Source: Tyzzerella sp. An114
GTDB taxonomy: Bacteria > Bacillota > Clostridia > Lachnospirales > Anaerotignaceae
Direction: 5' to 3'
Length of the DNA stretch: 57,326 nt
Assembly: GCF_002161055.1 (NCBI RefSeq)
Contig: NZ_NFLT01000012.1
Location: forward strand, 1-57,326
Numbering within the stretch: the stretch's first letter is position 1; each line of letters opens with the position of its first letter. The position numbers and the translations under genes were made by a program. A model generated the notes under the pieces. It worked only from the letters and a program-made list of their open reading frames with translations, had not been told where the DNA came from and did not search any database. This document shows positions 1 through 57,326 of the stretch, in pieces.

Positions 1-100
1 AGATAAAATTTTCAAAACAAATTCAGCAAAAAGTCTATGTAATATTATATATTTAAATAATTAATTTAAATATTTTTATTATACATTAATTATATTATCT
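1..100. repeat. Left arm of a 100-bp perfect inverted repeat
   Basis: Positions 1-100 are the exact reverse complement of 246-345. Base n pairs with base 346-n for all 100 positions, and pairing stops at 101/245. Read on the + strand, this arm encodes the same C-terminal end as the HD-domain gene that finishes at 282. The window edge is the repeat edge, so the arm could continue outside the window. It is either a recent inverted duplication or a fold-back assembly artefact. Confidence 0.95.
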
Positions 101-245
101 AAAAAATCAAAAACTTCATTTAAGTTTTCTTTAAAATCAAATTCAGATGTTCCATTACTATCACCATTAATAATTTCCAATGTGGTCCTGTTAGTATTAT
201 ATTTTCAGAAAGTAGTATTTCAACAACTGTATTTAAAGGACATAA
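79..245 (-). pseudogene. C-terminal gene remnant of unknown family
   Basis: On the minus strand an open stretch ends at a TAA at 79-81 with the C-terminus DFLDNIINV, preceded by GDSNGTSEFDFKENLNEVF. Further upstream (about 182-245) the protein-like reading, SENIILTGPHW, is in another frame, so a frameshift near 181 is likely. No start codon or ribosome site is present. I do not recognise the family. It sits between the two arms of the inverted repeat, and its last codons lie in the left arm. Confidence 0.35.
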
Positions 246-345
246 AGATAATATAATTAATGTATAATAAAAATATTTAAATTAATTATTTAAATATATA
301 ATATTACATAGACTTTTTGCTGAATTTGTTTTGAAAATTTTATCT
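246..345. repeat. Right arm of the 100-bp inverted repeat
   Basis: Exact reverse complement of 1-100, separated by 145 bp. This arm contains the last 20 codons and stop codon of the HD-domain gene at 282-788, so that gene's 3' end exists in two opposite orientations in the window. Confidence 0.95.
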
Positions 346-788
346 AAAACAGTTTTTATACTGTTTTGGGAAATTTGTTCTTCATAGAAATTTACTAAAA
401 AATCAGCTTCAACTAAAATTTGATAATCTAATCCGTCAATATTTTTATATGTATGGTGATGACCTACAATATAACATATTCTTTCTATATCATTTTTTTC
501 AAACTCTAAATTTTCCAAAATATATTTTGCAATTTCAGGACCTTCCTGTTCTTGCAATTTACCATCACACTTACCATATTTTTTTTCTGCTGGTTTTATG
601 CCTATATCATGGACTATTGATGAACACTCTGTTATATATTTGGTGTGTTCGTCAATATTTTCCATGTTACATATTAGTTTTGAAAAGTAATGTACTTTCA
701 TTAAATGTTGAATTCTTTTAGGGTCACCTTTAAAAAATTCAATAGTTTTTTCTAATAACATATTAATTTTATATTCATACATAATCAT
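282..788 (-). CDS. HD-domain hydrolase (paralogue 2)
   Basis: A 168-aa soluble protein of the HD metal-dependent phosphohydrolase superfamily. Visible motifs are an early His in IQHLMKVHYF, the signature VHDIG (His-Asp metal ligands), the HHH cluster in IVGHHHTY and EADFLVN near the C-terminus. HD proteins hydrolyse phosphate esters or nucleotides; the substrate cannot be read from the sequence. The start overlaps the stop of the upstream paralogue (ATGA), and GGAGG lies just upstream inside that gene, so the two are translationally coupled. Its 3' end lies in the right arm of the inverted repeat. The two paralogues clearly share order and motifs, so a tandem duplication is likely. Confidence 0.8.
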   Translation of the reverse strand: MIMYEYKINMLLEKTIEFFKGDPKRIQHLMKVHYFSKLICNMENIDEHTKYITECSSIVHDIGIKPAEKKYGKCDGKLQEQEGPEIAKYILENLEFEKNDIERICYIVGHHHTYKNIDGLDYQILVEADFLVNFYEEQISQNSIKTVLDKIFKTNSAKSLCNIIYLNN

Positions 789-1285
789 ATTTCCTCCAAT
801 TTAAAAGAATTAAAAATATTTTTGCCTGTTTCTGTTTTAAAAATATTTTTTATTAATTTTAAAGTTTTTTCTTTATTTTCAGTTTCAAAATAATTTATTA
901 TCAAATCAGCTTCTATTAGAATTTGTAAAAGTGTTGAATTAATATTATCATAATCATGATGTTTTTTTACAAGTTCTATTATTTTAGGGATATATGAAGG
1001 AGTGTAATTTGTTTCTTTAAGAAATTTTTCTACAATATAAGGAGCTTCCATTTTTTGATTTTCTAAAGAAGCATCACCACTGTATTTTTCTTTGCAATAT
1101 TTAATACAAATATCATGTAATATAGCACTAGCATTTAAAATTATCATATCTTCATTTGATATATTTTCTTGTTCTCCTATTAATTTTGTTAAAGAATATA
1201 CTTTTAAAATATGCTGAGTTCTTCTTTCGTGACCTTCTTCATATTTTAAAGCATTATATAAAAGTGTAGATTCATCATTTATCAT
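785..1285 (-). CDS. HD-domain hydrolase (paralogue 1)
   Basis: A 166-aa protein with the same plan as its downstream neighbour: early His (RTQHILKVYSL), HD signature LHDICIKYC, KKHHDYDN and EADLIINYF. It is a small single-domain HD protein with no membrane segment or sensor domain. It is first in a two-gene minus-strand unit, and its TGA overlaps the next ATG. AGAAAGGA about 12 nt before the ATG is the likely ribosome site. Many such small HD proteins in Clostridia are annotated only as HD domain proteins; the physiological substrate is unknown. Confidence 0.8.
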   Translation of the reverse strand: MINDESTLLYNALKYEEGHERRTQHILKVYSLTKLIGEQENISNEDMIILNASAILHDICIKYCKEKYSGDASLENQKMEAPYIVEKFLKETNYTPSYIPKIIELVKKHHDYDNINSTLLQILIEADLIINYFETENKEKTLKLIKNIFKTETGKNIFNSFKLEEI

Positions 1286-1427
1286 ATTTTATATATCCTT
1301 TCTTAAATTAATATTTTTATATACAAATAAATATATAATAATATATTATAGTTATTATCAAATAAGAGTGCAAATAGAAAATAATTTGAATGAAATATAT
1401 TCACTTACAATATTTTATTTTATAAAA

Positions 1428-1472
1428 AACAAGACTTAGTGTTATTTATGCAACATTAAGCCTTGTTTTTTT
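1428..1472. terminator. Hairpin with T-tract in the leader region of the ABC operon
   Basis: The arms AACAAG-A-CTTAGTGTT and AACATTAAG-C-CTTGTT are complementary with an 8-nt loop and are followed by a T-run; the minus strand also ends in T's. It lies between two divergent genes, so it does not end either neighbour. It may attenuate the ABC operon leader or be left from a lost gene. The rest of 1286-1633 is AT-rich; a TATAAT at 1583-1588 with no clear -35 is the only other signal. Confidence 0.6.
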
Positions 1473-1633
1473 ATGTTATCTTTAAATTAAATAAAAATAT
1501 ATTTTTAAAAGTAAAATACACATTTCACAATTATTTAATATTATTTTACAAAAACAGACTACTAGATTTAACAATCGAAAAATATAATAAATCCTGTCAA
1601 AATATAAATGATAAAAAGAGAGGGAAATAAAAT

Positions 1634-2731
1634 ATGAAAAAATTATTTAAAACAGCAATGGTTATTGGACTTTGCATGTCAACACTTGCAGGATGTGGAA
1701 GTTCTGATGCAAAAACAGCTGCTATTGATTTAAATTCTTTATCAGTTGAAGAAATAATTGAAAAAGCTAAAGAGGATGGAAAAATAGAGTCAGTTGGTAT
1801 GCCTGATACTTGGGCAAACTGGGTAGAGACTTGGACAGAAATAGAAGATACATATGGTATAGAACATCAGGATACTGATATGTCAAGTGCTGAAGAAATA
1901 TCATTATTCAAAACAGAAGGAGAAGATGCAACAAAAGACATTGGTGATGTTGGACAAGCTTTTGGACCTGTTGCTGAGGAAGAAGGCGTTACATTAAAAT
2001 ATAAAACAAGCAATTGGGATTCAATACCAGATTGGGCAAAAGATGATGATGGTGATTGGATTATTGGATATTATGGAACAATGACAGTTCTTGTAAACAA
2101 TAAAATAGTTAAAGATGCACCAAAGAGTTTTGATGATATATTAAAAGGTGATTATATGGTAGCAGTTGGCGATGTTCAGGCTGCCACACAGGCACAGTTT
2201 GCAGTATTAGCTGCCGCTATTGCATATGGTGGAGATGAGTCAAATATAGACCCAGGTTTAGAGTATTTCCGTAAACTTGCAGAACAGGGTCGTTTGGATT
2301 TAGGTGAATTTACACAGGCTCGTATTGAAAAAGGTGAAGTTGGTGTAGCTTTCTTATGGGATTATAACGCTTTAGGCTATCGTGACCAGTTTGTTAAAAA
2401 TAATGCAGATGCTGATTTTTCAGTATTTGTACCAGAGGAAGCTTCTATTCAGAGTGGTTACTGTACAATTATAAATAGTTATACAAAACGTCCATATGCT
2501 GCTGCTCTTGCTCGTGAATATATATTAAGTGATGAAGGTCAGATTAACTTAGCAAAAGGATATGCAAAACCTGTTCGTGATGTTGAACTTCCAGAAGAAG
2601 TTGAAGCAAAATTAATTCCAGATGAACAGTATAAAAATGCAAGAATGGTTGAAGACCAAGAAGCTTGGGATGAGACAGCTAAAACATTAGGTGCTCGTTG
2701 GCAGGAAGAAGTTATAGCTTATGCTAAATAA
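1634..2731 (+). CDS. ABC importer substrate-binding lipoprotein
   Basis: A 365-aa lipoprotein. The signal peptide ends in a lipobox LAGC with the lipidated Cys at residue 21. The body has family-1 extracellular binding protein features (PotD/FbpA-like), for example TMTVLVNNKIV, PKSFDDILKGDY and KGEVGVAFLWDYNAL. It should capture a small solute outside the membrane and deliver it to the permeases encoded next. The ribosome site is AGAGAGGG before the ATG. The substrate is unclear: the fold resembles polyamine and iron binders, but the two PHP hydrolases downstream point to a phosphorylated or ester compound. It is first in a six-gene + strand operon. Confidence 0.85.
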   Translation: MKKLFKTAMVIGLCMSTLAGCGSSDAKTAAIDLNSLSVEEIIEKAKEDGKIESVGMPDTWANWVETWTEIEDTYGIEHQDTDMSSAEEISLFKTEGEDATKDIGDVGQAFGPVAEEEGVTLKYKTSNWDSIPDWAKDDDGDWIIGYYGTMTVLVNNKIVKDAPKSFDDILKGDYMVAVGDVQAATQAQFAVLAAAIAYGGDESNIDPGLEYFRKLAEQGRLDLGEFTQARIEKGEVGVAFLWDYNALGYRDQFVKNNADADFSVFVPEEASIQSGYCTIINSYTKRPYAAALAREYILSDEGQINLAKGYAKPVRDVELPEEVEAKLIPDEQYKNARMVEDQEAWDETAKTLGARWQEEVIAYAK

Positions 2732-2750
2732 TTAATAAACATTAAATTTG

Positions 2751-2775
2751 AGGCTGTCGAGTGATTTGACAGCCT
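2751..2775 (+). other. Intercistronic stem-loop after the binding-protein gene
   Basis: AGGCTGTC and GACAGCCT form a perfect 8-bp stem with a 9-nt loop and no following T-run. Its place between the binding-protein gene and the first permease gene suggests a 3' stabiliser or partial attenuator that lets the binding protein be made in excess. The function is inferred. Confidence 0.6.
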
Positions 2776-2797
2776 TAATCGTATGAGAGGTTAAAAT

Positions 2798-3634
2798 ATG
2801 AATAATAAAAAAACATATTTATTTGCATTAATACCTTTTTTGGTATTATGTATTTTATTTGAACTTATTCCTATAATTTATACATCAGTAAGAAGTTTTG
2901 TTCCAGAGGGTAAGGATATAGGTTTTACATTTGAAAACTATATTAATATTTTTTCAAAAACATTGTATCAAAAAGCTATTGTAAATAGTTTGCTTATATC
3001 TATTTTATCATCAATAATAGGTTTGATTGTAGCCTTTATAGGAGCTAAGGCAGTACATGAATCAAAAGGAAAACTTAATAATATATTTATGAGTATATTA
3101 AATATGGTTTCAAATTTTTCAGGTGTACCATTAGCTTTTGCATATATTATTATGTTTGGTAATGTTGGTGTTATGACAATGATAGGAAGTAATTATGGAA
3201 TAGAATTTTTAGCAAACTTTCCATTATATTCTGTTTGGGGATTATTACTTATTTATGTGTATTTTCAAATACCATTATCAACATTGTTGCTTATACCAGC
3301 CTTTGATGCAATTCGTAAAGAGTGGAAAGAATCAAATGCATTACTTGGTGGAACAAATTTTACATTTTGGACTAAAATTGGAATTCCAATTTTAATGCCA
3401 AGTATATTAAGCACATTTTCTGTATTATTTGCAAATGCTCTTGCAGCATATGCTTCAGCTTATGCTCTTTTGATGAATAATGTTTCATTATTGCCAATAC
3501 GTCTTTCAGAACAGTTTGTAGGAGACCTTGTTCAGAGACCGGAATTTGGTAGTGCAATAGCTGTTGTATTAATAGTATTTATGATAATTGCTATTATGAT
3601 ACAGAATAAGTTAACTGTAAAGAAAGGAATATAA
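2798..3634 (+). CDS. ABC importer permease (PotB-like)
   Basis: A 278-aa integral membrane protein with about six hydrophobic segments. The first TM is at residues 6-28. The cytoplasmic coupling loop for the ATPase is in the segment KEWKESNALLGGTNFTFWTK, a divergent EAA motif. It forms the transmembrane channel together with the next permease. It starts 66 nt after the binding-protein gene, with GAGAGG upstream, and ends 4 nt before the next start. The family (spermidine/iron/phosphonate-type permeases) is clear, the solute is not. Confidence 0.82.
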   Translation: MNNKKTYLFALIPFLVLCILFELIPIIYTSVRSFVPEGKDIGFTFENYINIFSKTLYQKAIVNSLLISILSSIIGLIVAFIGAKAVHESKGKLNNIFMSILNMVSNFSGVPLAFAYIIMFGNVGVMTMIGSNYGIEFLANFPLYSVWGLLLIYVYFQIPLSTLLLIPAFDAIRKEWKESNALLGGTNFTFWTKIGIPILMPSILSTFSVLFANALAAYASAYALLMNNVSLLPIRLSEQFVGDLVQRPEFGSAIAVVLIVFMIIAIMIQNKLTVKKGI

Positions 3635-3638
3635 TTGT

Positions 3639-4427
3639 ATGGATACAAATAAAAAAAGCTCTAAGCTTGCTATAGTTGTTATTATAGCTTATCTTTTAAT
3701 ACCCCTTGTTATGACATTGATATATTCTTTGTTTGAAGAATGGATTGATATTTTACCAAGAAATTTTACATTAAATGCGTATATAGAAATTTTTTCTGAC
3801 GCTGTATTTTGGATTTCTGTTGGAAGGACTATATTAATATCTGTTGTACCTATAATATTATGTACAATTATAGTGCTTCTTGCTATGTATGTTACATATA
3901 TTTATAAACCTGAATGGGATAAATATATACAAATATTATGTACTATTCCATATGCTGTTCAGGGCGTAATATTACCAATTTGTGTATTAGCATTATATAC
4001 TTCAGTACCTAAGCCTTTTAATAATCGTATATTTTTACTTATTTCTACTTATATGATAGTTATATTGCCATATATTTATCAAGGTATAAGAAATAATTTA
4101 CAAGGAATTGGTGCAAAAAAAATAATAGAAGCAGCACAGATGCTTGGTGCAAGTAAATTTTATGCATTTTTTAGAGTTGTAGTACCAAATATAATGAATG
4201 GTGTAACAGTATCTATAATGCTTTCAATGGCAATTATATTTGGTGATTTCGTAATAGTAAATACTCTTGCAGGTGGTCATTTTCAAACAGCACAGATGTA
4301 TTTATATGATGTAATGAAAAAATCTGGTCAACGTACATGTGCAGTAATTATTGTATTATTCTTAATAACATTACTTATTTCTGCTTGTGCATTTTTTATT
4401 CAAAGAAAAAAGAAAGAGGAAGCTTAA
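3639..4427 (+). CDS. ABC importer permease (PotC-like)
   Basis: A 262-aa membrane protein with six predicted segments. The EAA coupling motif is well kept: IIEAAQMLGASKFYAFFRVV. It pairs with the preceding permease as a heterodimer. Its stop codon is directly followed by the ATG of the ATPase gene, so translation is probably coupled. The ribosome site AAAGGAATAT lies within the end of the preceding gene. Confidence 0.82.
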   Translation: MDTNKKSSKLAIVVIIAYLLIPLVMTLIYSLFEEWIDILPRNFTLNAYIEIFSDAVFWISVGRTILISVVPIILCTIIVLLAMYVTYIYKPEWDKYIQILCTIPYAVQGVILPICVLALYTSVPKPFNNRIFLLISTYMIVILPYIYQGIRNNLQGIGAKKIIEAAQMLGASKFYAFFRVVVPNIMNGVTVSIMLSMAIIFGDFVIVNTLAGGHFQTAQMYLYDVMKKSGQRTCAVIIVLFLITLLISACAFFIQRKKKEEA

Positions 4428-5432
4428 ATGTCATATATTGAATTTAAAAATATTAATAAATTTTATGGTAGTAATCATGTTTTAAAGGGTATAAACTTAA
4501 AAATAGAAAAGGGACAGTTTGTAACATTATTAGGACCTTCTGGATGTGGTAAAAGTACACTTCTTCGTTCTCTTGCAGGACTTGAAGAAGTAACAGATGG
4601 TCAAATAATATTAGATGGAGAAGATATAACAAAAAAAGAACCTAAGGATAGAAATATAGGTATGGTTTTTCAACAGTATAGTTTGTTTCCAAATATGACT
4701 GTTGAGGAAAATCTTGCCTTTGGTTTGAAACTTAAAAAATTACCACAGGAAGAAATTAATGAACGTATTAAAAAAGCTATAAAAATTGTAGCTTTAGAGG
4801 GAAAAGAAAAATCATATCCAAATAATCTTTCAGGTGGTCAACAGCAGAGAGTAGCTTTAGCAAGGGGCATTGTAATGCAACCAAAAGTTTTATTGCTTGA
4901 TGAGCCTTTAAGTGCTATTGATGCAAAACTTAGAAAGTCATTACAGTTGAGTATTCGTGAAATACATGATAAATTAGGTTTAACAACAATATTTGTAACC
5001 CATGACCAAGATGAAGCTATGGTTATGAGTGATGTGATACATTTATTCCATGATGGTATAATAGAACAGTCTGGAACACCAGTTGAGGTTTATACACGAC
5101 CTGTAACATCCTTTGCTGCAAGTTTTATAGGAAATTATAATATATTTGAAGCTGATAAAATTTCAAAAATAACTGGAGTTCAATGGGAAAAACAGGTTGC
5201 TATAAGACCTGAAACTATTATGATGTCAAGAACTCCTATTGAAAATGATGACCGTTTTAAAATGGAAGGAATAATAAAAGAACATATTGCAAGAGGTAAT
5301 GTATTGAGATACACAATAGATGTAAATGGTATTGAAATATATGCCGATGCTTTATTTAGAAGTGCATCAATATTCAATGACAATGAAAAAGTATATTTAT
5401 CAATAGCTGAGCGTAATTGTGTTTGCATTTAA
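4428..5432 (+). CDS. ABC importer ATPase (PotA-like)
   Basis: A 334-aa nucleotide-binding subunit. Walker A GPSGCGKST is at residues 36-44, followed by the Q-loop in VFQQYSLFPN, the signature LSGGQQQRVALARG, Walker B VLLLDEP and the H-loop VTHDQDEAM. A C-terminal TOBE-like region (about 230-334) is typical of the spermidine/iron/sugar import ATPases. It powers the two adjacent permeases. Its length fits the family, and all catalytic residues are present. Confidence 0.92.
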   Translation: MSYIEFKNINKFYGSNHVLKGINLKIEKGQFVTLLGPSGCGKSTLLRSLAGLEEVTDGQIILDGEDITKKEPKDRNIGMVFQQYSLFPNMTVEENLAFGLKLKKLPQEEINERIKKAIKIVALEGKEKSYPNNLSGGQQQRVALARGIVMQPKVLLLDEPLSAIDAKLRKSLQLSIREIHDKLGLTTIFVTHDQDEAMVMSDVIHLFHDGIIEQSGTPVEVYTRPVTSFAASFIGNYNIFEADKISKITGVQWEKQVAIRPETIMMSRTPIENDDRFKMEGIIKEHIARGNVLRYTIDVNGIEIYADALFRSASIFNDNEKVYLSIAERNCVCI

Positions 5433-5445
5433 GAGGTGAAGTGTT

Positions 5446-6444
5446 ATGAATAATATATCAATAGATGGATTTAGCAAAACAGGAAATTGGTATAAAGGAA
5501 ATTTACATTGTCATTCAACAAATTCAGATGGAAAACTTTCACCACAAGAAGTAGTTGATCTTTTTAAAAACAATGGATATTCATTTTTATGTTTTTCTGA
5601 CCATGATATATATACAGATTATAGAAATGAGTTTGATTGTGAAGATTTTATTATACTTCCAGGTTTGGAGGCTTCTGTAAATCTCTTTGATGAAAGTGGA
5701 AAATACAGATTAAAAGTACATCATATACATGGTATACTTGGAACTTCTGATATGGAAGCTAATGCAAAGAATAAATTTGAGCATTTACAGAGAAGAAATG
5801 TAAAAATTTATTATGGAGATTGGAACGGAAAAAAAGCGGCACAGGAATTATGCGATGAAATGAGAAGTTACGGAATGATTACAACATATAATCATCCAAT
5901 ATGGTCAAGAGTTTCATACAATGAATTTTGTGATATTGAAGGAATTTGGGCATTAGAAATATTTAATTATAATACTGTAAATGAGAGTAATACAGGATAT
6001 GATGAAGTATATTGGGACGAAATGTTAAGACATAATAAAAAAATGTTAGCTTTTGCAAGCGATGACAATCATAATGAAGGTATATTTGATGATGCCTGCG
6101 GAGGATATATTGTTGTAAAGTCAGATAGTCTTAATAGAGAAGAAATTATAAAAAATATGCTCAAAGGTAATTACTATTCTTCAAGTGGTGTTAGTATTGA
6201 AGATTGGGGAATAAAAGATGGTGTCGCTTACGTTAAATGTGATAAAGTTTACAGAATAGATTTTATTGTAGGAAATTGTGTAAATGATGGTGTAAGTATT
6301 ATGTCAAAAACATTAAACAATGAACTTACATATGGCGAATATAAACTCAAAGGACATGAAAAATATATACGTGTAAAATGTAGTGATATTTATGGAAAAA
6401 CTGCATGGTCAAATCCAATATATTTAGGTGAAAACAATGATTAA
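5446..6444 (+). CDS. PHP-domain hydrolase, CehA/McbA-like
   Basis: A 332-aa cytoplasmic protein of the PHP superfamily. The metal-binding pattern is LHCHSTNSDGKLSP near residue 22, then FSDHDIY, a central Glu (GLEASV), a His in TYNHPIW and ASDDNHN. CehA/McbA-like members hydrolyse ester or phosphoester bonds with a multinuclear metal centre. It follows the ATPase gene closely (GAGGTGAAG upstream) and overlaps the next gene by 8 nt. Context suggests it processes the imported compound; the actual substrate is unknown. Confidence 0.8.
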   Translation: MNNISIDGFSKTGNWYKGNLHCHSTNSDGKLSPQEVVDLFKNNGYSFLCFSDHDIYTDYRNEFDCEDFIILPGLEASVNLFDESGKYRLKVHHIHGILGTSDMEANAKNKFEHLQRRNVKIYYGDWNGKKAAQELCDEMRSYGMITTYNHPIWSRVSYNEFCDIEGIWALEIFNYNTVNESNTGYDEVYWDEMLRHNKKMLAFASDDNHNEGIFDDACGGYIVVKSDSLNREEIIKNMLKGNYYSSSGVSIEDWGIKDGVAYVKCDKVYRIDFIVGNCVNDGVSIMSKTLNNELTYGEYKLKGHEKYIRVKCSDIYGKTAWSNPIYLGENND

Positions 6445-7264
6445 ACAAAATTTACATACCCATTCATTATATTGTGACGGAAAAAATAAAATAGAAGATA
6501 TTGTTATTGAAGCTATTGAAAGAGGATTTAATATTTTAGGTTTTTCAGGTCATGGATATAATAGACCTATTGATGATTATTCTATGACATTAGAAAATAC
6601 TGAATTGTATTATTCTGATTTAAAATATGTGAAACAAAAATATAAGGACAAAATAAAAATATATGTCGGAATAGAAGAGGACTCTTGTGGAAGATATTTT
6701 AAAGATAAGGAATGTCTTGATTATGTAATAGGAAGCGTACATTTTATAAATGTTAATGGTAAATTTGAAGAAGTTGACTTAAGTAAGGAAGTAACTGATA
6801 ATATAATAAAAAATGGTTTTAATGGTAGTTTTATAGAATATGCAAAAGCCTATTATAATGAAGTCAAAAAAGTGTCTAAATGGTCTGAGGTTGATATAGT
6901 AGGTCATATTGATTTATTAATGAAATTCAATGATAATGAAGAATATATTTCTTTCAGTGATAAAGAATATCTTGATATAGCATATAATTGTATTGATGAA
7001 ATAATTTTAAATGATAAAATAATAGAAGTTAATACAGGGGCAATTTCAAGAGGTTACAGAACAAAGCCATATCCATATGTAAATTTATTAAAATATATTA
7101 ATGAAAAAGGCGGTAAAATATGTCTTAATAGTGATTGTCATGAAAAATCAAATATTGATTGTTATTATAATGAGTCAATGAAAATAATAAAGAATTGTGG
7201 CTTTAAAAATATGATGATGCTATCAGATAACGGCTTTTTAAAAAAGAGTATTGATGAGTTTTAA
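6437..7264 (+). CDS. PHP-domain phosphatase, histidinol-phosphatase-like
   Basis: A 275-aa protein of the HisJ/HisK branch of the PHP family. Motifs are NLHTHSLYCDGKN at the N-terminus, FSGHGYN, an IEEDS segment, GSVHFI, DIVGHIDLL and LNSDCHE, which together supply the metal ligands. Family members dephosphorylate histidinol phosphate, but there is no histidine biosynthesis gene nearby, so a sugar- or polyol-phosphate is as likely. I chose the ATG at 6437, with AGGTGA 5 nt upstream, over an in-frame GTG at 6428. It overlaps the upstream stop and is last in the ABC operon. Confidence 0.78.
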   Translation: MIKQNLHTHSLYCDGKNKIEDIVIEAIERGFNILGFSGHGYNRPIDDYSMTLENTELYYSDLKYVKQKYKDKIKIYVGIEEDSCGRYFKDKECLDYVIGSVHFINVNGKFEEVDLSKEVTDNIIKNGFNGSFIEYAKAYYNEVKKVSKWSEVDIVGHIDLLMKFNDNEEYISFSDKEYLDIAYNCIDEIILNDKIIEVNTGAISRGYRTKPYPYVNLLKYINEKGGKICLNSDCHEKSNIDCYYNESMKIIKNCGFKNMMMLSDNGFLKKSIDEF

Positions 7265-7348
7265 TTAGTACATTTAAAAAATATTGATATATACATAGAT
7301 ACAAATTAAAATATAATTATAATTAATTTTAATTTGGGAGATGGTTTT

Positions 7349-8134
7349 ATGATATATATTACAGGTGATACACATGGTCCAAAAAGTATTGGATTTAATA
7401 GTGTAGATGGGGTTTTACATAGATTTAATTCAAACAATTTCCCAGAACAAAAGAATATGACAAAAAATGATTATGTTATTATTCTTGGTGATTTTGGTTG
7501 TATTTGGAATGTTGATAATGAAAGCAGTTCGGAAAAAAATGTTTTAGACTGGCTTGATGATAAATCTTTTACAACACTATTTATTGATGGCAACCATGAA
7601 AACTTTGACCGTTTATATAATTATCCTGAAAAACAATGGCATAATGGAAAAGTTCATGAGATAAGAAATTCTGTTTTACATTTGATGAGAGGATATGTTT
7701 TCAATATTGACAATAAAAATATATTCGCTTTTGGGGGAGCCTCATCTCATGATATTAAAGATGGAATTCTTCATCCTAAAAATGATTTGAAACTGATAAA
7801 AAGGTGGAAGCATGATTACACAAAGCAATTCAGAATATTAAACTATACATATTGGGAGTTAGAATTGCCAACAAAATATGAAATGGATAGGGGAATAAAT
7901 TCTTTAAAGTGTAATGATTTTGATGTAGATTTCATATTAAGTCATAGTCCTTCATCAAGTACTATTGATATTTTAGGAAATAATAATTATAAACATGATA
8001 TATTGACAGACTATCTTGAGAATATAAAAAATACTACAAAATATAAATATTGGTTTTGTGGACATATGCATATAAATAAAAAAATTAGTGATAAAGAAAT
8101 AATTTTATATGAACAAATAATAAGAATTAATTGA
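7349..8134 (+). CDS. Calcineurin-like metallophosphoesterase
   Basis: A 261-aa protein. The metallophosphatase motifs are in order: GDTHG near the N-terminus, GDFGCIW (GD-x-G), GNHEN, LSHSPSS and CGHMHINK (the GH-x-H block). These bind two metal ions and hydrolyse phosphomonoesters or diesters. The ATG at 7349 is preceded by GGGAGATGG; an upstream in-frame TTG is less likely. It stands about 85 nt after the PHP genes and ends at a bidirectional terminator. With the two PHP enzymes it makes three phosphoesterase-type genes beside one ABC importer. Confidence 0.82.
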   Translation: MIYITGDTHGPKSIGFNSVDGVLHRFNSNNFPEQKNMTKNDYVIILGDFGCIWNVDNESSSEKNVLDWLDDKSFTTLFIDGNHENFDRLYNYPEKQWHNGKVHEIRNSVLHLMRGYVFNIDNKNIFAFGGASSHDIKDGILHPKNDLKLIKRWKHDYTKQFRILNYTYWELELPTKYEMDRGINSLKCNDFDVDFILSHSPSSSTIDILGNNNYKHDILTDYLENIKNTTKYKYWFCGHMHINKKISDKEIILYEQIIRIN

Positions 8135-8140
8135 AATAAA

Positions 8141-8175
8141 AAATCAGGTTTTAATATAAAAACCTGATTTTTTTT
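8141..8175. terminator. Bidirectional terminator
   Basis: AAATCAGGTTTT and its complement form a stem flanked by A- and T-runs, between two convergent genes (phosphoesterase + and AraC regulator -). Confidence 0.85.
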
Positions 8176-8182
8176 ATTAAAA

Positions 8183-9010
8183 TTAAATACTATTAAAGTT
8201 TTTTAATCTATATTCAGAAGGTGTACAATCTTTTTTATTTTTAAAAAGTCTTGAAAAATAAAGAGCGTCTTCATATCCAACAGAACGAGCGATTGCAGAT
8301 ATAGGATAATCTGTATGAGCTAATAAGTCACAAGCTTTTTTAATACGATAATTTAAAAGATAATTTTTAAGAGATAAACCTGTTGTATTTTTAAATAATC
8401 TGTGCAAATAGGAGCGGTCTATACTTAAAAAATCTGCTATGCTGTGAACATTTATGTTGTATGAATAGTTTGACTCTATATATTTTAAGGCTTCTTCCAC
8501 ATATGCAACCTTTCTTTCTTTTACAGAAATATTTTTTTTAGGGAATTTATTGGCTAACATAAATAAATATTCATATAAAATACTATTCATAATCAAATCT
8601 TTATTTTCAAAACTTTGATTTGCCTCATACATTTTTTCATGACAGAGACGTATTCTGTCATCTCGTCCATAATGAAAAACAGGACAATCAAGTAGAGACG
8701 TTCTGTTTAAATACTGTTTAATCTTAATACCTTGAAATCCTATCCATGTATAAGTCCAAGGATTTTTTAAATCAGCTTCATAATATATCAATGTTCCCGG
8801 AACAATCAAAAAAGCATCTCCCGAGCTTAATCGATATATTTTATTTTTTGTTTTAAAAATTCCTTTCCCATCTATAACATAATGAATAAGATATCCACTT
8901 CTTACGGCAGGTCCATAACTATGACCAGGCACACAAGACTCATATCCACAAGTATAAACTGTTGCATCAATATTTTGAAAATATTCATTTGAAAAAATAT
9001 AATCTTGCAT
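8183..9010 (-). CDS. AraC-family regulator of the alpha-galactoside locus
   Basis: A 275-aa transcription factor. The N-terminal half (about 1-150) is a cupin-type sugar-sensing domain (HYVIDGKGIF, GDAFLIVPGT). The C-terminal ~100 residues carry two helix-turn-helix units, with IADFLSIDRSYLHRLFK and the family signature ISAIARSVGYEDALYFSRLF. It is transcribed divergently from the alpha-galactosidase gene with a 130-bp gap, the usual position of an MsmR/RafR-like activator. Likely inducer: melibiose, raffinose or a derivative (inferred). Confidence 0.85.
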   Translation of the reverse strand: MQDYIFSNEYFQNIDATVYTCGYESCVPGHSYGPAVRSGYLIHYVIDGKGIFKTKNKIYRLSSGDAFLIVPGTLIYYEADLKNPWTYTWIGFQGIKIKQYLNRTSLLDCPVFHYGRDDRIRLCHEKMYEANQSFENKDLIMNSILYEYLFMLANKFPKKNISVKERKVAYVEEALKYIESNYSYNINVHSIADFLSIDRSYLHRLFKNTTGLSLKNYLLNYRIKKACDLLAHTDYPISAIARSVGYEDALYFSRLFKNKKDCTPSEYRLKNFNSI

Positions 9011-9140
9011 ATTAAATCCATACTCCTTTCAATGTGTCACAAAAGTCAATAAAAAAACAACATATGTCCATATATTATTTATTATATACTGATATAATAA
9101 ACTTAACAAGAACAGAGAGAAACAAAAGGAGGATAAATAT

Positions 9141-11324
9141 ATGGCTATAATTTATGATGACAAAACTAAAACTTTTCATTTACAAACGAATAACACAAGT
9201 TATGTTGTGCAAATAGTAAAAGATAAATATTTGTCTCATATATATTGGGGTAGGAGACTTAATAAATATCATAAAAGTAGAGAAATCATATGGAAAGATA
9301 GAGGTTTCGCACCTAATCCATATTTAGATGATAGAACATTTTCATTAGACACACTTCCTCAAGAATATCCTCAAAATGGTAATGGGGATTATAGAAGTTG
9401 TGCTTATGGAATTAGAGACTATAAAGGAAAAAGAATAAGTAATATCACATTTAAAAATTATGAAATTATAAAGGGTAAGCCTGAAATACCAAATTTGCCT
9501 TCATCTTTTGGAGATGAAAATGATGTTATGACACTAAAAATCCATATGGAAGATGAGATTTTAAATTTTCATGTATATTTGGTATACAGTGTTTTTGATA
9601 AAAGAAATGTTATTACAAGAAGTGTAATTTTTGAAAACAAGTCAGAAAATAATATAACATTGACAAAAATGCTTAGTATGTCTGTTGATATAAGAGAAGA
9701 TGACTTTGATGTTCTTACATTGTATGGTGCTCATAATAATGAACGCAACATGGATAGAAGACCTTTAACAAGTGGTACTGTACAGATTGAGAGTATAAGA
9801 GGAACAAGTTCACCACATCAAGCACCTTTTATGGCCTTAATGAGAAAAGGTGCAAATGAGGATTATGGAGATATATTTGCTTGTAATTTTGTTTATAGTG
9901 GAAATTTTGTGGCAACAGCTCAAGTTGACCCATACAGAAATATTAGATTTCAAATGGGTATGAACCCATTAAATGGAGAATGGCTTCTTGAATGTGGACA
10001 AAAATTTTATACTCCAGAAGTTGTTATGGTTTATTCAGGTGACGGACTTAATGGAATGTCTCAAACTTTCCATAATTTCTATCAAAATAATTTAATAAGA
10101 AGTAAATTTGCATTTAAACCACGTCCTATATTAATAAATAACTGGGAAGCAACATTTTTTGATTTTAATGAAGAAAAATTATTAAAACTTGCAGATAAAG
10201 CTAAAGAAGCAGGAATTGAGCTTTTTGTACTTGATGATGGTTGGTTTGGTCACAGAGATAATGACGATAGTTCTCTTGGTGATTGGTTTGAGGATAAAAG
10301 AAAGTTGCCAAAAGGTTTAAAAGATTTATCAGAAAAAATACATGAAAAGGGTATGGAGTTTGGTTTGTGGTTTGAGCCTGAAATGATTTCAGAGGATAGT
10401 GAGCTTTATAAAAATCACCCTGAATATGTTTTACATACAGAAGGTAGACCTTACACTTATGGCAGAGGACAGCTTGTTCTTGATTTATCAAAGGAAGAAG
10501 TTTGTGATTATGTTATAGAAAGCATATCTAATGTATTGAATAATGCCAAAATAGATTATCTAAAGTGGGATATGAACCGTCATTTGACAGATGTTAGTAA
10601 TTTAGAATTAGGAGAAGAAAGACAGGGAGAAGTTTTCCATAGATATGTTTTAGGATTATATAGAATAATGGATACTTTAACAAAAAAATTCCCTGATATA
10701 CTGTTTGAGAGTTGTTCAAGCGGTGGTGGAAGATTTGACCCGGGAATTCTTTATTATATGCCACAGACTTGGACAAGTGATAATACTGATGCTGTATGTA
10801 GAATGAAAATACAGTATGCAACATCTCTCACATATCCACCTATATGTATGGGAGCCCATGTAAGTGTTGTTCCTAATCAACAGACAGGAAGAATTACTCC
10901 TTTAAATACAAGAGGCTATGTTGCTATGAGTGCAAACTTAGGATATGAGCTTAATTTAACTGAGTGTACAGATGAGGAATTTGAAGAAATTAAAGAACAG
11001 ATAAAATTATATAAAGAGATAAGAAATATTATACAGTTTGGTAAATTTTATCGTATAAAAAATCCTTTTGAGGGAAATTTAGCACAATGGAATTTTGTGT
11101 CTAATGATGGAAATGATGTTATTGCTTTTTATTTTGAAATACTCAGTCAGCCGGCTTCACCTGTAAAAATTATGAAACTGAAAGGGCTTGAAAAAGATGC
11201 TCTTTATCAGGATATAAAAAGCGGAGAAATCTATGGAGGGGACGAACTTATGTATAGCGGTATTAGTATTCCATTGAAAAAACAAGATTTCAGAAGCGAG
11301 TATTACCACTTCAAAAAAATTTAA
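9141..11324 (+). CDS. aga: Alpha-galactosidase, GH36
   Basis: A 727-aa enzyme, the normal length for bacterial GH36. It removes alpha-1,6-galactose from melibiose, raffinose and similar oligosaccharides. Signatures are VLDDGWFGHRDND, the nucleophile Asp477 in KWDMNRH, SCSSGGGRFDPG, and the acid/base Asp547 in TSDNTDA. There is no signal peptide, so it acts inside the cell on imported sugar. GGAGGATAA precedes the ATG. A TATAAT at 9093-9098 has no good -35, consistent with activation by the divergent AraC protein. The PTS gene follows 14 nt downstream. Confidence 0.93.
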   Translation: MAIIYDDKTKTFHLQTNNTSYVVQIVKDKYLSHIYWGRRLNKYHKSREIIWKDRGFAPNPYLDDRTFSLDTLPQEYPQNGNGDYRSCAYGIRDYKGKRISNITFKNYEIIKGKPEIPNLPSSFGDENDVMTLKIHMEDEILNFHVYLVYSVFDKRNVITRSVIFENKSENNITLTKMLSMSVDIREDDFDVLTLYGAHNNERNMDRRPLTSGTVQIESIRGTSSPHQAPFMALMRKGANEDYGDIFACNFVYSGNFVATAQVDPYRNIRFQMGMNPLNGEWLLECGQKFYTPEVVMVYSGDGLNGMSQTFHNFYQNNLIRSKFAFKPRPILINNWEATFFDFNEEKLLKLADKAKEAGIELFVLDDGWFGHRDNDDSSLGDWFEDKRKLPKGLKDLSEKIHEKGMEFGLWFEPEMISEDSELYKNHPEYVLHTEGRPYTYGRGQLVLDLSKEEVCDYVIESISNVLNNAKIDYLKWDMNRHLTDVSNLELGEERQGEVFHRYVLGLYRIMDTLTKKFPDILFESCSSGGGRFDPGILYYMPQTWTSDNTDAVCRMKIQYATSLTYPPICMGAHVSVVPNQQTGRITPLNTRGYVAMSANLGYELNLTECTDEEFEEIKEQIKLYKEIRNIIQFGKFYRIKNPFEGNLAQWNFVSNDGNDVIAFYFEILSQPASPVKIMKLKGLEKDALYQDIKSGEIYGGDELMYSGISIPLKKQDFRSEYYHFKKI

Positions 11325-11338
11325 GGAGGAGAAAGGAA

Positions 11339-12751
11339 ATGGATGCAAAGAAAAGAGAAAGATATGAAAAAATATCAGACAGACTAACAGAACTTGTAGG
11401 CGGAAAAGATAATATTCAAGGAGTTGCTCACTGTGCAACAAGATTAAGAATTGTTTTAAAAGACAATGACATAGCAGATTTAAAACAGATTGAAGGTGTA
11501 GACCTTGTAAAAGGTGTGTTTGTTGCAGGAGACCAGCTTCAGATTATATTTGGAGCAGGTTTGGTAAATGATGTATATGAAGTATTTGCCGAGAGAAGTA
11601 ATATGAAAAATATGAGCCTTAGTGATTTAAAAACAGAGGCAAACAGAAAAATGAACCCTATACAGAGAATTATAAAAGCTCTCTCTGATGTATTTATTGA
11701 TATCATGCCGGGAATACTTGCTGCTGCTTTACTTACAGGATTATCAGGAGTTTTAGGTAATTTTCAGTTTATAGAAAATAGTGATACTCTTTTCGGTATT
11801 ACAAAATTAATAAATATTGCTTCAGGAGCAATATTTGGATTTCTTCCTCTTGCAGTTGCTTATAGTGCTTGTAAAAGATTTGGAGGAAGACCTATATTAG
11901 GAATTGTAATGGGTTGTATAATGCTTTCTCCAAGTCTTGCTGATGCTTATGCTGCGGCACAAGGAACAGTTGATGTTGAAACATTACATATTTTTGGATT
12001 AGGTATTGACCTTGTAGGATTTCAAGGTGGAATTATAGTAGCATTGCTTATGGGTGTTTTAACTGCAAAACTTGATATATTCTTTGAAAAGAAAGTACCA
12101 GAAGTAATAAGACTTCTTGTTTCACCACTTTTAACAACACTTGTAGGAGCAATTCTTCTTTTTGTAATCGTAGGACCTATTGGTAGAGGACTTGCTTCAG
12201 GAATAACAAATGGACTTGTATTTATGACACAAAATTTTGGTGCTATTGGTTATGCAATATTCTCAGGAGTACAGCAGTTAATAGTAATTACAGGACTTCA
12301 TCATATATTTGGTGCTATTGAAGCACAGTTACTCGTTGATACAGGAAGAAACTTTTTAAATCCTTTAATGTCTGTTGCAATAATTGCTCAGGGTGGAGCT
12401 GTTTTAGGTTATCTTGTATTAAACAGAAAAGACAACAAAGTAAAAGAACTTTGTATACCTAGTTTTATTTCAGTATTATTTGGTATTACAGAGCCAGCTT
12501 TATTTGGTATAAATGTAAGATTTAAGTTTCCTTTAATAGGTGGTTGTATTGGAGGAGCTATTGGTGGACTTGTTGTTTATTTTACAAACCTTGCTGCTTT
12601 AGGATTTGGAACAACAGTTGTTCCGGGAATTGCTCTTGCGGACCCTAGCAATAACGGTTATATTTGGTATATAGTTGCTCATTTAATAGCTTTAGCTTGT
12701 GGATTTATAATAACAATTCTTTTAGGTTTAAAAAATAAAGTTAATAATTAA
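11339..12751 (+). CDS. PTS EIIBC, glucose/sucrose-glucoside superfamily
   Basis: A 470-aa membrane permease. The N-terminal EIIB domain (1-90) has the phosphorylated Cys32 in HCATRLRI. It is followed by a ten-segment EIIC domain (about 110-470) containing TGLHHIFGAIEAQLL and FGITEPALFGI. No EIIA domain is present, so it must borrow one; the nearest is fused to the beta-glucoside permease at 14022-15938. Downstream of the alpha-galactosidase, it may import an alpha-galactoside or sucrose. Specificity inside this superfamily cannot be settled by eye. Confidence 0.85.
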   Translation: MDAKKRERYEKISDRLTELVGGKDNIQGVAHCATRLRIVLKDNDIADLKQIEGVDLVKGVFVAGDQLQIIFGAGLVNDVYEVFAERSNMKNMSLSDLKTEANRKMNPIQRIIKALSDVFIDIMPGILAAALLTGLSGVLGNFQFIENSDTLFGITKLINIASGAIFGFLPLAVAYSACKRFGGRPILGIVMGCIMLSPSLADAYAAAQGTVDVETLHIFGLGIDLVGFQGGIIVALLMGVLTAKLDIFFEKKVPEVIRLLVSPLLTTLVGAILLFVIVGPIGRGLASGITNGLVFMTQNFGAIGYAIFSGVQQLIVITGLHHIFGAIEAQLLVDTGRNFLNPLMSVAIIAQGGAVLGYLVLNRKDNKVKELCIPSFISVLFGITEPALFGINVRFKFPLIGGCIGGAIGGLVVYFTNLAALGFGTTVVPGIALADPSNNGYIWYIVAHLIALACGFIITILLGLKNKVNN

Positions 12752-12759
12752 TTAATGTA

Positions 12760-12789
12760 GAAATCCGGATAATTTGTTATCCGGATTTC
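12760..12789 (+). terminator. 13-bp hairpin after the EIIBC gene
   Basis: A perfect 13-bp stem, GAAATCCGGATAA with its complement, and a TTTG loop, 9 nt after the stop codon. The following T-tract is weak, so termination may be partial. Confidence 0.7.
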
Positions 12790-12858
12790 TAATTATAAAA
12801 ATTATATTTTTGTCTAAAACGTATAAAAATCAATGTGTATTATATGAATATGTTACAA

Positions 12859-12887
12859 TTGACAAAATAATATATATTATTTATAAT
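12859..12887 (+). promoter_or_regulatory. Consensus sigma-A promoter of the licT/bglP operon
   Basis: TTGACA at 12859-12864 and TATAAT at 12882-12887 with a 17-bp spacer match the vegetative consensus exactly. The predicted start, near 12894, lies just before the antiterminator hairpin. Strong initiation with control by antitermination is the standard arrangement for LicT systems. Confidence 0.88.
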
Positions 12888-12901
12888 AATTACAGCATAC
12901 A

Positions 12902-12933
12902 GGATAGTTATTGTTTCAGAACAAGCTCGACCT
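12902..12933 (+). promoter_or_regulatory. Ribonucleic antiterminator (RAT) for a LicT/BglG protein
   Basis: GGATAGTTATTG followed by CAAGCTCGACCT resembles the BglG/SacY/LicT RAT pattern (GGATNGTTA...GCAAAACCT). Its 3' end overlaps the left arm of the terminator at 12929-13005, so forming the RAT hairpin with bound LicT would prevent the terminator from folding. Confidence 0.75.
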
Positions 12934-13005
12934 GTTATATTTTAAATCAGCGATAGTCCACTTTTATTTTGGTATCGTTTTTTTAGAATATAACAGGTCT
13001 TTTTA
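12929..13005 (+). terminator. Leader terminator controlled by the RAT
   Basis: The left arm, GACCTGTTATAT at 12929-12940, pairs with its complement at 12988-12999 and is followed by TTTTTATTTTT. The loop between the arms is long, about 47 nt. It lies 30 nt before the licT start. Confidence 0.82.
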
Positions 13006-13029
13006 TTTTTAACGGGGGGAGAAAGTATT

Positions 13030-13869
13030 ATGTTTTTTAAAAAACGACTTAACAATAATGCTGTAATAGCCCATGACGGAAATGGAAATGAAAAAATACT
13101 TATGGGTTGTGGTCTTGGTTTTAAAATGCAGGAAGGTGATATTGTTGATGAAAGTAAAGTTGAGAAAGTATTTTCATTAACAGACCCTAAAATGAATAGA
13201 CTCCTTCAGGAACTTGCTATTAATACACCAATAGAGTTTATTGATTTTGCAGAGTAAATAATATCTTATGCAAAGAAACAAATTGATAATGATATAAATG
13301 AAAATATAATAGTATCTCTCTGTGACCATGTTTATATGGCTGTTGAAAGATTTAAACAAGGTATAGAAGTTAAAAATGTTATGCTTTGGGATATTAAAAA
13401 GTTTTATAGAGATGAATTTGAAGTTGGACTTTACGCCATTGATATTATAAAAAAGAGATTTGGTGTTCAACTAGCAGAAGATGAAGCTGGTTTTATTGCA
13501 CTTCATATAGTAAATGCTCAGCTTGATTTACATAAAAAATCTGTAAAAGAAATTACAGAGGTTATGCAAGAGATAGAGACAATAGTAAGAATTACATTTG
13601 CAACAAAATTAGATACAAATTCAGTTTACTATTATAGATTTATAACACATCTAAAGTTTTTTGCTGAAAGACTTTTTAATGAAAGTATATATGAAAATCA
13701 AGATGTTGAAGGCCTTTTGGATATGATAAAAATTAAATATGTAAAGGCATATAATTGTGTATTGAAAATTTCTGATTTTATATATAATAAGTACAATTAT
13801 ACATTAAGCGATGAGGAGATACTTTATTTAAGTATTCATATAACACAAGTAATAAATGCATCAAAGTGA
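13030..13869 (+). pseudogene. licT: LicT/BglG-type antiterminator with an in-frame stop
   Basis: Read through, this is a 279-aa antiterminator of exactly the usual length. Residues 1-55 are the RNA-binding CAT domain (MFFKKRLNNNAVIAHD...GCGLGF), followed by two PRD domains (DEAGFIALHIVNAQ, DEEILYLSIHITQ) that carry regulatory His residues. A TAA at 13255-13257 interrupts codon 76; the frame continues unchanged on both sides, so a single GAA-to-TAA change explains it. The first piece holds CAT plus the start of PRD1; the second could begin at an ATG at 13336 but lacks CAT. Isolated CAT domains can act constitutively, so the operon may be uncoupled from sugar control. Sequencing error is possible. 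Confidence 0.85.
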
Positions 13870-13873
13870 GTTT

Positions 13874-13900
13874 ATTTAAAGTTTTATAAAACTTTAAATT
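13874..13900 (+). terminator. Hairpin after licT
   Basis: TTAAAGTTTTATAAAACTTTAA is nearly self-complementary and is followed by ATTTATT. It is A/T-only, so the stem is weak. Confidence 0.45.
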
Positions 13901-13955
13901 TATTATAAAAATAAATAAAAGGAGGATAGTATTTAGGTATATTTCATTTTATAAA

Positions 13956-13984
13956 GGATAGTTACATTAAGTTGGCTTGACCTT
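13956..13984 (+). promoter_or_regulatory. Second RAT-like element before the EIIBCA gene
   Basis: GGATAGTTACATT followed by GGCTTGACCTT matches the RAT pattern, here closer to consensus (GGATNGTTAC and GGCNNNACCT) than the first one. No G/C-containing terminator overlaps it; only an A/T hairpin (TTTATATT/AATATAAA) follows, ahead of the ribosome site. It may be a remnant or act on RNA stability or translation. Confidence 0.55.
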
Positions 13985-14021
13985 CAGTTTTATATTAAAA
14001 AATATAAATGGAGGGAATAAA

Positions 14022-17388
<3,367 letters not shown>

Positions 17389-17425
17389 TTAATTGATAAT
17401 AAATAGAGAAGGTAAAATATATAAC

Positions 17426-17459
17426 AGGAATAGACAGTTTATTGTCTATTCCTATTTTT
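17426..17459 (+). terminator. Rho-independent terminator of the beta-glucoside operon
   Basis: An 11-bp perfect stem, AGGAATAGACA with its complement, and a 6-nt loop, followed by ATTTTTG. Confidence 0.9.
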
Positions 17460-17474
17460 GTATTAAATTATAAT

Positions 17475-17500
17475 AAAAAAGCAGAGTGTAACAACTCTAC
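17475..17500 (-). terminator. Minus-strand terminator of the retron RNA unit
   Basis: On the minus strand, GTAGAGT and ACTCTGC form a 7-bp stem (one G-T pair) with a 6-nt loop, followed at once by TTTTTT (17475-17480). On the + strand the following sequence is less uniform. It lies 25 nt beyond the distal retron RNA copy and supports minus-strand transcription of both copies. Confidence 0.7.
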
Positions 17501-17524
17501 TTTTCATAATTTTGTAAAAATAAT

Positions 17525-17729
17525 AGGTTAGATTTTCTGCTAACAAGTAATTATTCTGTTCTGACACTTTAGTACCGCTGTACTACTATTAGGTTATTAC
17601 CGAAGGATAATTTTAATACCTAATAGTAGTATACTGCGGTAACGAGTTGCGCAGAACATAGTGGTGTAAATGTTACTAACATACAACCTTGAGGCTACCT
17701 CAAAGTATAAAGACCAGAAAATCTAACCT
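17525..17729 (-). ncRNA. Retron-like msr-msd RNA, distal copy
   Basis: A 205-nt element bounded by a perfect 15-bp inverted repeat (17525-17539 with 17715-17729; 14 bp of it shared with the other copy), like retron a1/a2. Read on the minus strand it has: a1; hairpin TTGAGG-TAG-CCTCAA; hairpin with ATGTT/AACAT and a 3-nt loop; a long msd-like hairpin closed by GTTCTG/CAGAAC, with an inner TACCGC/GCGGTA stem and a 13-bp variable stem (17581-17593 with 17619-17631); an 18-nt linker; a2. This order, short hairpins then long hairpin then a2, is the normal retron plan only on the minus strand. There is no coding potential. Confidence 0.82.
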
Positions 17730-17774
17730 TTTAGTTTTCCATATTAAATTTTAAAAAATTATTTTTTTTACGAT

Positions 17775-17976
17775 GGTTAGATTTTCTGCTAACAAGTAAT
17801 TATTCTGTTCTGACACTTTAGCACCGCTGTTATACCGGTAGGTTATTACCGAAGGATAATTTTAATACCTTCCGGTATAATACTGCGGTAGCGAGTTGCG
17901 CAGAACATAGTGGTGTAATGTTGCGAACATACGACCTTGAGGCTACCTCAAAGCATAAGGACCAGAAAATCTAACC
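17775..17976 (-). ncRNA. Retron-like msr-msd RNA, promoter-proximal copy
   Basis: A 202-nt near-duplicate of the 17525 element with identical 14-bp terminal repeats (17775-17788 with 17963-17976), the same two 3-nt-loop hairpins and the same long hairpin. The 13-bp variable stem differs (17830-17842 with 17868-17880): five positions changed on both arms so that pairing is kept, and one became a T-T mismatch. The apical part between the arms is identical in both copies. It starts 12 nt after a minus-strand -10 box, as expected for a transcript beginning just before a1. It is the template candidate for the reverse transcriptase at 22717. Confidence 0.85.
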
Positions 17977-17987
17977 TGTTTTTATTA

Positions 17988-18015
17988 ATTATAGCACATA
18001 TTAATAAAAAGTCAA
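17988..18015 (-). promoter_or_regulatory. Minus-strand promoter of the retron RNAs
   Basis: On the minus strand, TTGACT (18015-18010) and TATAAT (17993-17988) are separated by 16 bp. Position 17976, the first base of a1, is 12 nt after the -10 box. It is divergent from the protein-gene promoter at 18056-18083. Confidence 0.8.
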
Positions 18016-18055
18016 TTTTTTTTATAAAATTTTTGAAATATATTTGCATAATCAC

Positions 18056-18083
18056 TTGAAAATATATTAAAACACGGTATAAT
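18056..18083 (+). promoter_or_regulatory. Promoter of the retron protein operon
   Basis: TTGAAA at 18056-18061 and a perfect TATAAT at 18078-18083, with a 16-bp spacer. The start codon of the first gene lies 64 nt downstream, after AAGGAAGGAG. The RNA copies lie upstream of this promoter and so are not part of this transcript. Confidence 0.8.
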
Positions 18084-18146
18084 TTTATTATATACACTAG
18101 TAAAAACGCTTAATGATTAATATAGAAAGGAAGGAGTTTATTAACT

Positions 18147-20957
18147 ATGGAAGTTATAAAAAGAGAACTAACTCCGGAAGAACGCGAACGTTTTTGGGGT
18201 GTAGAACAAAAGCCTGTTCGACAAATTTCACTCTGGGGAAAAGATAGTGAAAATAATCCTTGTAGAATTATTTTATATGGTGAACATCAAGCTGAATTAA
18301 AAAAAGTTAGAAAATCTTATTATTATGATGTTTTTGAAGGTTATGTTCTTGATAAAAATGTTAAATACACCCACTATGCTATATTCTATGGTGTTAATGG
18401 ACATTTACCTTCTACTGTGAAAACATATTATCATGTTGACACAAATACACTTTATACTCAAAAAGGATATAAAGAGGCACAGACCTATTGGGATTGGAAC
18501 AGTAATAATTACACATACACAAAGAAACTGAGATTTGATAGTAAATATAAAATTGAAGAATTTTATGAAATAGATGTAGATGTTTCATTTAATTATTATG
18601 AAAATCATAATTATAAAGACTATGTTTTATATTTAAAATCAAACAACATAAAATTTAAAGGTTGTGAAATCATTGAGCCTAGTGAAATATTTGGATTTGA
18701 TGAAAACAGTATGTATTACAATTATGTTTTAGATATGTTTTCAAAAGAAAAATTATATGGCAGAAAGAAAGCTTTAAGTGATTTTATTAAAACTAATCCT
18801 TCTGTTGAGGAATATGAAAAAATACTTAAAGTGGCTAGTGTTGAGTTAGCTTGCGGTATATTCCAAGAACTTACAATCTCTCAAAATCCTATTTTGTTAA
18901 ATAAGGCAAAAGAAATAAATAAAAGTAAAGATTTATGGTCAACAAGTAATGCTGTACATAAAGGATTAAAACGCTGCTTAAAAATATATATAAATGCTTT
19001 CAGTGAAAAAACAATACAGAAACAGAAAGATGCTATATATAAATCATTACCTGAAATGGACTTCCATATTAAAAGATTGAATTTGTATGGTAATGTTATA
19101 ACAGGTGATGCTTTAGATGAGTATTTAAAAAATCATTCATATTTTAGTATTTTTAATGGTGGTTGGCTTTCATTAAAACAAAAATTCTTTGACAAAAATA
19201 CATACACTGATGGCAAAAACTTTAAAAAGATTGCTTTTAAAAATACTATACAAACAGCAAAAGCCTATGATATGGTTGATGCTATTGGAAAAATTGCCTA
19301 CTGTCTTGATGCTCCAAGAACAACTTATTATTTAAAGGGTATTGGAGAGGGTAAAGCTTATGATTATTTTGTTCGTTATATAAGAAGAACTATTGACGAG
19401 TATAAAAGAACAGAGGAGACAAAATTTATAGCAGCGGCAAAAGAAATGCTTGTAAGCTATACACCTAAAGATGGTATGGAATATTTTGACTTTGAAAATT
19501 ATTTTAATAGAAATTATTTCTTTAATCGTTATTTTGCAAATAAAATAAAACTTGGAATAAGAGATAAAGAAGATGTTTGGGATAGACATATTGATGATGT
19601 AGTATATATTGCAAGAAATGCAAAAACAGATGCAGTAGGCAAATTCTGTTATATTACAATAAAGAAGGCTTATGACAATCATAAATTTGATGATTATGAT
19701 TTAAAAGACCTCATATATTTAACTCAGATACCTTACACTGAAACAGCTAAATTATTTGAAAATCTTGTATTACCTAAGTTAAAAGCTCTTGAAAACTTTG
19801 ATGGAGAAATTATGCTTCTTTTAATGGACACTGTTTTAGTTAATTTACAGCGTGCTGCTGAAGACTATTTTGTTAGAACAGACGGAAAATTCTTACCTGA
19901 AAATATTGCAAGTATGTTCAAATTAAATAGCTTTGAAAAATGGTTGATGATAATTAAAAAGAATATACACGACTTTACAGCAACTGAGTATATCGCTTTT
20001 ATAAAGAGCTTTTTAAATCAGAATGAGTATTTTGTAAAAGACGGATTGAAATTTTCAGATAATGTTAAAGAATTCTTGAAAAATTCAATATCTAAATTGA
20101 ATGATGCTACAAAAGAAGAAAAACAAGATTTATTACAGTATATTGTGTCAATGTTTATTGAGAATACAGAATTAACTGACTTTATGGCTGATTTAATAGA
20201 GGATATGTTATTTGTTTTACCTTATTATGAACTTAAGGAATTATTACAGAATGTTGAGTTTAAAAATATTGCTATGAAAGAGAAAACTCGCAATACTGTT
20301 GCATTGTTGAAATCTATAAAAAACGAAAAACTTCCTAAAGATACTGTTATAGTATCTATACTTGATATAGGTTCTCCTATGATTGTAAAAGTATTGACAG
20401 AGGTTATAGAAAAATTAAAATACAAGATTACAAATAAATCAACAATTCTTATTCTCTTTGAATGTAATGTATATGCTTTAAATAAAACTGCTGAGACAGT
20501 TTTTGAGAATATGGATACTGAAAATAGAGATAAGATACATATGATTTTAATTGACTCTCCTGTTGAGAAAGTACATAAATATGCTTTAGAAAAATTAGAT
20601 GAGTGGTATGGAAATAAAACACCTAAAGAGTTTATTTATCGTATGTTAGAGCACCCTTGTATAGCTGTAAAATCATTCCTTTCAGAGAAAATGGATAATG
20701 CTTTCTCAAATTTGAAAGATGTACAGCCAGATTTATATATTTATTATGTAAAAACACTTTTATATCTTCCTAATAGGGTATCAAAAAGTAAAGATTATGT
20801 TTACAATACAATACCTACATTTATAAAATATTACCCTGAAAGAAGAAAAGAAATTGAAGATATATTAATTGATATTGGAAGTACAAATGTTAAATTTAAT
20901 TCTGAAAAAGCACTTGTTACATTTGCAAGAATTCAGAAGGAGGTATGCAATCTATGA
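18147..20957 (+). CDS. ARM/HEAT-like repeat protein of a type XIII-like retron
   Basis: A 936-aa soluble protein with no signal peptide or TM segment. Residues 1-180 form a beta-rich N-terminal region with many aromatics (SLWGKD, YGEHQAELKK, YWDWNSNNYTY). Most of the rest (about 200-936) is a run of amphipathic helical pairs rich in Leu/Lys, as in ARM/HEAT solenoids, for example EKVHKYALEKLDEWYGN. No nuclease, protease or nucleotide-binding motif was seen. It is first in a three-gene operon with WH-SWIM and RT genes. A large repeat protein plus WH-SWIM is the accessory pair I recall for type XIII retrons. Likely a scaffold or effector subunit; function not established here. Confidence 0.75.
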   Translation: MEVIKRELTPEERERFWGVEQKPVRQISLWGKDSENNPCRIILYGEHQAELKKVRKSYYYDVFEGYVLDKNVKYTHYAIFYGVNGHLPSTVKTYYHVDTNTLYTQKGYKEAQTYWDWNSNNYTYTKKLRFDSKYKIEEFYEIDVDVSFNYYENHNYKDYVLYLKSNNIKFKGCEIIEPSEIFGFDENSMYYNYVLDMFSKEKLYGRKKALSDFIKTNPSVEEYEKILKVASVELACGIFQELTISQNPILLNKAKEINKSKDLWSTSNAVHKGLKRCLKIYINAFSEKTIQKQKDAIYKSLPEMDFHIKRLNLYGNVITGDALDEYLKNHSYFSIFNGGWLSLKQKFFDKNTYTDGKNFKKIAFKNTIQTAKAYDMVDAIGKIAYCLDAPRTTYYLKGIGEGKAYDYFVRYIRRTIDEYKRTEETKFIAAAKEMLVSYTPKDGMEYFDFENYFNRNYFFNRYFANKIKLGIRDKEDVWDRHIDDVVYIARNAKTDAVGKFCYITIKKAYDNHKFDDYDLKDLIYLTQIPYTETAKLFENLVLPKLKALENFDGEIMLLLMDTVLVNLQRAAEDYFVRTDGKFLPENIASMFKLNSFEKWLMIIKKNIHDFTATEYIAFIKSFLNQNEYFVKDGLKFSDNVKEFLKNSISKLNDATKEEKQDLLQYIVSMFIENTELTDFMADLIEDMLFVLPYYELKELLQNVEFKNIAMKEKTRNTVALLKSIKNEKLPKDTVIVSILDIGSPMIVKVLTEVIEKLKYKITNKSTILILFECNVYALNKTAETVFENMDTENRDKIHMILIDSPVEKVHKYALEKLDEWYGNKTPKEFIYRMLEHPCIAVKSFLSEKMDNAFSNLKDVQPDLYIYYVKTLLYLPNRVSKSKDYVYNTIPTFIKYYPERRKEIEDILIDIGSTNVKFNSEKALVTFARIQKEVCNL

Positions 20958-22720
20958 ATGTAAATTATAAATACGCAAGTCCTTCTCAATGTAAACAAGC
21001 CGACAATGGAACGACTTTAGGTTTTAGTACAGACTTATCCCGTGATGAGAAAGTTTCTTTTTTAGGAAAATTAAAACATCCTTTAGTTTTTCGTGATGCT
21101 ATGCTTATGCTTAGAGATATTGTTATATCTGACATGAGCCAAAAAACAAAAGAAAGACCTGAATATTTTGTTTGGCTTGAAGAAGAAATTGAAAGACGTA
21201 TAAAAGAGCATAAAGAGTATGCACCTAATATAAGAAAGAAAATTAAAGAAGAAATAAATGCTTTCAGTGCTGAAGCTGATAAATATAATTCTGAAATAAG
21301 AAAATTAAACGATATTAAAAGAGAATTACAAAATAAAATTGATGAATATGACGCTTGGAAAGATTACTATAAAATAGAGAGAAAGTTTTGGGATTTTTTG
21401 AGAGAAAGAGATTATGATTTGTGGTTTGTATTAGACCCTGTTATAACAGTTCATAAAGATCAAGTTTCTTTCGAGGCATTTTCTGTTGATGAGTCAACTT
21501 ATGGCTGTTTATCTGTTGATATGAAAGAGTTTGATTTATTGCAGGAGCCAAATCTTGGAACAACAAATATAGATTTCTCTGTTAAACTTGAAAAAGAGAT
21601 GAAACGTTTCCGCAGCTATACAGATGTAACACTGTCTGTAAATCCTGAAGGTTTCACAGTAGATAGTGATGTTGTACCAGAGTATATTGAAAAGAAAATT
21701 GATTTACCTGAGACATGGATAAAAGGCTTTAATCAGGTTTCTTCAGCGGCAGCCCTTGATGGAATTGAAATTAAACTTGAAGTTTCTGATATGTATGATA
21801 TATGTGCATTTTTGAGAAAACATAAAGAGAAAAAGAGCCCTCGTTATATGAAATGGATACTTGAACCAGGAGAGAGAATACAGATTGTATTTGAGCCTTT
21901 TGGAACAGTTCTTACATTAAATTCTATATATAATGGTAACCAGAGACGAGAAGAAAAAATCTGGGGCAGAAGACGTTGGCTTGTTGTTGAAAAATTGCTA
22001 CCTCTCTCAAAGGCTTTCTATATTCGTTTATTGGGATTTGGTATGCCACAGTTCATACGTGCAGATATGGGCACAATTCAGATGACAGTTGGATTTACTT
22101 CTTGGTCATCTAATGACTGGGTAAAAGGTACAGCCTTTAATATTATGGCTGGATTTACAGGAAACGGAAACTATAAAGATGTTTATAAACTTCTTAAACA
22201 AAATCGTAGTATGACTATGGAAGAAATATTCAACAGTTTCCCAGATGTTAAGAAAGATGTAGTAAAAGCAGGAATTGGTATGTTATTCAGACATGGAGAG
22301 GGATATTTTGATATTATAACAAATCAAGTTCGTTTCCGTCGTCTTTGCAGTGAGCCTTTACCTAAAGAGCTTTATGAAATCTCTTATATAGAGAAAGAAG
22401 TTGAAAAACTTAATAAACAGACATTTAATAATATGACAGTTAAGTATACACCATCAAAAGAATTTATATTCTCTACAAAGTATAAAGGTTCTTATTGGTG
22501 GGAAAGTGATACAAATACAGAAATTATTGTTGACCAAGATGCACAGATTGTAAAAGTAAAATGTAATTGTAGCAAATTTAGAAGTGGTGATAGAAATATT
22601 TCTGACCCTTGTGCACATATTCTTGCACTTTATATTGCTTCTTTTAAATTATTGAAATTAAAAAATTTAGAGTATAACAAGGAATATAAAATCAATGATA
22701 TTATGGAGATGTTGCTATGA
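20954..22720 (+). CDS. Winged-helix and SWIM zinc-finger protein (retron accessory)
   Basis: A 588-aa protein. Near the C-terminus is a SWIM finger, C537-x-C539-x13-C553-x-H555. Before it is a winged-helix-like segment (about 410-470: MEEIFNSFPDVKKDVVKAGI followed by FRHGEGYFDI). The N-terminal part has a long charged coiled coil (about 70-130) and a beta-rich middle. SWIM and winged-helix domains bind nucleic acid or protein, so this is a candidate partner for the RNA or msDNA. The ATG at 20954 overlaps the upstream TGA and is 10 nt after AGGAGG; an ATG at 20945 is only 1 nt after it and is less likely. It overlaps the RT start by 4 nt. Confidence 0.8.
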   Translation: MNVNYKYASPSQCKQADNGTTLGFSTDLSRDEKVSFLGKLKHPLVFRDAMLMLRDIVISDMSQKTKERPEYFVWLEEEIERRIKEHKEYAPNIRKKIKEEINAFSAEADKYNSEIRKLNDIKRELQNKIDEYDAWKDYYKIERKFWDFLRERDYDLWFVLDPVITVHKDQVSFEAFSVDESTYGCLSVDMKEFDLLQEPNLGTTNIDFSVKLEKEMKRFRSYTDVTLSVNPEGFTVDSDVVPEYIEKKIDLPETWIKGFNQVSSAAALDGIEIKLEVSDMYDICAFLRKHKEKKSPRYMKWILEPGERIQIVFEPFGTVLTLNSIYNGNQRREEKIWGRRRWLVVEKLLPLSKAFYIRLLGFGMPQFIRADMGTIQMTVGFTSWSSNDWVKGTAFNIMAGFTGNGNYKDVYKLLKQNRSMTMEEIFNSFPDVKKDVVKAGIGMLFRHGEGYFDIITNQVRFRRLCSEPLPKELYEISYIEKEVEKLNKQTFNNMTVKYTPSKEFIFSTKYKGSYWWESDTNTEIIVDQDAQIVKVKCNCSKFRSGDRNISDPCAHILALYIASFKLLKLKNLEYNKEYKINDIMEMLL

Positions 22721-24183
22721 TGGACACAAGGACTGAATATAGAGAACAAGTAAATAAAATGGGCAAGAAGGAGTTTACATTCCAAAAAATGCAAGAATAC
22801 GGTTTTTGGCCTAGCCATTTGCCAACTCCTTATGAACGCCAACAGAACGAAACAGAAGAAGATTTTGAAAATAGAAAAAAACTTCTTGATGAATTTAATA
22901 AACTTTCAGAACAAATATCAGAAGTATATAAAGAAAAACGTGAAATAGATATAAAACTTTCATCTCTCAAAAAAGAGTATCAAGATACATGGGACTACGA
23001 AAAAATCCGTGCTGTTGTTTGTCAGGAGATTATGAAAGAGTCTATTGCAAGAAGAGCAGAGAGAAAAGCTGAAAGAGAAAGACAGAAACAGTTAAAATCC
23101 GAGGCTTGGAATAAAAAGAAAGCTGAAAATATTATATTTATAGGTAGAGGATATTCTGGTCTTTTATCACAGAAAGAAACTAATATTGAGAAGCTCGAAA
23201 AAAATAATCTCCCTATAATAGAAAATGATAAAGATTTAGCCACTCTTTTACAAGTAGAGTATAAAACATTACGTTATTTGACATATCATAGAGATGTTGT
23301 AACATTTGACAACTATTATAGATTTGATATTCCTAAAAAAAGTGGGGGAAAACGTCATATAGCTGCTCCTAAAACAGAGCTTAAAAAAGCTCAAAGACAG
23401 ATATTAGAAGAGATTTTGGAGAAAATAGAAGTTTCTGAATTTGCTCATGGATTTATTAAATCAAAATCTGTTGTAACAGGAGCTAAATTTCATAAGTCAG
23501 GACCAGATTTATTAATTAATATGGACTTGGAAAACTTTTTCCCTACAATAACATTTGAGAGAGTAAGAGGACTTTTTCAGTCATTAGGTTATTCTGGATA
23601 CATTTCATCATTACTTGCAATGATTTGTACATACTGTGAAAGAATTCCTGTTGAAATAAAAGGTGAAACAAAATATATAAAAACATCAGAAAGAATACTT
23701 CCACAGGGTTCTCCTGCAAGTCCTATGATTACAAATATTATATGTAACAAAATGGATAAACGTATAAATGGACTTTGTAAAAAATTAGGGTTTACTTATA
23801 CACGTTATGCTGATGATATGAGTTTTAGCTATATAGGTGATACAGAAAATTTAGCTGTTGGAAGTTTCTTAAACAGTATTAAAAAGATTATAGAAGATGA
23901 AGGTTTTAATATAAAAAAAGAAAAAACACATATTTTAAGGAAAAATAATAGACAATATATTACAGGTATTGTAATTAACAATGAAGAAATAGGTGTTCCA
24001 AGAAAATGGGTTGATATTTTAAGAGCTTCTATTCATAATGCGGAGAAATTAAAAAACTCAGGAGAAAGTATACCTAAAGAAACAAAAATGGAAATTAAGG
24101 GAAGAATTGCTTGGTTAAAGAGTGTCAATGAAGAAAGGTACAAAAAGATAATAGATAAAGGTTTAAAATTATTAGAAAACTAA
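22717..24183 (+). CDS. Retron-type reverse transcriptase
   Basis: A 488-aa reverse transcriptase. The catalytic Asps are D270 in MDLENFF and D366-D367 in YADDM; LPQGSPASP is the B-domain turn. Retron traits: GAKFH (255-259), a degenerate form of the NAxxH motif, and RQYITG (I415-T416-G417) in place of the VTG motif used in RNA recognition. The N-terminal ~165 residues are an extra charged coiled coil starting with YGFWP, not seen in short retron RTs (about 300-350 aa). There is no maturase or endonuclease domain, arguing against a group II intron. It should copy the structured RNAs upstream into msDNA. It is last in its operon, followed by a terminator. Confidence 0.9.
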   Translation: MMDTRTEYREQVNKMGKKEFTFQKMQEYGFWPSHLPTPYERQQNETEEDFENRKKLLDEFNKLSEQISEVYKEKREIDIKLSSLKKEYQDTWDYEKIRAVVCQEIMKESIARRAERKAERERQKQLKSEAWNKKKAENIIFIGRGYSGLLSQKETNIEKLEKNNLPIIENDKDLATLLQVEYKTLRYLTYHRDVVTFDNYYRFDIPKKSGGKRHIAAPKTELKKAQRQILEEILEKIEVSEFAHGFIKSKSVVTGAKFHKSGPDLLINMDLENFFPTITFERVRGLFQSLGYSGYISSLLAMICTYCERIPVEIKGETKYIKTSERILPQGSPASPMITNIICNKMDKRINGLCKKLGFTYTRYADDMSFSYIGDTENLAVGSFLNSIKKIIEDEGFNIKKEKTHILRKNNRQYITGIVINNEEIGVPRKWVDILRASIHNAEKLKNSGESIPKETKMEIKGRIAWLKSVNEERYKKIIDKGLKLLEN

Positions 24184-24202
24184 AATAATATATTTTTATA
24201 AT

Positions 24203-24228
24203 AAAAAGGCAGATAATTCTGCCTTTTT
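24203..24228. terminator. Bidirectional terminator
   Basis: AAAAAGGCAGA and TCTGCCTTTTT around a TAAT loop, between the RT gene (+) and a convergent PTS regulator (-). Confidence 0.9.
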
Positions 24229-26188
24229 ATTTATTATTTATACAATGTTTTGTAAATAGCTTTGTAAAGCTGTCCAAATCTTTACAGTTTTTTATTTCAT
24301 CTATAAATTTACTGTCTGAGACAGCATCAACAAATGAAAGTGTAAACATATTTGAATATTCTCTATGCTTTTTACTGTTTGCATACATACAAACTATTTT
24401 AACTTTATGATTATCCCACAATATAGGATTTTTTAAAAAAGCTATTGCCATACCATTTTTTAATGCTGTATTTTTTATAGAATGAGGAAGGGCAACACCT
24501 GTTTCGATTTCAGTTGACACAATTTTTTCTCTTTCTATAACATAATTTTTAAAATTTTTATCTACATATCCATTTTTATTAAGAACATTACACATATAGT
24601 CAATAACTTCATATTTATCTGTCAAGTTAAGATTATACATAAATATGTTTTTATCAAAAAATATTGAGCACATTTTTTTAAATTTATATTGTTCAAAAAT
24701 GTTTATTTCATAATTTATAATATTTTTTATTTTTTCACGTTCAACACTATCAAAACGTTTATTTATAATATGTATTTTATTGTTATCAATGTTTAATCTG
24801 TTAGATGTTGTTATTATTATGTCATATTCCAAAAGAGCATCAATAATCATATTTATATTTGTTGTTCCATCAATTATTATTCTGTTTTTATCAGTTAAAT
24901 TTTCAATTTGATGGTGTATAAGATTAAGATTTCCTATACCTTCTGGAACATATAAAAGAATTTTTAATCTGTCAATATTTCTTTGTTTATCATATACATT
25001 GTGTATTGCTGTTGCTAAATATATTCCTATATATGATATTTCATTGAAATCAAATTTTATTTTATATTTTTCATATATCATATCAGCAATCATAACAGCT
25101 AAGTCAATAACATAAGTATATTCTTTTGTAAGTTTCTCGGCCAAAGGATTGTATAATTTTATACCTAATTCAATACGTTTTATAGCAATCTTAAGATGAA
25201 ATATAAAATCAATAGATAAATTATCATCTTCTATAAACTCTATACCTTTTTCATTTTTAAGTCTGTTTAAAATGTCCACACAGAAATAATAAAAATCATC
25301 TTTTAAAATATTAGCACTTCTTATTTCTTCCTCTATAAGCTCCATTTTGCCTTTTATATAAAGTATATAAGCTATAAAATTAGTATCATGTTTTGAAATA
25401 GTTATACCAAATCTGTCTATAAGCATACTACTTAATTTTACAGACATATCCATATATTTACCTTGTATTTTGTCAATATATTTTTCAACAAGATTTTTAT
25501 ATTTTTTACCATAACTTTCACCATATATATAGTTTGATTCTATTATAAGGGCTATATCAAGCATAAATCTTGAAAGTGAAAGATATCTTGATTCATATTT
25601 AAAGTCGTTTAAAATATCTATTATAAAGCCCTTTAAATAGTCTAAATTTATATTAGTAAAAAATTTTTGAAATTCAGATGAGTCAAAGGCATCATTTGTA
25701 TATTTAACAACATCATAAATAAGATTGTTTGATACAGAACAATAACCTTTTAAGGTTATATTGTCATCAAACCGTTTTATAGAAACATTTTCTAAAGAAA
25801 GAGTGTTAAATATTTTTTTAAGTCTTTGAATATCTGTCTCAATACTTCTTTCAGAAATCATAAGCTCTTCTGATAAATCGAAAATATCAACAGGCTCTGG
25901 ACTCAATAAAAGTTTTTTTAATATGTATATAATGCGATTTCCTGAATCTGTAATATCAAGGTCATAAAAAAGATTATTATGTATATCAATTTCAGAATTA
26001 TATCTATATCCCTTTGTTCTTATTGCTTCAATAATATCATCTCCGTACACATCCTTTATTGCAGCAATATCATTTCTTATAGTTCTATCTGTAACACCGA
26101 GAATTTTTGCTAATTCGTTTCCTTTTACAAAAGTACCTTTTCCTTTTAGATACCTTATTATTTTAACTTGTCTGCTAAGCAGATACAT
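24227..26188 (-). CDS. PRD-containing PTS regulator (LicR/BglG-type activator)
   Basis: A 653-aa DNA-binding regulator. N-terminal HTH motifs (LAKILGVTDRTIRNDI, then SEELMISERSIETDIQRLK) are followed by two PRD domains (about 190-400), an EIIB-like segment (about 405-490) and a C-terminal EIIA-like domain with phospho-His in ALPHSI (about 560). Phosphorylation by PTS proteins sets its activity. It is divergent from the EIIA-EIIB-EIIC-GH1 operon at 26375, which it most likely activates. It has an intact frame and a similar length to the interrupted relative at 43811. Confidence 0.87.
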   Translation of the reverse strand: MYLLSRQVKIIRYLKGKGTFVKGNELAKILGVTDRTIRNDIAAIKDVYGDDIIEAIRTKGYRYNSEIDIHNNLFYDLDITDSGNRIIYILKKLLLSPEPVDIFDLSEELMISERSIETDIQRLKKIFNTLSLENVSIKRFDDNITLKGYCSVSNNLIYDVVKYTNDAFDSSEFQKFFTNINLDYLKGFIIDILNDFKYESRYLSLSRFMLDIALIIESNYIYGESYGKKYKNLVEKYIDKIQGKYMDMSVKLSSMLIDRFGITISKHDTNFIAYILYIKGKMELIEEEIRSANILKDDFYYFCVDILNRLKNEKGIEFIEDDNLSIDFIFHLKIAIKRIELGIKLYNPLAEKLTKEYTYVIDLAVMIADMIYEKYKIKFDFNEISYIGIYLATAIHNVYDKQRNIDRLKILLYVPEGIGNLNLIHHQIENLTDKNRIIIDGTTNINMIIDALLEYDIIITTSNRLNIDNNKIHIINKRFDSVEREKIKNIINYEINIFEQYKFKKMCSIFFDKNIFMYNLNLTDKYEVIDYMCNVLNKNGYVDKNFKNYVIEREKIVSTEIETGVALPHSIKNTALKNGMAIAFLKNPILWDNHKVKIVCMYANSKKHREYSNMFTLSFVDAVSDSKFIDEIKNCKDLDSFTKLFTKHCINNK

Positions 26189-26258
26189 ATTATTTTCACC
26201 CCGTACAACATAAAAATGTCCATTAATTCATTATATTATAGTTTAATTCAAAAATCTA

Positions 26259-26301
26259 AGCAAACAAATTATTTCCTAAATGTAAAAGGAAAAAGTTTGC
26301 T
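26259..26301. promoter_or_regulatory. Putative operator of the PRD regulator
   Basis: Nested inverted repeats: outer AGCAAAC/GTTTGCT (26259-26265, 26295-26301) and inner TTTCC/GGAAA (26272-26276, 26288-26292). A further TTTCC follows at 26307. It lies between the divergent regulator and the EIIA gene. A weak -10 (TATAGA, 26322) without a -35 fits an activator-dependent promoter. Confidence 0.55.
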
Positions 26302-26374
26302 GGATATTTCCTAATGATTTTTATAGAATGTAGTTACAAACAAAGAAACAAACAAAAAACAAGGGGGAGTAAAA

Positions 26375-26707
26375 ATGTCAAATGTAAAAAAAGTTGATGA
26401 GGAAACAATAGTTACAATTATCGCATCAGCAGGTGAAGCTAATGGAATGCTTCAGCAGGCGTATATGGAAGCTGTTGAAGGTAATTATGAAGCTGTTGAG
26501 GAACTTTTAAAGAAAGCGGATGAAGTACTTGTAAAAGTTCATGAAGTACAGACAGACCTTATACAGTGTGAAGCTGGTGGGGACAGAGTTGAAATGGGGC
26601 TTCTTATGGTACATGCTCAGGATCATCTTATGAATGCAATGCTTTCAAAACAGCTTATAACAAATATGATTGAAATGCAGAAAACAATTAACCAGTTAAA
26701 GAAGTAA
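26375..26707 (+). CDS. celC: PTS EIIA, lactose/cellobiose family
   Basis: A 110-aa cytosolic phosphocarrier that passes phosphate from HPr to EIIB. The helical trimer fold is indicated by AGEANGMLQQAYMEA and the active-site region VHAQDHLMNAM, where the conserved His is phosphorylated. Full length for the family. GGGGGAG precedes the ATG. It is first in the operon with EIIB 39 nt downstream; the family serves cellobiose, chitobiose or lactose. Confidence 0.9.
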   Translation: MSNVKKVDEETIVTIIASAGEANGMLQQAYMEAVEGNYEAVEELLKKADEVLVKVHEVQTDLIQCEAGGDRVEMGLLMVHAQDHLMNAMLSKQLITNMIEMQKTINQLKK

Positions 26708-26746
26708 TTTAAAAACATGTTTTTTTAAAATAGGTAGGAATTTATT

Positions 26747-27052
26747 ATGATTAAAGTAGCAGTTTTTTGTGCAGCAGGTATGTCAACAAGTTTATTAGTT
26801 AAAAAGATTAAAGATGCAGCAGCTAAAAAAGGTGTTGAACTTGATATAGCTGCTTATTCTGAAACAGATATGGTAAAACACACTGATGTAAACTGTGTTC
26901 TTCTTGGACCACAGATACAGTTTTTAACAGCAAAAGCAAAACAGATTTTCGACCCTCATAATATACCTGTTCAAGTTATAAATTCTGTTGATTATGGAAT
27001 GATGAACGGTGAAAAAGTTTTAGACACAATCATCAAACTTACAAATAAATAA
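26747..27052 (+). CDS. celA: PTS EIIB, lactose/cellobiose family
   Basis: A 101-aa cytosolic EIIB. The phosphorylated Cys8 lies in the P-loop CAAGMSTSLL. Other family marks are DVNCVLLGPQIQFL and VIDYGMMNG-like VDYGMMNG. It transfers phosphate from EIIA to the sugar entering through EIIC. Complete and intact. Confidence 0.9.
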   Translation: MIKVAVFCAAGMSTSLLVKKIKDAAAKKGVELDIAAYSETDMVKHTDVNCVLLGPQIQFLTAKAKQIFDPHNIPVQVINSVDYGMMNGEKVLDTIIKLTNK

Positions 27053-27087
27053 TTTAAGTAATTAAAAAAAATGGGGGTATAATTACT

Positions 27088-28391
27088 ATGTTACAGGAAA
27101 CAATGCAAAAGATGATTCCTTTTGTAGTAAAATTTTCAAATTTTAAAGTTGTAAAAGCCTTAAAGAGTGGTTTCATAAGAACTGTTCCATTTACTCTTAT
27201 AGGTTCTGTATTCCTTCTTATTGCGAATCTTCCGATATCAGGATACAACGAATTTATGGCAGGGATTTTTGGAGCAAACTGGGCTGCACCTCTCAATCAG
27301 GTAGTAGGTGGTACATTTAATATTCTTGCAATTTATGCAGCTTTTGCTCTTGCATATGAATTTTGTGTTGAAGATGGACTTGATGGTGTACCTGCTGGAC
27401 TTTTCGGAGTTGCCGGACTTTTTATAATGACAGGTTCATCAATAGAAGTTAATGGAGAAATTATTGGTGGCGCTATACCTAGTGTTTGGCTTGGTGGTCA
27501 GGGACTTATAGCAGCTGTTATATCAAGTCTTCTTGCTGGAGCTATATATTCTTGGTTTATCAAAAGAGATATAAGAATTAAACTTCCAGAAAGTGTTCCA
27601 CCAGCTGTTGCTAACTCTTTCTCAGCTTTAATTCCAGGTGCTGTAATACTTACTGTTTTTATGGTATTACATATTGTTATAAACAAACTTACAGGACTTT
27701 CAGTAACAGAAGCAATTTATAACTGGCTTCAGATACCATTACAGAATTTAACTGATACATTACCTGGTATTATAATTGTTTCAATACTTATTTCTGTATT
27801 CTGGTGGTGTGGAATTCATGGAGATGCTATTATATTAAATATTTTAGCACCTATTTTACAGTCAAATATGCTTGCAAATCAGCAAGTTGTTGAAGCAGGA
27901 AAAAACTTGTTGTAGGTGAAAATGCAAGAATTATAACAGACCAATTTACATTATTCCTTAAAATGGGTGGTGCAGGTTTAACAATAGGTCTTGTAATAAG
28001 TATGTTTATATTTGCAAAGTCAAAACAGATGAAACAGCTTGGTAAACTTGCTATTGGACCAGCTTTCTTTAATATAAATGAACCTATTATATTTGGTACA
28101 CCAATTATATTTAACCCTATTATGCTTATTCCTTTTATAATAGTACCAACTCTTTCGGTTATAATTGGATATTTTGCAATATCAACAGGTATTGTTCCAC
28201 CATTCACAGGAGTTACAGTTCCTTGGACAATGCCACCTGTTTTAAGTGGTCTTATAACAGGAGGTTGGAGACTTGCTCTTTTACAACTTGCTATTGTTGT
28301 TATGAGTGTTGTAATTTATGCACCTTTCTTTAAAATGCAAGATAAACTTATATGTGAACAGGAAAAAGAAGCAGAACTTAATGAAGATTGA
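27088..28391 (+). pseudogene. celB: PTS EIIC, lactose/cellobiose family, frameshifted
   Basis: The sugar channel of the operon, which would be 434 aa with about ten TM segments, is split after residue 275. The break is at an A-tract, 27900-27905 (six A's): with seven A's the frame reads GKKLVVGENARIITDQ and continues to the stop at 28391. Both halves keep family motifs (KSGFIRTVPFTLIGS, WWCGIHGDAIILN; NINEPIIFGTP, TVPWTMPP). A homopolymer deletion, sequencing error or slippage-tolerant tract are all possible. If real, EIIA and EIIB lack a working channel. Confidence 0.85.
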
Positions 28392-28400
28392 TTTTAATAA

Positions 28401-29843
<1,443 letters not shown>

Positions 29844-29848
29844 TAAAC

Positions 29849-29884
29849 AAAAGACCTTTAGATTTTTAAGTCTAAAGGTCTTTT
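29849..29884 (+). terminator. Rho-independent terminator
   Basis: A 14-bp perfect stem, AAAAGACCTTTAGA with its complement, and an 8-nt loop, 6 nt after the GH1 stop. The ROK kinase gene starts only 18 nt beyond, so read-through may supply its mRNA. Confidence 0.88.
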
Positions 29885-29902
29885 GAAAATGGAGGATTTT
29901 TT

Positions 29903-30784
29903 ATGAAAGATAAATGTCTTTGTATAGATGTAGACGGTTCATCAATAAAATATACTCTTATTGATAGTGAACTTAATTTATATGATAAGGGAAGTGTTAA
30001 AACACCTCTTGATAATATAGATAATTATATTAATTGTCTTTGTGAAATATATAATAAATTTAAAGATAATGCTTATGGTATAGCAATGTCTGTTCCTGGA
30101 GTTATAGATAGTGAAAATGGTATATGTATTACAGGAGGACATCTTAAATATATAGATAAATTTAATATTGTAAAAACTTTAAGTGAAAAATGTGGTGTTA
30201 GTGTGTCTATAATGAATGATGCAAAATGTGCTGCATTAGCAGAGGCAAAATGGGGTTCATTGTCAGACTGTAATGATGGTGTAGTTATGGTTTTCGGAAC
30301 AGGAATAGGCGGAGCTATTATAAAAGATAAAAAAATCCATATGGGAAAACATTTTGCTGCTGGAGAGTTTAGTTCAATTGTACTTAATAATGAATTTGAT
30401 GAATATGAAAATCAATGGTTTAATATAAATGGAAATCCTAAATTATTAAAACTTGTAGCTAAGGCAAAAGGTCTTGATGAAAACAGTATAAATGGATATG
30501 ATGTTTTCAAAATGGCTGAAGAATGCGATGAAATAGTTTTAAAAGTTTTAGATAAATTCACACGTTCAATAGCTAATATGATTATGAATCTTCAAGTTAT
30601 ATATGACCCTGACAAATTTGCCATAGGTGGAGGAATAAGCCAACAACCTATTTTTTTAGAATATATAAATAAAAATATTGAATTTTATATATCAATATCA
30701 GATTTCATAATACCTGAAATTAAAGTTGTACCTTGTAAATTTTATAATGATGCAAATCTTATAGGTGCTATGCTAATTATTTAA
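29903..30784 (+). CDS. ROK-family sugar kinase (beta-glucoside kinase-like)
   Basis: A 293-aa ROK kinase. N-terminal ATP-phosphate motif CIDVDGSSIKYTLID, catalytic Asp region MNDAKCAALAEAKWG, and FGTGIGGAIIKDKK. The usual ROK zinc motif (CxCGxxGCxE) is absent; the corresponding region reads AAGEFSSIVLNN, as in BglK-type kinases. Such enzymes phosphorylate glucose or beta-glucosides at O6. Next to a PTS and GH1 it would phosphorylate the free glucose released, or non-PTS disaccharides. GGAGG precedes the ATG. Confidence 0.85.
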   Translation: MKDKCLCIDVDGSSIKYTLIDSELNLYDKGSVKTPLDNIDNYINCLCEIYNKFKDNAYGIAMSVPGVIDSENGICITGGHLKYIDKFNIVKTLSEKCGVSVSIMNDAKCAALAEAKWGSLSDCNDGVVMVFGTGIGGAIIKDKKIHMGKHFAAGEFSSIVLNNEFDEYENQWFNINGNPKLLKLVAKAKGLDENSINGYDVFKMAEECDEIVLKVLDKFTRSIANMIMNLQVIYDPDKFAIGGGISQQPIFLEYINKNIEFYISISDFIIPEIKVVPCKFYNDANLIGAMLII

Positions 30785-30884
30785 ACACTGTAAAATAAAA
30801 ATTTTATAATATCTATTGTTTATAAAAACCTTCTTATTTTTTATGTTATCATAATAAATATATCATGTATAAAAAATACTTATT

Positions 30885-30912
30885 TTGAATATTTATGTAT
30901 AAATGTTATAAT
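30885..30912 (+). promoter_or_regulatory. Promoter of the BASS transporter gene
   Basis: TTGAAT at 30885-30890 and TATAAT at 30907-30912, 16-bp spacer. Confidence 0.75.
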
Positions 30913-30927
30913 ACATAAAAAACAAAA

Positions 30928-30969
30928 TTATACCTAAAAATGGTAATATGTAATTATTTTTAGGTGTAA
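30928..30969. promoter_or_regulatory. Leader inverted repeat/operator
   Basis: ACCTAAAAAT (30932-30941) and ATTTTTAGGT (30956-30965) are complementary, extended by TTA/TAA after one mismatch. It lies in the transcribed leader just after the promoter, with no T-run beyond. It could bind a repressor or fold in the mRNA. Confidence 0.5.
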
Positions 30970-30985
30970 TAGAAAGAGGGGAAAA

Positions 30986-31972
30986 ATGAAGACATTACAA
31001 AAAATCAGTAAGTTTTTATCTGGCTATACATCTATGGTGGTGATTGTTATTGCAGCAATTACATTTGTTTTTCCACAGATAATGAGCTGGGTTAATTTAA
31101 CATTATTTGTAGACCCAGTAGCAAATAAGTTTACTTGGCAATCAATTATAATTGGTATTATAATGTTTAGTATGGGATTGACACTTACAAAAGAGGATTT
31201 TTATATTCTTGGACAAAGACCTTTTGACATTGTTATTGGAGCAGCTGCACAATATCTTATAATGCCTTTTTTAGCATTTGCAATAACAAAAATTTTGAAT
31301 TTACCTTCAGCCATAGGATTAGGACTTATACTTGTAGGATGTTGTCCTGGGGGTGTTTCTTCAAATATCATGTCTTATCTTTGTGGAGGAGATGTAGCTT
31401 TTTCTGTTGGTATGACAACAGTTTCAACACTGCTTTCACCTATTGCCACACCTTTAATGGTTTCTTTATTGGCTAGCGGGACAGAAATTGAAATAAGTGC
31501 TATTCCTATGTTTATTTCAATTGTTGAGACAGTAATTATTCCTGTTGCAGCAGGATTTATTTTAAACTATATATTTGGTAAAAATAAAGTTTTTCAGGAT
31601 ATACAAAAAATTATGCCAGGAGTTGCTGTAATAGGTCTTGCCTGTGTTGTAGGTGGTGTTATTGCTTCTCAGGGTTCAAATTTCTTTAAATCAGGCATTG
31701 TTATTTTTATAGCAGTTCTTTTACATAATGGACTTGGATATGCTTTAGGATATTTTGCTGGATTTATAACAGGTATGAATTATTCAAAGAGAAAAACTAT
31801 TGCTATTGAAGTTGGTATGCAGAATGCAGGTCTTGCAACAAATCTTGCTACAACAACAGCACAGTTTGCCAGTGCACCACAAGCAGCTGTAATATGTGCT
31901 GTTTCTTGTGTATGGCATTCAATTTCTGGAACATTATTGGCAGGTTTTTTCTCTTGGAAAGATAAAATATAA
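30986..31972 (+). CDS. Bile acid:sodium symporter family (BASS) transporter
   Basis: A 328-aa membrane protein with about ten hydrophobic segments. Family blocks are IMFSMGLTLTKEDF, the sodium-site region LVGCCPGGVSSNIMSYLCGGD and VGMQNAGLATNLA. Bacterial members carry organic anions such as pantoate, 2-keto acids or sulfonates. It has its own promoter and terminator. The glycerate kinase gene next door makes a small hydroxy acid such as glycerate a reasonable guess, no more. Confidence 0.85.
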   Translation: MKTLQKISKFLSGYTSMVVIVIAAITFVFPQIMSWVNLTLFVDPVANKFTWQSIIIGIIMFSMGLTLTKEDFYILGQRPFDIVIGAAAQYLIMPFLAFAITKILNLPSAIGLGLILVGCCPGGVSSNIMSYLCGGDVAFSVGMTTVSTLLSPIATPLMVSLLASGTEIEISAIPMFISIVETVIIPVAAGFILNYIFGKNKVFQDIQKIMPGVAVIGLACVVGGVIASQGSNFFKSGIVIFIAVLLHNGLGYALGYFAGFITGMNYSKRKTIAIEVGMQNAGLATNLATTTAQFASAPQAAVICAVSCVWHSISGTLLAGFFSWKDKI

Positions 31973-31980
31973 ATAAATTT

Positions 31981-32010
31981 AAACTCCTATATTTAATATA
32001 GGAGTTTTTT
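31981..32010 (+). terminator. Rho-independent terminator
   Basis: AACTCCTATA and TATAGGAGTT around a TTTAA loop, followed by TTTT. A second promoter-like pair (TTGTTT 32013-32018, TATAAT 32035-32040, 16-bp spacer) follows for the next gene. Confidence 0.85.
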
Positions 32011-32113
32011 ATTTGTTTTGTTTTTAATATAGGTTATAATTAATTATAAATAATTTTTAAATTATTATATTAATCTAAAATATTAAACCAATTTGGAAGT
32101 GGAGGATAACATT

Positions 32114-33241
32114 ATGAAAAAATGTTTAATAATGCCTGATTCTTTTAAGGGAACTCTTAGTGCAGTTCAAATATGTGAAATTATGAAAAAACAAATAAAT
32201 AAACATTTTCCAGATTGTAATGTTATAGCAATACCTGTTGCTGATGGTGGAGAAGGAACTGTTGATAGTTTTCTTTATGCTTCAAATGCAAAAAAGATAG
32301 AGATTATAACTTCAGGTCCTTATGGAGAATGTATAAAAACATATTATGCAAAAATAGAAGATACTGCTATTATAGAAATGGCATCAGCTGCCGGTTTGCC
32401 AATGGTGGAGAATAACAAAAATCCAATAAAAACAACAACATATGGAGTTGGAACTATAATAAAAGAAGTTGTGAAAAATGGTTGTAAAAATATTATAGTA
32501 GGTTTAGGTGGAAGCTGTACAAATGATGGTGGTGTTGGTATGGCTAGAGCTTTAGGTACAATTTTTTATGATGAAAGAGGTCAAGAGATAGTACCATACA
32601 GTAATGAATTTTATAAAATAGCGTATATTGATAACAGTGCTACGGAAAAATTTTTGAAAGATTGCAAAATAACAGCTATGTGTGATATAGATAATCCTCT
32701 TTGTGGAAAAAAAGGTGCTTCATATATATTCGGGCCTCAAAAAGGTGCAAATAGTGAAATGGTTTTTGAACTTGATAAAAATTTAAAACATCTTTCAAAT
32801 ATAATTTTAAAAAGTTTAAGAAAAGATGTATGTAACATGCCTGGAGCTGGGGCAGCAGGAGGAATGGGAGCTGGAATTGTAGCTTTTCTTAATGGAAATC
32901 TTAAATCTGGGATAGACACTGTACTTGATTTTATAGAATTTGAAAAACTTAGTAAAAATGCTGATATAATATTTACAGGAGAAGGAAAAATTGACAGTCA
33001 AAGCCTTAGAGGAAAGGTTGTAATAGGAATTGCTCAAAGGGCTAAAAAACAGAATATACCAGTAATAGCTGTTGTAGGAACAATAGGAGAGGGTGCTGAT
33101 GGAGCTTATGATATGGGTGTTTCATCTATATTTAGTATAAATAGACAGGCTGTTGATTTTGAAAAATCAAAATATTGTAGTGCAGAAAACTTAGAAAAAA
33201 CAATGGACTCTATTTTAAGATTTTATAAAATTATAAAATAA
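32114..33241 (+). CDS. Glycerate kinase, GarK/GlxK family
   Basis: A 375-aa type I glycerate kinase, which makes 2-phosphoglycerate from glycerate and ATP. Motifs: PDSFKGTLSA at the N-terminus, PVADGGEGT, GLGGSCTNDGGVGMARALG and PGAGAAGGMGAG. The ATG at 32114 has GTGGAGG upstream; an in-frame TTG at 32093 is rejected. It feeds lower glycolysis and fits as the last step for the HpcH/HpaI aldolase route encoded at 40240, where tartronate semialdehyde would be reduced to glycerate. Confidence 0.92.
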   Translation: MKKCLIMPDSFKGTLSAVQICEIMKKQINKHFPDCNVIAIPVADGGEGTVDSFLYASNAKKIEIITSGPYGECIKTYYAKIEDTAIIEMASAAGLPMVENNKNPIKTTTYGVGTIIKEVVKNGCKNIIVGLGGSCTNDGGVGMARALGTIFYDERGQEIVPYSNEFYKIAYIDNSATEKFLKDCKITAMCDIDNPLCGKKGASYIFGPQKGANSEMVFELDKNLKHLSNIILKSLRKDVCNMPGAGAAGGMGAGIVAFLNGNLKSGIDTVLDFIEFEKLSKNADIIFTGEGKIDSQSLRGKVVIGIAQRAKKQNIPVIAVVGTIGEGADGAYDMGVSSIFSINRQAVDFEKSKYCSAENLEKTMDSILRFYKIIK

Positions 33242-33253
33242 TTTATTAAAAAT

Positions 33254-33286
33254 AAAAAAGACTGTTTGATTAAAATAGTCTTTTTT
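33254..33286. terminator. Bidirectional terminator
   Basis: AAAAAAGACT and AGTCTTTTTT pair around a 13-nt loop between convergent genes. Confidence 0.78.
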
Positions 33287-33292
33287 ATTTTA

Positions 33293-33718
33293 CTATTTAA
33301 TATTATTTAAGAGAAAATTTTTAATTTTTAAAATGTTTTCATTATATTCATAATCCGATAATTCAATAGGTTTTATACTGTCTTTAAAGGCCATTCCCCA
33401 TTCAGGTCCATTTATATATTTAGGTGTCAAATGCATATGAAGATGAGAAACTATATCACCATATATAGCATAATTAATTTTATCTGGATTATAAATATTA
33501 TATATTGCCTCTGCTGCATCAGATATATCACTCATAAAGTTTTGTTTCTCTAATTCTGTAAGCTGAAAAATCTCTGTTTTATGTTGGTTAAATACAAGTA
33601 TACATTTTCCTTTATGTTTTTGGTCTTTAAATAAATAGAGGGTAGATGTTCTTAAATCACATATTTTTAACATTAAGCTGTCTAATTTTTCTTTATCATT
33701 ACAATAATAACAATTCAT
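33293..33718 (-). CDS. HIT-family protein
   Basis: A 141-aa histidine-triad protein. The catalytic block is SHLHMHLTPKY (H-x-H-x-H). An N-terminal YYCN and internal acidic residues fit the small nucleotide hydrolases or phosphorylases of this family. It lies 17 nt after the TRAP large permease gene and is probably last in that operon. Its role there is unclear; HIT proteins hydrolyse nucleotide phosphoramidates or dinucleotide polyphosphates. Confidence 0.8.
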   Translation of the reverse strand: MNCYYCNDKEKLDSLMLKICDLRTSTLYLFKDQKHKGKCILVFNQHKTEIFQLTELEKQNFMSDISDAAEAIYNIYNPDKINYAIYGDIVSHLHMHLTPKYINGPEWGMAFKDSIKPIELSDYEYNENILKIKNFLLNNIK

Positions 33719-33735
33719 AAAATCACCTTATTATA

Positions 33736-35040
33736 TTATAAATATCCAAACATTCTTGGTAATGTCTCTGAAATAGCAGGAATGTATGTAACTAATAAAA
33801 GTACTATTATAATTGCTGCAAAATATGGCAGTAATGATTTTATAACACCTTCAATTGTTGTATTGGCTATTTTACAACCTGTAAACAATATTGTTCCAAC
33901 AGGTGGAGTAATAGCTCCTATACAGAGATTGAAACAAATCATAATACCAAAGTGTATTGGAGTCATTCCAAAACCTGTACATATTGGCATGAAAATAGGT
34001 GTAAATATTAATATAGCAGGAGTAGGGTCCATAAATGTTCCTACAAATAAAAGTACTATATTTATTATTAATAATGTTATTATTGAATTATCTGTTATTG
34101 AGAGCATAGCATTTGCAACTATACCAGGAATATTTGTAAATGCCATTACCCAAGACATTATTGATGATACACCTACTAAGAGAACTATTATAGCTGTTGT
34201 TTTTGCTGACTCAAAAACTATTTCAGGTATATCTTTTACTTTTATACTCTTATATATAAATGATAGTATTAATGAATAAGCAACAGCAACACCAGAAGCC
34301 TCAGTAGCTGTAAATATACCTGATAATATACCACCAATTATAATAATAACTAACAATAAACTTGGTATAGCTTCAAGAAAATATTTCAAAGTTGTTAAAA
34401 GTGGAATTTTTGTATTGTTGATATATCCACGTCTTTTAGCACTTACACCAGCAACTATCATAACACTTATGCCCCATAATATACCAGGAATATATCCCGC
34501 CATAAATATAGCTGCTACTGAAACAGATGTTGCAACTGTTGTAAATACAATAAGTGCATTACTTGGAGGAATAAGCATTCCTGTTGGTGCTGATGCAATA
34601 TTTACAGCTGCACTATATTGAACATCATAACCTCTTTCTTTTTCGACAGGACCTAAAGTTCCACCCATAGCCGCTGCTGCAGCATTGCCACTACCACTTA
34701 TAGCTCCAAAAAACATATTAGCAACAATATTACTTTGAGCTAAAGAACCAGGCATTTTTCCACATAAAGCTTCAGCAAAATTAATCATTCGTATGGCAAT
34801 ACCACCGTTATTCATTATATTACCTGCTAATACAAAGAATGGTATTGCAAGTAATGGAAATGAATTTAATCCTGTAAATATTTTTTGTGCACCAATTGTA
34901 GCTGCTGATTTAAAAGGTAATATCATTAATATAGCCATTGTTGATGAAGCACCTATTGCAACACCAATAGGTGCACCTAATAATAGTAATATAATTACAG
35001 CTATAACCATAACTAATGCAGCACTGACTGCCATTTCCAT
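33736..35040 (-). CDS. dctM: TRAP transporter large permease (DctM)
   Basis: A 434-aa membrane protein with about 12 segments, typical DctM length. Family marks: LLGAPIGVAIGASS, GNIMNNGGIAIRMINFAEAL, GAISGSGNAAAAAMGG, PPSNALIVF and TPPVGTILFTGCKIA. It translocates an organic acid driven by the sodium or proton gradient, with substrate delivered by DctP. It follows dctQ by 16 nt. Confidence 0.93.
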   Translation of the reverse strand: MEMAVSAALVMVIAVIILLLLGAPIGVAIGASSTMAILMILPFKSAATIGAQKIFTGLNSFPLLAIPFFVLAGNIMNNGGIAIRMINFAEALCGKMPGSLAQSNIVANMFFGAISGSGNAAAAAMGGTLGPVEKERGYDVQYSAAVNIASAPTGMLIPPSNALIVFTTVATSVSVAAIFMAGYIPGILWGISVMIVAGVSAKRRGYINNTKIPLLTTLKYFLEAIPSLLLVIIIIGGILSGIFTATEASGVAVAYSLILSFIYKSIKVKDIPEIVFESAKTTAIIVLLVGVSSIMSWVMAFTNIPGIVANAMLSITDNSIITLLIINIVLLFVGTFMDPTPAILIFTPIFMPICTGFGMTPIHFGIMICFNLCIGAITPPVGTILFTGCKIANTTIEGVIKSLLPYFAAIIIVLLLVTYIPAISETLPRMFGYL

Positions 35041-35056
35041 ACGTACGCCCCCTTAT

Positions 35057-35542
35057 TTATATATTTTTTTGATTTTTTAATTCTTTGATAAGCATGTATT
35101 GATTATATATGCAATAAAATAACATACATACACCAGAGATAGGAACTACGGCATATATTATGCCTACAGGTATTTTTAATGATGGGTCTATCTGCATCAT
35201 CTGACTTACTGACATATTATATCCACCAATAATAAATGCAACTATTGCTAAAAATTCAATAAATATTTCACATATAAATTCAATTATTATTTGAACTTTT
35301 TTGCTAAATTTATCTCTTATGAAAGACATATTCATATGTTCTCTCTGACCAAAAACATATGCACTACATAATAATACAAACCATATAAAACCATATGTTA
35401 TAGCTGACTCACTCCAAGAACTTGGTGAATGAAGAGCATATCTTGTAAAAACCTGATATATAACTAATATTGTGGCTAATGAAAATATAATAATTGTTAA
35501 CCATTTCAATATAATGTCAATTATATTTTTTATTGTATCCAT
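35057..35542 (-). CDS. dctQ: TRAP transporter small permease (DctQ)
   Basis: A 161-aa protein with four TM segments. The conserved block is FTRYALHSPSSWSES with EHMNMSFI. It bridges binding protein and large permease. Spaced 31 nt after dctP. Confidence 0.9.
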   Translation of the reverse strand: MDTIKNIIDIILKWLTIIIFSLATILVIYQVFTRYALHSPSSWSESAITYGFIWFVLLCSAYVFGQREHMNMSFIRDKFSKKVQIIIEFICEIFIEFLAIVAFIIGGYNMSVSQMMQIDPSLKIPVGIIYAVVPISGVCMLFYCIYNQYMLIKELKNQKNI

Positions 35543-35573
35543 TTCAATACTCCTTTCTTATTGCTATGAAGTA

Positions 35574-36593
35574 TTATTGTTGTGCCTTAAGACTTTCACC
35601 TATTGCATTAACTTCTTCATAAATAGCTTTTGTTATATCGCTCTTATTTGCAATTGACTCTTGAAATTCAATGAAATTTTCTTTGAAAGCATCAATATCA
35701 ACATCATCAATAAATGTTACATCTAAACCTTCAGCACTAGCAATCATTTCATCTGTCATTCTTACCCAAGAATCAAATTCTACATCTACACACTCATCCA
35801 TAACTTCGTAGAATATAGCTTGGTCCTCCTCGGATAATTTAGCAACGGAATCAGGGCTTGTGATAACAAAATCTGTACTAAAACAATGAGCTGTTCTTGA
35901 AAAATATGGTGCAACCTCATAATATTTTTTACCTATATAGTCAATTTCATTTGTTTCAGCACCATCAACAACTCCCTGGCTTATAGCGGAATACTGTTCA
36001 GAAGCTGACATAGGAACACCTACACCGCCCATTAATTTAAGCATCTGAACCATTGTATCAGACTGCATAACTCTTATTTTCATACCGCTTAGGTCCTCAG
36101 GACTTCTTACAGGTTTACTTGCAAATATATTTCTTGAACCAGAGCCGAATGCAGATACAATTTCAAAGCCATAATCTTTTACTGTCTCAAATAAGTCATC
36201 AAGTATATCACTTGTATAAATCTGTCTTTGGTGTTCAACACTATTAAAGAAATATGGCATACTTAATATAGAAAAATCACTATTATAGCTTTCTATAATA
36301 GAGGCATTAACTACTGCCAAATCAATAGCACCAGCTTGAACCATTTCCATACTTGATTTTTGGTCTCCAAGAGTACCATTTGGATAAATTTCCATTTTTA
36401 CTCGACCTTCAGTTCTATTTTCAATTTCTTCAGCAGCCCAAGCCAATCCTTCATAATGTGGGTATTCTTCATTAGCATTGTAAGACACTCTTAATGTTAC
36501 AGTGTCTCCATCTTCATTTGCTCCACAGCCTACAAAGGTAAATGCAAGAATAGAGGACATAGCTAAAGCAGCAACTCTCATTAACTTCTTCAT
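35574..36593 (-). CDS. dctP: TRAP transporter substrate-binding lipoprotein (DctP)
   Basis: A 339-aa protein. Signal peptide with lipobox FVGC and lipidated Cys23, so it is a lipoprotein, as usual in Gram-positives. DctP features: GDQKSSMEMVQAGAIDLA, FSILSMPYFF, LSGMKIRVMQSD, and GVVDGAETNEIDY in the ligand cleft. Arg in IRVMQS normally binds the substrate carboxylate, indicating an organic acid such as an aldonate, uronate or hydroxy acid. Placed after the aldo/keto reductase gene. Confidence 0.92.
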   Translation of the reverse strand: MKKLMRVAALAMSSILAFTFVGCGANEDGDTVTLRVSYNANEEYPHYEGLAWAAEEIENRTEGRVKMEIYPNGTLGDQKSSMEMVQAGAIDLAVVNASIIESYNSDFSILSMPYFFNSVEHQRQIYTSDILDDLFETVKDYGFEIVSAFGSGSRNIFASKPVRSPEDLSGMKIRVMQSDTMVQMLKLMGGVGVPMSASEQYSAISQGVVDGAETNEIDYIGKKYYEVAPYFSRTAHCFSTDFVITSPDSVAKLSEEDQAIFYEVMDECVDVEFDSWVRMTDEMIASAEGLDVTFIDDVDIDAFKENFIEFQESIANKSDITKAIYEEVNAIGESLKAQQ

Positions 36594-36622
36594 AAAAACA
36601 TACCTCCATATATGACTTATAA

Positions 36623-37471
36623 TTAAAAATTTAGATTATCTTCTATATTCCAAAAAGCACCGTCAAAGACTGATGAGTCACTGCAATATGTATTTCCGTT
36701 CTCCATTGAATTAATTATATCTATATCTTCTTTTGAGAGTTCAAAGTCAAATACATTAAAGTTAGATTTTATTCTGTGAGGTTTTGATGATTTAGGTATT
36801 ACACAATTTCCTCTCTGTAAATTCCAGCGCAATATTACTTGCCCAACATCTTTTCCATATTTTTTACCAATTTCGATTAATTTCTCATCAGATAATATAT
36901 TACCTTTAGCAAAAGGTACAGAAGCACTCATTACAATGCCTTTTTCTTTACAATAAGCATAATCTTCTCTTTTTTGTAACCATGGTGATATTTCTATTTC
37001 ATTTAGTGAAGGAATTATACCGAATTTTTCAATTAAATCTTCCAGATGTTCTTTTTTGAAATTTGATACACCTATTGATTTGAAATATCCTTTATCTCTA
37101 TATTTTAATAAACATTCCCAAGCTTTATATCTTGCATCTTTATCTAATCCTGGCCAATGTAATAAATAAGCATCTATGTAATCAATATTTAAAGACTTTA
37201 AGCTATATTCAATGGCTCTTTCAGGATTTTGAAAACTTGTAGGCCAAATTTTGCTTACAACAAAAACATCTTCTCTTTTTACAACTGAATTTCTTATTGA
37301 ACTTCTTATTCCTTTTCCAACATAAGTTTCATTTTCATAAAAGTTAGCTGTATCAATATGTCTATAACCAACAGAGAGGGCTGTCTCAACAGCCATAGCT
37401 GTATCTTCTGATTTAAAACATCCAAGTCCTAACATAGGTATTTCAAAACCATCATTCATTTTTAACTTCAT
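36623..37471 (-). CDS. Aldo/keto reductase
   Basis: A 282-aa NAD(P)H-dependent reductase with a TIM barrel. The catalytic tetrad is visible: Asp and Tyr in DTANFYENE, Lys in VSKIWPT and His in LLHWPG; the NADP site is in IPKSSKPHRIKSN. It reduces aldehydes or ketones to alcohols. Placed between the aldehyde dehydrogenase and TRAP genes, it could handle an aldehyde from sugar-acid cleavage, for example tartronate semialdehyde (inferred). Confidence 0.88.
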   Translation of the reverse strand: MKLKMNDGFEIPMLGLGCFKSEDTAMAVETALSVGYRHIDTANFYENETYVGKGIRSSIRNSVVKREDVFVVSKIWPTSFQNPERAIEYSLKSLNIDYIDAYLLHWPGLDKDARYKAWECLLKYRDKGYFKSIGVSNFKKEHLEDLIEKFGIIPSLNEIEISPWLQKREDYAYCKEKGIVMSASVPFAKGNILSDEKLIEIGKKYGKDVGQVILRWNLQRGNCVIPKSSKPHRIKSNFNVFDFELSKEDIDIINSMENGNTYCSDSSVFDGAFWNIEDNLNF

Positions 37472-37507
37472 AAATCATTCCTCCAAAATGTTATATTTAT
37501 TGTTATG

Positions 37508-38956
37508 TTATTTTGCTGAGGTGTCATACTGAATATATACAACATGAGTTTGTAAGAATTCTTCTAATCCATATTTTCCATCGTCTCCACCAATTCCTGA
37601 TTTTTTAAATCCAGAATGGAAAGCTTGCATAGCTTCAAAATGTTCTCTATTTACATAAGTTTCGCCGAATTTAAGTTCATTAGCAGCTCTCATTATGTAA
37701 TTAATATTTTTTGTAAATATAGCAGAAGTAAGACCGAATTCACAATCGTTTGCATATTCTAAAACTTGGTCAAAATCTTTAAATGTTACAATAGGCATAA
37801 CAGGTCCAAATATCTCATTATGAATTATTTTCATATCTTGTTTACAATTTATAAGAACAGTAGGTTCATAGAAAAATCCTTTTTCTCTGTTTCCAAAAGT
37901 TCCACCTAAAGCTATTTCAGCACCTTCAGCAACTGCTTCTTTTACCATTGTGTCTACATCTGTCTGCTGTTGTTTGCTTACAAGAGGCCCCATTGTTATA
38001 TTTGTGTCTGTTAATGGGTCTCCATAAGTTACTTTTTTCATCTCCTCAATTACTTTTGCTGTAAATTCATCAGCAATACTTTCCTGTACATATATTCTTT
38101 CGGCACTGCTACAAGCCTGACCTGTATTTGTAACTCTTGATGTAGTTATAAGTTTTGCTGCTTCATCTAAATCAGCATCTTCCATAACTATAACAGGAGC
38201 CTTTCCTCCAAGTTCAAGAGATACTTTTGTAATATTATCTGCTGCTGCTTTCATAATTGCTGTTCCGGCTGGAACACTTCCTGTCATTGTTATAAATCCT
38301 ACTTTTGGATTAGATGACATTGCATTTCCAACTACTGAGCCACTTCCTGTAACAAGATTAAATACACCCTTTGGTAATTTAGCTTCATCAACAAGTTTGG
38401 CAAACTCAAAAGCATTATTAGGTGTTTCGCTGCTTGGTTTTATTACTATTGTGTTTCCTGTCAATAAAGCAGGACCAACTTTTCTTACAATAGAAAATAC
38501 AGGAAAATTCCAAGGTAAAATTCCTGCAACAACACCTATTGGTTGTTTATATATAAGAATGTTTTCATTAGGTCTGTCACTTTGCAATATTTCTCCTTCA
38601 TATCTTCTTGCAAATTCTGCCATAAAATCTAAATAGTCTGCTGAAAGATTAACTTCTGTTATTGAAAGGTCCATTGTTTTTCCCTGTTCTTCAGCCATAA
38701 CAGTGGCTAATGTATCAATATTTTCTCTCATAAGAGAAGCAATTTTATGAAGATATTTTCCTCTTTCTATTGCAGGAAGTTTTGCCCAAGATTTTTGAGC
38801 TTCATAAGCACAGTCAATAGCCTTATCAACATCTTCCTTTGTAGCAAAAGGAACTTTTGATATAATAGTCTCTCTTGCAGGATTTATAATATCCAACATT
38901 TTTCTGTTTCCGTTTTCAATAAATTCACCATTAATGTACATTTCGTATTGTTTCAA
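37508..38956 (-). CDS. Aldehyde dehydrogenase, lactaldehyde dehydrogenase-like
   Basis: A 482-aa NAD-dependent dehydrogenase. Motifs: PWNFPVFSIVRKVGPAL, general-base Glu in LELGGKAPVIV, catalytic Cys in NTGQACSSAERIYVQ, and GPVMPIVTF. The segment around the Cys resembles AldA, which oxidises lactaldehyde or glycolaldehyde. I chose the TTG at 38956 because GGAGGTG lies 7 nt upstream; the open frame continues 18 codons further without a ribosome site. It is first in the minus-strand operon through to the HIT gene. Confidence 0.88.
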   Translation of the reverse strand: MKQYEMYINGEFIENGNRKMLDIINPARETIISKVPFATKEDVDKAIDCAYEAQKSWAKLPAIERGKYLHKIASLMRENIDTLATVMAEEQGKTMDLSITEVNLSADYLDFMAEFARRYEGEILQSDRPNENILIYKQPIGVVAGILPWNFPVFSIVRKVGPALLTGNTIVIKPSSETPNNAFEFAKLVDEAKLPKGVFNLVTGSGSVVGNAMSSNPKVGFITMTGSVPAGTAIMKAAADNITKVSLELGGKAPVIVMEDADLDEAAKLITTSRVTNTGQACSSAERIYVQESIADEFTAKVIEEMKKVTYGDPLTDTNITMGPLVSKQQQTDVDTMVKEAVAEGAEIALGGTFGNREKGFFYEPTVLINCKQDMKIIHNEIFGPVMPIVTFKDFDQVLEYANDCEFGLTSAIFTKNINYIMRAANELKFGETYVNREHFEAMQAFHSGFKKSGIGGDDGKYGLEEFLQTHVVYIQYDTSAK

Positions 38957-38999
38957 AATAAGCACCTCCATAATTAATAAATGTATTTGAATTAATACA

Positions 39000-39029
39000 A
39001 TTATAAACATTGGTAAAAGAAGGCGTCAA
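39000..39029 (-). promoter_or_regulatory. Promoter of the aldehyde dehydrogenase/TRAP operon
   Basis: On the minus strand, TTGACG (39029-39024) and TATAAT (39005-39000), 18-bp spacer. A perfect palindrome TGTGCACA (39034-39041) touches the upstream side of the -35, a good position for the divergent GntR protein. The remainder of 39042-39430 is A/T-rich filler with no other clear signal. Confidence 0.72.
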
Positions 39030-39430
39030 TTTGTGTGCACATCAGATAAAATACTATTATTTTATACAAATTTAAAATCATTTTTGTTTTTTTGATACTA
39101 ATTTTGTTTTATAATTGAAACAAATTTGATTTGTTATATATTTATAATAAATTGGTTTGAAATATATTTTTTAGAAGCATTTTTAATCTATATAGTATGG
39201 ATTTTAACATTATTTGTGAAATTTACCACAAAAATAATTTAATAAATTAAACTTAGTTTAACATTATATTTAAACTTATAAAAATCAAAAAACTAACAAA
39301 ATTAATAAAATTATGATAAAATACTATCTATAAATGGCAAAAAAATAATAAATATATATTAAAACTATTCAATAAAAAAAACAACTAATTCTATAAAATT
39401 ACAATAATTTTACAGTAAGGAGGAATTATT

Positions 39431-40153
39431 ATGGCGGAATATGAATTTAGTAACGAGCTTAAAGAAAAAATGCTTAAGGAAAAGGAAACAAATCCTTTTG
39501 CTGTATTAAGTAAGCTTATATATGATGGATTGTATAATGAAATAATAACAGGTAAATTATTATTAGATGATAAAATAATAGAATCTCAGATAGCCAAAAA
39601 TTTAAATGTTTCAAGAACACCTGTAAAAATGGCTTTAAATAAATTAGTTGAAGATGGAATTCTGGAAAAGGGGAAGGGAAAAGAGCTTAGAGTTAAAAAA
39701 ATAAGATATGAAGAATGTTTGTGGTTATATGAAGCCAGATTATCAATAGAATCCAAAGCGGCCTATTTAGCAGCAAAAAGAATTAAAAAAAATGAGCTTT
39801 CTACATTACACCACATAATTCAAGACTTTAAAGATATTGATAAAAGTTATGATTATGAAAAATATATTATATGTGACAAATTATTCCATGAAACTATTGT
39901 AAATGCATCAAGAAATAAATATATTATAGATATGTATAAAACATTAGAATTTGCATTACAAAGTTATAGATACCAAACAATGCAATTGGTATATGAAGAT
40001 TTATTTGAAAAAAATGGACTTGAGAGAGGTTCAGACTATCATAATTCAATATATAGAGCATTATATAATCGTATGCCTTTAGTTGCACAAGATGAAATGA
40101 TAGCAGATATAAGTAGAATGTATGGTACAATGCATATGATTAAATTTTTATAA
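39431..40153 (+). CDS. GntR-family regulator (FadR subfamily)
   Basis: A 240-aa regulator. Residues 25-90 are the winged HTH (ESQIAKNLNVSRTPVKMALN). The rest is an all-helical FCD effector domain with metal/acid-binding residues (EARLSIESKAAYLAAKRI, DKLFHETIVNASRNKYI). FCD regulators sense organic acids. It is divergent from the aldehyde dehydrogenase/TRAP operon and convergent with the aldolase operon, so it probably controls sugar-acid use. AAGGAGG precedes the ATG. Confidence 0.88.
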   Translation: MAEYEFSNELKEKMLKEKETNPFAVLSKLIYDGLYNEIITGKLLLDDKIIESQIAKNLNVSRTPVKMALNKLVEDGILEKGKGKELRVKKIRYEECLWLYEARLSIESKAAYLAAKRIKKNELSTLHHIIQDFKDIDKSYDYEKYIICDKLFHETIVNASRNKYIIDMYKTLEFALQSYRYQTMQLVYEDLFEKNGLERGSDYHNSIYRALYNRMPLVAQDEMIADISRMYGTMHMIKFL

Positions 40154-40163
40154 TTATAAATAG

Positions 40164-40202
40164 AAATAGGTCTTTTATGATTTTGACATAAAAGACCTAT
40201 TT
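40164..40202. terminator. Bidirectional terminator
   Basis: A 16-bp perfect stem, AAATAGGTCTTTTATG with its complement, and a 7-nt loop, between the GntR gene and the convergent aldolase gene. Confidence 0.88.
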
Positions 40203-40239
40203 ATGTTTTTTATAGAGAGATTTTGGATTTTATAAATAA

Positions 40240-41013
40240 TTATCTATTTACTTTTGAAACCATTTCGTTGAGAGCATTTACATATATATTTACATCTTGA
40301 CCAATTGTAGCACTATCAAAACCTTGAGCAAATCTTTCAGAAGCCAATTCAGGTGTAGCACAGTAGATTACAACAAATTTTCCTGCGTCTTTTACAGCTT
40401 TTAAAATTCTTTCTAATGCAGCTTTAAATTCCGGTTTATCAAATTGAGTAGGAATACCCATAGCAACTGATAAATCATAAGGTCCTACAAATATACCATC
40501 AACACCATCAACTTTGGCTATTTCCTCGATTTCTTCAAGACAACCTAAGGTTTCACACTGAGGTATAAGGAGTGTATTTTTATTACAGTAATCAAAATAA
40601 TCGTTTATATCTCCCATAGCATGGTCAGCATACCCAAAGTTTGCACCTCTTGAGAATGCAACACCTCTACTACCAACAGGGAAATACTTTCCGTATTCTA
40701 CTATTTTTTTAATTTCTTCCAATGATTGAACTTGAGGTATAACAAGGCCATCTGCACCTATATCTAACATTTTTAATATAGAAGGTCTTGATGAGTCTTT
40801 AACTCTTACAAGAGTGGATGTTCCATGTAACTGTATACCTCTCATTATATCCATTGTACTTTCAACATCAAAAGGGCCATGTTCTGTGTCGATTAAAACA
40901 TAGTCTAAATTTGACATAGATATAGCTTCTCCAACTAGTGCATTTCCCATTTCAAAAAAAGTTCCTATTGTTTTAATACCTGCGTCTGTTTTTTCCTTAA
41001 AGAAATTTTTCAT
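40240..41013 (-). CDS. HpcH/HpaI-family aldolase (GarL-like)
   Basis: A 257-aa class II pyruvate aldolase. Motifs: VLIDTEHGPFD, TLVRVKDSSRPSI with the substrate Arg, GADGLVIPQV, SRGVAFSRGANFGY, the metal ligand Glu in PQCET and Asp in VGPYDLS. Family members cleave 4-hydroxy-2-oxo acids; GarL yields pyruvate and tartronate semialdehyde. Second in a two-gene unit with a hydroxyacid dehydrogenase. With glycerate kinase (32114) it suggests aldarate or keto-deoxy-sugar-acid breakdown. Confidence 0.9.
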   Translation of the reverse strand: MKNFFKEKTDAGIKTIGTFFEMGNALVGEAISMSNLDYVLIDTEHGPFDVESTMDIMRGIQLHGTSTLVRVKDSSRPSILKMLDIGADGLVIPQVQSLEEIKKIVEYGKYFPVGSRGVAFSRGANFGYADHAMGDINDYFDYCNKNTLLIPQCETLGCLEEIEEIAKVDGVDGIFVGPYDLSVAMGIPTQFDKPEFKAALERILKAVKDAGKFVVIYCATPELASERFAQGFDSATIGQDVNIYVNALNEMVSKVNR

Positions 41014-41027
41014 ATAAGTCCTCTCCT

Positions 41028-42005
41028 TTAAAGTCCTAATGCTTTTGAATTTACAATATTTTTAGGATTTTCACCATTTAATACTTTTATAGCTGTTGTT
41101 GCAAGAATTTCCATCATCTGCTCCTCAGCTTCCACTGAGTTGTAGGCAGCATGAGGAGAAATTATAATATTTCCAATATCATAAAGAGGGTGGTTTTTGA
41201 TTGTTATAGGTTCACTTTCAATAACATCTAAAGCAGCAGCTTTGACCTTTCTACTTTTAACTGCTTCTAATATATCTTTTTCACATATAATAGGGCCTCT
41301 TGATGTGTTTACAATCATAACACCATCTTTCATTTTTGATATACTATCTTTATTAATAAGATGATATGTACTATCAAGTAAAGGAGTATGTATTGATATC
41401 ACATCTGCTGTTTTATATAACTCATCTAAATCAACTTTTTTAACATTCATACTATCAAAAATATCATCTTTTAAATATGGGTCATATGCAATAATATTAA
41501 ATCCAAACCCTTTTGCAAATTCTGCTGTTCTTCTTGCTATATTTCCAAAACCTATAAGACCTAATGTCTGAGATGAAAGTCTGTGAGGTTTATATCCAGC
41601 ATTAGCAAGCCATTCTCCATTTTTTACATTCTCATGATACATTATAAGTTTTCTTTCTATGGCAAGTATCATTGCAATAGTATGTGTTGCAACTTCGTCT
41701 AAACAATGTGTAGGGCTGTTACACACTTTAATTCCTCTTTCAGTTGCAGCATCAACATCAATGACATCATAACCTATACCATAGCGGAGTATAACTTTAC
41801 AGTTTTTGAGATTATCCATAATTCTTGGAGTTATTTTTTTATAAATAACAAGTAAAGCATCTGCATCACTACATTTTTCGATAATCTCATCTTCTGTTTG
41901 GCAATCATATAATATAAATTCAATTCCATTTTCCTCAAAAATTCGTTTCTGAATATCATAGTTTAATCCATCTGCCGAATTTTTATCTACCAAAATCGCT
42001 TTCAT
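41028..42005 (-). CDS. D-isomer-specific 2-hydroxyacid dehydrogenase
   Basis: A 325-aa NAD-dependent enzyme. Rossmann motif LIGFGNIARRTAEFAKGF, then catalytic Arg in NTSRGPI, Glu in IESEP and His in SPHAAYN. It interconverts 2-hydroxy and 2-oxo acids (candidates: glycerate/hydroxypyruvate, or a sugar-acid intermediate). It starts the operon, 14 nt before the aldolase gene, which suggests joint work on one substrate. Confidence 0.88.
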   Translation of the reverse strand: MKAILVDKNSADGLNYDIQKRIFEENGIEFILYDCQTEDEIIEKCSDADALLVIYKKITPRIMDNLKNCKVILRYGIGYDVIDVDAATERGIKVCNSPTHCLDEVATHTIAMILAIERKLIMYHENVKNGEWLANAGYKPHRLSSQTLGLIGFGNIARRTAEFAKGFGFNIIAYDPYLKDDIFDSMNVKKVDLDELYKTADVISIHTPLLDSTYHLINKDSISKMKDGVMIVNTSRGPIICEKDILEAVKSRKVKAAALDVIESEPITIKNHPLYDIGNIIISPHAAYNSVEAEEQMMEILATTAIKVLNGENPKNIVNSKALGL

Positions 42006-42470
42006 AAATTCAACTCCTTATATTTAGTTTTTGTATGGTTATATTGTAATATGATGTTTTTTAAATATCAAAATTAGTACTTTTTAAAAAATACTGTTAA
42101 ATTTTGTCTCTTATTAAATTCAAAATTAATAAATTTTTATTTATATGCATAAAAAAAAGTACAGTTTTATTTTATAAAATAAATAATAATAAAATTTAAA
42201 AAATTCTAATAGTAGAAAATATTAAACATTTGTATCAAATAAAAAATATAAGGTTTAACTATTATTGACTAATTATGTTATAAAAAGTACATAAATTTTA
42301 TATATTAAAATTTTATAAATATTATTCCCTTTCCATATATTTAAGGAAAAATACAATTTGACCTAAATGTCTTTTAAGAGTTAAATTATAATTGCAATAA
42401 TTAATAAAAAGAATGCATTCGTAATTTAGAAATTGTAAATATTATATTAAGTAATGAAAGTAGGTATAAT
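42006..42470. other. Intergenic region between divergent genes
   Basis: A strongly A/T-rich 465-bp gap. TTGACC at 42358-42363 with a weak -10 (TTAAAT, 42381-42386, 17-bp spacer) could start the MFS gene. GAATGCATTC at 42411-42420 is a perfect palindrome and possible operator. No open frame or RNA structure was recognised. Confidence 0.4.
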
Positions 42471-43772
42471 ATGGATAATGAGAAAATAACTATTAAAAAC
42501 AGTTTTAATCTTGGAAAAGGCTGGTATCTTATGATTTTTGCTATACTAGCTATGATGGTTACAAATGCAGGTGTAAATGATGGGTTAAATATTGCACTAC
42601 CTGAAATTTCTAAAGGGGCAGGACTTGATTATGAACTGTGTTTAAGTATGGGAACACTAGCAGGTTTTGTTGGTGTTGCTATGATGTTTGTTATTGCTAA
42701 AATTAGAGATAAATTTGGTGGACGAAAAGTTAGTGCGGTATTATTTATTATTTTCGGTTTAACATTTTATTTTCTTTTTTTACGTGCAACAAATATATTT
42801 ATGTATGGTCTTTCACAATGTATAATGGTAAGTTGTGGACAAGGTTGCTTTTATCTTTGTACAGGACCTATGCAATCTGATTGGTTTCCTAAAAAAAGAG
42901 GTGTTGTAAATGGTATAAGTACAATAGGTGCAAATATAGGAACAGCTATACTTGCTCCGTTTATGACAATGCTTCTTTCTTTTGCTGAATACAAAATAAG
43001 TCTTGCATTTTTCTCTATTGCAGCTATTATTCTTGCTATTTTTGAATATATAACATTAAGAGATAACCCATTAGATGCAGGAATGTATCCTGATAATGTT
43101 ACAAAAGAGATATATGAAAAAGAATATAAAGATTTAGAAAAACATAATAATTATGTAAGTGACTGGACTGTTCCTAAAATGCTAAAATGTAAAGAAGTTT
43201 GGTTAACTGCTTTAGTTCCTGGGTTTATAACATTAGGTCTTTTAGGTATTATAACACAGTTTGTTCAGAGAAATACTGCTCTTGGTATTTCTGAAAATAT
43301 GGCAGTATCGGCTATGGTTGTTGCAGGACTTGTTGGTATTGTTGGAAGTTATGCTATTGGATATATTGACACTAAAATAGGTACAAAAAAAGCTTGTATG
43401 ATATATTGTGGAATTTTTGCATTAGGAATAGCTTTTAATTTACTTGCAGAAATATGGCTTCCATTTATATATGTTTCAATATTGATAGTCGGTTTCTCTC
43501 TTGGAGGAAGTACAAATATGTCACTTTCATTTCCAGCATCAATATTTGGTGTTCTTGATTATCCAAAAGTAAATGGTGTAATATTTCCAATAAATTATTG
43601 TATAGGGTGTTTAAATTTTGCTGTTAATGCTATTGTAATGAAAATAACAGGAGGACTTACAGGAGCATATGTAGTATATTTATGTTTGTTCATAATAAAT
43701 ATTTTTATTGTTTCAAAAGTTGAAGAAGGAAAATGGGATAAGCTTAAACATCCTGAACTTATGAATAAATAA
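42471..43772 (+). CDS. MFS transporter
   Basis: A 433-aa transporter with twelve predicted TM segments. The loop 2-3 signature region is KIRDKFGGRKVS, and DWFPKKRGVVNGIS in segment 5 resembles the oxalate/formate and monocarboxylate branch of MFS. Probably an organic-acid carrier for the neighbouring sugar-acid enzymes. It is followed by a strong terminator and is monocistronic. Confidence 0.82.
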   Translation: MDNEKITIKNSFNLGKGWYLMIFAILAMMVTNAGVNDGLNIALPEISKGAGLDYELCLSMGTLAGFVGVAMMFVIAKIRDKFGGRKVSAVLFIIFGLTFYFLFLRATNIFMYGLSQCIMVSCGQGCFYLCTGPMQSDWFPKKRGVVNGISTIGANIGTAILAPFMTMLLSFAEYKISLAFFSIAAIILAIFEYITLRDNPLDAGMYPDNVTKEIYEKEYKDLEKHNNYVSDWTVPKMLKCKEVWLTALVPGFITLGLLGIITQFVQRNTALGISENMAVSAMVVAGLVGIVGSYAIGYIDTKIGTKKACMIYCGIFALGIAFNLLAEIWLPFIYVSILIVGFSLGGSTNMSLSFPASIFGVLDYPKVNGVIFPINYCIGCLNFAVNAIVMKITGGLTGAYVVYLCLFIINIFIVSKVEEGKWDKLKHPELMNK

Positions 43773-43775
43773 TGA

Positions 43776-43808
43776 AAAACTGATAGACTTTAGTCTATCA
43801 GTTTTTTT
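43776..43808. terminator. Bidirectional terminator
   Basis: A 13-bp perfect stem, AAACTGATAGACT with its complement, and a TT loop, with A- and T-runs on both sides, between convergent genes. Confidence 0.9.
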
Positions 43809-43810
43809 AA

Positions 43811-45768
43811 TTAAAACTTTGGAGTGTGTTTTATAAAGAAATTTGTTAATCCTTTTTTTGTTCGCTCAAATGAAAGGTCATCAATGCTGAAATTATTGAA
43901 ATAAATATCACTTAAAAGTCTAAATAATAAAGGAAAATCATTTTCTGTAAATGTTGCCATTATAACTGTATGTATTTTATATGAATTCCAACGTAAGCGA
44001 TGCTTAAGTGTAGCTACTGAAAGTTTTGTTTTTGTACTTGGTTGTAATGAATATGTAAGAACAAATCCAGGTTGAAATACAAAGGATAATACAGCTTCCC
44101 TTCTTAAAATATCATTTAAATATTTGTATGAAACTATTCCGTCGTTTATAAAGTCATAGGCTAATAGTTCTAAGACATCAATATAATCATCCATTTCAAT
44201 TTTTTCATGCCAATAGGCATTTTCAAAAAGTTCATAAAGGAATGGAGCGGAGCCATGAAATAATCTATTAATTTGCATTCTTTTTATGTATGTATCAATT
44301 TCAGCTTGATTTTCAATATCAAGGAAAGGAGAAACAATTATTGTATGACAACGAGGTTCATTTGTAATCTTTTTGTTGGCTGTACATATAATAAGGTCTG
44401 TATTTGAAAAGTCATAATTATCCTTACAGTATAACGGCAAGAGGGCTGTTATATTTATAGTGTTACTGTACATATTTAATATTTTATGTTTTAAATTCCA
44501 ACTAGCTGGAAGATTTAAATGACACATAACAACTGTATTTAATTTAGGTGAATATATGGTTGTTGAAGAAAGTGCACCTGATATACATAAGGCTAAATAA
44601 AAAAGCTCTGTATAATCAAGAAATTGACCAAAATATTCATATGCAATAGGTTGAAAAGCATATGCAACCTCATATTCTATTATTAAATTTGAGCGAGGTA
44701 TAGACCAATGAGTTTGTAATGTATTAAGATTATGTACTGGTAATGATAGATAACGGAAATATTGTAATATTGTAATATTGTAATATAAAAATCTTCATTA
44801 TTTGTAAAATCAAATATAAATTTTGATTTTATATCATCTATATACCTATCAACTAAATTAATAATTTTACTATCAAAAAATGTAGATACAGTTTCAAATG
44901 ACAATTTTTTTGGATCATACATACGACTACAAGATATTAAAATATAAATATCACTTCTTTCAGCAGAAGATATTTTAAAATTTAATCTTGTTTCCATTTC
45001 ATCCATAAGTTTGTCTGCAACTATTATTGATAAAGGGTCATTATATGAAAGAGGTATGGCTTCTTCAAGGTTATGACCATCAAGTATTCTATAATACATA
45101 ATTGTCAAAGAAAGATTTAATATAACCATATTAATATCTTCGATAATTATATTATTTTCAGTAATATACTTATTTGTAAGAGACATAATAAGATTTACTG
45201 TATCTTCTTCCATATATTGATAGTTGTAATATGAATTTCCTCTACTATTATAATTCCAGTTTTCACTATATAAATGATTTAAAAGAGCACGTTTTTTTCT
45301 TTCATCATTCTCAAGGCTAATTGAATTTTTATGACGTATAAGTTTAATATGAGGGTAAGGTAATATATATTTTTTTCTCATATCTATAAGGTCATGTTCT
45401 AAAGTAGTACGACTTATATACATTTCTTCCTCTAAATCCAATAAATTTAAAGGTTTATTCGAATAACAAAGACTAATTGCAATATGTCTTATACGCTCAT
45501 CTCTTGATAAAAAAGAACTACTTATTTTAGTAAGTTTTTTTAATTTTTCTTTATTTTCTGGTTCAATTATATATCCCGAACTTCTTTTTGATGAAATTTG
45601 TATACCTGTATTACTTAAAATAGAATTAATTTCAGTAATATCATTTCTTATTGTTCTTGCAGATACATGAAAATATGTTCCAAGAACCTCACCTGTAACA
45701 TATGTGTTTTGATTTTGAAGAAAATAAATCAATTTACGATGTCTTAGTGAAAGAGATAAATCTTCCAT
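43811..45768 (-). pseudogene. BglG/MtlR-type PTS regulator split by an 8-bp repeat
   Basis: With one 8-bp unit removed at 44758-44781 the frame runs unbroken from 45768 to the stop at 43811: 649 aa, the normal length for the family. N-terminal HTHs are LGTYFHVSARTIRNDI and LEEEMYISRTTLEHDL; PRD domains and a C-terminal EIIB/EIIA-like part follow. As given, three repeat units shift the frame and truncate the protein about 40 codons later, in the middle of the second PRD. The ATG at 45768 gives MEDLSLSLRHRKL; an in-frame ATG at 45792 is possible. It is divergent from the aldolase operon at 45943. Either a phase-off state or a lesion. Confidence 0.82.
44758..44786. repeat. Tandem 8-bp repeat AATATTGT x3
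   Basis: Three exact copies of AATATTGT (44758-44781) and a partial AATAT. It lies inside the bglG-type gene. The unit is not a multiple of three, so each gain or loss changes frame: two or five copies would be in frame, three is not. Confidence 0.93.
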
Positions 45769-45855
45769 AATAATATAATAATCTCCTCTCATATATACTT
45801 TATAATATGATAGATTTTCATTATATAAATGTCAATAAGTGTTGATTATAAGTTT

Positions 45856-45875
45856 TTTCCTAAATAAAACGGAAA
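45856..45875. promoter_or_regulatory. Putative operator TTTCC-N10-GGAAA
   Basis: TTTCC at 45856-45860 and GGAAA at 45871-45875. Exactly 42 nt further is TATAAA (45918-45923) with no -35. The same element, spacing and weak -10 occur before the FGGY kinase gene (53581-53600). A related N11 form precedes the EIIA gene at 26375. Confidence 0.55.
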
Positions 45876-45942
45876 AAGGTCGTTTGATATCAAAATATAT
45901 ATCAATTAAAATTACAGTATAAATTCAAGGAGGTAATAAAAT

Positions 45943-46587
45943 ATGAAATATGAAAACATTAGAAAACAAGTATTAGACGCAATTCTTGAAGCAGTAGAAC
46001 AGGGACTTATAAAAGGTACATCTGGAAATATTGCTCTTAGAGATGATGTAGATGATGTAGTTGCAATTACACCAAGTGGTATACCTTATAAAGGAATGAA
46101 ACCAGAAGATATAGCAATTGTTGACCTTGATGGAAATTGGCTTGATGGACCATACAAACCATCATCAGAAGTTCCAATGCATACAGCAGTTCTTCGTGCA
46201 AGACCAGATATTAAAGCAACAGTACATACACATGCAATGTATGCAACAATAATGGCTATGGGTGAGGGAACAGAATTAAAACCTATTACACCACCACAGT
46301 GTGAGTTTGTTCCAGTAGGAGTTGTTCCATTTACAATGCCTGGTTCAAATGATGTTGCTGATAAAGTTGTAGAGGCTCTTGGAAAAGATGGTAGAGCAGT
46401 TCTTATTAAAAATCATGGAATGTTCTGCTGTGGTAAAAATATGAAAGCTGCTATGGCTGCAACAGAATATACTGAAGAAATGGCTGTTACAACAATGTAT
46501 GCAAAAATGCTTGGTGTATATGAGCCAATGCCAGAAGAAGCTGTTCGTAAAATGAAAGAATTAATCGCAGCTGACCAAGCAGTTTAA
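45943..46587 (+). CDS. Class II aldolase, fuculose-phosphate aldolase family
   Basis: A 214-aa zinc-dependent aldolase/epimerase family member. Zinc ligands are in VHTHAMYAT (two His) and KNHGMFC; the catalytic acid is the Glu in SSEVPMH; the N-terminal phosphate site includes GTSGNIALR and TPSGIPY. It should split a ketose-1-phosphate into dihydroxyacetone phosphate and an aldehyde. AAGGAGG precedes the ATG. First in a five-gene operon, divergent from the PRD regulator. Confidence 0.9.
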   Translation: MKYENIRKQVLDAILEAVEQGLIKGTSGNIALRDDVDDVVAITPSGIPYKGMKPEDIAIVDLDGNWLDGPYKPSSEVPMHTAVLRARPDIKATVHTHAMYATIMAMGEGTELKPITPPQCEFVPVGVVPFTMPGSNDVADKVVEALGKDGRAVLIKNHGMFCCGKNMKAAMAATEYTEEMAVTTMYAKMLGVYEPMPEEAVRKMKELIAADQAV

Positions 46588-46620
46588 TATAAATAATATT
46601 TTTTGAAGGGAGAATAAAAA

Positions 46621-47766
46621 ATGGCAAGTCAATTTTTTGTAAAAAGTGATGTAACATTTGGAGTTGATGCAGTAAAAGAACTTCCTAAAATGCTTGAAGA
46701 ATATAAAGCAAAAAATGTAATGATAGTTTATGATAACGGAGTTAAAATGGCTGGTATTGCAGAAAAAGTCATTGAAGAAGTAAAAAAAGCAAATGTAGAT
46801 ATTACAATTTTTGACGGTGTTATCCCAAATCCAACAAATGAAGTTGTTGAGGAAGCAGCAGAAATTGCTAAAAAAGCAAATACTGATGTATTTGTTGCTG
46901 TTGGTGGCGGAAGTAGTATCGACCTTACAAAAGCAGTTAATATATTAATGACAAACCCAGGAAAAATTGGTGAATATGGTGGAATGAACCTTGTAAAAGA
47001 AAATGTACTTCCATTAATCGCTATTCCTACAACAGCAGGAACATCAAGTGAAATTACAAACGTTGTTGCTCTTACAGATACACAGGCTGTATGTAAATAC
47101 GTTATTATTGATAATAAAATTGTAGCTGATAAAGTTATTGCAGACCCAGAGTTTACAAAAACAATGCCACCTTCAGTTACAGCAGCAACAGGTATGGATG
47201 CTATAACACACGCAGTTGAAAGTTATATTTCAAATATGGCAACACCTCTTACAAAATATCATTCAATAAGAGGACTTCAGATATTCTATGAAAACCTTCC
47301 AAAAGCTGTTGAAAATGGTTCTGATATGAAAGCTAGAGAGCAGATGATGCTTGGTTGTATAGTAGCTGGTTTTGGTTTCTCAAATGCAAATCTTGGATTA
47401 GTACATGGTATTGCTCATACATTAAGTGCTCATTTCCATTTAGCACATGGTGTAGCAAATGCCACAGTTTTACCATATGTAATGGAATTCAATGCAGAAA
47501 GTTGTCCTGAAGAAATGGTTGAACTTGCAAAAGCAATTAATTTATCATTAACAGGAAATATTGAAGAAGATAAATATGTTCTCTCAAAAGAATTACTTAA
47601 CATGACAAAGAAAGTTGGAATTAAAACTCTTTCAGAGCTTGGAATTAAAGAAGATGATTTTGATATGATAGCAGAAGATGTATTAAAAGAGCCTGTTTTA
47701 GGTTTCAATCCAAGACAGAATATTACTAAAGAAGAAGTAATAGGAATTCTTAAAAAAGCATTATAA
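46621..47766 (+). CDS. Iron-containing alcohol dehydrogenase (FucO-like)
   Basis: A 381-aa group III alcohol dehydrogenase. NAD site VGGGSSIDLTKA, substrate region PTTAGTSSEITNVV, metal ligands in HGIAHTLSAHFHLAHG. It reduces an aldehyde to an alcohol or the reverse. Next to a fuculose-phosphate-aldolase relative it would reduce lactaldehyde or glycolaldehyde formed by the aldolase and recycle NADH. 33 nt after the aldolase. Confidence 0.92.
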   Translation: MASQFFVKSDVTFGVDAVKELPKMLEEYKAKNVMIVYDNGVKMAGIAEKVIEEVKKANVDITIFDGVIPNPTNEVVEEAAEIAKKANTDVFVAVGGGSSIDLTKAVNILMTNPGKIGEYGGMNLVKENVLPLIAIPTTAGTSSEITNVVALTDTQAVCKYVIIDNKIVADKVIADPEFTKTMPPSVTAATGMDAITHAVESYISNMATPLTKYHSIRGLQIFYENLPKAVENGSDMKAREQMMLGCIVAGFGFSNANLGLVHGIAHTLSAHFHLAHGVANATVLPYVMEFNAESCPEEMVELAKAINLSLTGNIEEDKYVLSKELLNMTKKVGIKTLSELGIKEDDFDMIAEDVLKEPVLGFNPRQNITKEEVIGILKKAL

Positions 47767-47805
47767 TAAAAATTTTATCTGAATTAATTATAGGAGGGCA
47801 ATTTT

Positions 47806-49770
47806 ATGGGAAACTGCAATTGTAAAGGTAGAATGTATCCAAATCTTTTTAAGCCACTTAGAATTGGTAATATAAAAATGAAAAACAGAATTATATGTGC
47901 CCCAACAAGTCCTAGTATGATTGACTTAAACGGACATTTTACACCTGAGATGATAGCATATCTTGAAGAAAAAGCAAAAGGTGGAGCAGGTGTAGTTACA
48001 TATGGTGAAGCAATAGTTCATTCAGAAACAGGAAAATCACACAATAAACAGCTTCAACTTGATGCTTTTGGTGTTAGACAGGGTATGTCAGAAGCGGCAA
48101 GAGCAATACATAATGCAGGTGCATATGCAAACATACAATTGTCACATGGTGGTATGTATGGTGGACTTGCTAGTGTTGGAGGCGATGTTGACACATGTTC
48201 TGTTGCTTATGGTCCAAGTGATATGACTATGGCAGCAGGAGAAGTTAAAGAAATGCCAGGAGAACTTATATATGAAATAATAGAGTCTTATGGTAAAGCA
48301 GCAAAACTTTGTAAAGAAACAGGTTTTGATATGGTTCAGGTTCATGCGGCACATGGTTGGTTATTTTCACAATTCCTTTCACCTGTATGGAACAAAAGAA
48401 CAGATGAATTTGGTGGTTCATTAGAAAATCGTGCAAGATTTTTCCTTTTAGCATTAGATGCAGTAAGAAAAGCTGTTGGACCACAGTTTCCTATTGAAGC
48501 TCGAATTTCTGGCGATGATATGACAGATAAAGGTCTTGGACTTGATGATTGTATAAAAGTTGCACAGATGATTGATGATAAAGTAGACCTTATAAATGTT
48601 TCTTGTGGTAATCATGAAGACACAGATATGTTTTGTAGAACACATCCATCTGCATTTTATCCAAGAGGGGTAAATGTATATCTTGCAGCAGAAATCAAAA
48701 AACATGTAAAAACACCTGTTGCTTGTGTAGGCTCACTAAATGACCCAGCACAGATGGAAGAAATAATTGCATCTGGTCAGGCTGATGTTGTTGAAATTGC
48801 TCGTGCAACTCTTGCAGACCCATATCTTCCTAAAAAAGCTTATGACGGAAATACAGATGACATTACTCCATGTTTAAGATGTTATGAATGTTTTGGTGCT
48901 ACTGGAGAACTTGAAATGGTTAAGTGTGCTGTAAATCCAACTATGGGAGAACAGCTTTATGCTAAAAAAATTGAACCTGCTCAAGTAAAGAAAAAAGTTC
49001 TTGTAGTTGGCGGTGGTCCAGCTGGAATGGAAGCAGCAATAACATTAGCTAAAAGAGGTCATAATGTAACGCTTGCAGAAAAGACAGAAAAATTAGGTGG
49101 TTCATTACATCCGGCAGGAGCAGCATATTTTAAAGAGGATATAAGAAAATTAATAAAAGTTCTTTCTTCAAGAGTTGAAAAAGCAGGAGTTAATGTTCTT
49201 CTTAATAAAGTGGTTACACCTGAGTTTGTAAAGGAATTTAATCCTGATACATTGTTTGTGGCTATCGGAGCTAGGGAGCTTCGCCCTCCTATTAAGGGTA
49301 TGGATTCAGATAAAGTTATTATGGCTATTGATGCAGAGTTAAACCCAGAAAAATTAGGTGAAAATGTTGTAATTATGGGTGGTGGACTTGTAGGTGCGGA
49401 AGCATCAATAGGTTTTGAGCATGAAGGTAAAAAATGCACTATTGTTGAAATGAAATCTTCTATTGCAGAAGAAGTAAATTCATTCTATAGAGGTGGACTT
49501 ATGCCTGAAGTTAAAAGATCAGCAAAATGCCTTGTTAATACAAAAGTAAAAGAAATTACTTCTGAGGGTGTTATATGTGAAGCAGAAGGAAATGAATTTA
49601 CAGTTAAGGCAGATAGCGTTGTATGTGCTTTAGGTTTTAAATCTCCATATGATGAAGTAGATAAATTAACAGATGTTGTTGATGAATATTATATAATCGG
49701 CGACTGTAAAAAAGTTGGAAAAATATATGATGCAATGAATACAGGATACTATTCAGCACTTCTTGTATAA
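47806..49770 (+). CDS. Old-yellow-enzyme-like flavin/Fe-S oxidoreductase
   Basis: A 654-aa enzyme in the 2,4-dienoyl-CoA reductase/trimethylamine dehydrogenase family. N-terminal FMN TIM barrel (1-360: PLRIGNIKMKNRI, HAAHGWLFSQFLSP), 4Fe-4S site C-x2-C-x2-C-x11-C (CLRCYECF), then FAD-binding VVGGGPAGMEAA and NAD-binding IMGGGLVGAEAS. The x2 spacing before the third Cys is like trimethylamine dehydrogenase rather than FadH (x3). It probably reduces an activated C=C or related group; the substrate in this operon is unknown. Confidence 0.88.
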   Translation: MGNCNCKGRMYPNLFKPLRIGNIKMKNRIICAPTSPSMIDLNGHFTPEMIAYLEEKAKGGAGVVTYGEAIVHSETGKSHNKQLQLDAFGVRQGMSEAARAIHNAGAYANIQLSHGGMYGGLASVGGDVDTCSVAYGPSDMTMAAGEVKEMPGELIYEIIESYGKAAKLCKETGFDMVQVHAAHGWLFSQFLSPVWNKRTDEFGGSLENRARFFLLALDAVRKAVGPQFPIEARISGDDMTDKGLGLDDCIKVAQMIDDKVDLINVSCGNHEDTDMFCRTHPSAFYPRGVNVYLAAEIKKHVKTPVACVGSLNDPAQMEEIIASGQADVVEIARATLADPYLPKKAYDGNTDDITPCLRCYECFGATGELEMVKCAVNPTMGEQLYAKKIEPAQVKKKVLVVGGGPAGMEAAITLAKRGHNVTLAEKTEKLGGSLHPAGAAYFKEDIRKLIKVLSSRVEKAGVNVLLNKVVTPEFVKEFNPDTLFVAIGARELRPPIKGMDSDKVIMAIDAELNPEKLGENVVIMGGGLVGAEASIGFEHEGKKCTIVEMKSSIAEEVNSFYRGGLMPEVKRSAKCLVNTKVKEITSEGVICEAEGNEFTVKADSVVCALGFKSPYDEVDKLTDVVDEYYIIGDCKKVGKIYDAMNTGYYSALLV

Positions 49771-49798
49771 AAAATATGTATAAAAGGAGTTATTAAAA

Positions 49799-50848
49799 AT
49801 GAAGAAAAAAATGGTTTTATGTACACAGCTTCCAGCAAAAAGAATGGAAGAACTTGAAAAAGAATGTGATATTACTATAGCTGGTGAATTAAAACATGGC
49901 AAAGGTAATGTTACAGAAGAAATGGTTTGTGAAGAATGTAAAGGTTATGAACTAGTTGTACTTGGTGATGAAAATGCAGGGGCAGACACACTTAATAAAT
50001 GGATAGAATCAGGAATGAAATTTATTGGTGTTGCAAAAGGAACACCAGTAACTGTTGATAATGAGGTGTTAAAAGCAGCAGGTATTCCTCTTTCATATAC
50101 ACCTGGTAGAAACAGAGTTGCTGTTGCAGAATTTAATATTGGACTTATGATTGCAGTTGCAAGAAAACTTACTTTATCAGCAACAGGTTTACAGAAAGGT
50201 GAACATCTTGGAGAACCTATGGCAGATATATATAATGTGCCAGATGTAAAGAATGTTATTTGGGGACCATTAGATGAAAATCATCCATATACAGATTATG
50301 GTATTGGGTTTGAATTATATGGTAAAAAATTAGGTATTGCAGGATATGGTGCAATAGGTAGAGAAGTTGCAGTTAGAGCGAAAGCTTTTGGTATGGAAAT
50401 ACTTGCATATGACCCATTTGTTGCAAAAGAAAAAATCGAAGCTGATGGTGCAATAGCTGTTGATTTAGATACAATGCTTAAAGAAAGTGATATGATAAGC
50501 ATACATCTTCCTGTAATTGAAGCTACAAAAAATAGTGTAAATAAAGATTGGTTCTCAAAAATGAAACCAACTGCAATATTAATTAATACAGCAAGAGCTG
50601 CTGTTATTGACCAGAAAGATTTTGTTGAAGCTCTTCAAAGTGGTCAGATTGCAGGTGCTGCAATAGATGTTTATTGGAAAGAGCCAGTTCCAGCAAATCA
50701 CCCACTTCTTTCAATGAGAAATGTTGTATGTACACCACATATGGCTGGTCTTACAACAGATGTGGACAATTGGTCAGGTGAAATGATGGCACAGGAAGTA
50801 TTAGCATATCTTAATGGAGATGAAAGAAAATATATTTGGAAAAGATAA
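49799..50848 (+). CDS. D-isomer-specific 2-hydroxyacid dehydrogenase (second)
   Basis: A 349-aa NAD-dependent dehydrogenase. Rossmann motif GIAGYGAIGREVAVRAKAFG, catalytic Arg in NTARAAV, Glu in WKEPVP and His in CTPHMAG. It has a ~25-residue insertion near residue 140 (DVKNVIWGPLDENHPYTD) relative to the paralogue at 41028, and low similarity overall. Fourth in the operon; likely reduces a 2-oxo acid. Confidence 0.86.
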   Translation: MKKKMVLCTQLPAKRMEELEKECDITIAGELKHGKGNVTEEMVCEECKGYELVVLGDENAGADTLNKWIESGMKFIGVAKGTPVTVDNEVLKAAGIPLSYTPGRNRVAVAEFNIGLMIAVARKLTLSATGLQKGEHLGEPMADIYNVPDVKNVIWGPLDENHPYTDYGIGFELYGKKLGIAGYGAIGREVAVRAKAFGMEILAYDPFVAKEKIEADGAIAVDLDTMLKESDMISIHLPVIEATKNSVNKDWFSKMKPTAILINTARAAVIDQKDFVEALQSGQIAGAAIDVYWKEPVPANHPLLSMRNVVCTPHMAGLTTDVDNWSGEMMAQEVLAYLNGDERKYIWKR

Positions 50849-50875
50849 TATAAAAATAAAATAAGGAGTGTTAGC

Positions 50876-52057
50876 ATGAGCGGTTCTAAAAGTAAGAAAG
50901 TAATAGCTATAGGTATTCTTATTATGTCAATGACTATGGCATGTAATAGTGCATTGTCACCAATACTTGCTGAAATAGGTAAATTTTTCCCAAATGCAAG
51001 TGATACATCTATACAGACAGTATTACAGTTAATTAACTTAATCTGTTTACCAGGTATGTTCTTTGAACCATATTTAGAAAAAATGTTTACAAAAAGAGAT
51101 ATCGCAATTATAGGTACAATATTTATGCTTATTGGTGGACTTGTACCACAGGTATTAAATTCACAGTTATGGATGCTTTATGTAGCAAGTGCTATAATTG
51201 GTATTGGTCTTTCATTTGTAGTTGTTGTTAGTTCATCATTAATTTCAGACTACTTCACAGGTATTGATAAATCAAGAGTTATGGGCTTCCAGTCAATATT
51301 TGTAAGTGTTGGTGGTGCTATTATAGCAAAAGGTTCTGGTCTTTTTACAGCTATGGCAGGATGGAAAAGTGGATACCTTGTATTCTTAATCTGTATTCCT
51401 ATTGTAATTATTATATTATTAACAGTTCCAAAAGGGGAAATTCCTTCAGCTGTTGAAGGAGCAAAAGAAAAATCAGGTATTTCTGGCAAAATGGTTTATT
51501 TTGGTGTACTTTGTTTAATAACAGGTATATTTGTTGCAACATTTAATACAAATATAGCTATGTATATTGATAGAAAAGCTATCGGTGATGCTAGTACAGC
51601 TGGTACAGTTGCTTCAATAATGCAGATAGTTGGTATTGTTGGAGGACTTCTTCTTGGTACAACAGTTAAAGTATTTAAAAGATTTACAATTGGTGCAGCT
51701 ATAATAATGATGGCAGCTGGTACAGCTTTAGTAGGATTTTCAACAAGTCTTCCAGTTATATGTGTAGGAGCACTTATAGTAGGATTTGGTTTTGCTGTAA
51801 GAAATCCAGGTGCAGTTACTTTTGCAGCTAATATGGTTTCAGCAAAACAGGCATCTTTAGCCATTGCTATTGTATCTGCTTCATATAACTTAGGTAATTT
51901 CGTTTCAGCATATATTGTAAATCCTCTTGCAAATATGATGGGAGAAGATATTGCTAATAGATTTATATTATCAGCAGTTGCACTTCTTGTAATAGGTATT
52001 ATTGCATTAGTTAAAGCACCTACAACAGATGCAGAAGCTCTTGACTCTCAGGGTTGA
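50876..52057 (+). CDS. MFS transporter (second)
   Basis: A 393-aa transporter with twelve TM segments. MFS features: NSALSPILAEIG in TM1, KRDIAIIGT in the 2-3 loop, KSRVMGFQSIFVSVGG in TM5. It is last in the aldolase operon and is the likely importer of that pathway's substrate, since no PTS or ABC carrier is encoded there. Ends before a long palindromic terminator. Confidence 0.83.
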   Translation: MSGSKSKKVIAIGILIMSMTMACNSALSPILAEIGKFFPNASDTSIQTVLQLINLICLPGMFFEPYLEKMFTKRDIAIIGTIFMLIGGLVPQVLNSQLWMLYVASAIIGIGLSFVVVVSSSLISDYFTGIDKSRVMGFQSIFVSVGGAIIAKGSGLFTAMAGWKSGYLVFLICIPIVIIILLTVPKGEIPSAVEGAKEKSGISGKMVYFGVLCLITGIFVATFNTNIAMYIDRKAIGDASTAGTVASIMQIVGIVGGLLLGTTVKVFKRFTIGAAIIMMAAGTALVGFSTSLPVICVGALIVGFGFAVRNPGAVTFAANMVSAKQASLAIAIVSASYNLGNFVSAYIVNPLANMMGEDIANRFILSAVALLVIGIIALVKAPTTDAEALDSQG

Positions 52058-52111
52058 TTTTTAATACATAAATAATAAGTAAGCTTGCAAAAGTCCTATA
52101 AATAAAGACTT

Positions 52112-52150
52112 AAGGTTGTATATAACATATGTTATATACAACCTTTTTTA
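52112..52150 (+). terminator. Rho-independent terminator of the aldolase operon
   Basis: A 34-bp perfect palindrome, AAGGTTGTATATAACAT with its complement, followed by TTTTT. Confidence 0.88.
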
Positions 52151-52356
52151 TTGAAAATTTATAATAGATAGGAAGTCATATAAAAAGAAAAGCTATATTT
52201 AAGTACATATTTTAATCTAAATATAAATCCTTTCTATTTTCTACAAACAATTAGTTTACATATGAAAGTCACAAATGTTTACACATATAATTAGAAATAA
52301 AGATGTTTATTATATTAATCTAATAATCAACCGTTTTAAATATTTAGATATAAAAA

Positions 52357-52399
52357 CACCCCTTAAGTAGATTTTAGTTATTATCTATTTAAGGGGTAT
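52357..52399 (-). terminator. Terminator of the Zn-dehydrogenase gene
   Basis: ACCCCTTAA-x-TAGAT pairs with its complement at 52383-52397; the minus strand continues GTTTTTAT. It lies 35 nt beyond the dehydrogenase stop. Nothing else was recognised between 52151 and 52356. Confidence 0.75.
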
Positions 52400-52434
52400 T
52401 ATATCAATTAGTTATTAATAAAAATTAAATTTTT

Positions 52435-53481
52435 TTAGTCCCAAGGATGAAGTACAACTTTTATTGCTTCTCCAGTTCTTGTTAATTGGATACCTTCATT
52501 AATTTTATCTAATGGAAGTACATGTGTTACAAATTTTTCTGTTGGAAAGCTTGGTGAAATAGCAAGCTGGAAAGCACGTTTAGACTGGCTATATGATGCA
52601 CCAAAGTGACCTTTAATCCAAATGTTGTTATAGTGAATAAGGTTACAGTCAAGCTCTGTCATTGAACCTTTTGGAACACCACCAAAGAATACAACAAGAC
52701 CGCCTTTTCTTACCATATGTATACTTTGTGTTTGTGTTGCATTTACAGGCGTTGCAGAAATAACTTTGTCAGCACCTTTGTTATTTGTGTATTTTTTAAC
52801 TGCTTCGATAGGGTCTTCTTTTGAGCTATCTACTATAATATCAACACCAAATTCTAAAGCCATTTTAAGTCGTTTTTCATTTATATCAATCATAATAACT
52901 TTTTGAGCACCACGTATTTTAGCAAGTTGAGCCATAAAACAACCAATAGGACCAGCACCAATTATAACAAGTGTATCTGGGTATTCAACTTTTACATTTT
53001 CAAGGCAAGCAAATACTGATGTAAGAGGTTCTCCAAGACTTGCTGCATCAAAAGATACATCATCTGGAATGATATAAATACCTCCTTTTCTTATTTTCTC
53101 GCCAGATACTGCTATATATTGAGCAAATCCACCTGTACCAGCAAGATGTGCAACTTCTTCATTTGAACAATTTTCACTATGTCCACTTATACATTCATCA
53201 CACTCCATACAATATGTACCAGGAAATAAGAAAAGTTTATCTCCAACTTTATATTTTGTTTCATCTTTACCAACTTCATCAACATAACCTACAATTTCAT
53301 GACCATATATAAAAGGATAATTTCCTTTTCGTGAATCTGTTGTGAGATTACGTATATCAGAACCACAAAGTCCTACTGACATAATTTTAAGTATAAGACC
53401 ATCAGAAGGACAGATTGGTTTATCTGTTTCTTCTACACGTATATCATTTGGTCCATACATTAATGCTGCTTTCATTTTCAT
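52435..53481 (-). CDS. Zinc-dependent alcohol/polyol dehydrogenase
   Basis: A 348-aa MDR-family enzyme. Catalytic zinc ligands: Cys in CGSDIRN and His in GHEIVGYV; structural zinc Cys cluster CMECDECISGHSENC; NAD motif IIGAGPIGCFMAQLAK. It resembles sorbitol/threitol-type dehydrogenases that oxidise a polyol to a ketose. It is divergent from the FGGY kinase gene across a 211-bp regulatory region, implying that its product is phosphorylated next. Confidence 0.9.
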   Translation of the reverse strand: MKMKAALMYGPNDIRVEETDKPICPSDGLILKIMSVGLCGSDIRNLTTDSRKGNYPFIYGHEIVGYVDEVGKDETKYKVGDKLFLFPGTYCMECDECISGHSENCSNEEVAHLAGTGGFAQYIAVSGEKIRKGGIYIIPDDVSFDAASLGEPLTSVFACLENVKVEYPDTLVIIGAGPIGCFMAQLAKIRGAQKVIMIDINEKRLKMALEFGVDIIVDSSKEDPIEAVKKYTNNKGADKVISATPVNATQTQSIHMVRKGGLVVFFGGVPKGSMTELDCNLIHYNNIWIKGHFGASYSQSKRAFQLAISPSFPTEKFVTHVLPLDKINEGIQLTRTGEAIKVVLHPWD

Positions 53482-53553
53482 ATTTATTATCTCCTTTCAG
53501 TTTTTATGAGTTAAGTATAATATTTTGTAATTTTAAAAACAAACCAAATATTG

Positions 53554-53567
53554 CCGTAATATAACGG
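53554..53567. promoter_or_regulatory. Palindrome CCGT-N6-ACGG
   Basis: A G/C-rich inverted repeat in an otherwise A/T-rich divergent intergenic region between the dehydrogenase and kinase genes, 14 bp before the TTTCC-N10-GGAAA element. Possible second regulator site. Confidence 0.4.
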
Positions 53568-53580
53568 AAGAAACAATTAA

Positions 53581-53600
53581 TTTCCCTTTTGTTGAGGAAA
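53581..53600. promoter_or_regulatory. Putative operator TTTCC-N10-GGAAA (second copy)
   Basis: TTTCC at 53581-53585, GGAAA at 53596-53600, then 42 nt to TATATT (53643-53648). The geometry is identical to the element at 45856-45875, implying control by the same activator. Confidence 0.55.
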
Positions 53601-53692
53601 TTATAAAGTTGAGACTATATTAATTTTAATTTAAAATTTTATTATATTAAACAAGAACAGAATATACATTTTAGGAAATGGAGGAAATTTGT

Positions 53693-55258
53693 ATGTCAGA
53701 TAGCGTAAAATATTTATTAGGAATGGACTGTGGAACAACAAATATTAAAGCTATAATTTTAAGAGAGGATGGTAAAGTTGTAGCGGAAGCAAGTCGTCCA
53801 AGTAAGGTCATAAATCCTGGCCCTAATATGCAAGAACAAGATGCAAATGAATGGTGGGCAAATACAGTTGATATTTTTAAAGCTCTAACATCAAAAATTG
53901 GACATGAAGCTGTTAAAAACATAAAAGGTATATGTATAAGTTCTCATACAGTAACAATGCTTCCTGTTGATTGTAATGGAAATCCTTTAAGAAATGCAAT
54001 TACATATCAGGATAATCGTTCAGCTGAGGAACTTCACTATATAGTTGAAAAATTGGGATTTGATAAATTTGTAAAAACAGTTGGAGGACAACCAGCTGTT
54101 GCTTTTCTTCCAAATAAGATTTTATGGTTTAAGAAAAACGAACCAGAACTTTTCTCAAAAACATCGTATTTTCTTCAGGCAAGTTCTTATATAAATTTTA
54201 AACTTACAGGTATTATGAGTTCAGATATTGACCAAGCTACTCGTACCCAATGCTTAGATATAAAAACTCTTACATGGTCAAAAGATATAGGTGATGTAAT
54301 AGAAGTAGATCTTAATAAAATGTTGCCACAGTTAAAACTTGTAGATGAAATTATAGGTTATGTTACAGATGAAGCAGCAAAAGAAACAGGTCTTGTAGCT
54401 GGTATTCCAGTTGTAGCAGGTTGTAGTGATGCTATGGCTGCTATGCATGCCACAGGTATGAGTTGCCTTGGAGAAGCTGGTGAATCTTCTGGAACAACAT
54501 CACTTGTGTTTGTGGGAAGTAATATTAAAAGTGCACCTGATATTCCAGTTGTAACAAGACCTTGTTCAATAGATGGTATGCCATGGATATTTGATGCACC
54601 AATACAAACAAGCGGAGCAGCGCTTAAATGGTTTATTGAGAAATTTGCAAAAGAAGAACAATTATATGCAGAAGAGCATGGTAAAAAAATATATACATAT
54701 CTTAATGAATTAGCTCTTGAAGCAGAAGCAGGTTCAGGCGGAATTATTTTCTTTCCATATTTACTTGGAGAAAGAGCCCCGTTATGGAATGAGTATGCAA
54801 GAGGTATGTTTATAGGAATGGAAATGGGAATGAAGCGTAGCGAGCTTGTACGTTCTGTTTTTGAAGGAACAGATTTTGCTCTTCGTCATGTAATGGAAAC
54901 AGTTAAAGAATCAGGTGCTAAAGCGGATTTATTAAGAATATGTGGTGGTGGAGCAAAGAGTCGTACATGGTGTCAAATTAAAGCTTCGATGCTTAACATG
55001 CCTGTATATGTTCTTGATGATGAATCAGGTGATGTACCAGTTGGAGATGCCTTAATTGTAGGACATAAAGTTGGAGTTTTTCCAAATCTTAAAGAAGCAA
55101 CTGATAAAGTTATAAAGATTAAAGAAATTATTGAACCTATTAAAGAATGGACAGAAGTATATGATAAGATGTATCCATATTATGTAGATATGTATAATAA
55201 CTTAGATAAAAATTTAAAAGATTTTAGAAAAGTGATGGAAACTATTATTTCCAAATAA
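53693..55258 (+). CDS. FGGY-family carbohydrate kinase
   Basis: A 521-aa sugar kinase of the xylulokinase/ribulokinase family. N-terminal ATPase motif LLGMDCGTTNIKAIIL, central substrate region GCSDAMAAMHATG with the catalytic Asp, GESSGTTSLVF, and a C-terminal nucleotide site LRICGGGAKSRTWCQIKAS. It phosphorylates a ketose or polyol. The ATG at 53693 is preceded by GGAGG; an in-frame ATG at 53678 would have its own start overlapping that site. Expected to supply the ketose phosphate cleaved by the aldolase at 45943. Confidence 0.9.
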   Translation: MSDSVKYLLGMDCGTTNIKAIILREDGKVVAEASRPSKVINPGPNMQEQDANEWWANTVDIFKALTSKIGHEAVKNIKGICISSHTVTMLPVDCNGNPLRNAITYQDNRSAEELHYIVEKLGFDKFVKTVGGQPAVAFLPNKILWFKKNEPELFSKTSYFLQASSYINFKLTGIMSSDIDQATRTQCLDIKTLTWSKDIGDVIEVDLNKMLPQLKLVDEIIGYVTDEAAKETGLVAGIPVVAGCSDAMAAMHATGMSCLGEAGESSGTTSLVFVGSNIKSAPDIPVVTRPCSIDGMPWIFDAPIQTSGAALKWFIEKFAKEEQLYAEEHGKKIYTYLNELALEAEAGSGGIIFFPYLLGERAPLWNEYARGMFIGMEMGMKRSELVRSVFEGTDFALRHVMETVKESGAKADLLRICGGGAKSRTWCQIKASMLNMPVYVLDDESGDVPVGDALIVGHKVGVFPNLKEATDKVIKIKEIIEPIKEWTEVYDKMYPYYVDMYNNLDKNLKDFRKVMETIISK

Positions 55259-55282
55259 ATAATTGAAAAGGAGAATAATTTT

Positions 55283-55510
55283 ATGGAAAAAACAATTTGT
55301 TTAAAAACTGTTTCAGATGTAAAAAAATTTGTAAATATTGTTTCTAAATGTGATTATGATATTGATCTTATAAAAGATAGATATGTAATAGATGCTAAAT
55401 CAATTATTGGGATATTTAGTCTTGACCTTACTCAGCCAATAAAAATGGTTGTAAATAGTAAAGACTGTTCCGATTTAATAGATAAATTAAAAGATTTTTT
55501 ATATGAATAA
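55283..55510 (+). CDS. HPr-like protein lacking the catalytic His
   Basis: A 75-aa protein aligning without gaps to HPr from residue 9 on. The regulatory Ser is kept (S40 in DAKSIIGIFSL, equal to Ser46), and SKCDYDIDL matches the helix-strand join. The active-site HARP segment is replaced by TVSD: the His15 position is Thr9, and Arg17 and Pro18 are Ser11 and Asp12. It cannot carry PTS phosphate, but might be Ser-phosphorylated, like Bacillus Crh (which has Gln15). It is 24 nt after the FGGY kinase in the same operon (AAAGGAG). A regulatory role with CcpA or PRD proteins is inferred. Confidence 0.8.
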   Translation: MEKTICLKTVSDVKKFVNIVSKCDYDIDLIKDRYVIDAKSIIGIFSLDLTQPIKMVVNSKDCSDLIDKLKDFLYE

Positions 55511-55552
55511 AAATATCTCCTAAAATTTTAAAATACCTTAACTCTATATTAT

Positions 55553-55589
55553 AAAAAAGCTTTTTATATTTAATATAAAAAGCTTTTTT
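55553..55589. terminator. Bidirectional terminator
   Basis: AAAAAGCTTTTTATATT and its complement form a 17-bp stem between the HPr-like gene and the convergent LysR gene. Confidence 0.85.
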
Positions 55590-55601
55590 ATTTTTGTATT
55601 T

Positions 55602-56498
55602 TTAGTCATTATATATTATATCTTTGACTGATTTAATAAATCTAAGTACATCAGGTGGTGCATTAAGACTGTAAAGTAAACCATAAGGAATTTTATAATT
55701 CCAATTTACTGGAATAGATATTAAGCCTGGATGAACATCTTTCCAACACTCAATTGTAAGAAGAACGTTACCTGTTTCTGCACAACGATTAAATACTGAT
55801 AAATCATAAAACTGAGGTGTATCTTCTATTTTGATTTGTGGATGATTTTTTTCTAAATCATTTCTAAGAAAATCATTAACACCAGAATCGCCACGACTTA
55901 CCATCATTAATGTTTCACCATATAAATCTTCTATATTAATATATCTTTTAGAGGCAAGACGATGTTCTCTTGATACAGCTATCATTTTTTTATATCTACC
56001 TAATGGTAAAAATTGACATAATGAAAGCCAAGCCTTTGAGTCACAAACACCTATCAAAAAATCAAATTTCTCTCCTAATTTTTCAATTTCAGATAAAATA
56101 CCTTCATGATTATCTTCGAAAGGAACAAGATGTAATTTATAATCAGTAAAACTTTCATTTAAACGATACCATAAATCCATAAAAGGTTTTGCAGGGTTTA
56201 ATAAAGATGTTCCGACACAAAATGTAGTATCATATTTATGAGTAACAGCAGTTGAACTAGTAATTGATTTATTTGAATAATTTATAATAAATTTTGCATC
56301 ATTATAAATTATTTTTCCAGCAGGGGTTAAATATACTCCTGATGGTGTTCTTTCAATCAATTTTATATTAAGATGTTTTTCGAGTGAATTCATTTGTTTC
56401 ATAATAGCAGTTGGGGAAATATAAAGGTATTCTGCTGCTTTGGTAAAACTACCATAGTCAACAACAGCTATAAAAGTATCAAGTATACGATTATACAT
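55602..56498 (-). CDS. LysR-family regulator
   Basis: A 298-aa regulator. N-terminal HTH (GSFTKAAEYLYISPTAIMKQ, residues about 17-36) and a periplasmic-binding-like effector domain (about 90-298). It is divergent from the flavodoxin-like gene at 56618, its probable target, with a TATAAT-containing gap of 120 bp. AAGGAGG lies just before the start. Confidence 0.87.
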   Translation of the reverse strand: MYNRILDTFIAVVDYGSFTKAAEYLYISPTAIMKQMNSLEKHLNIKLIERTPSGVYLTPAGKIIYNDAKFIINYSNKSITSSTAVTHKYDTTFCVGTSLLNPAKPFMDLWYRLNESFTDYKLHLVPFEDNHEGILSEIEKLGEKFDFLIGVCDSKAWLSLCQFLPLGRYKKMIAVSREHRLASKRYINIEDLYGETLMMVSRGDSGVNDFLRNDLEKNHPQIKIEDTPQFYDLSVFNRCAETGNVLLTIECWKDVHPGLISIPVNWNYKIPYGLLYSLNAPPDVLRFIKSVKDIIYND

Positions 56499-56617
56499 TT
56501 TTAAGCCTCCTTAAGCAAGTGTTAACTTATAGTTTATACAATAATAACATACTGATTATTCTGAGTCAATTTAATTAATGCTATAATATAAACAAAAAAT
56601 GAAACGGAGGTTTAGAA

Positions 56618-57121
56618 ATGTCTAATAAACTTATAGCATTTTATTCAAGAGCTGATGAAAATTATGTTAATGGCATGCTTAAAACATTAAAAATTGGCAA
56701 CACAGAAATAGCGGCAAACATTATAAAAGAATTAACGGATGCTGATTTATTTAAAATTGAACAATTAAAACCATATTCAAAAAAATATAATGAATGTATT
56801 TTGGAAGCACAAAAAGACCAAAGAGAAAATATTCGTCCTGAACTAAAAATTTATCCTGAAAATATTGATAAATATGATGTAATTTATATTGGTTATCCAA
56901 ACTATTGGAATACAATGCCTATGGCTGTGTTTACATTTTTGGAACATTTTGACTTTAGCAATAAAATAATTAAGCCTTTTTGTACTCATGAAGGAAGTGG
57001 TATGGGAAGTAGTATTAATGATATTAAAAAATTATGTCCTAATACAAAAGTTGAAGAAGGCCTTTCCATTTATGGAAGTAATGTAAAAAAATCGGTAAAT
57101 GTTATTAAAAAATGGGTTTAA
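56618..57121 (+). CDS. Flavodoxin-like protein
   Basis: A 167-aa FMN-binding protein. Flavodoxin features: IAFYSRADENYV at the N-terminus (modified phosphate loop), IYIGYPNYWNTMPMAVFTFL and the second loop THEGSGMGSS. Likely an electron carrier or small quinone/flavin reductase. ACGGAGG precedes the ATG. The divergent LysR protein and the decarboxylase-like remnant downstream are a combination often seen in oxidoreductase islands of Clostridia. Confidence 0.88.
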   Translation: MSNKLIAFYSRADENYVNGMLKTLKIGNTEIAANIIKELTDADLFKIEQLKPYSKKYNECILEAQKDQRENIRPELKIYPENIDKYDVIYIGYPNYWNTMPMAVFTFLEHFDFSNKIIKPFCTHEGSGMGSSINDIKKLCPNTKVEEGLSIYGSNVKKSVNVIKKWV

Positions 57122-57164
57122 ATAAATTTTGATTAAAAAATAATAATTAAATGGAGAAATTAAA

Positions 57165-57268
57165 TATGGAAAAGATAACAGCAGGAAGATATGAGCTTGG
57201 CAAATTGGAGAAATAAAAAAATACACATGCTTATAATGAAGCTTATGAAATAGGTAAGGATATATAAA
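57165..57268 (+). pseudogene. Carboxymuconolactone decarboxylase-like remnant
   Basis: A good ribosome site (GGAG) and ATG at 57165 start MEKITAGRYELGKLEK, then a stop. The opening is typical of small carboxymuconolactone decarboxylase-family proteins. In another frame HAYNEAYEIGKDI runs to a stop at about 57268, plausible as the original C-terminus. Most of the ~100-aa gene is therefore missing. The family call rests on a dozen residues. Confidence 0.4.
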
Positions 57269-57276
57269 TGTTAAAA

Positions 57277-57315
57277 AATAAGAGTAGATACCATAAATGG
57301 TTCTACTCTTATTTT
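57277..57315 (+). terminator. Rho-independent terminator
   Basis: AATAAGAGTAGA and TCTACTCTTATT form a 12-bp stem with a 13-nt loop, followed by TT; it closes the flavodoxin unit. Confidence 0.78.
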
Positions 57316-57326
57316 CATTAAAATAT

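Follow-up and report, generated by a model that had tools for sequence, protein, structure and literature searches.

The retrons Eco1 (Ec86), Eco2 (Ec67), and Eco8 are not known to have more than one ncRNA each. The general anatomy of such an RNA, as set out in one survey, comprises an msr hairpin of 7 to 10 bp with a loop of 3 to 10 nt, a long msd hairpin, and a guanosine at the end of a1; this guanosine is found in the contexts TAGC, CAGC, GAGC, CAGA, or ACGC, of which TAGC is the commonest and thus not an absolute requirement, and the msd stems of Eco1, Eco2, and Eco8 generally contain mismatches or wobbles (PMC6868368). In known retrons the msDNA complex silences an effector, and modification, binding, or degradation of the msDNA by a phage protein lifts this silencing; according to two further papers, the msDNA stem can be a site of the trigger, as in Ec86, where a phage methyltransferase modifies it, and other triggers are SSB in Eco8 and an exonuclease in Sen2 (PMC13158370; PMC12409349). 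The link between the sequence or stem structure of an msDNA and what its retron senses is described as still unclear (PMC13158370). In a study of Eco1, msDNA fell when the P4 (msd) stem was broken at its base or tip but not elsewhere, and it was regained with other sequences that pair (PMC11754653).

We analyzed a stretch of 57,326 nucleotides from Tyzzerella sp. An114, here called the window. By its gene set the locus at 18147-24183 is a type XIII retron, a putative and probable anti-phage system, in which PADLOC assigns WGR_XIII, SWIM_XIII, and RT_XIII to one operon on the plus strand:

18056..18083, plus strand: promoter-like site of the operon, TTGAAA-16-TATAAT (sequence scan)
18147..20957, plus strand: WGR_XIII protein, 936 aa (PADLOC 2e-9, a weak match covering residues 476-586 only)
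20945..22720, plus strand: SWIM_XIII protein, 591 aa (PADLOC 1e-181)
22717..24183, plus strand: retron type XIII reverse transcriptase (RT), 488 aa (PADLOC RT_XIII, 1.8e-162)

The RT is also matched by further retron RT models in PADLOC and by Pfam RVT_1, and its translation contains YADD. The WGR and SWIM proteins belong to no family in Pfam or NCBIfam. An AlphaFold2 model of the WGR protein (pLDDT 86) shows a beta-rich N-terminal part (about residues 24-149) followed by helical repeats, and no catalytic domain was recognized in it. Among the best 50 of its 824 Foldseek matches (E <= 10), most are large helical-repeat proteins, for example SF3b core and CAND1 chains, with TM-scores below 0.25; matches of such low TM-score reveal no effector activity. 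The predicted structure of the SWIM protein is of poor confidence (pLDDT 66). As judged by sequence searches, the gene set is uncommon: of 392 genomes sampled from the order, 14 have SWIM_XIII at E <= 1e-60, and a phylum-wide draw of 398 genomes returned only the window's own genome. A search of viral contigs with the SWIM alignment gave nine pattern matches, none of them confirmed, and a distant blastn search of phage and plasmid collections with 17524-17974 gave no match; the collections searched thus offer no hint that the element travels on phages or plasmids. Rfam at the gathering threshold reported nothing in the window. Elsewhere in the window, a reading frame at 12742-13869, which we take from its look to be an antiterminator of the LicT/BglG type, is broken by a stop at 13255-13257, between its N-terminal and PRD-like parts, and represents either a pseudogene or a sequence error; similarly, an apparent PTS EIIC gene at 27088-28391 is split over two frames near 27.9 kb by a frameshift or a sequence error.

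Ahead of the operon lie two nearly identical elements that are almost certainly two units of a tandem ncRNA array:

17773..17976, minus strand: ncRNA unit copy 2, nearest the promoter, in the order a1, msr hairpin, msd hairpin, a2 (covariance model R1, 174.8 bits as a training member)
17524..17728, minus strand: ncRNA unit copy 1, the second unit (covariance model R1, 185.9 bits as a training member)
17963..17976, minus strand: a1 of copy 2, pairing with 17775-17788 (inverted repeat I7, 14/14)
17775..17788, minus strand: a2 of copy 2 (inverted repeat I7)
17715..17728, minus strand: a1 of copy 1, pairing with 17526-17539 (within inverted repeat I1)
17526..17539, minus strand: a2 of copy 1 (inverted repeat I1)
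17934..17954, minus strand: msr hairpin of copy 2 (fold and alignment)
17686..17706, minus strand: msr hairpin of copy 1, 9 bp with a 3-nt loop (fold and alignment)
17830..17842 and 17868..17880, minus strand: both arms of the distal msd stem of copy 2 (pairwise alignment)
17581..17593 and 17619..17631, minus strand: both arms of the distal msd stem of copy 1 (pairwise alignment)
17845..17860, minus strand: apical segment of copy 2
17596..17611, minus strand: apical segment of copy 1, of CCTNCGG type in most homologues

Model R1 was built from sequences that include both window copies. No third unit was found in the genome by blastn or by the covariance model. Both units retain a1/a2, the msr hairpin, the apex, and pairing; inverted repeat I1 of copy 1 has 27-nt arms that are 89% complementary, and over 57 units the a1/a2 ends pair in 655 of 663 cells. 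Compared with dinucleotide shuffles, RNA folding of the two copies gave z-scores of -7.9 and -6.5 on the plus strand and -7.9 and -7.0 on the minus strand, and DNA folding gave -5.5 for both. As in Eco1, Eco2, and Eco8, there is a short-loop msr hairpin of 7 to 10 bp, a long msd hairpin, and a conserved guanosine ending a1. The GG at alignment columns 12-13, the end of a1, is invariant in 57/57 units and mostly lies within (C/T)TGG(T/C), so that the context differs from that in the Eco retrons and is not one of the five priming-guanosine contexts listed above, a point against the reading favored below; the accessory proteins are also unrelated. The locus resembles the retron type XIII of PADLOC in having three proteins in one operon and an adjoining ncRNA with a1/a2, msr, and msd hairpins. 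It departs from that type in having two ncRNA units, with up to six in relatives, and in the placement of the RNA, which in clade A points away from the operon, in clade B lies downstream of the RT, and in three draft genomes is detached.

These relatives came from a search of genome contigs with the SWIM alignment, which yielded 56 loci and, with the window and L035 added, 58 sources. The covariance model found at least one ncRNA unit in 45 of the 58 (57 units in total), and nine further units on other contigs bring the number to 66. Loci of the Lachnospirales type, in which the RNA sits upstream of the WGR gene, make up clade A; clade B covers Clostridium and others, and there the RNA follows the RT on the same strand. 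Within the window's family, RNA was found in 9 of 58 genomes, the same nine that have SWIM_XIII, with the reservation that the SWIM searches may cover fewer than 58. Relatives carry one to six units, and most RNA-bearing genomes have one. At least two units with different stems are present in seven genomes besides that of the window; L039 has six units, L040, which is the complete genome of Clostridium sp. ASF356 (NZ_CP097810.1), has four, and L073 has three, while two each are found in the window, L038, G217 (L125, at 8258-8715 of G217:C12, downstream of the RT), and G237 (L124, detached), and at least two in G313 (L115), whose array lies at a contig end. In G281 one unit stands at the end of each of two contigs, and these are probably one array. 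L042 has no adjacent unit; in its genome two units stand next to a WGR gene on a different contig (L115). The genome of L043 has two detached units, and those of L048 and L050 have one each. A tblastn search found no WGR, SWIM, or RT of type XIII near them, covering the whole contig in the genomes of L048 and L050 and the last 9 kb of a 35-kb contig in that of L043; since all three genomes are draft metagenome assemblies, mis-binning is possible. No unit was found anywhere in the genomes of L044, L060, L086, L089, L090, and L091; for L074, L076, and L092 the search covered the locus and found no unit there. Three places, L124 8176-8664 (G237:C25), L132 8894-9094, and L133 5519-5721, hold units with good promoter-like sites and no type XIII gene in the surrounding sequence covered, in genomes whose operon lacks an adjacent unit; either such RNAs work in trans or their contigs are mis-binned. 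L073 3780-12778 is a clade B type XIII retron on a contig assigned to Lokiarchaeota, a binning that may be wrong; in this locus a 1681-aa frame replaces the WGR gene and one of the three units has a divergent apex.

Several lines of evidence bear on the strand and transcription of the array. The order a1, msr hairpin, long msd hairpin, a2 is obtained on the minus strand only. Total folding energy, lower on that strand in 36/57 units, does not decide between the strands. In alignment A3, columns 81-174 and 83-172 hold G-U in 53/57 and 55/57 units on the window-minus strand, the corresponding pairs on the plus strand being C.A. Because of these G-U columns and the promoters, the ncRNA is placed on the minus strand, divergent from the genes. 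The following signals flank the array:

17988..18015, minus strand: promoter-like site for the array (TTGACT-16-TATAAT, its -10 preceded by TG), which ends 13 nt ahead of copy 2
17476..17505, minus strand: terminator-like hairpin and T run after copy 1, a possible transcript end (scan)

Another promoter-like site, scoring 10/12, lies beyond the array on the minus strand (17494-17467), and the best site in the 70 nt preceding copy 1 scores 8/12. Among clade A first units, all 24 that could be tested score at least 10/12, with the -10 ending 9 to 21 nt before a1 (the unit of L114, cut by a contig end, was left out), compared with 0/11 inner units and 47/920 shuffled 70-mers. A terminator-like site follows the last unit in L039, and a simple scan found none after the L040 array. 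The same simple scan flagged the msr hairpin itself as terminator-like in 4/4 units of L040, 4/6 of L039, and 1/2 of the window; as single-unit loci have the same hairpin, it probably does not stop transcription. In line with these positions, each array of adjacent clade A units would be read as one transcript, and the arrangement suggests that both window units share one transcript from a single promoter. Elsewhere the pattern differs: inner units of L073 (clade B) have promoter-like sites of 9 and 10 of 12, and both units of the detached pair in G237 have one (11 and 10 of 12).

Pairwise alignment of copy 1 (17526-17728) with copy 2 (17775-17976) gave 19 differences in 203 columns, one of them a 1-nt gap. 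The distal stem, with its 26 positions, accounts for eleven of these, and the other 177 positions for eight (Fisher p = 7e-7). Exactly as the initial annotation had described, five of the 13 stem pairs are changed on both sides with pairing kept and one has gone from T-A to T-T, the other seven being unchanged. Its statement that the changes are confined to this stem goes too far, since the pair 17573/17642 in the basal msd helix, outside the 13-bp stem, is a sixth compensatory change (T-A to C-G), and the remaining 6 differences fall on the msr side. It named no strand for the RNA.

The same annotation read the stem as selected for its structure while its sequence diversifies and, more speculatively, as presenting different duplexes to a phage sensor or nuclease. 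Across homologues the duplex is indeed kept. With the best 13-bp register taken for each of 36 clade A units, 457/468 pairs are Watson-Crick and 11 are mismatches other than G-T, with no G-T, a pair that a register chosen for Watson-Crick pairs can hide; controls that reassigned right halves to other sequences, with the register left equally free, gave a mean of 308 and a maximum of 323 in 40 trials. A fixed register would put 17 of the 36 units out of register. The 24 clade B units have 279/312 Watson-Crick pairs, 13 G-T, and 20 others (control mean 214, maximum 226), and all 66 units together have 812/858 Watson-Crick and 13 G-T. Longer stems derived from folds, which favor paired positions and so can hide broken pairs but not G-U, contain G-U in 7/585 pairs in clade A and 6/295 in clade B (13/880 together). 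Elsewhere in the 57 units, G-U makes up 123/513 pairs of the msr hairpin and 32/663 of a1/a2. Wobble is thus tolerated in the msr, which stays RNA, and scarce in the distal stem, and we read this as a constraint on the DNA form, a reading tempered by the two basal msd helices, which themselves differ in G-U content (130/228 in one and 2/285 in the other). It is quite probable that the distal stem is constrained as a duplex at the DNA level. Comparison of nearest stems in clade A (28 unit pairs, not independent) revealed 79 Watson-Crick double changes (47 transversions and 32 transitions), 9 single changes that break a pair, 7 broken doubles, 1 double through G-U, and no single wobble; in clade B (22 unit pairs) there were 46 doubles, 1 single broken change, and no single wobble. 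That nearly all changes are Watson-Crick doubles fits selection for pairing, and it also fits one-step template switching.

How fast the stem changes was judged from single-copy clade A loci. At RT divergence 0.10-0.15 (35 pairs), the stem differs by 0.24 and the core by 0.06, so the stem changes about four times faster; the corresponding values are 0.29 and 0.07 at 0.15-0.20 (36 pairs) and 0.57 and 0.16 at 0.20-0.30 (78 pairs). For units of the same array (23 pairs from the window, L038, L039, and L040), whose RT divergence is zero, the mean difference is 0.63 for the stem and 0.16 for the core; by these means the ratio is like that of old single-copy pairs. We further compared 29 within-locus pairs with single-copy pairs of similar core divergence, taking the least diverged pair from each of eight multi-unit loci. 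The pair from L124 (stem 37/52, core 5/109) lies above all 20 comparable single-copy pairs, that from L038 (32/53, 7/108) above all 41, and that from L040 (37/54, 8/108) above all 52; L039 (6/55, 0/108) exceeds its sole comparator and L125 (10/54, 1/108) its 2 comparators. On its sequence, L125 is an independent example of the pattern seen in the window. The others rank at 0.90 (L073, n = 41), 0.79 (L115, n = 29), and 0.73 (the window, n = 52), the stem divergence of the window pair thus exceeding that of 73% of comparable single-copy pairs. Several arrays show a strong excess of stem divergence, and the pair in the window is ordinary, so that the selection which the initial annotation saw in these two copies is not apparent from them alone. 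Its proposal of a hypervariable but covarying block held in the second respect, the stem pairs covarying across homologues, and failed in the first. Units of L039 and L040, whose RTs differ by 3.3%, are slot-by-slot partners with partner stems differing by 0.03-0.17, whereas nonpartner units within L039 or within L040 have stem differences of 0.47-0.81, apart from two pairs in L039 (0.14 and 0.26), and L049, L054, and L057 have an identical 17-nt stem arm at an RT divergence of 0.117 for L049/L057; the stem is therefore not hypervariable. The fixed stem that had been named as grounds for refutation is found in one group.

Overall, we favor the reading, with a probability of about 0.6 for the whole chain, that several different msDNAs are made and kept from a tandem template array by one RT. 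As the sequence shows, a type XIII template RNA has been duplicated into a tandem array, which is probably read as one minus-strand transcript from one promoter directed away from the WGR-SWIM-RT operon. The one RT would find the msr hairpin, basal msd helix, and apical segment alike in every unit, each folded through its own a1/a2, and would make several msDNAs that differ only in a distal duplex of about 11 to 17 bp. Covariation and the scarcity of G-T suggest that this duplex must be near-perfect Watson-Crick as DNA, unlike the msd stems of Eco1, Eco2, and Eco8, and is free in sequence; within an array the stems remain distinct from one another and the cores similar. In its likeliest use, the set of msDNA hairpins might hold the WGR/SWIM effector complex, with the several duplexes facing phage proteins that process or modify DNA, and any triggering phage protein might release the complex. 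That array stems serve as a repertoire of phage triggers in this way is a tentative idea, somewhat short of even odds; most RNA-bearing genomes have one unit, so several stems are not needed. The slot-by-slot conservation in L039 and L040 would also be expected from their short divergence.

The main rival, which we consider about as probable as a repertoire of triggers, is that extra units raise the amount of msDNA, acting as antitoxin, while the stem drifts by compensatory substitution and the copies stay functionally alike. The fourfold faster change of the stem between single-copy loci, the ordinary rank of the window pair, and the single promoter of each adjacent clade A array are all as expected from dosage plus drift, which explains the window pair equally well. 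The general sequence tolerance of the Eco1 P4 stem favors it as well (PMC11754653); if valid here, this tolerance means that the RT alone would not require a perfect stem throughout and that extra stems are cheap. Against it, the stems within one array are mostly unrelated, and in five of the eight multi-unit loci even the least diverged pair exceeds every core-matched single-copy pair (two of these with 1-2 comparators).

A mutational route would call for less selection: template switching in the inverted repeat would alter both arms at once, and gene conversion, which may explain similar cores with different stems, would keep the cores alike. The preponderance of Watson-Crick doubles, the excess of transversions over transitions in clade A, and the lack of any single wobble step point this way, as do msr sequences that are identical in L039 5014/5250 and in L073 12325/12584 beside differing stems. 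However, single broken changes do occur (the nine in clade A and, among array units, the T-T of the window), and pairing kept over all loci, single-copy ones included, would still need long-run selection. This route is unlikely to be the main explanation and is not exclusive of the other readings. A stronger proposal, that phages drive ongoing diversifying selection on a hypervariable stem, draws on the contrast of stem and core in L124, L038, and L040, and is improbable given the similar partner stems of the two species L039 and L040, the arm common to L049, L054, and L057, and the unexceptional window pair. An assembly artefact or a dead second copy is very improbable: the window genome is a draft of 78 contigs, and one unit each of L073 and G313 looks degenerate, but an array of four units stands in a complete genome (L040) and both window units keep all their parts.

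Two other origins for the stem sequences were tried and set aside. As restriction or methylation sites, 32 nonredundant arms hold 10 palindromic 6-mers against 6.4 expected (reached by 211/2000 shuffles), 5 palindromic 8-mers against 1.4 (33/2000), and 32 palindromic 4-mers against 28 (460/2000), an excess not treated as significant because three lengths were tried. As copies of a chromosomal site, neither 13-nt left arm has an exact match outside its own unit. The imperfect right arm of copy 2 has one exact match in the genome (G000:C1:58361-58373), probably by chance. Of the 32 arms, 14 contain ACTA (1.8 expected) and 6 contain TACCG (0.3 expected); such short common motifs come from ancestry or function.

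Engineered retron arrays, reportedly named multitrons, likewise offer several msr-msd units to one RT and are man-made for genome editing. None of the papers listed in searches of the open PMC library concerns natural tandem or detached retron ncRNAs, and searches within PMC12548924 and PMC12405507 found no passage on "XIII" or tandem ncRNA; the original type classification may mention them. Arrays of two to six units with distinct stems, a divergent promoter, and detached units are thus apparently undescribed in the open literature, with an earlier mention possible.

Taken together, these loci could represent a natural multi-bait retron, in which one RT and a set of templates, in tandem and sometimes in trans and differing mainly in a near-perfect DNA duplex, would provide a small inherited repertoire of msDNA hairpins, each luring a different phage protein that modifies or binds DNA; we hold this full picture to be more doubtful than the repertoire of triggers by itself. 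The arrays suggest that a retron may have more than one RNA unit and that such units may work in trans, and an annotation search that ends with a single ncRNA next to the RT would overlook the others. The arrays also bear on multi-template editing tools. On the hypothesis above, a system with several stems could respond to more triggers. Within one strain, with one RT and one effector set, the units of a natural array differ mainly in the stem, and such arrays are therefore an experiment already set up on whether phage specificity depends on stem sequence.
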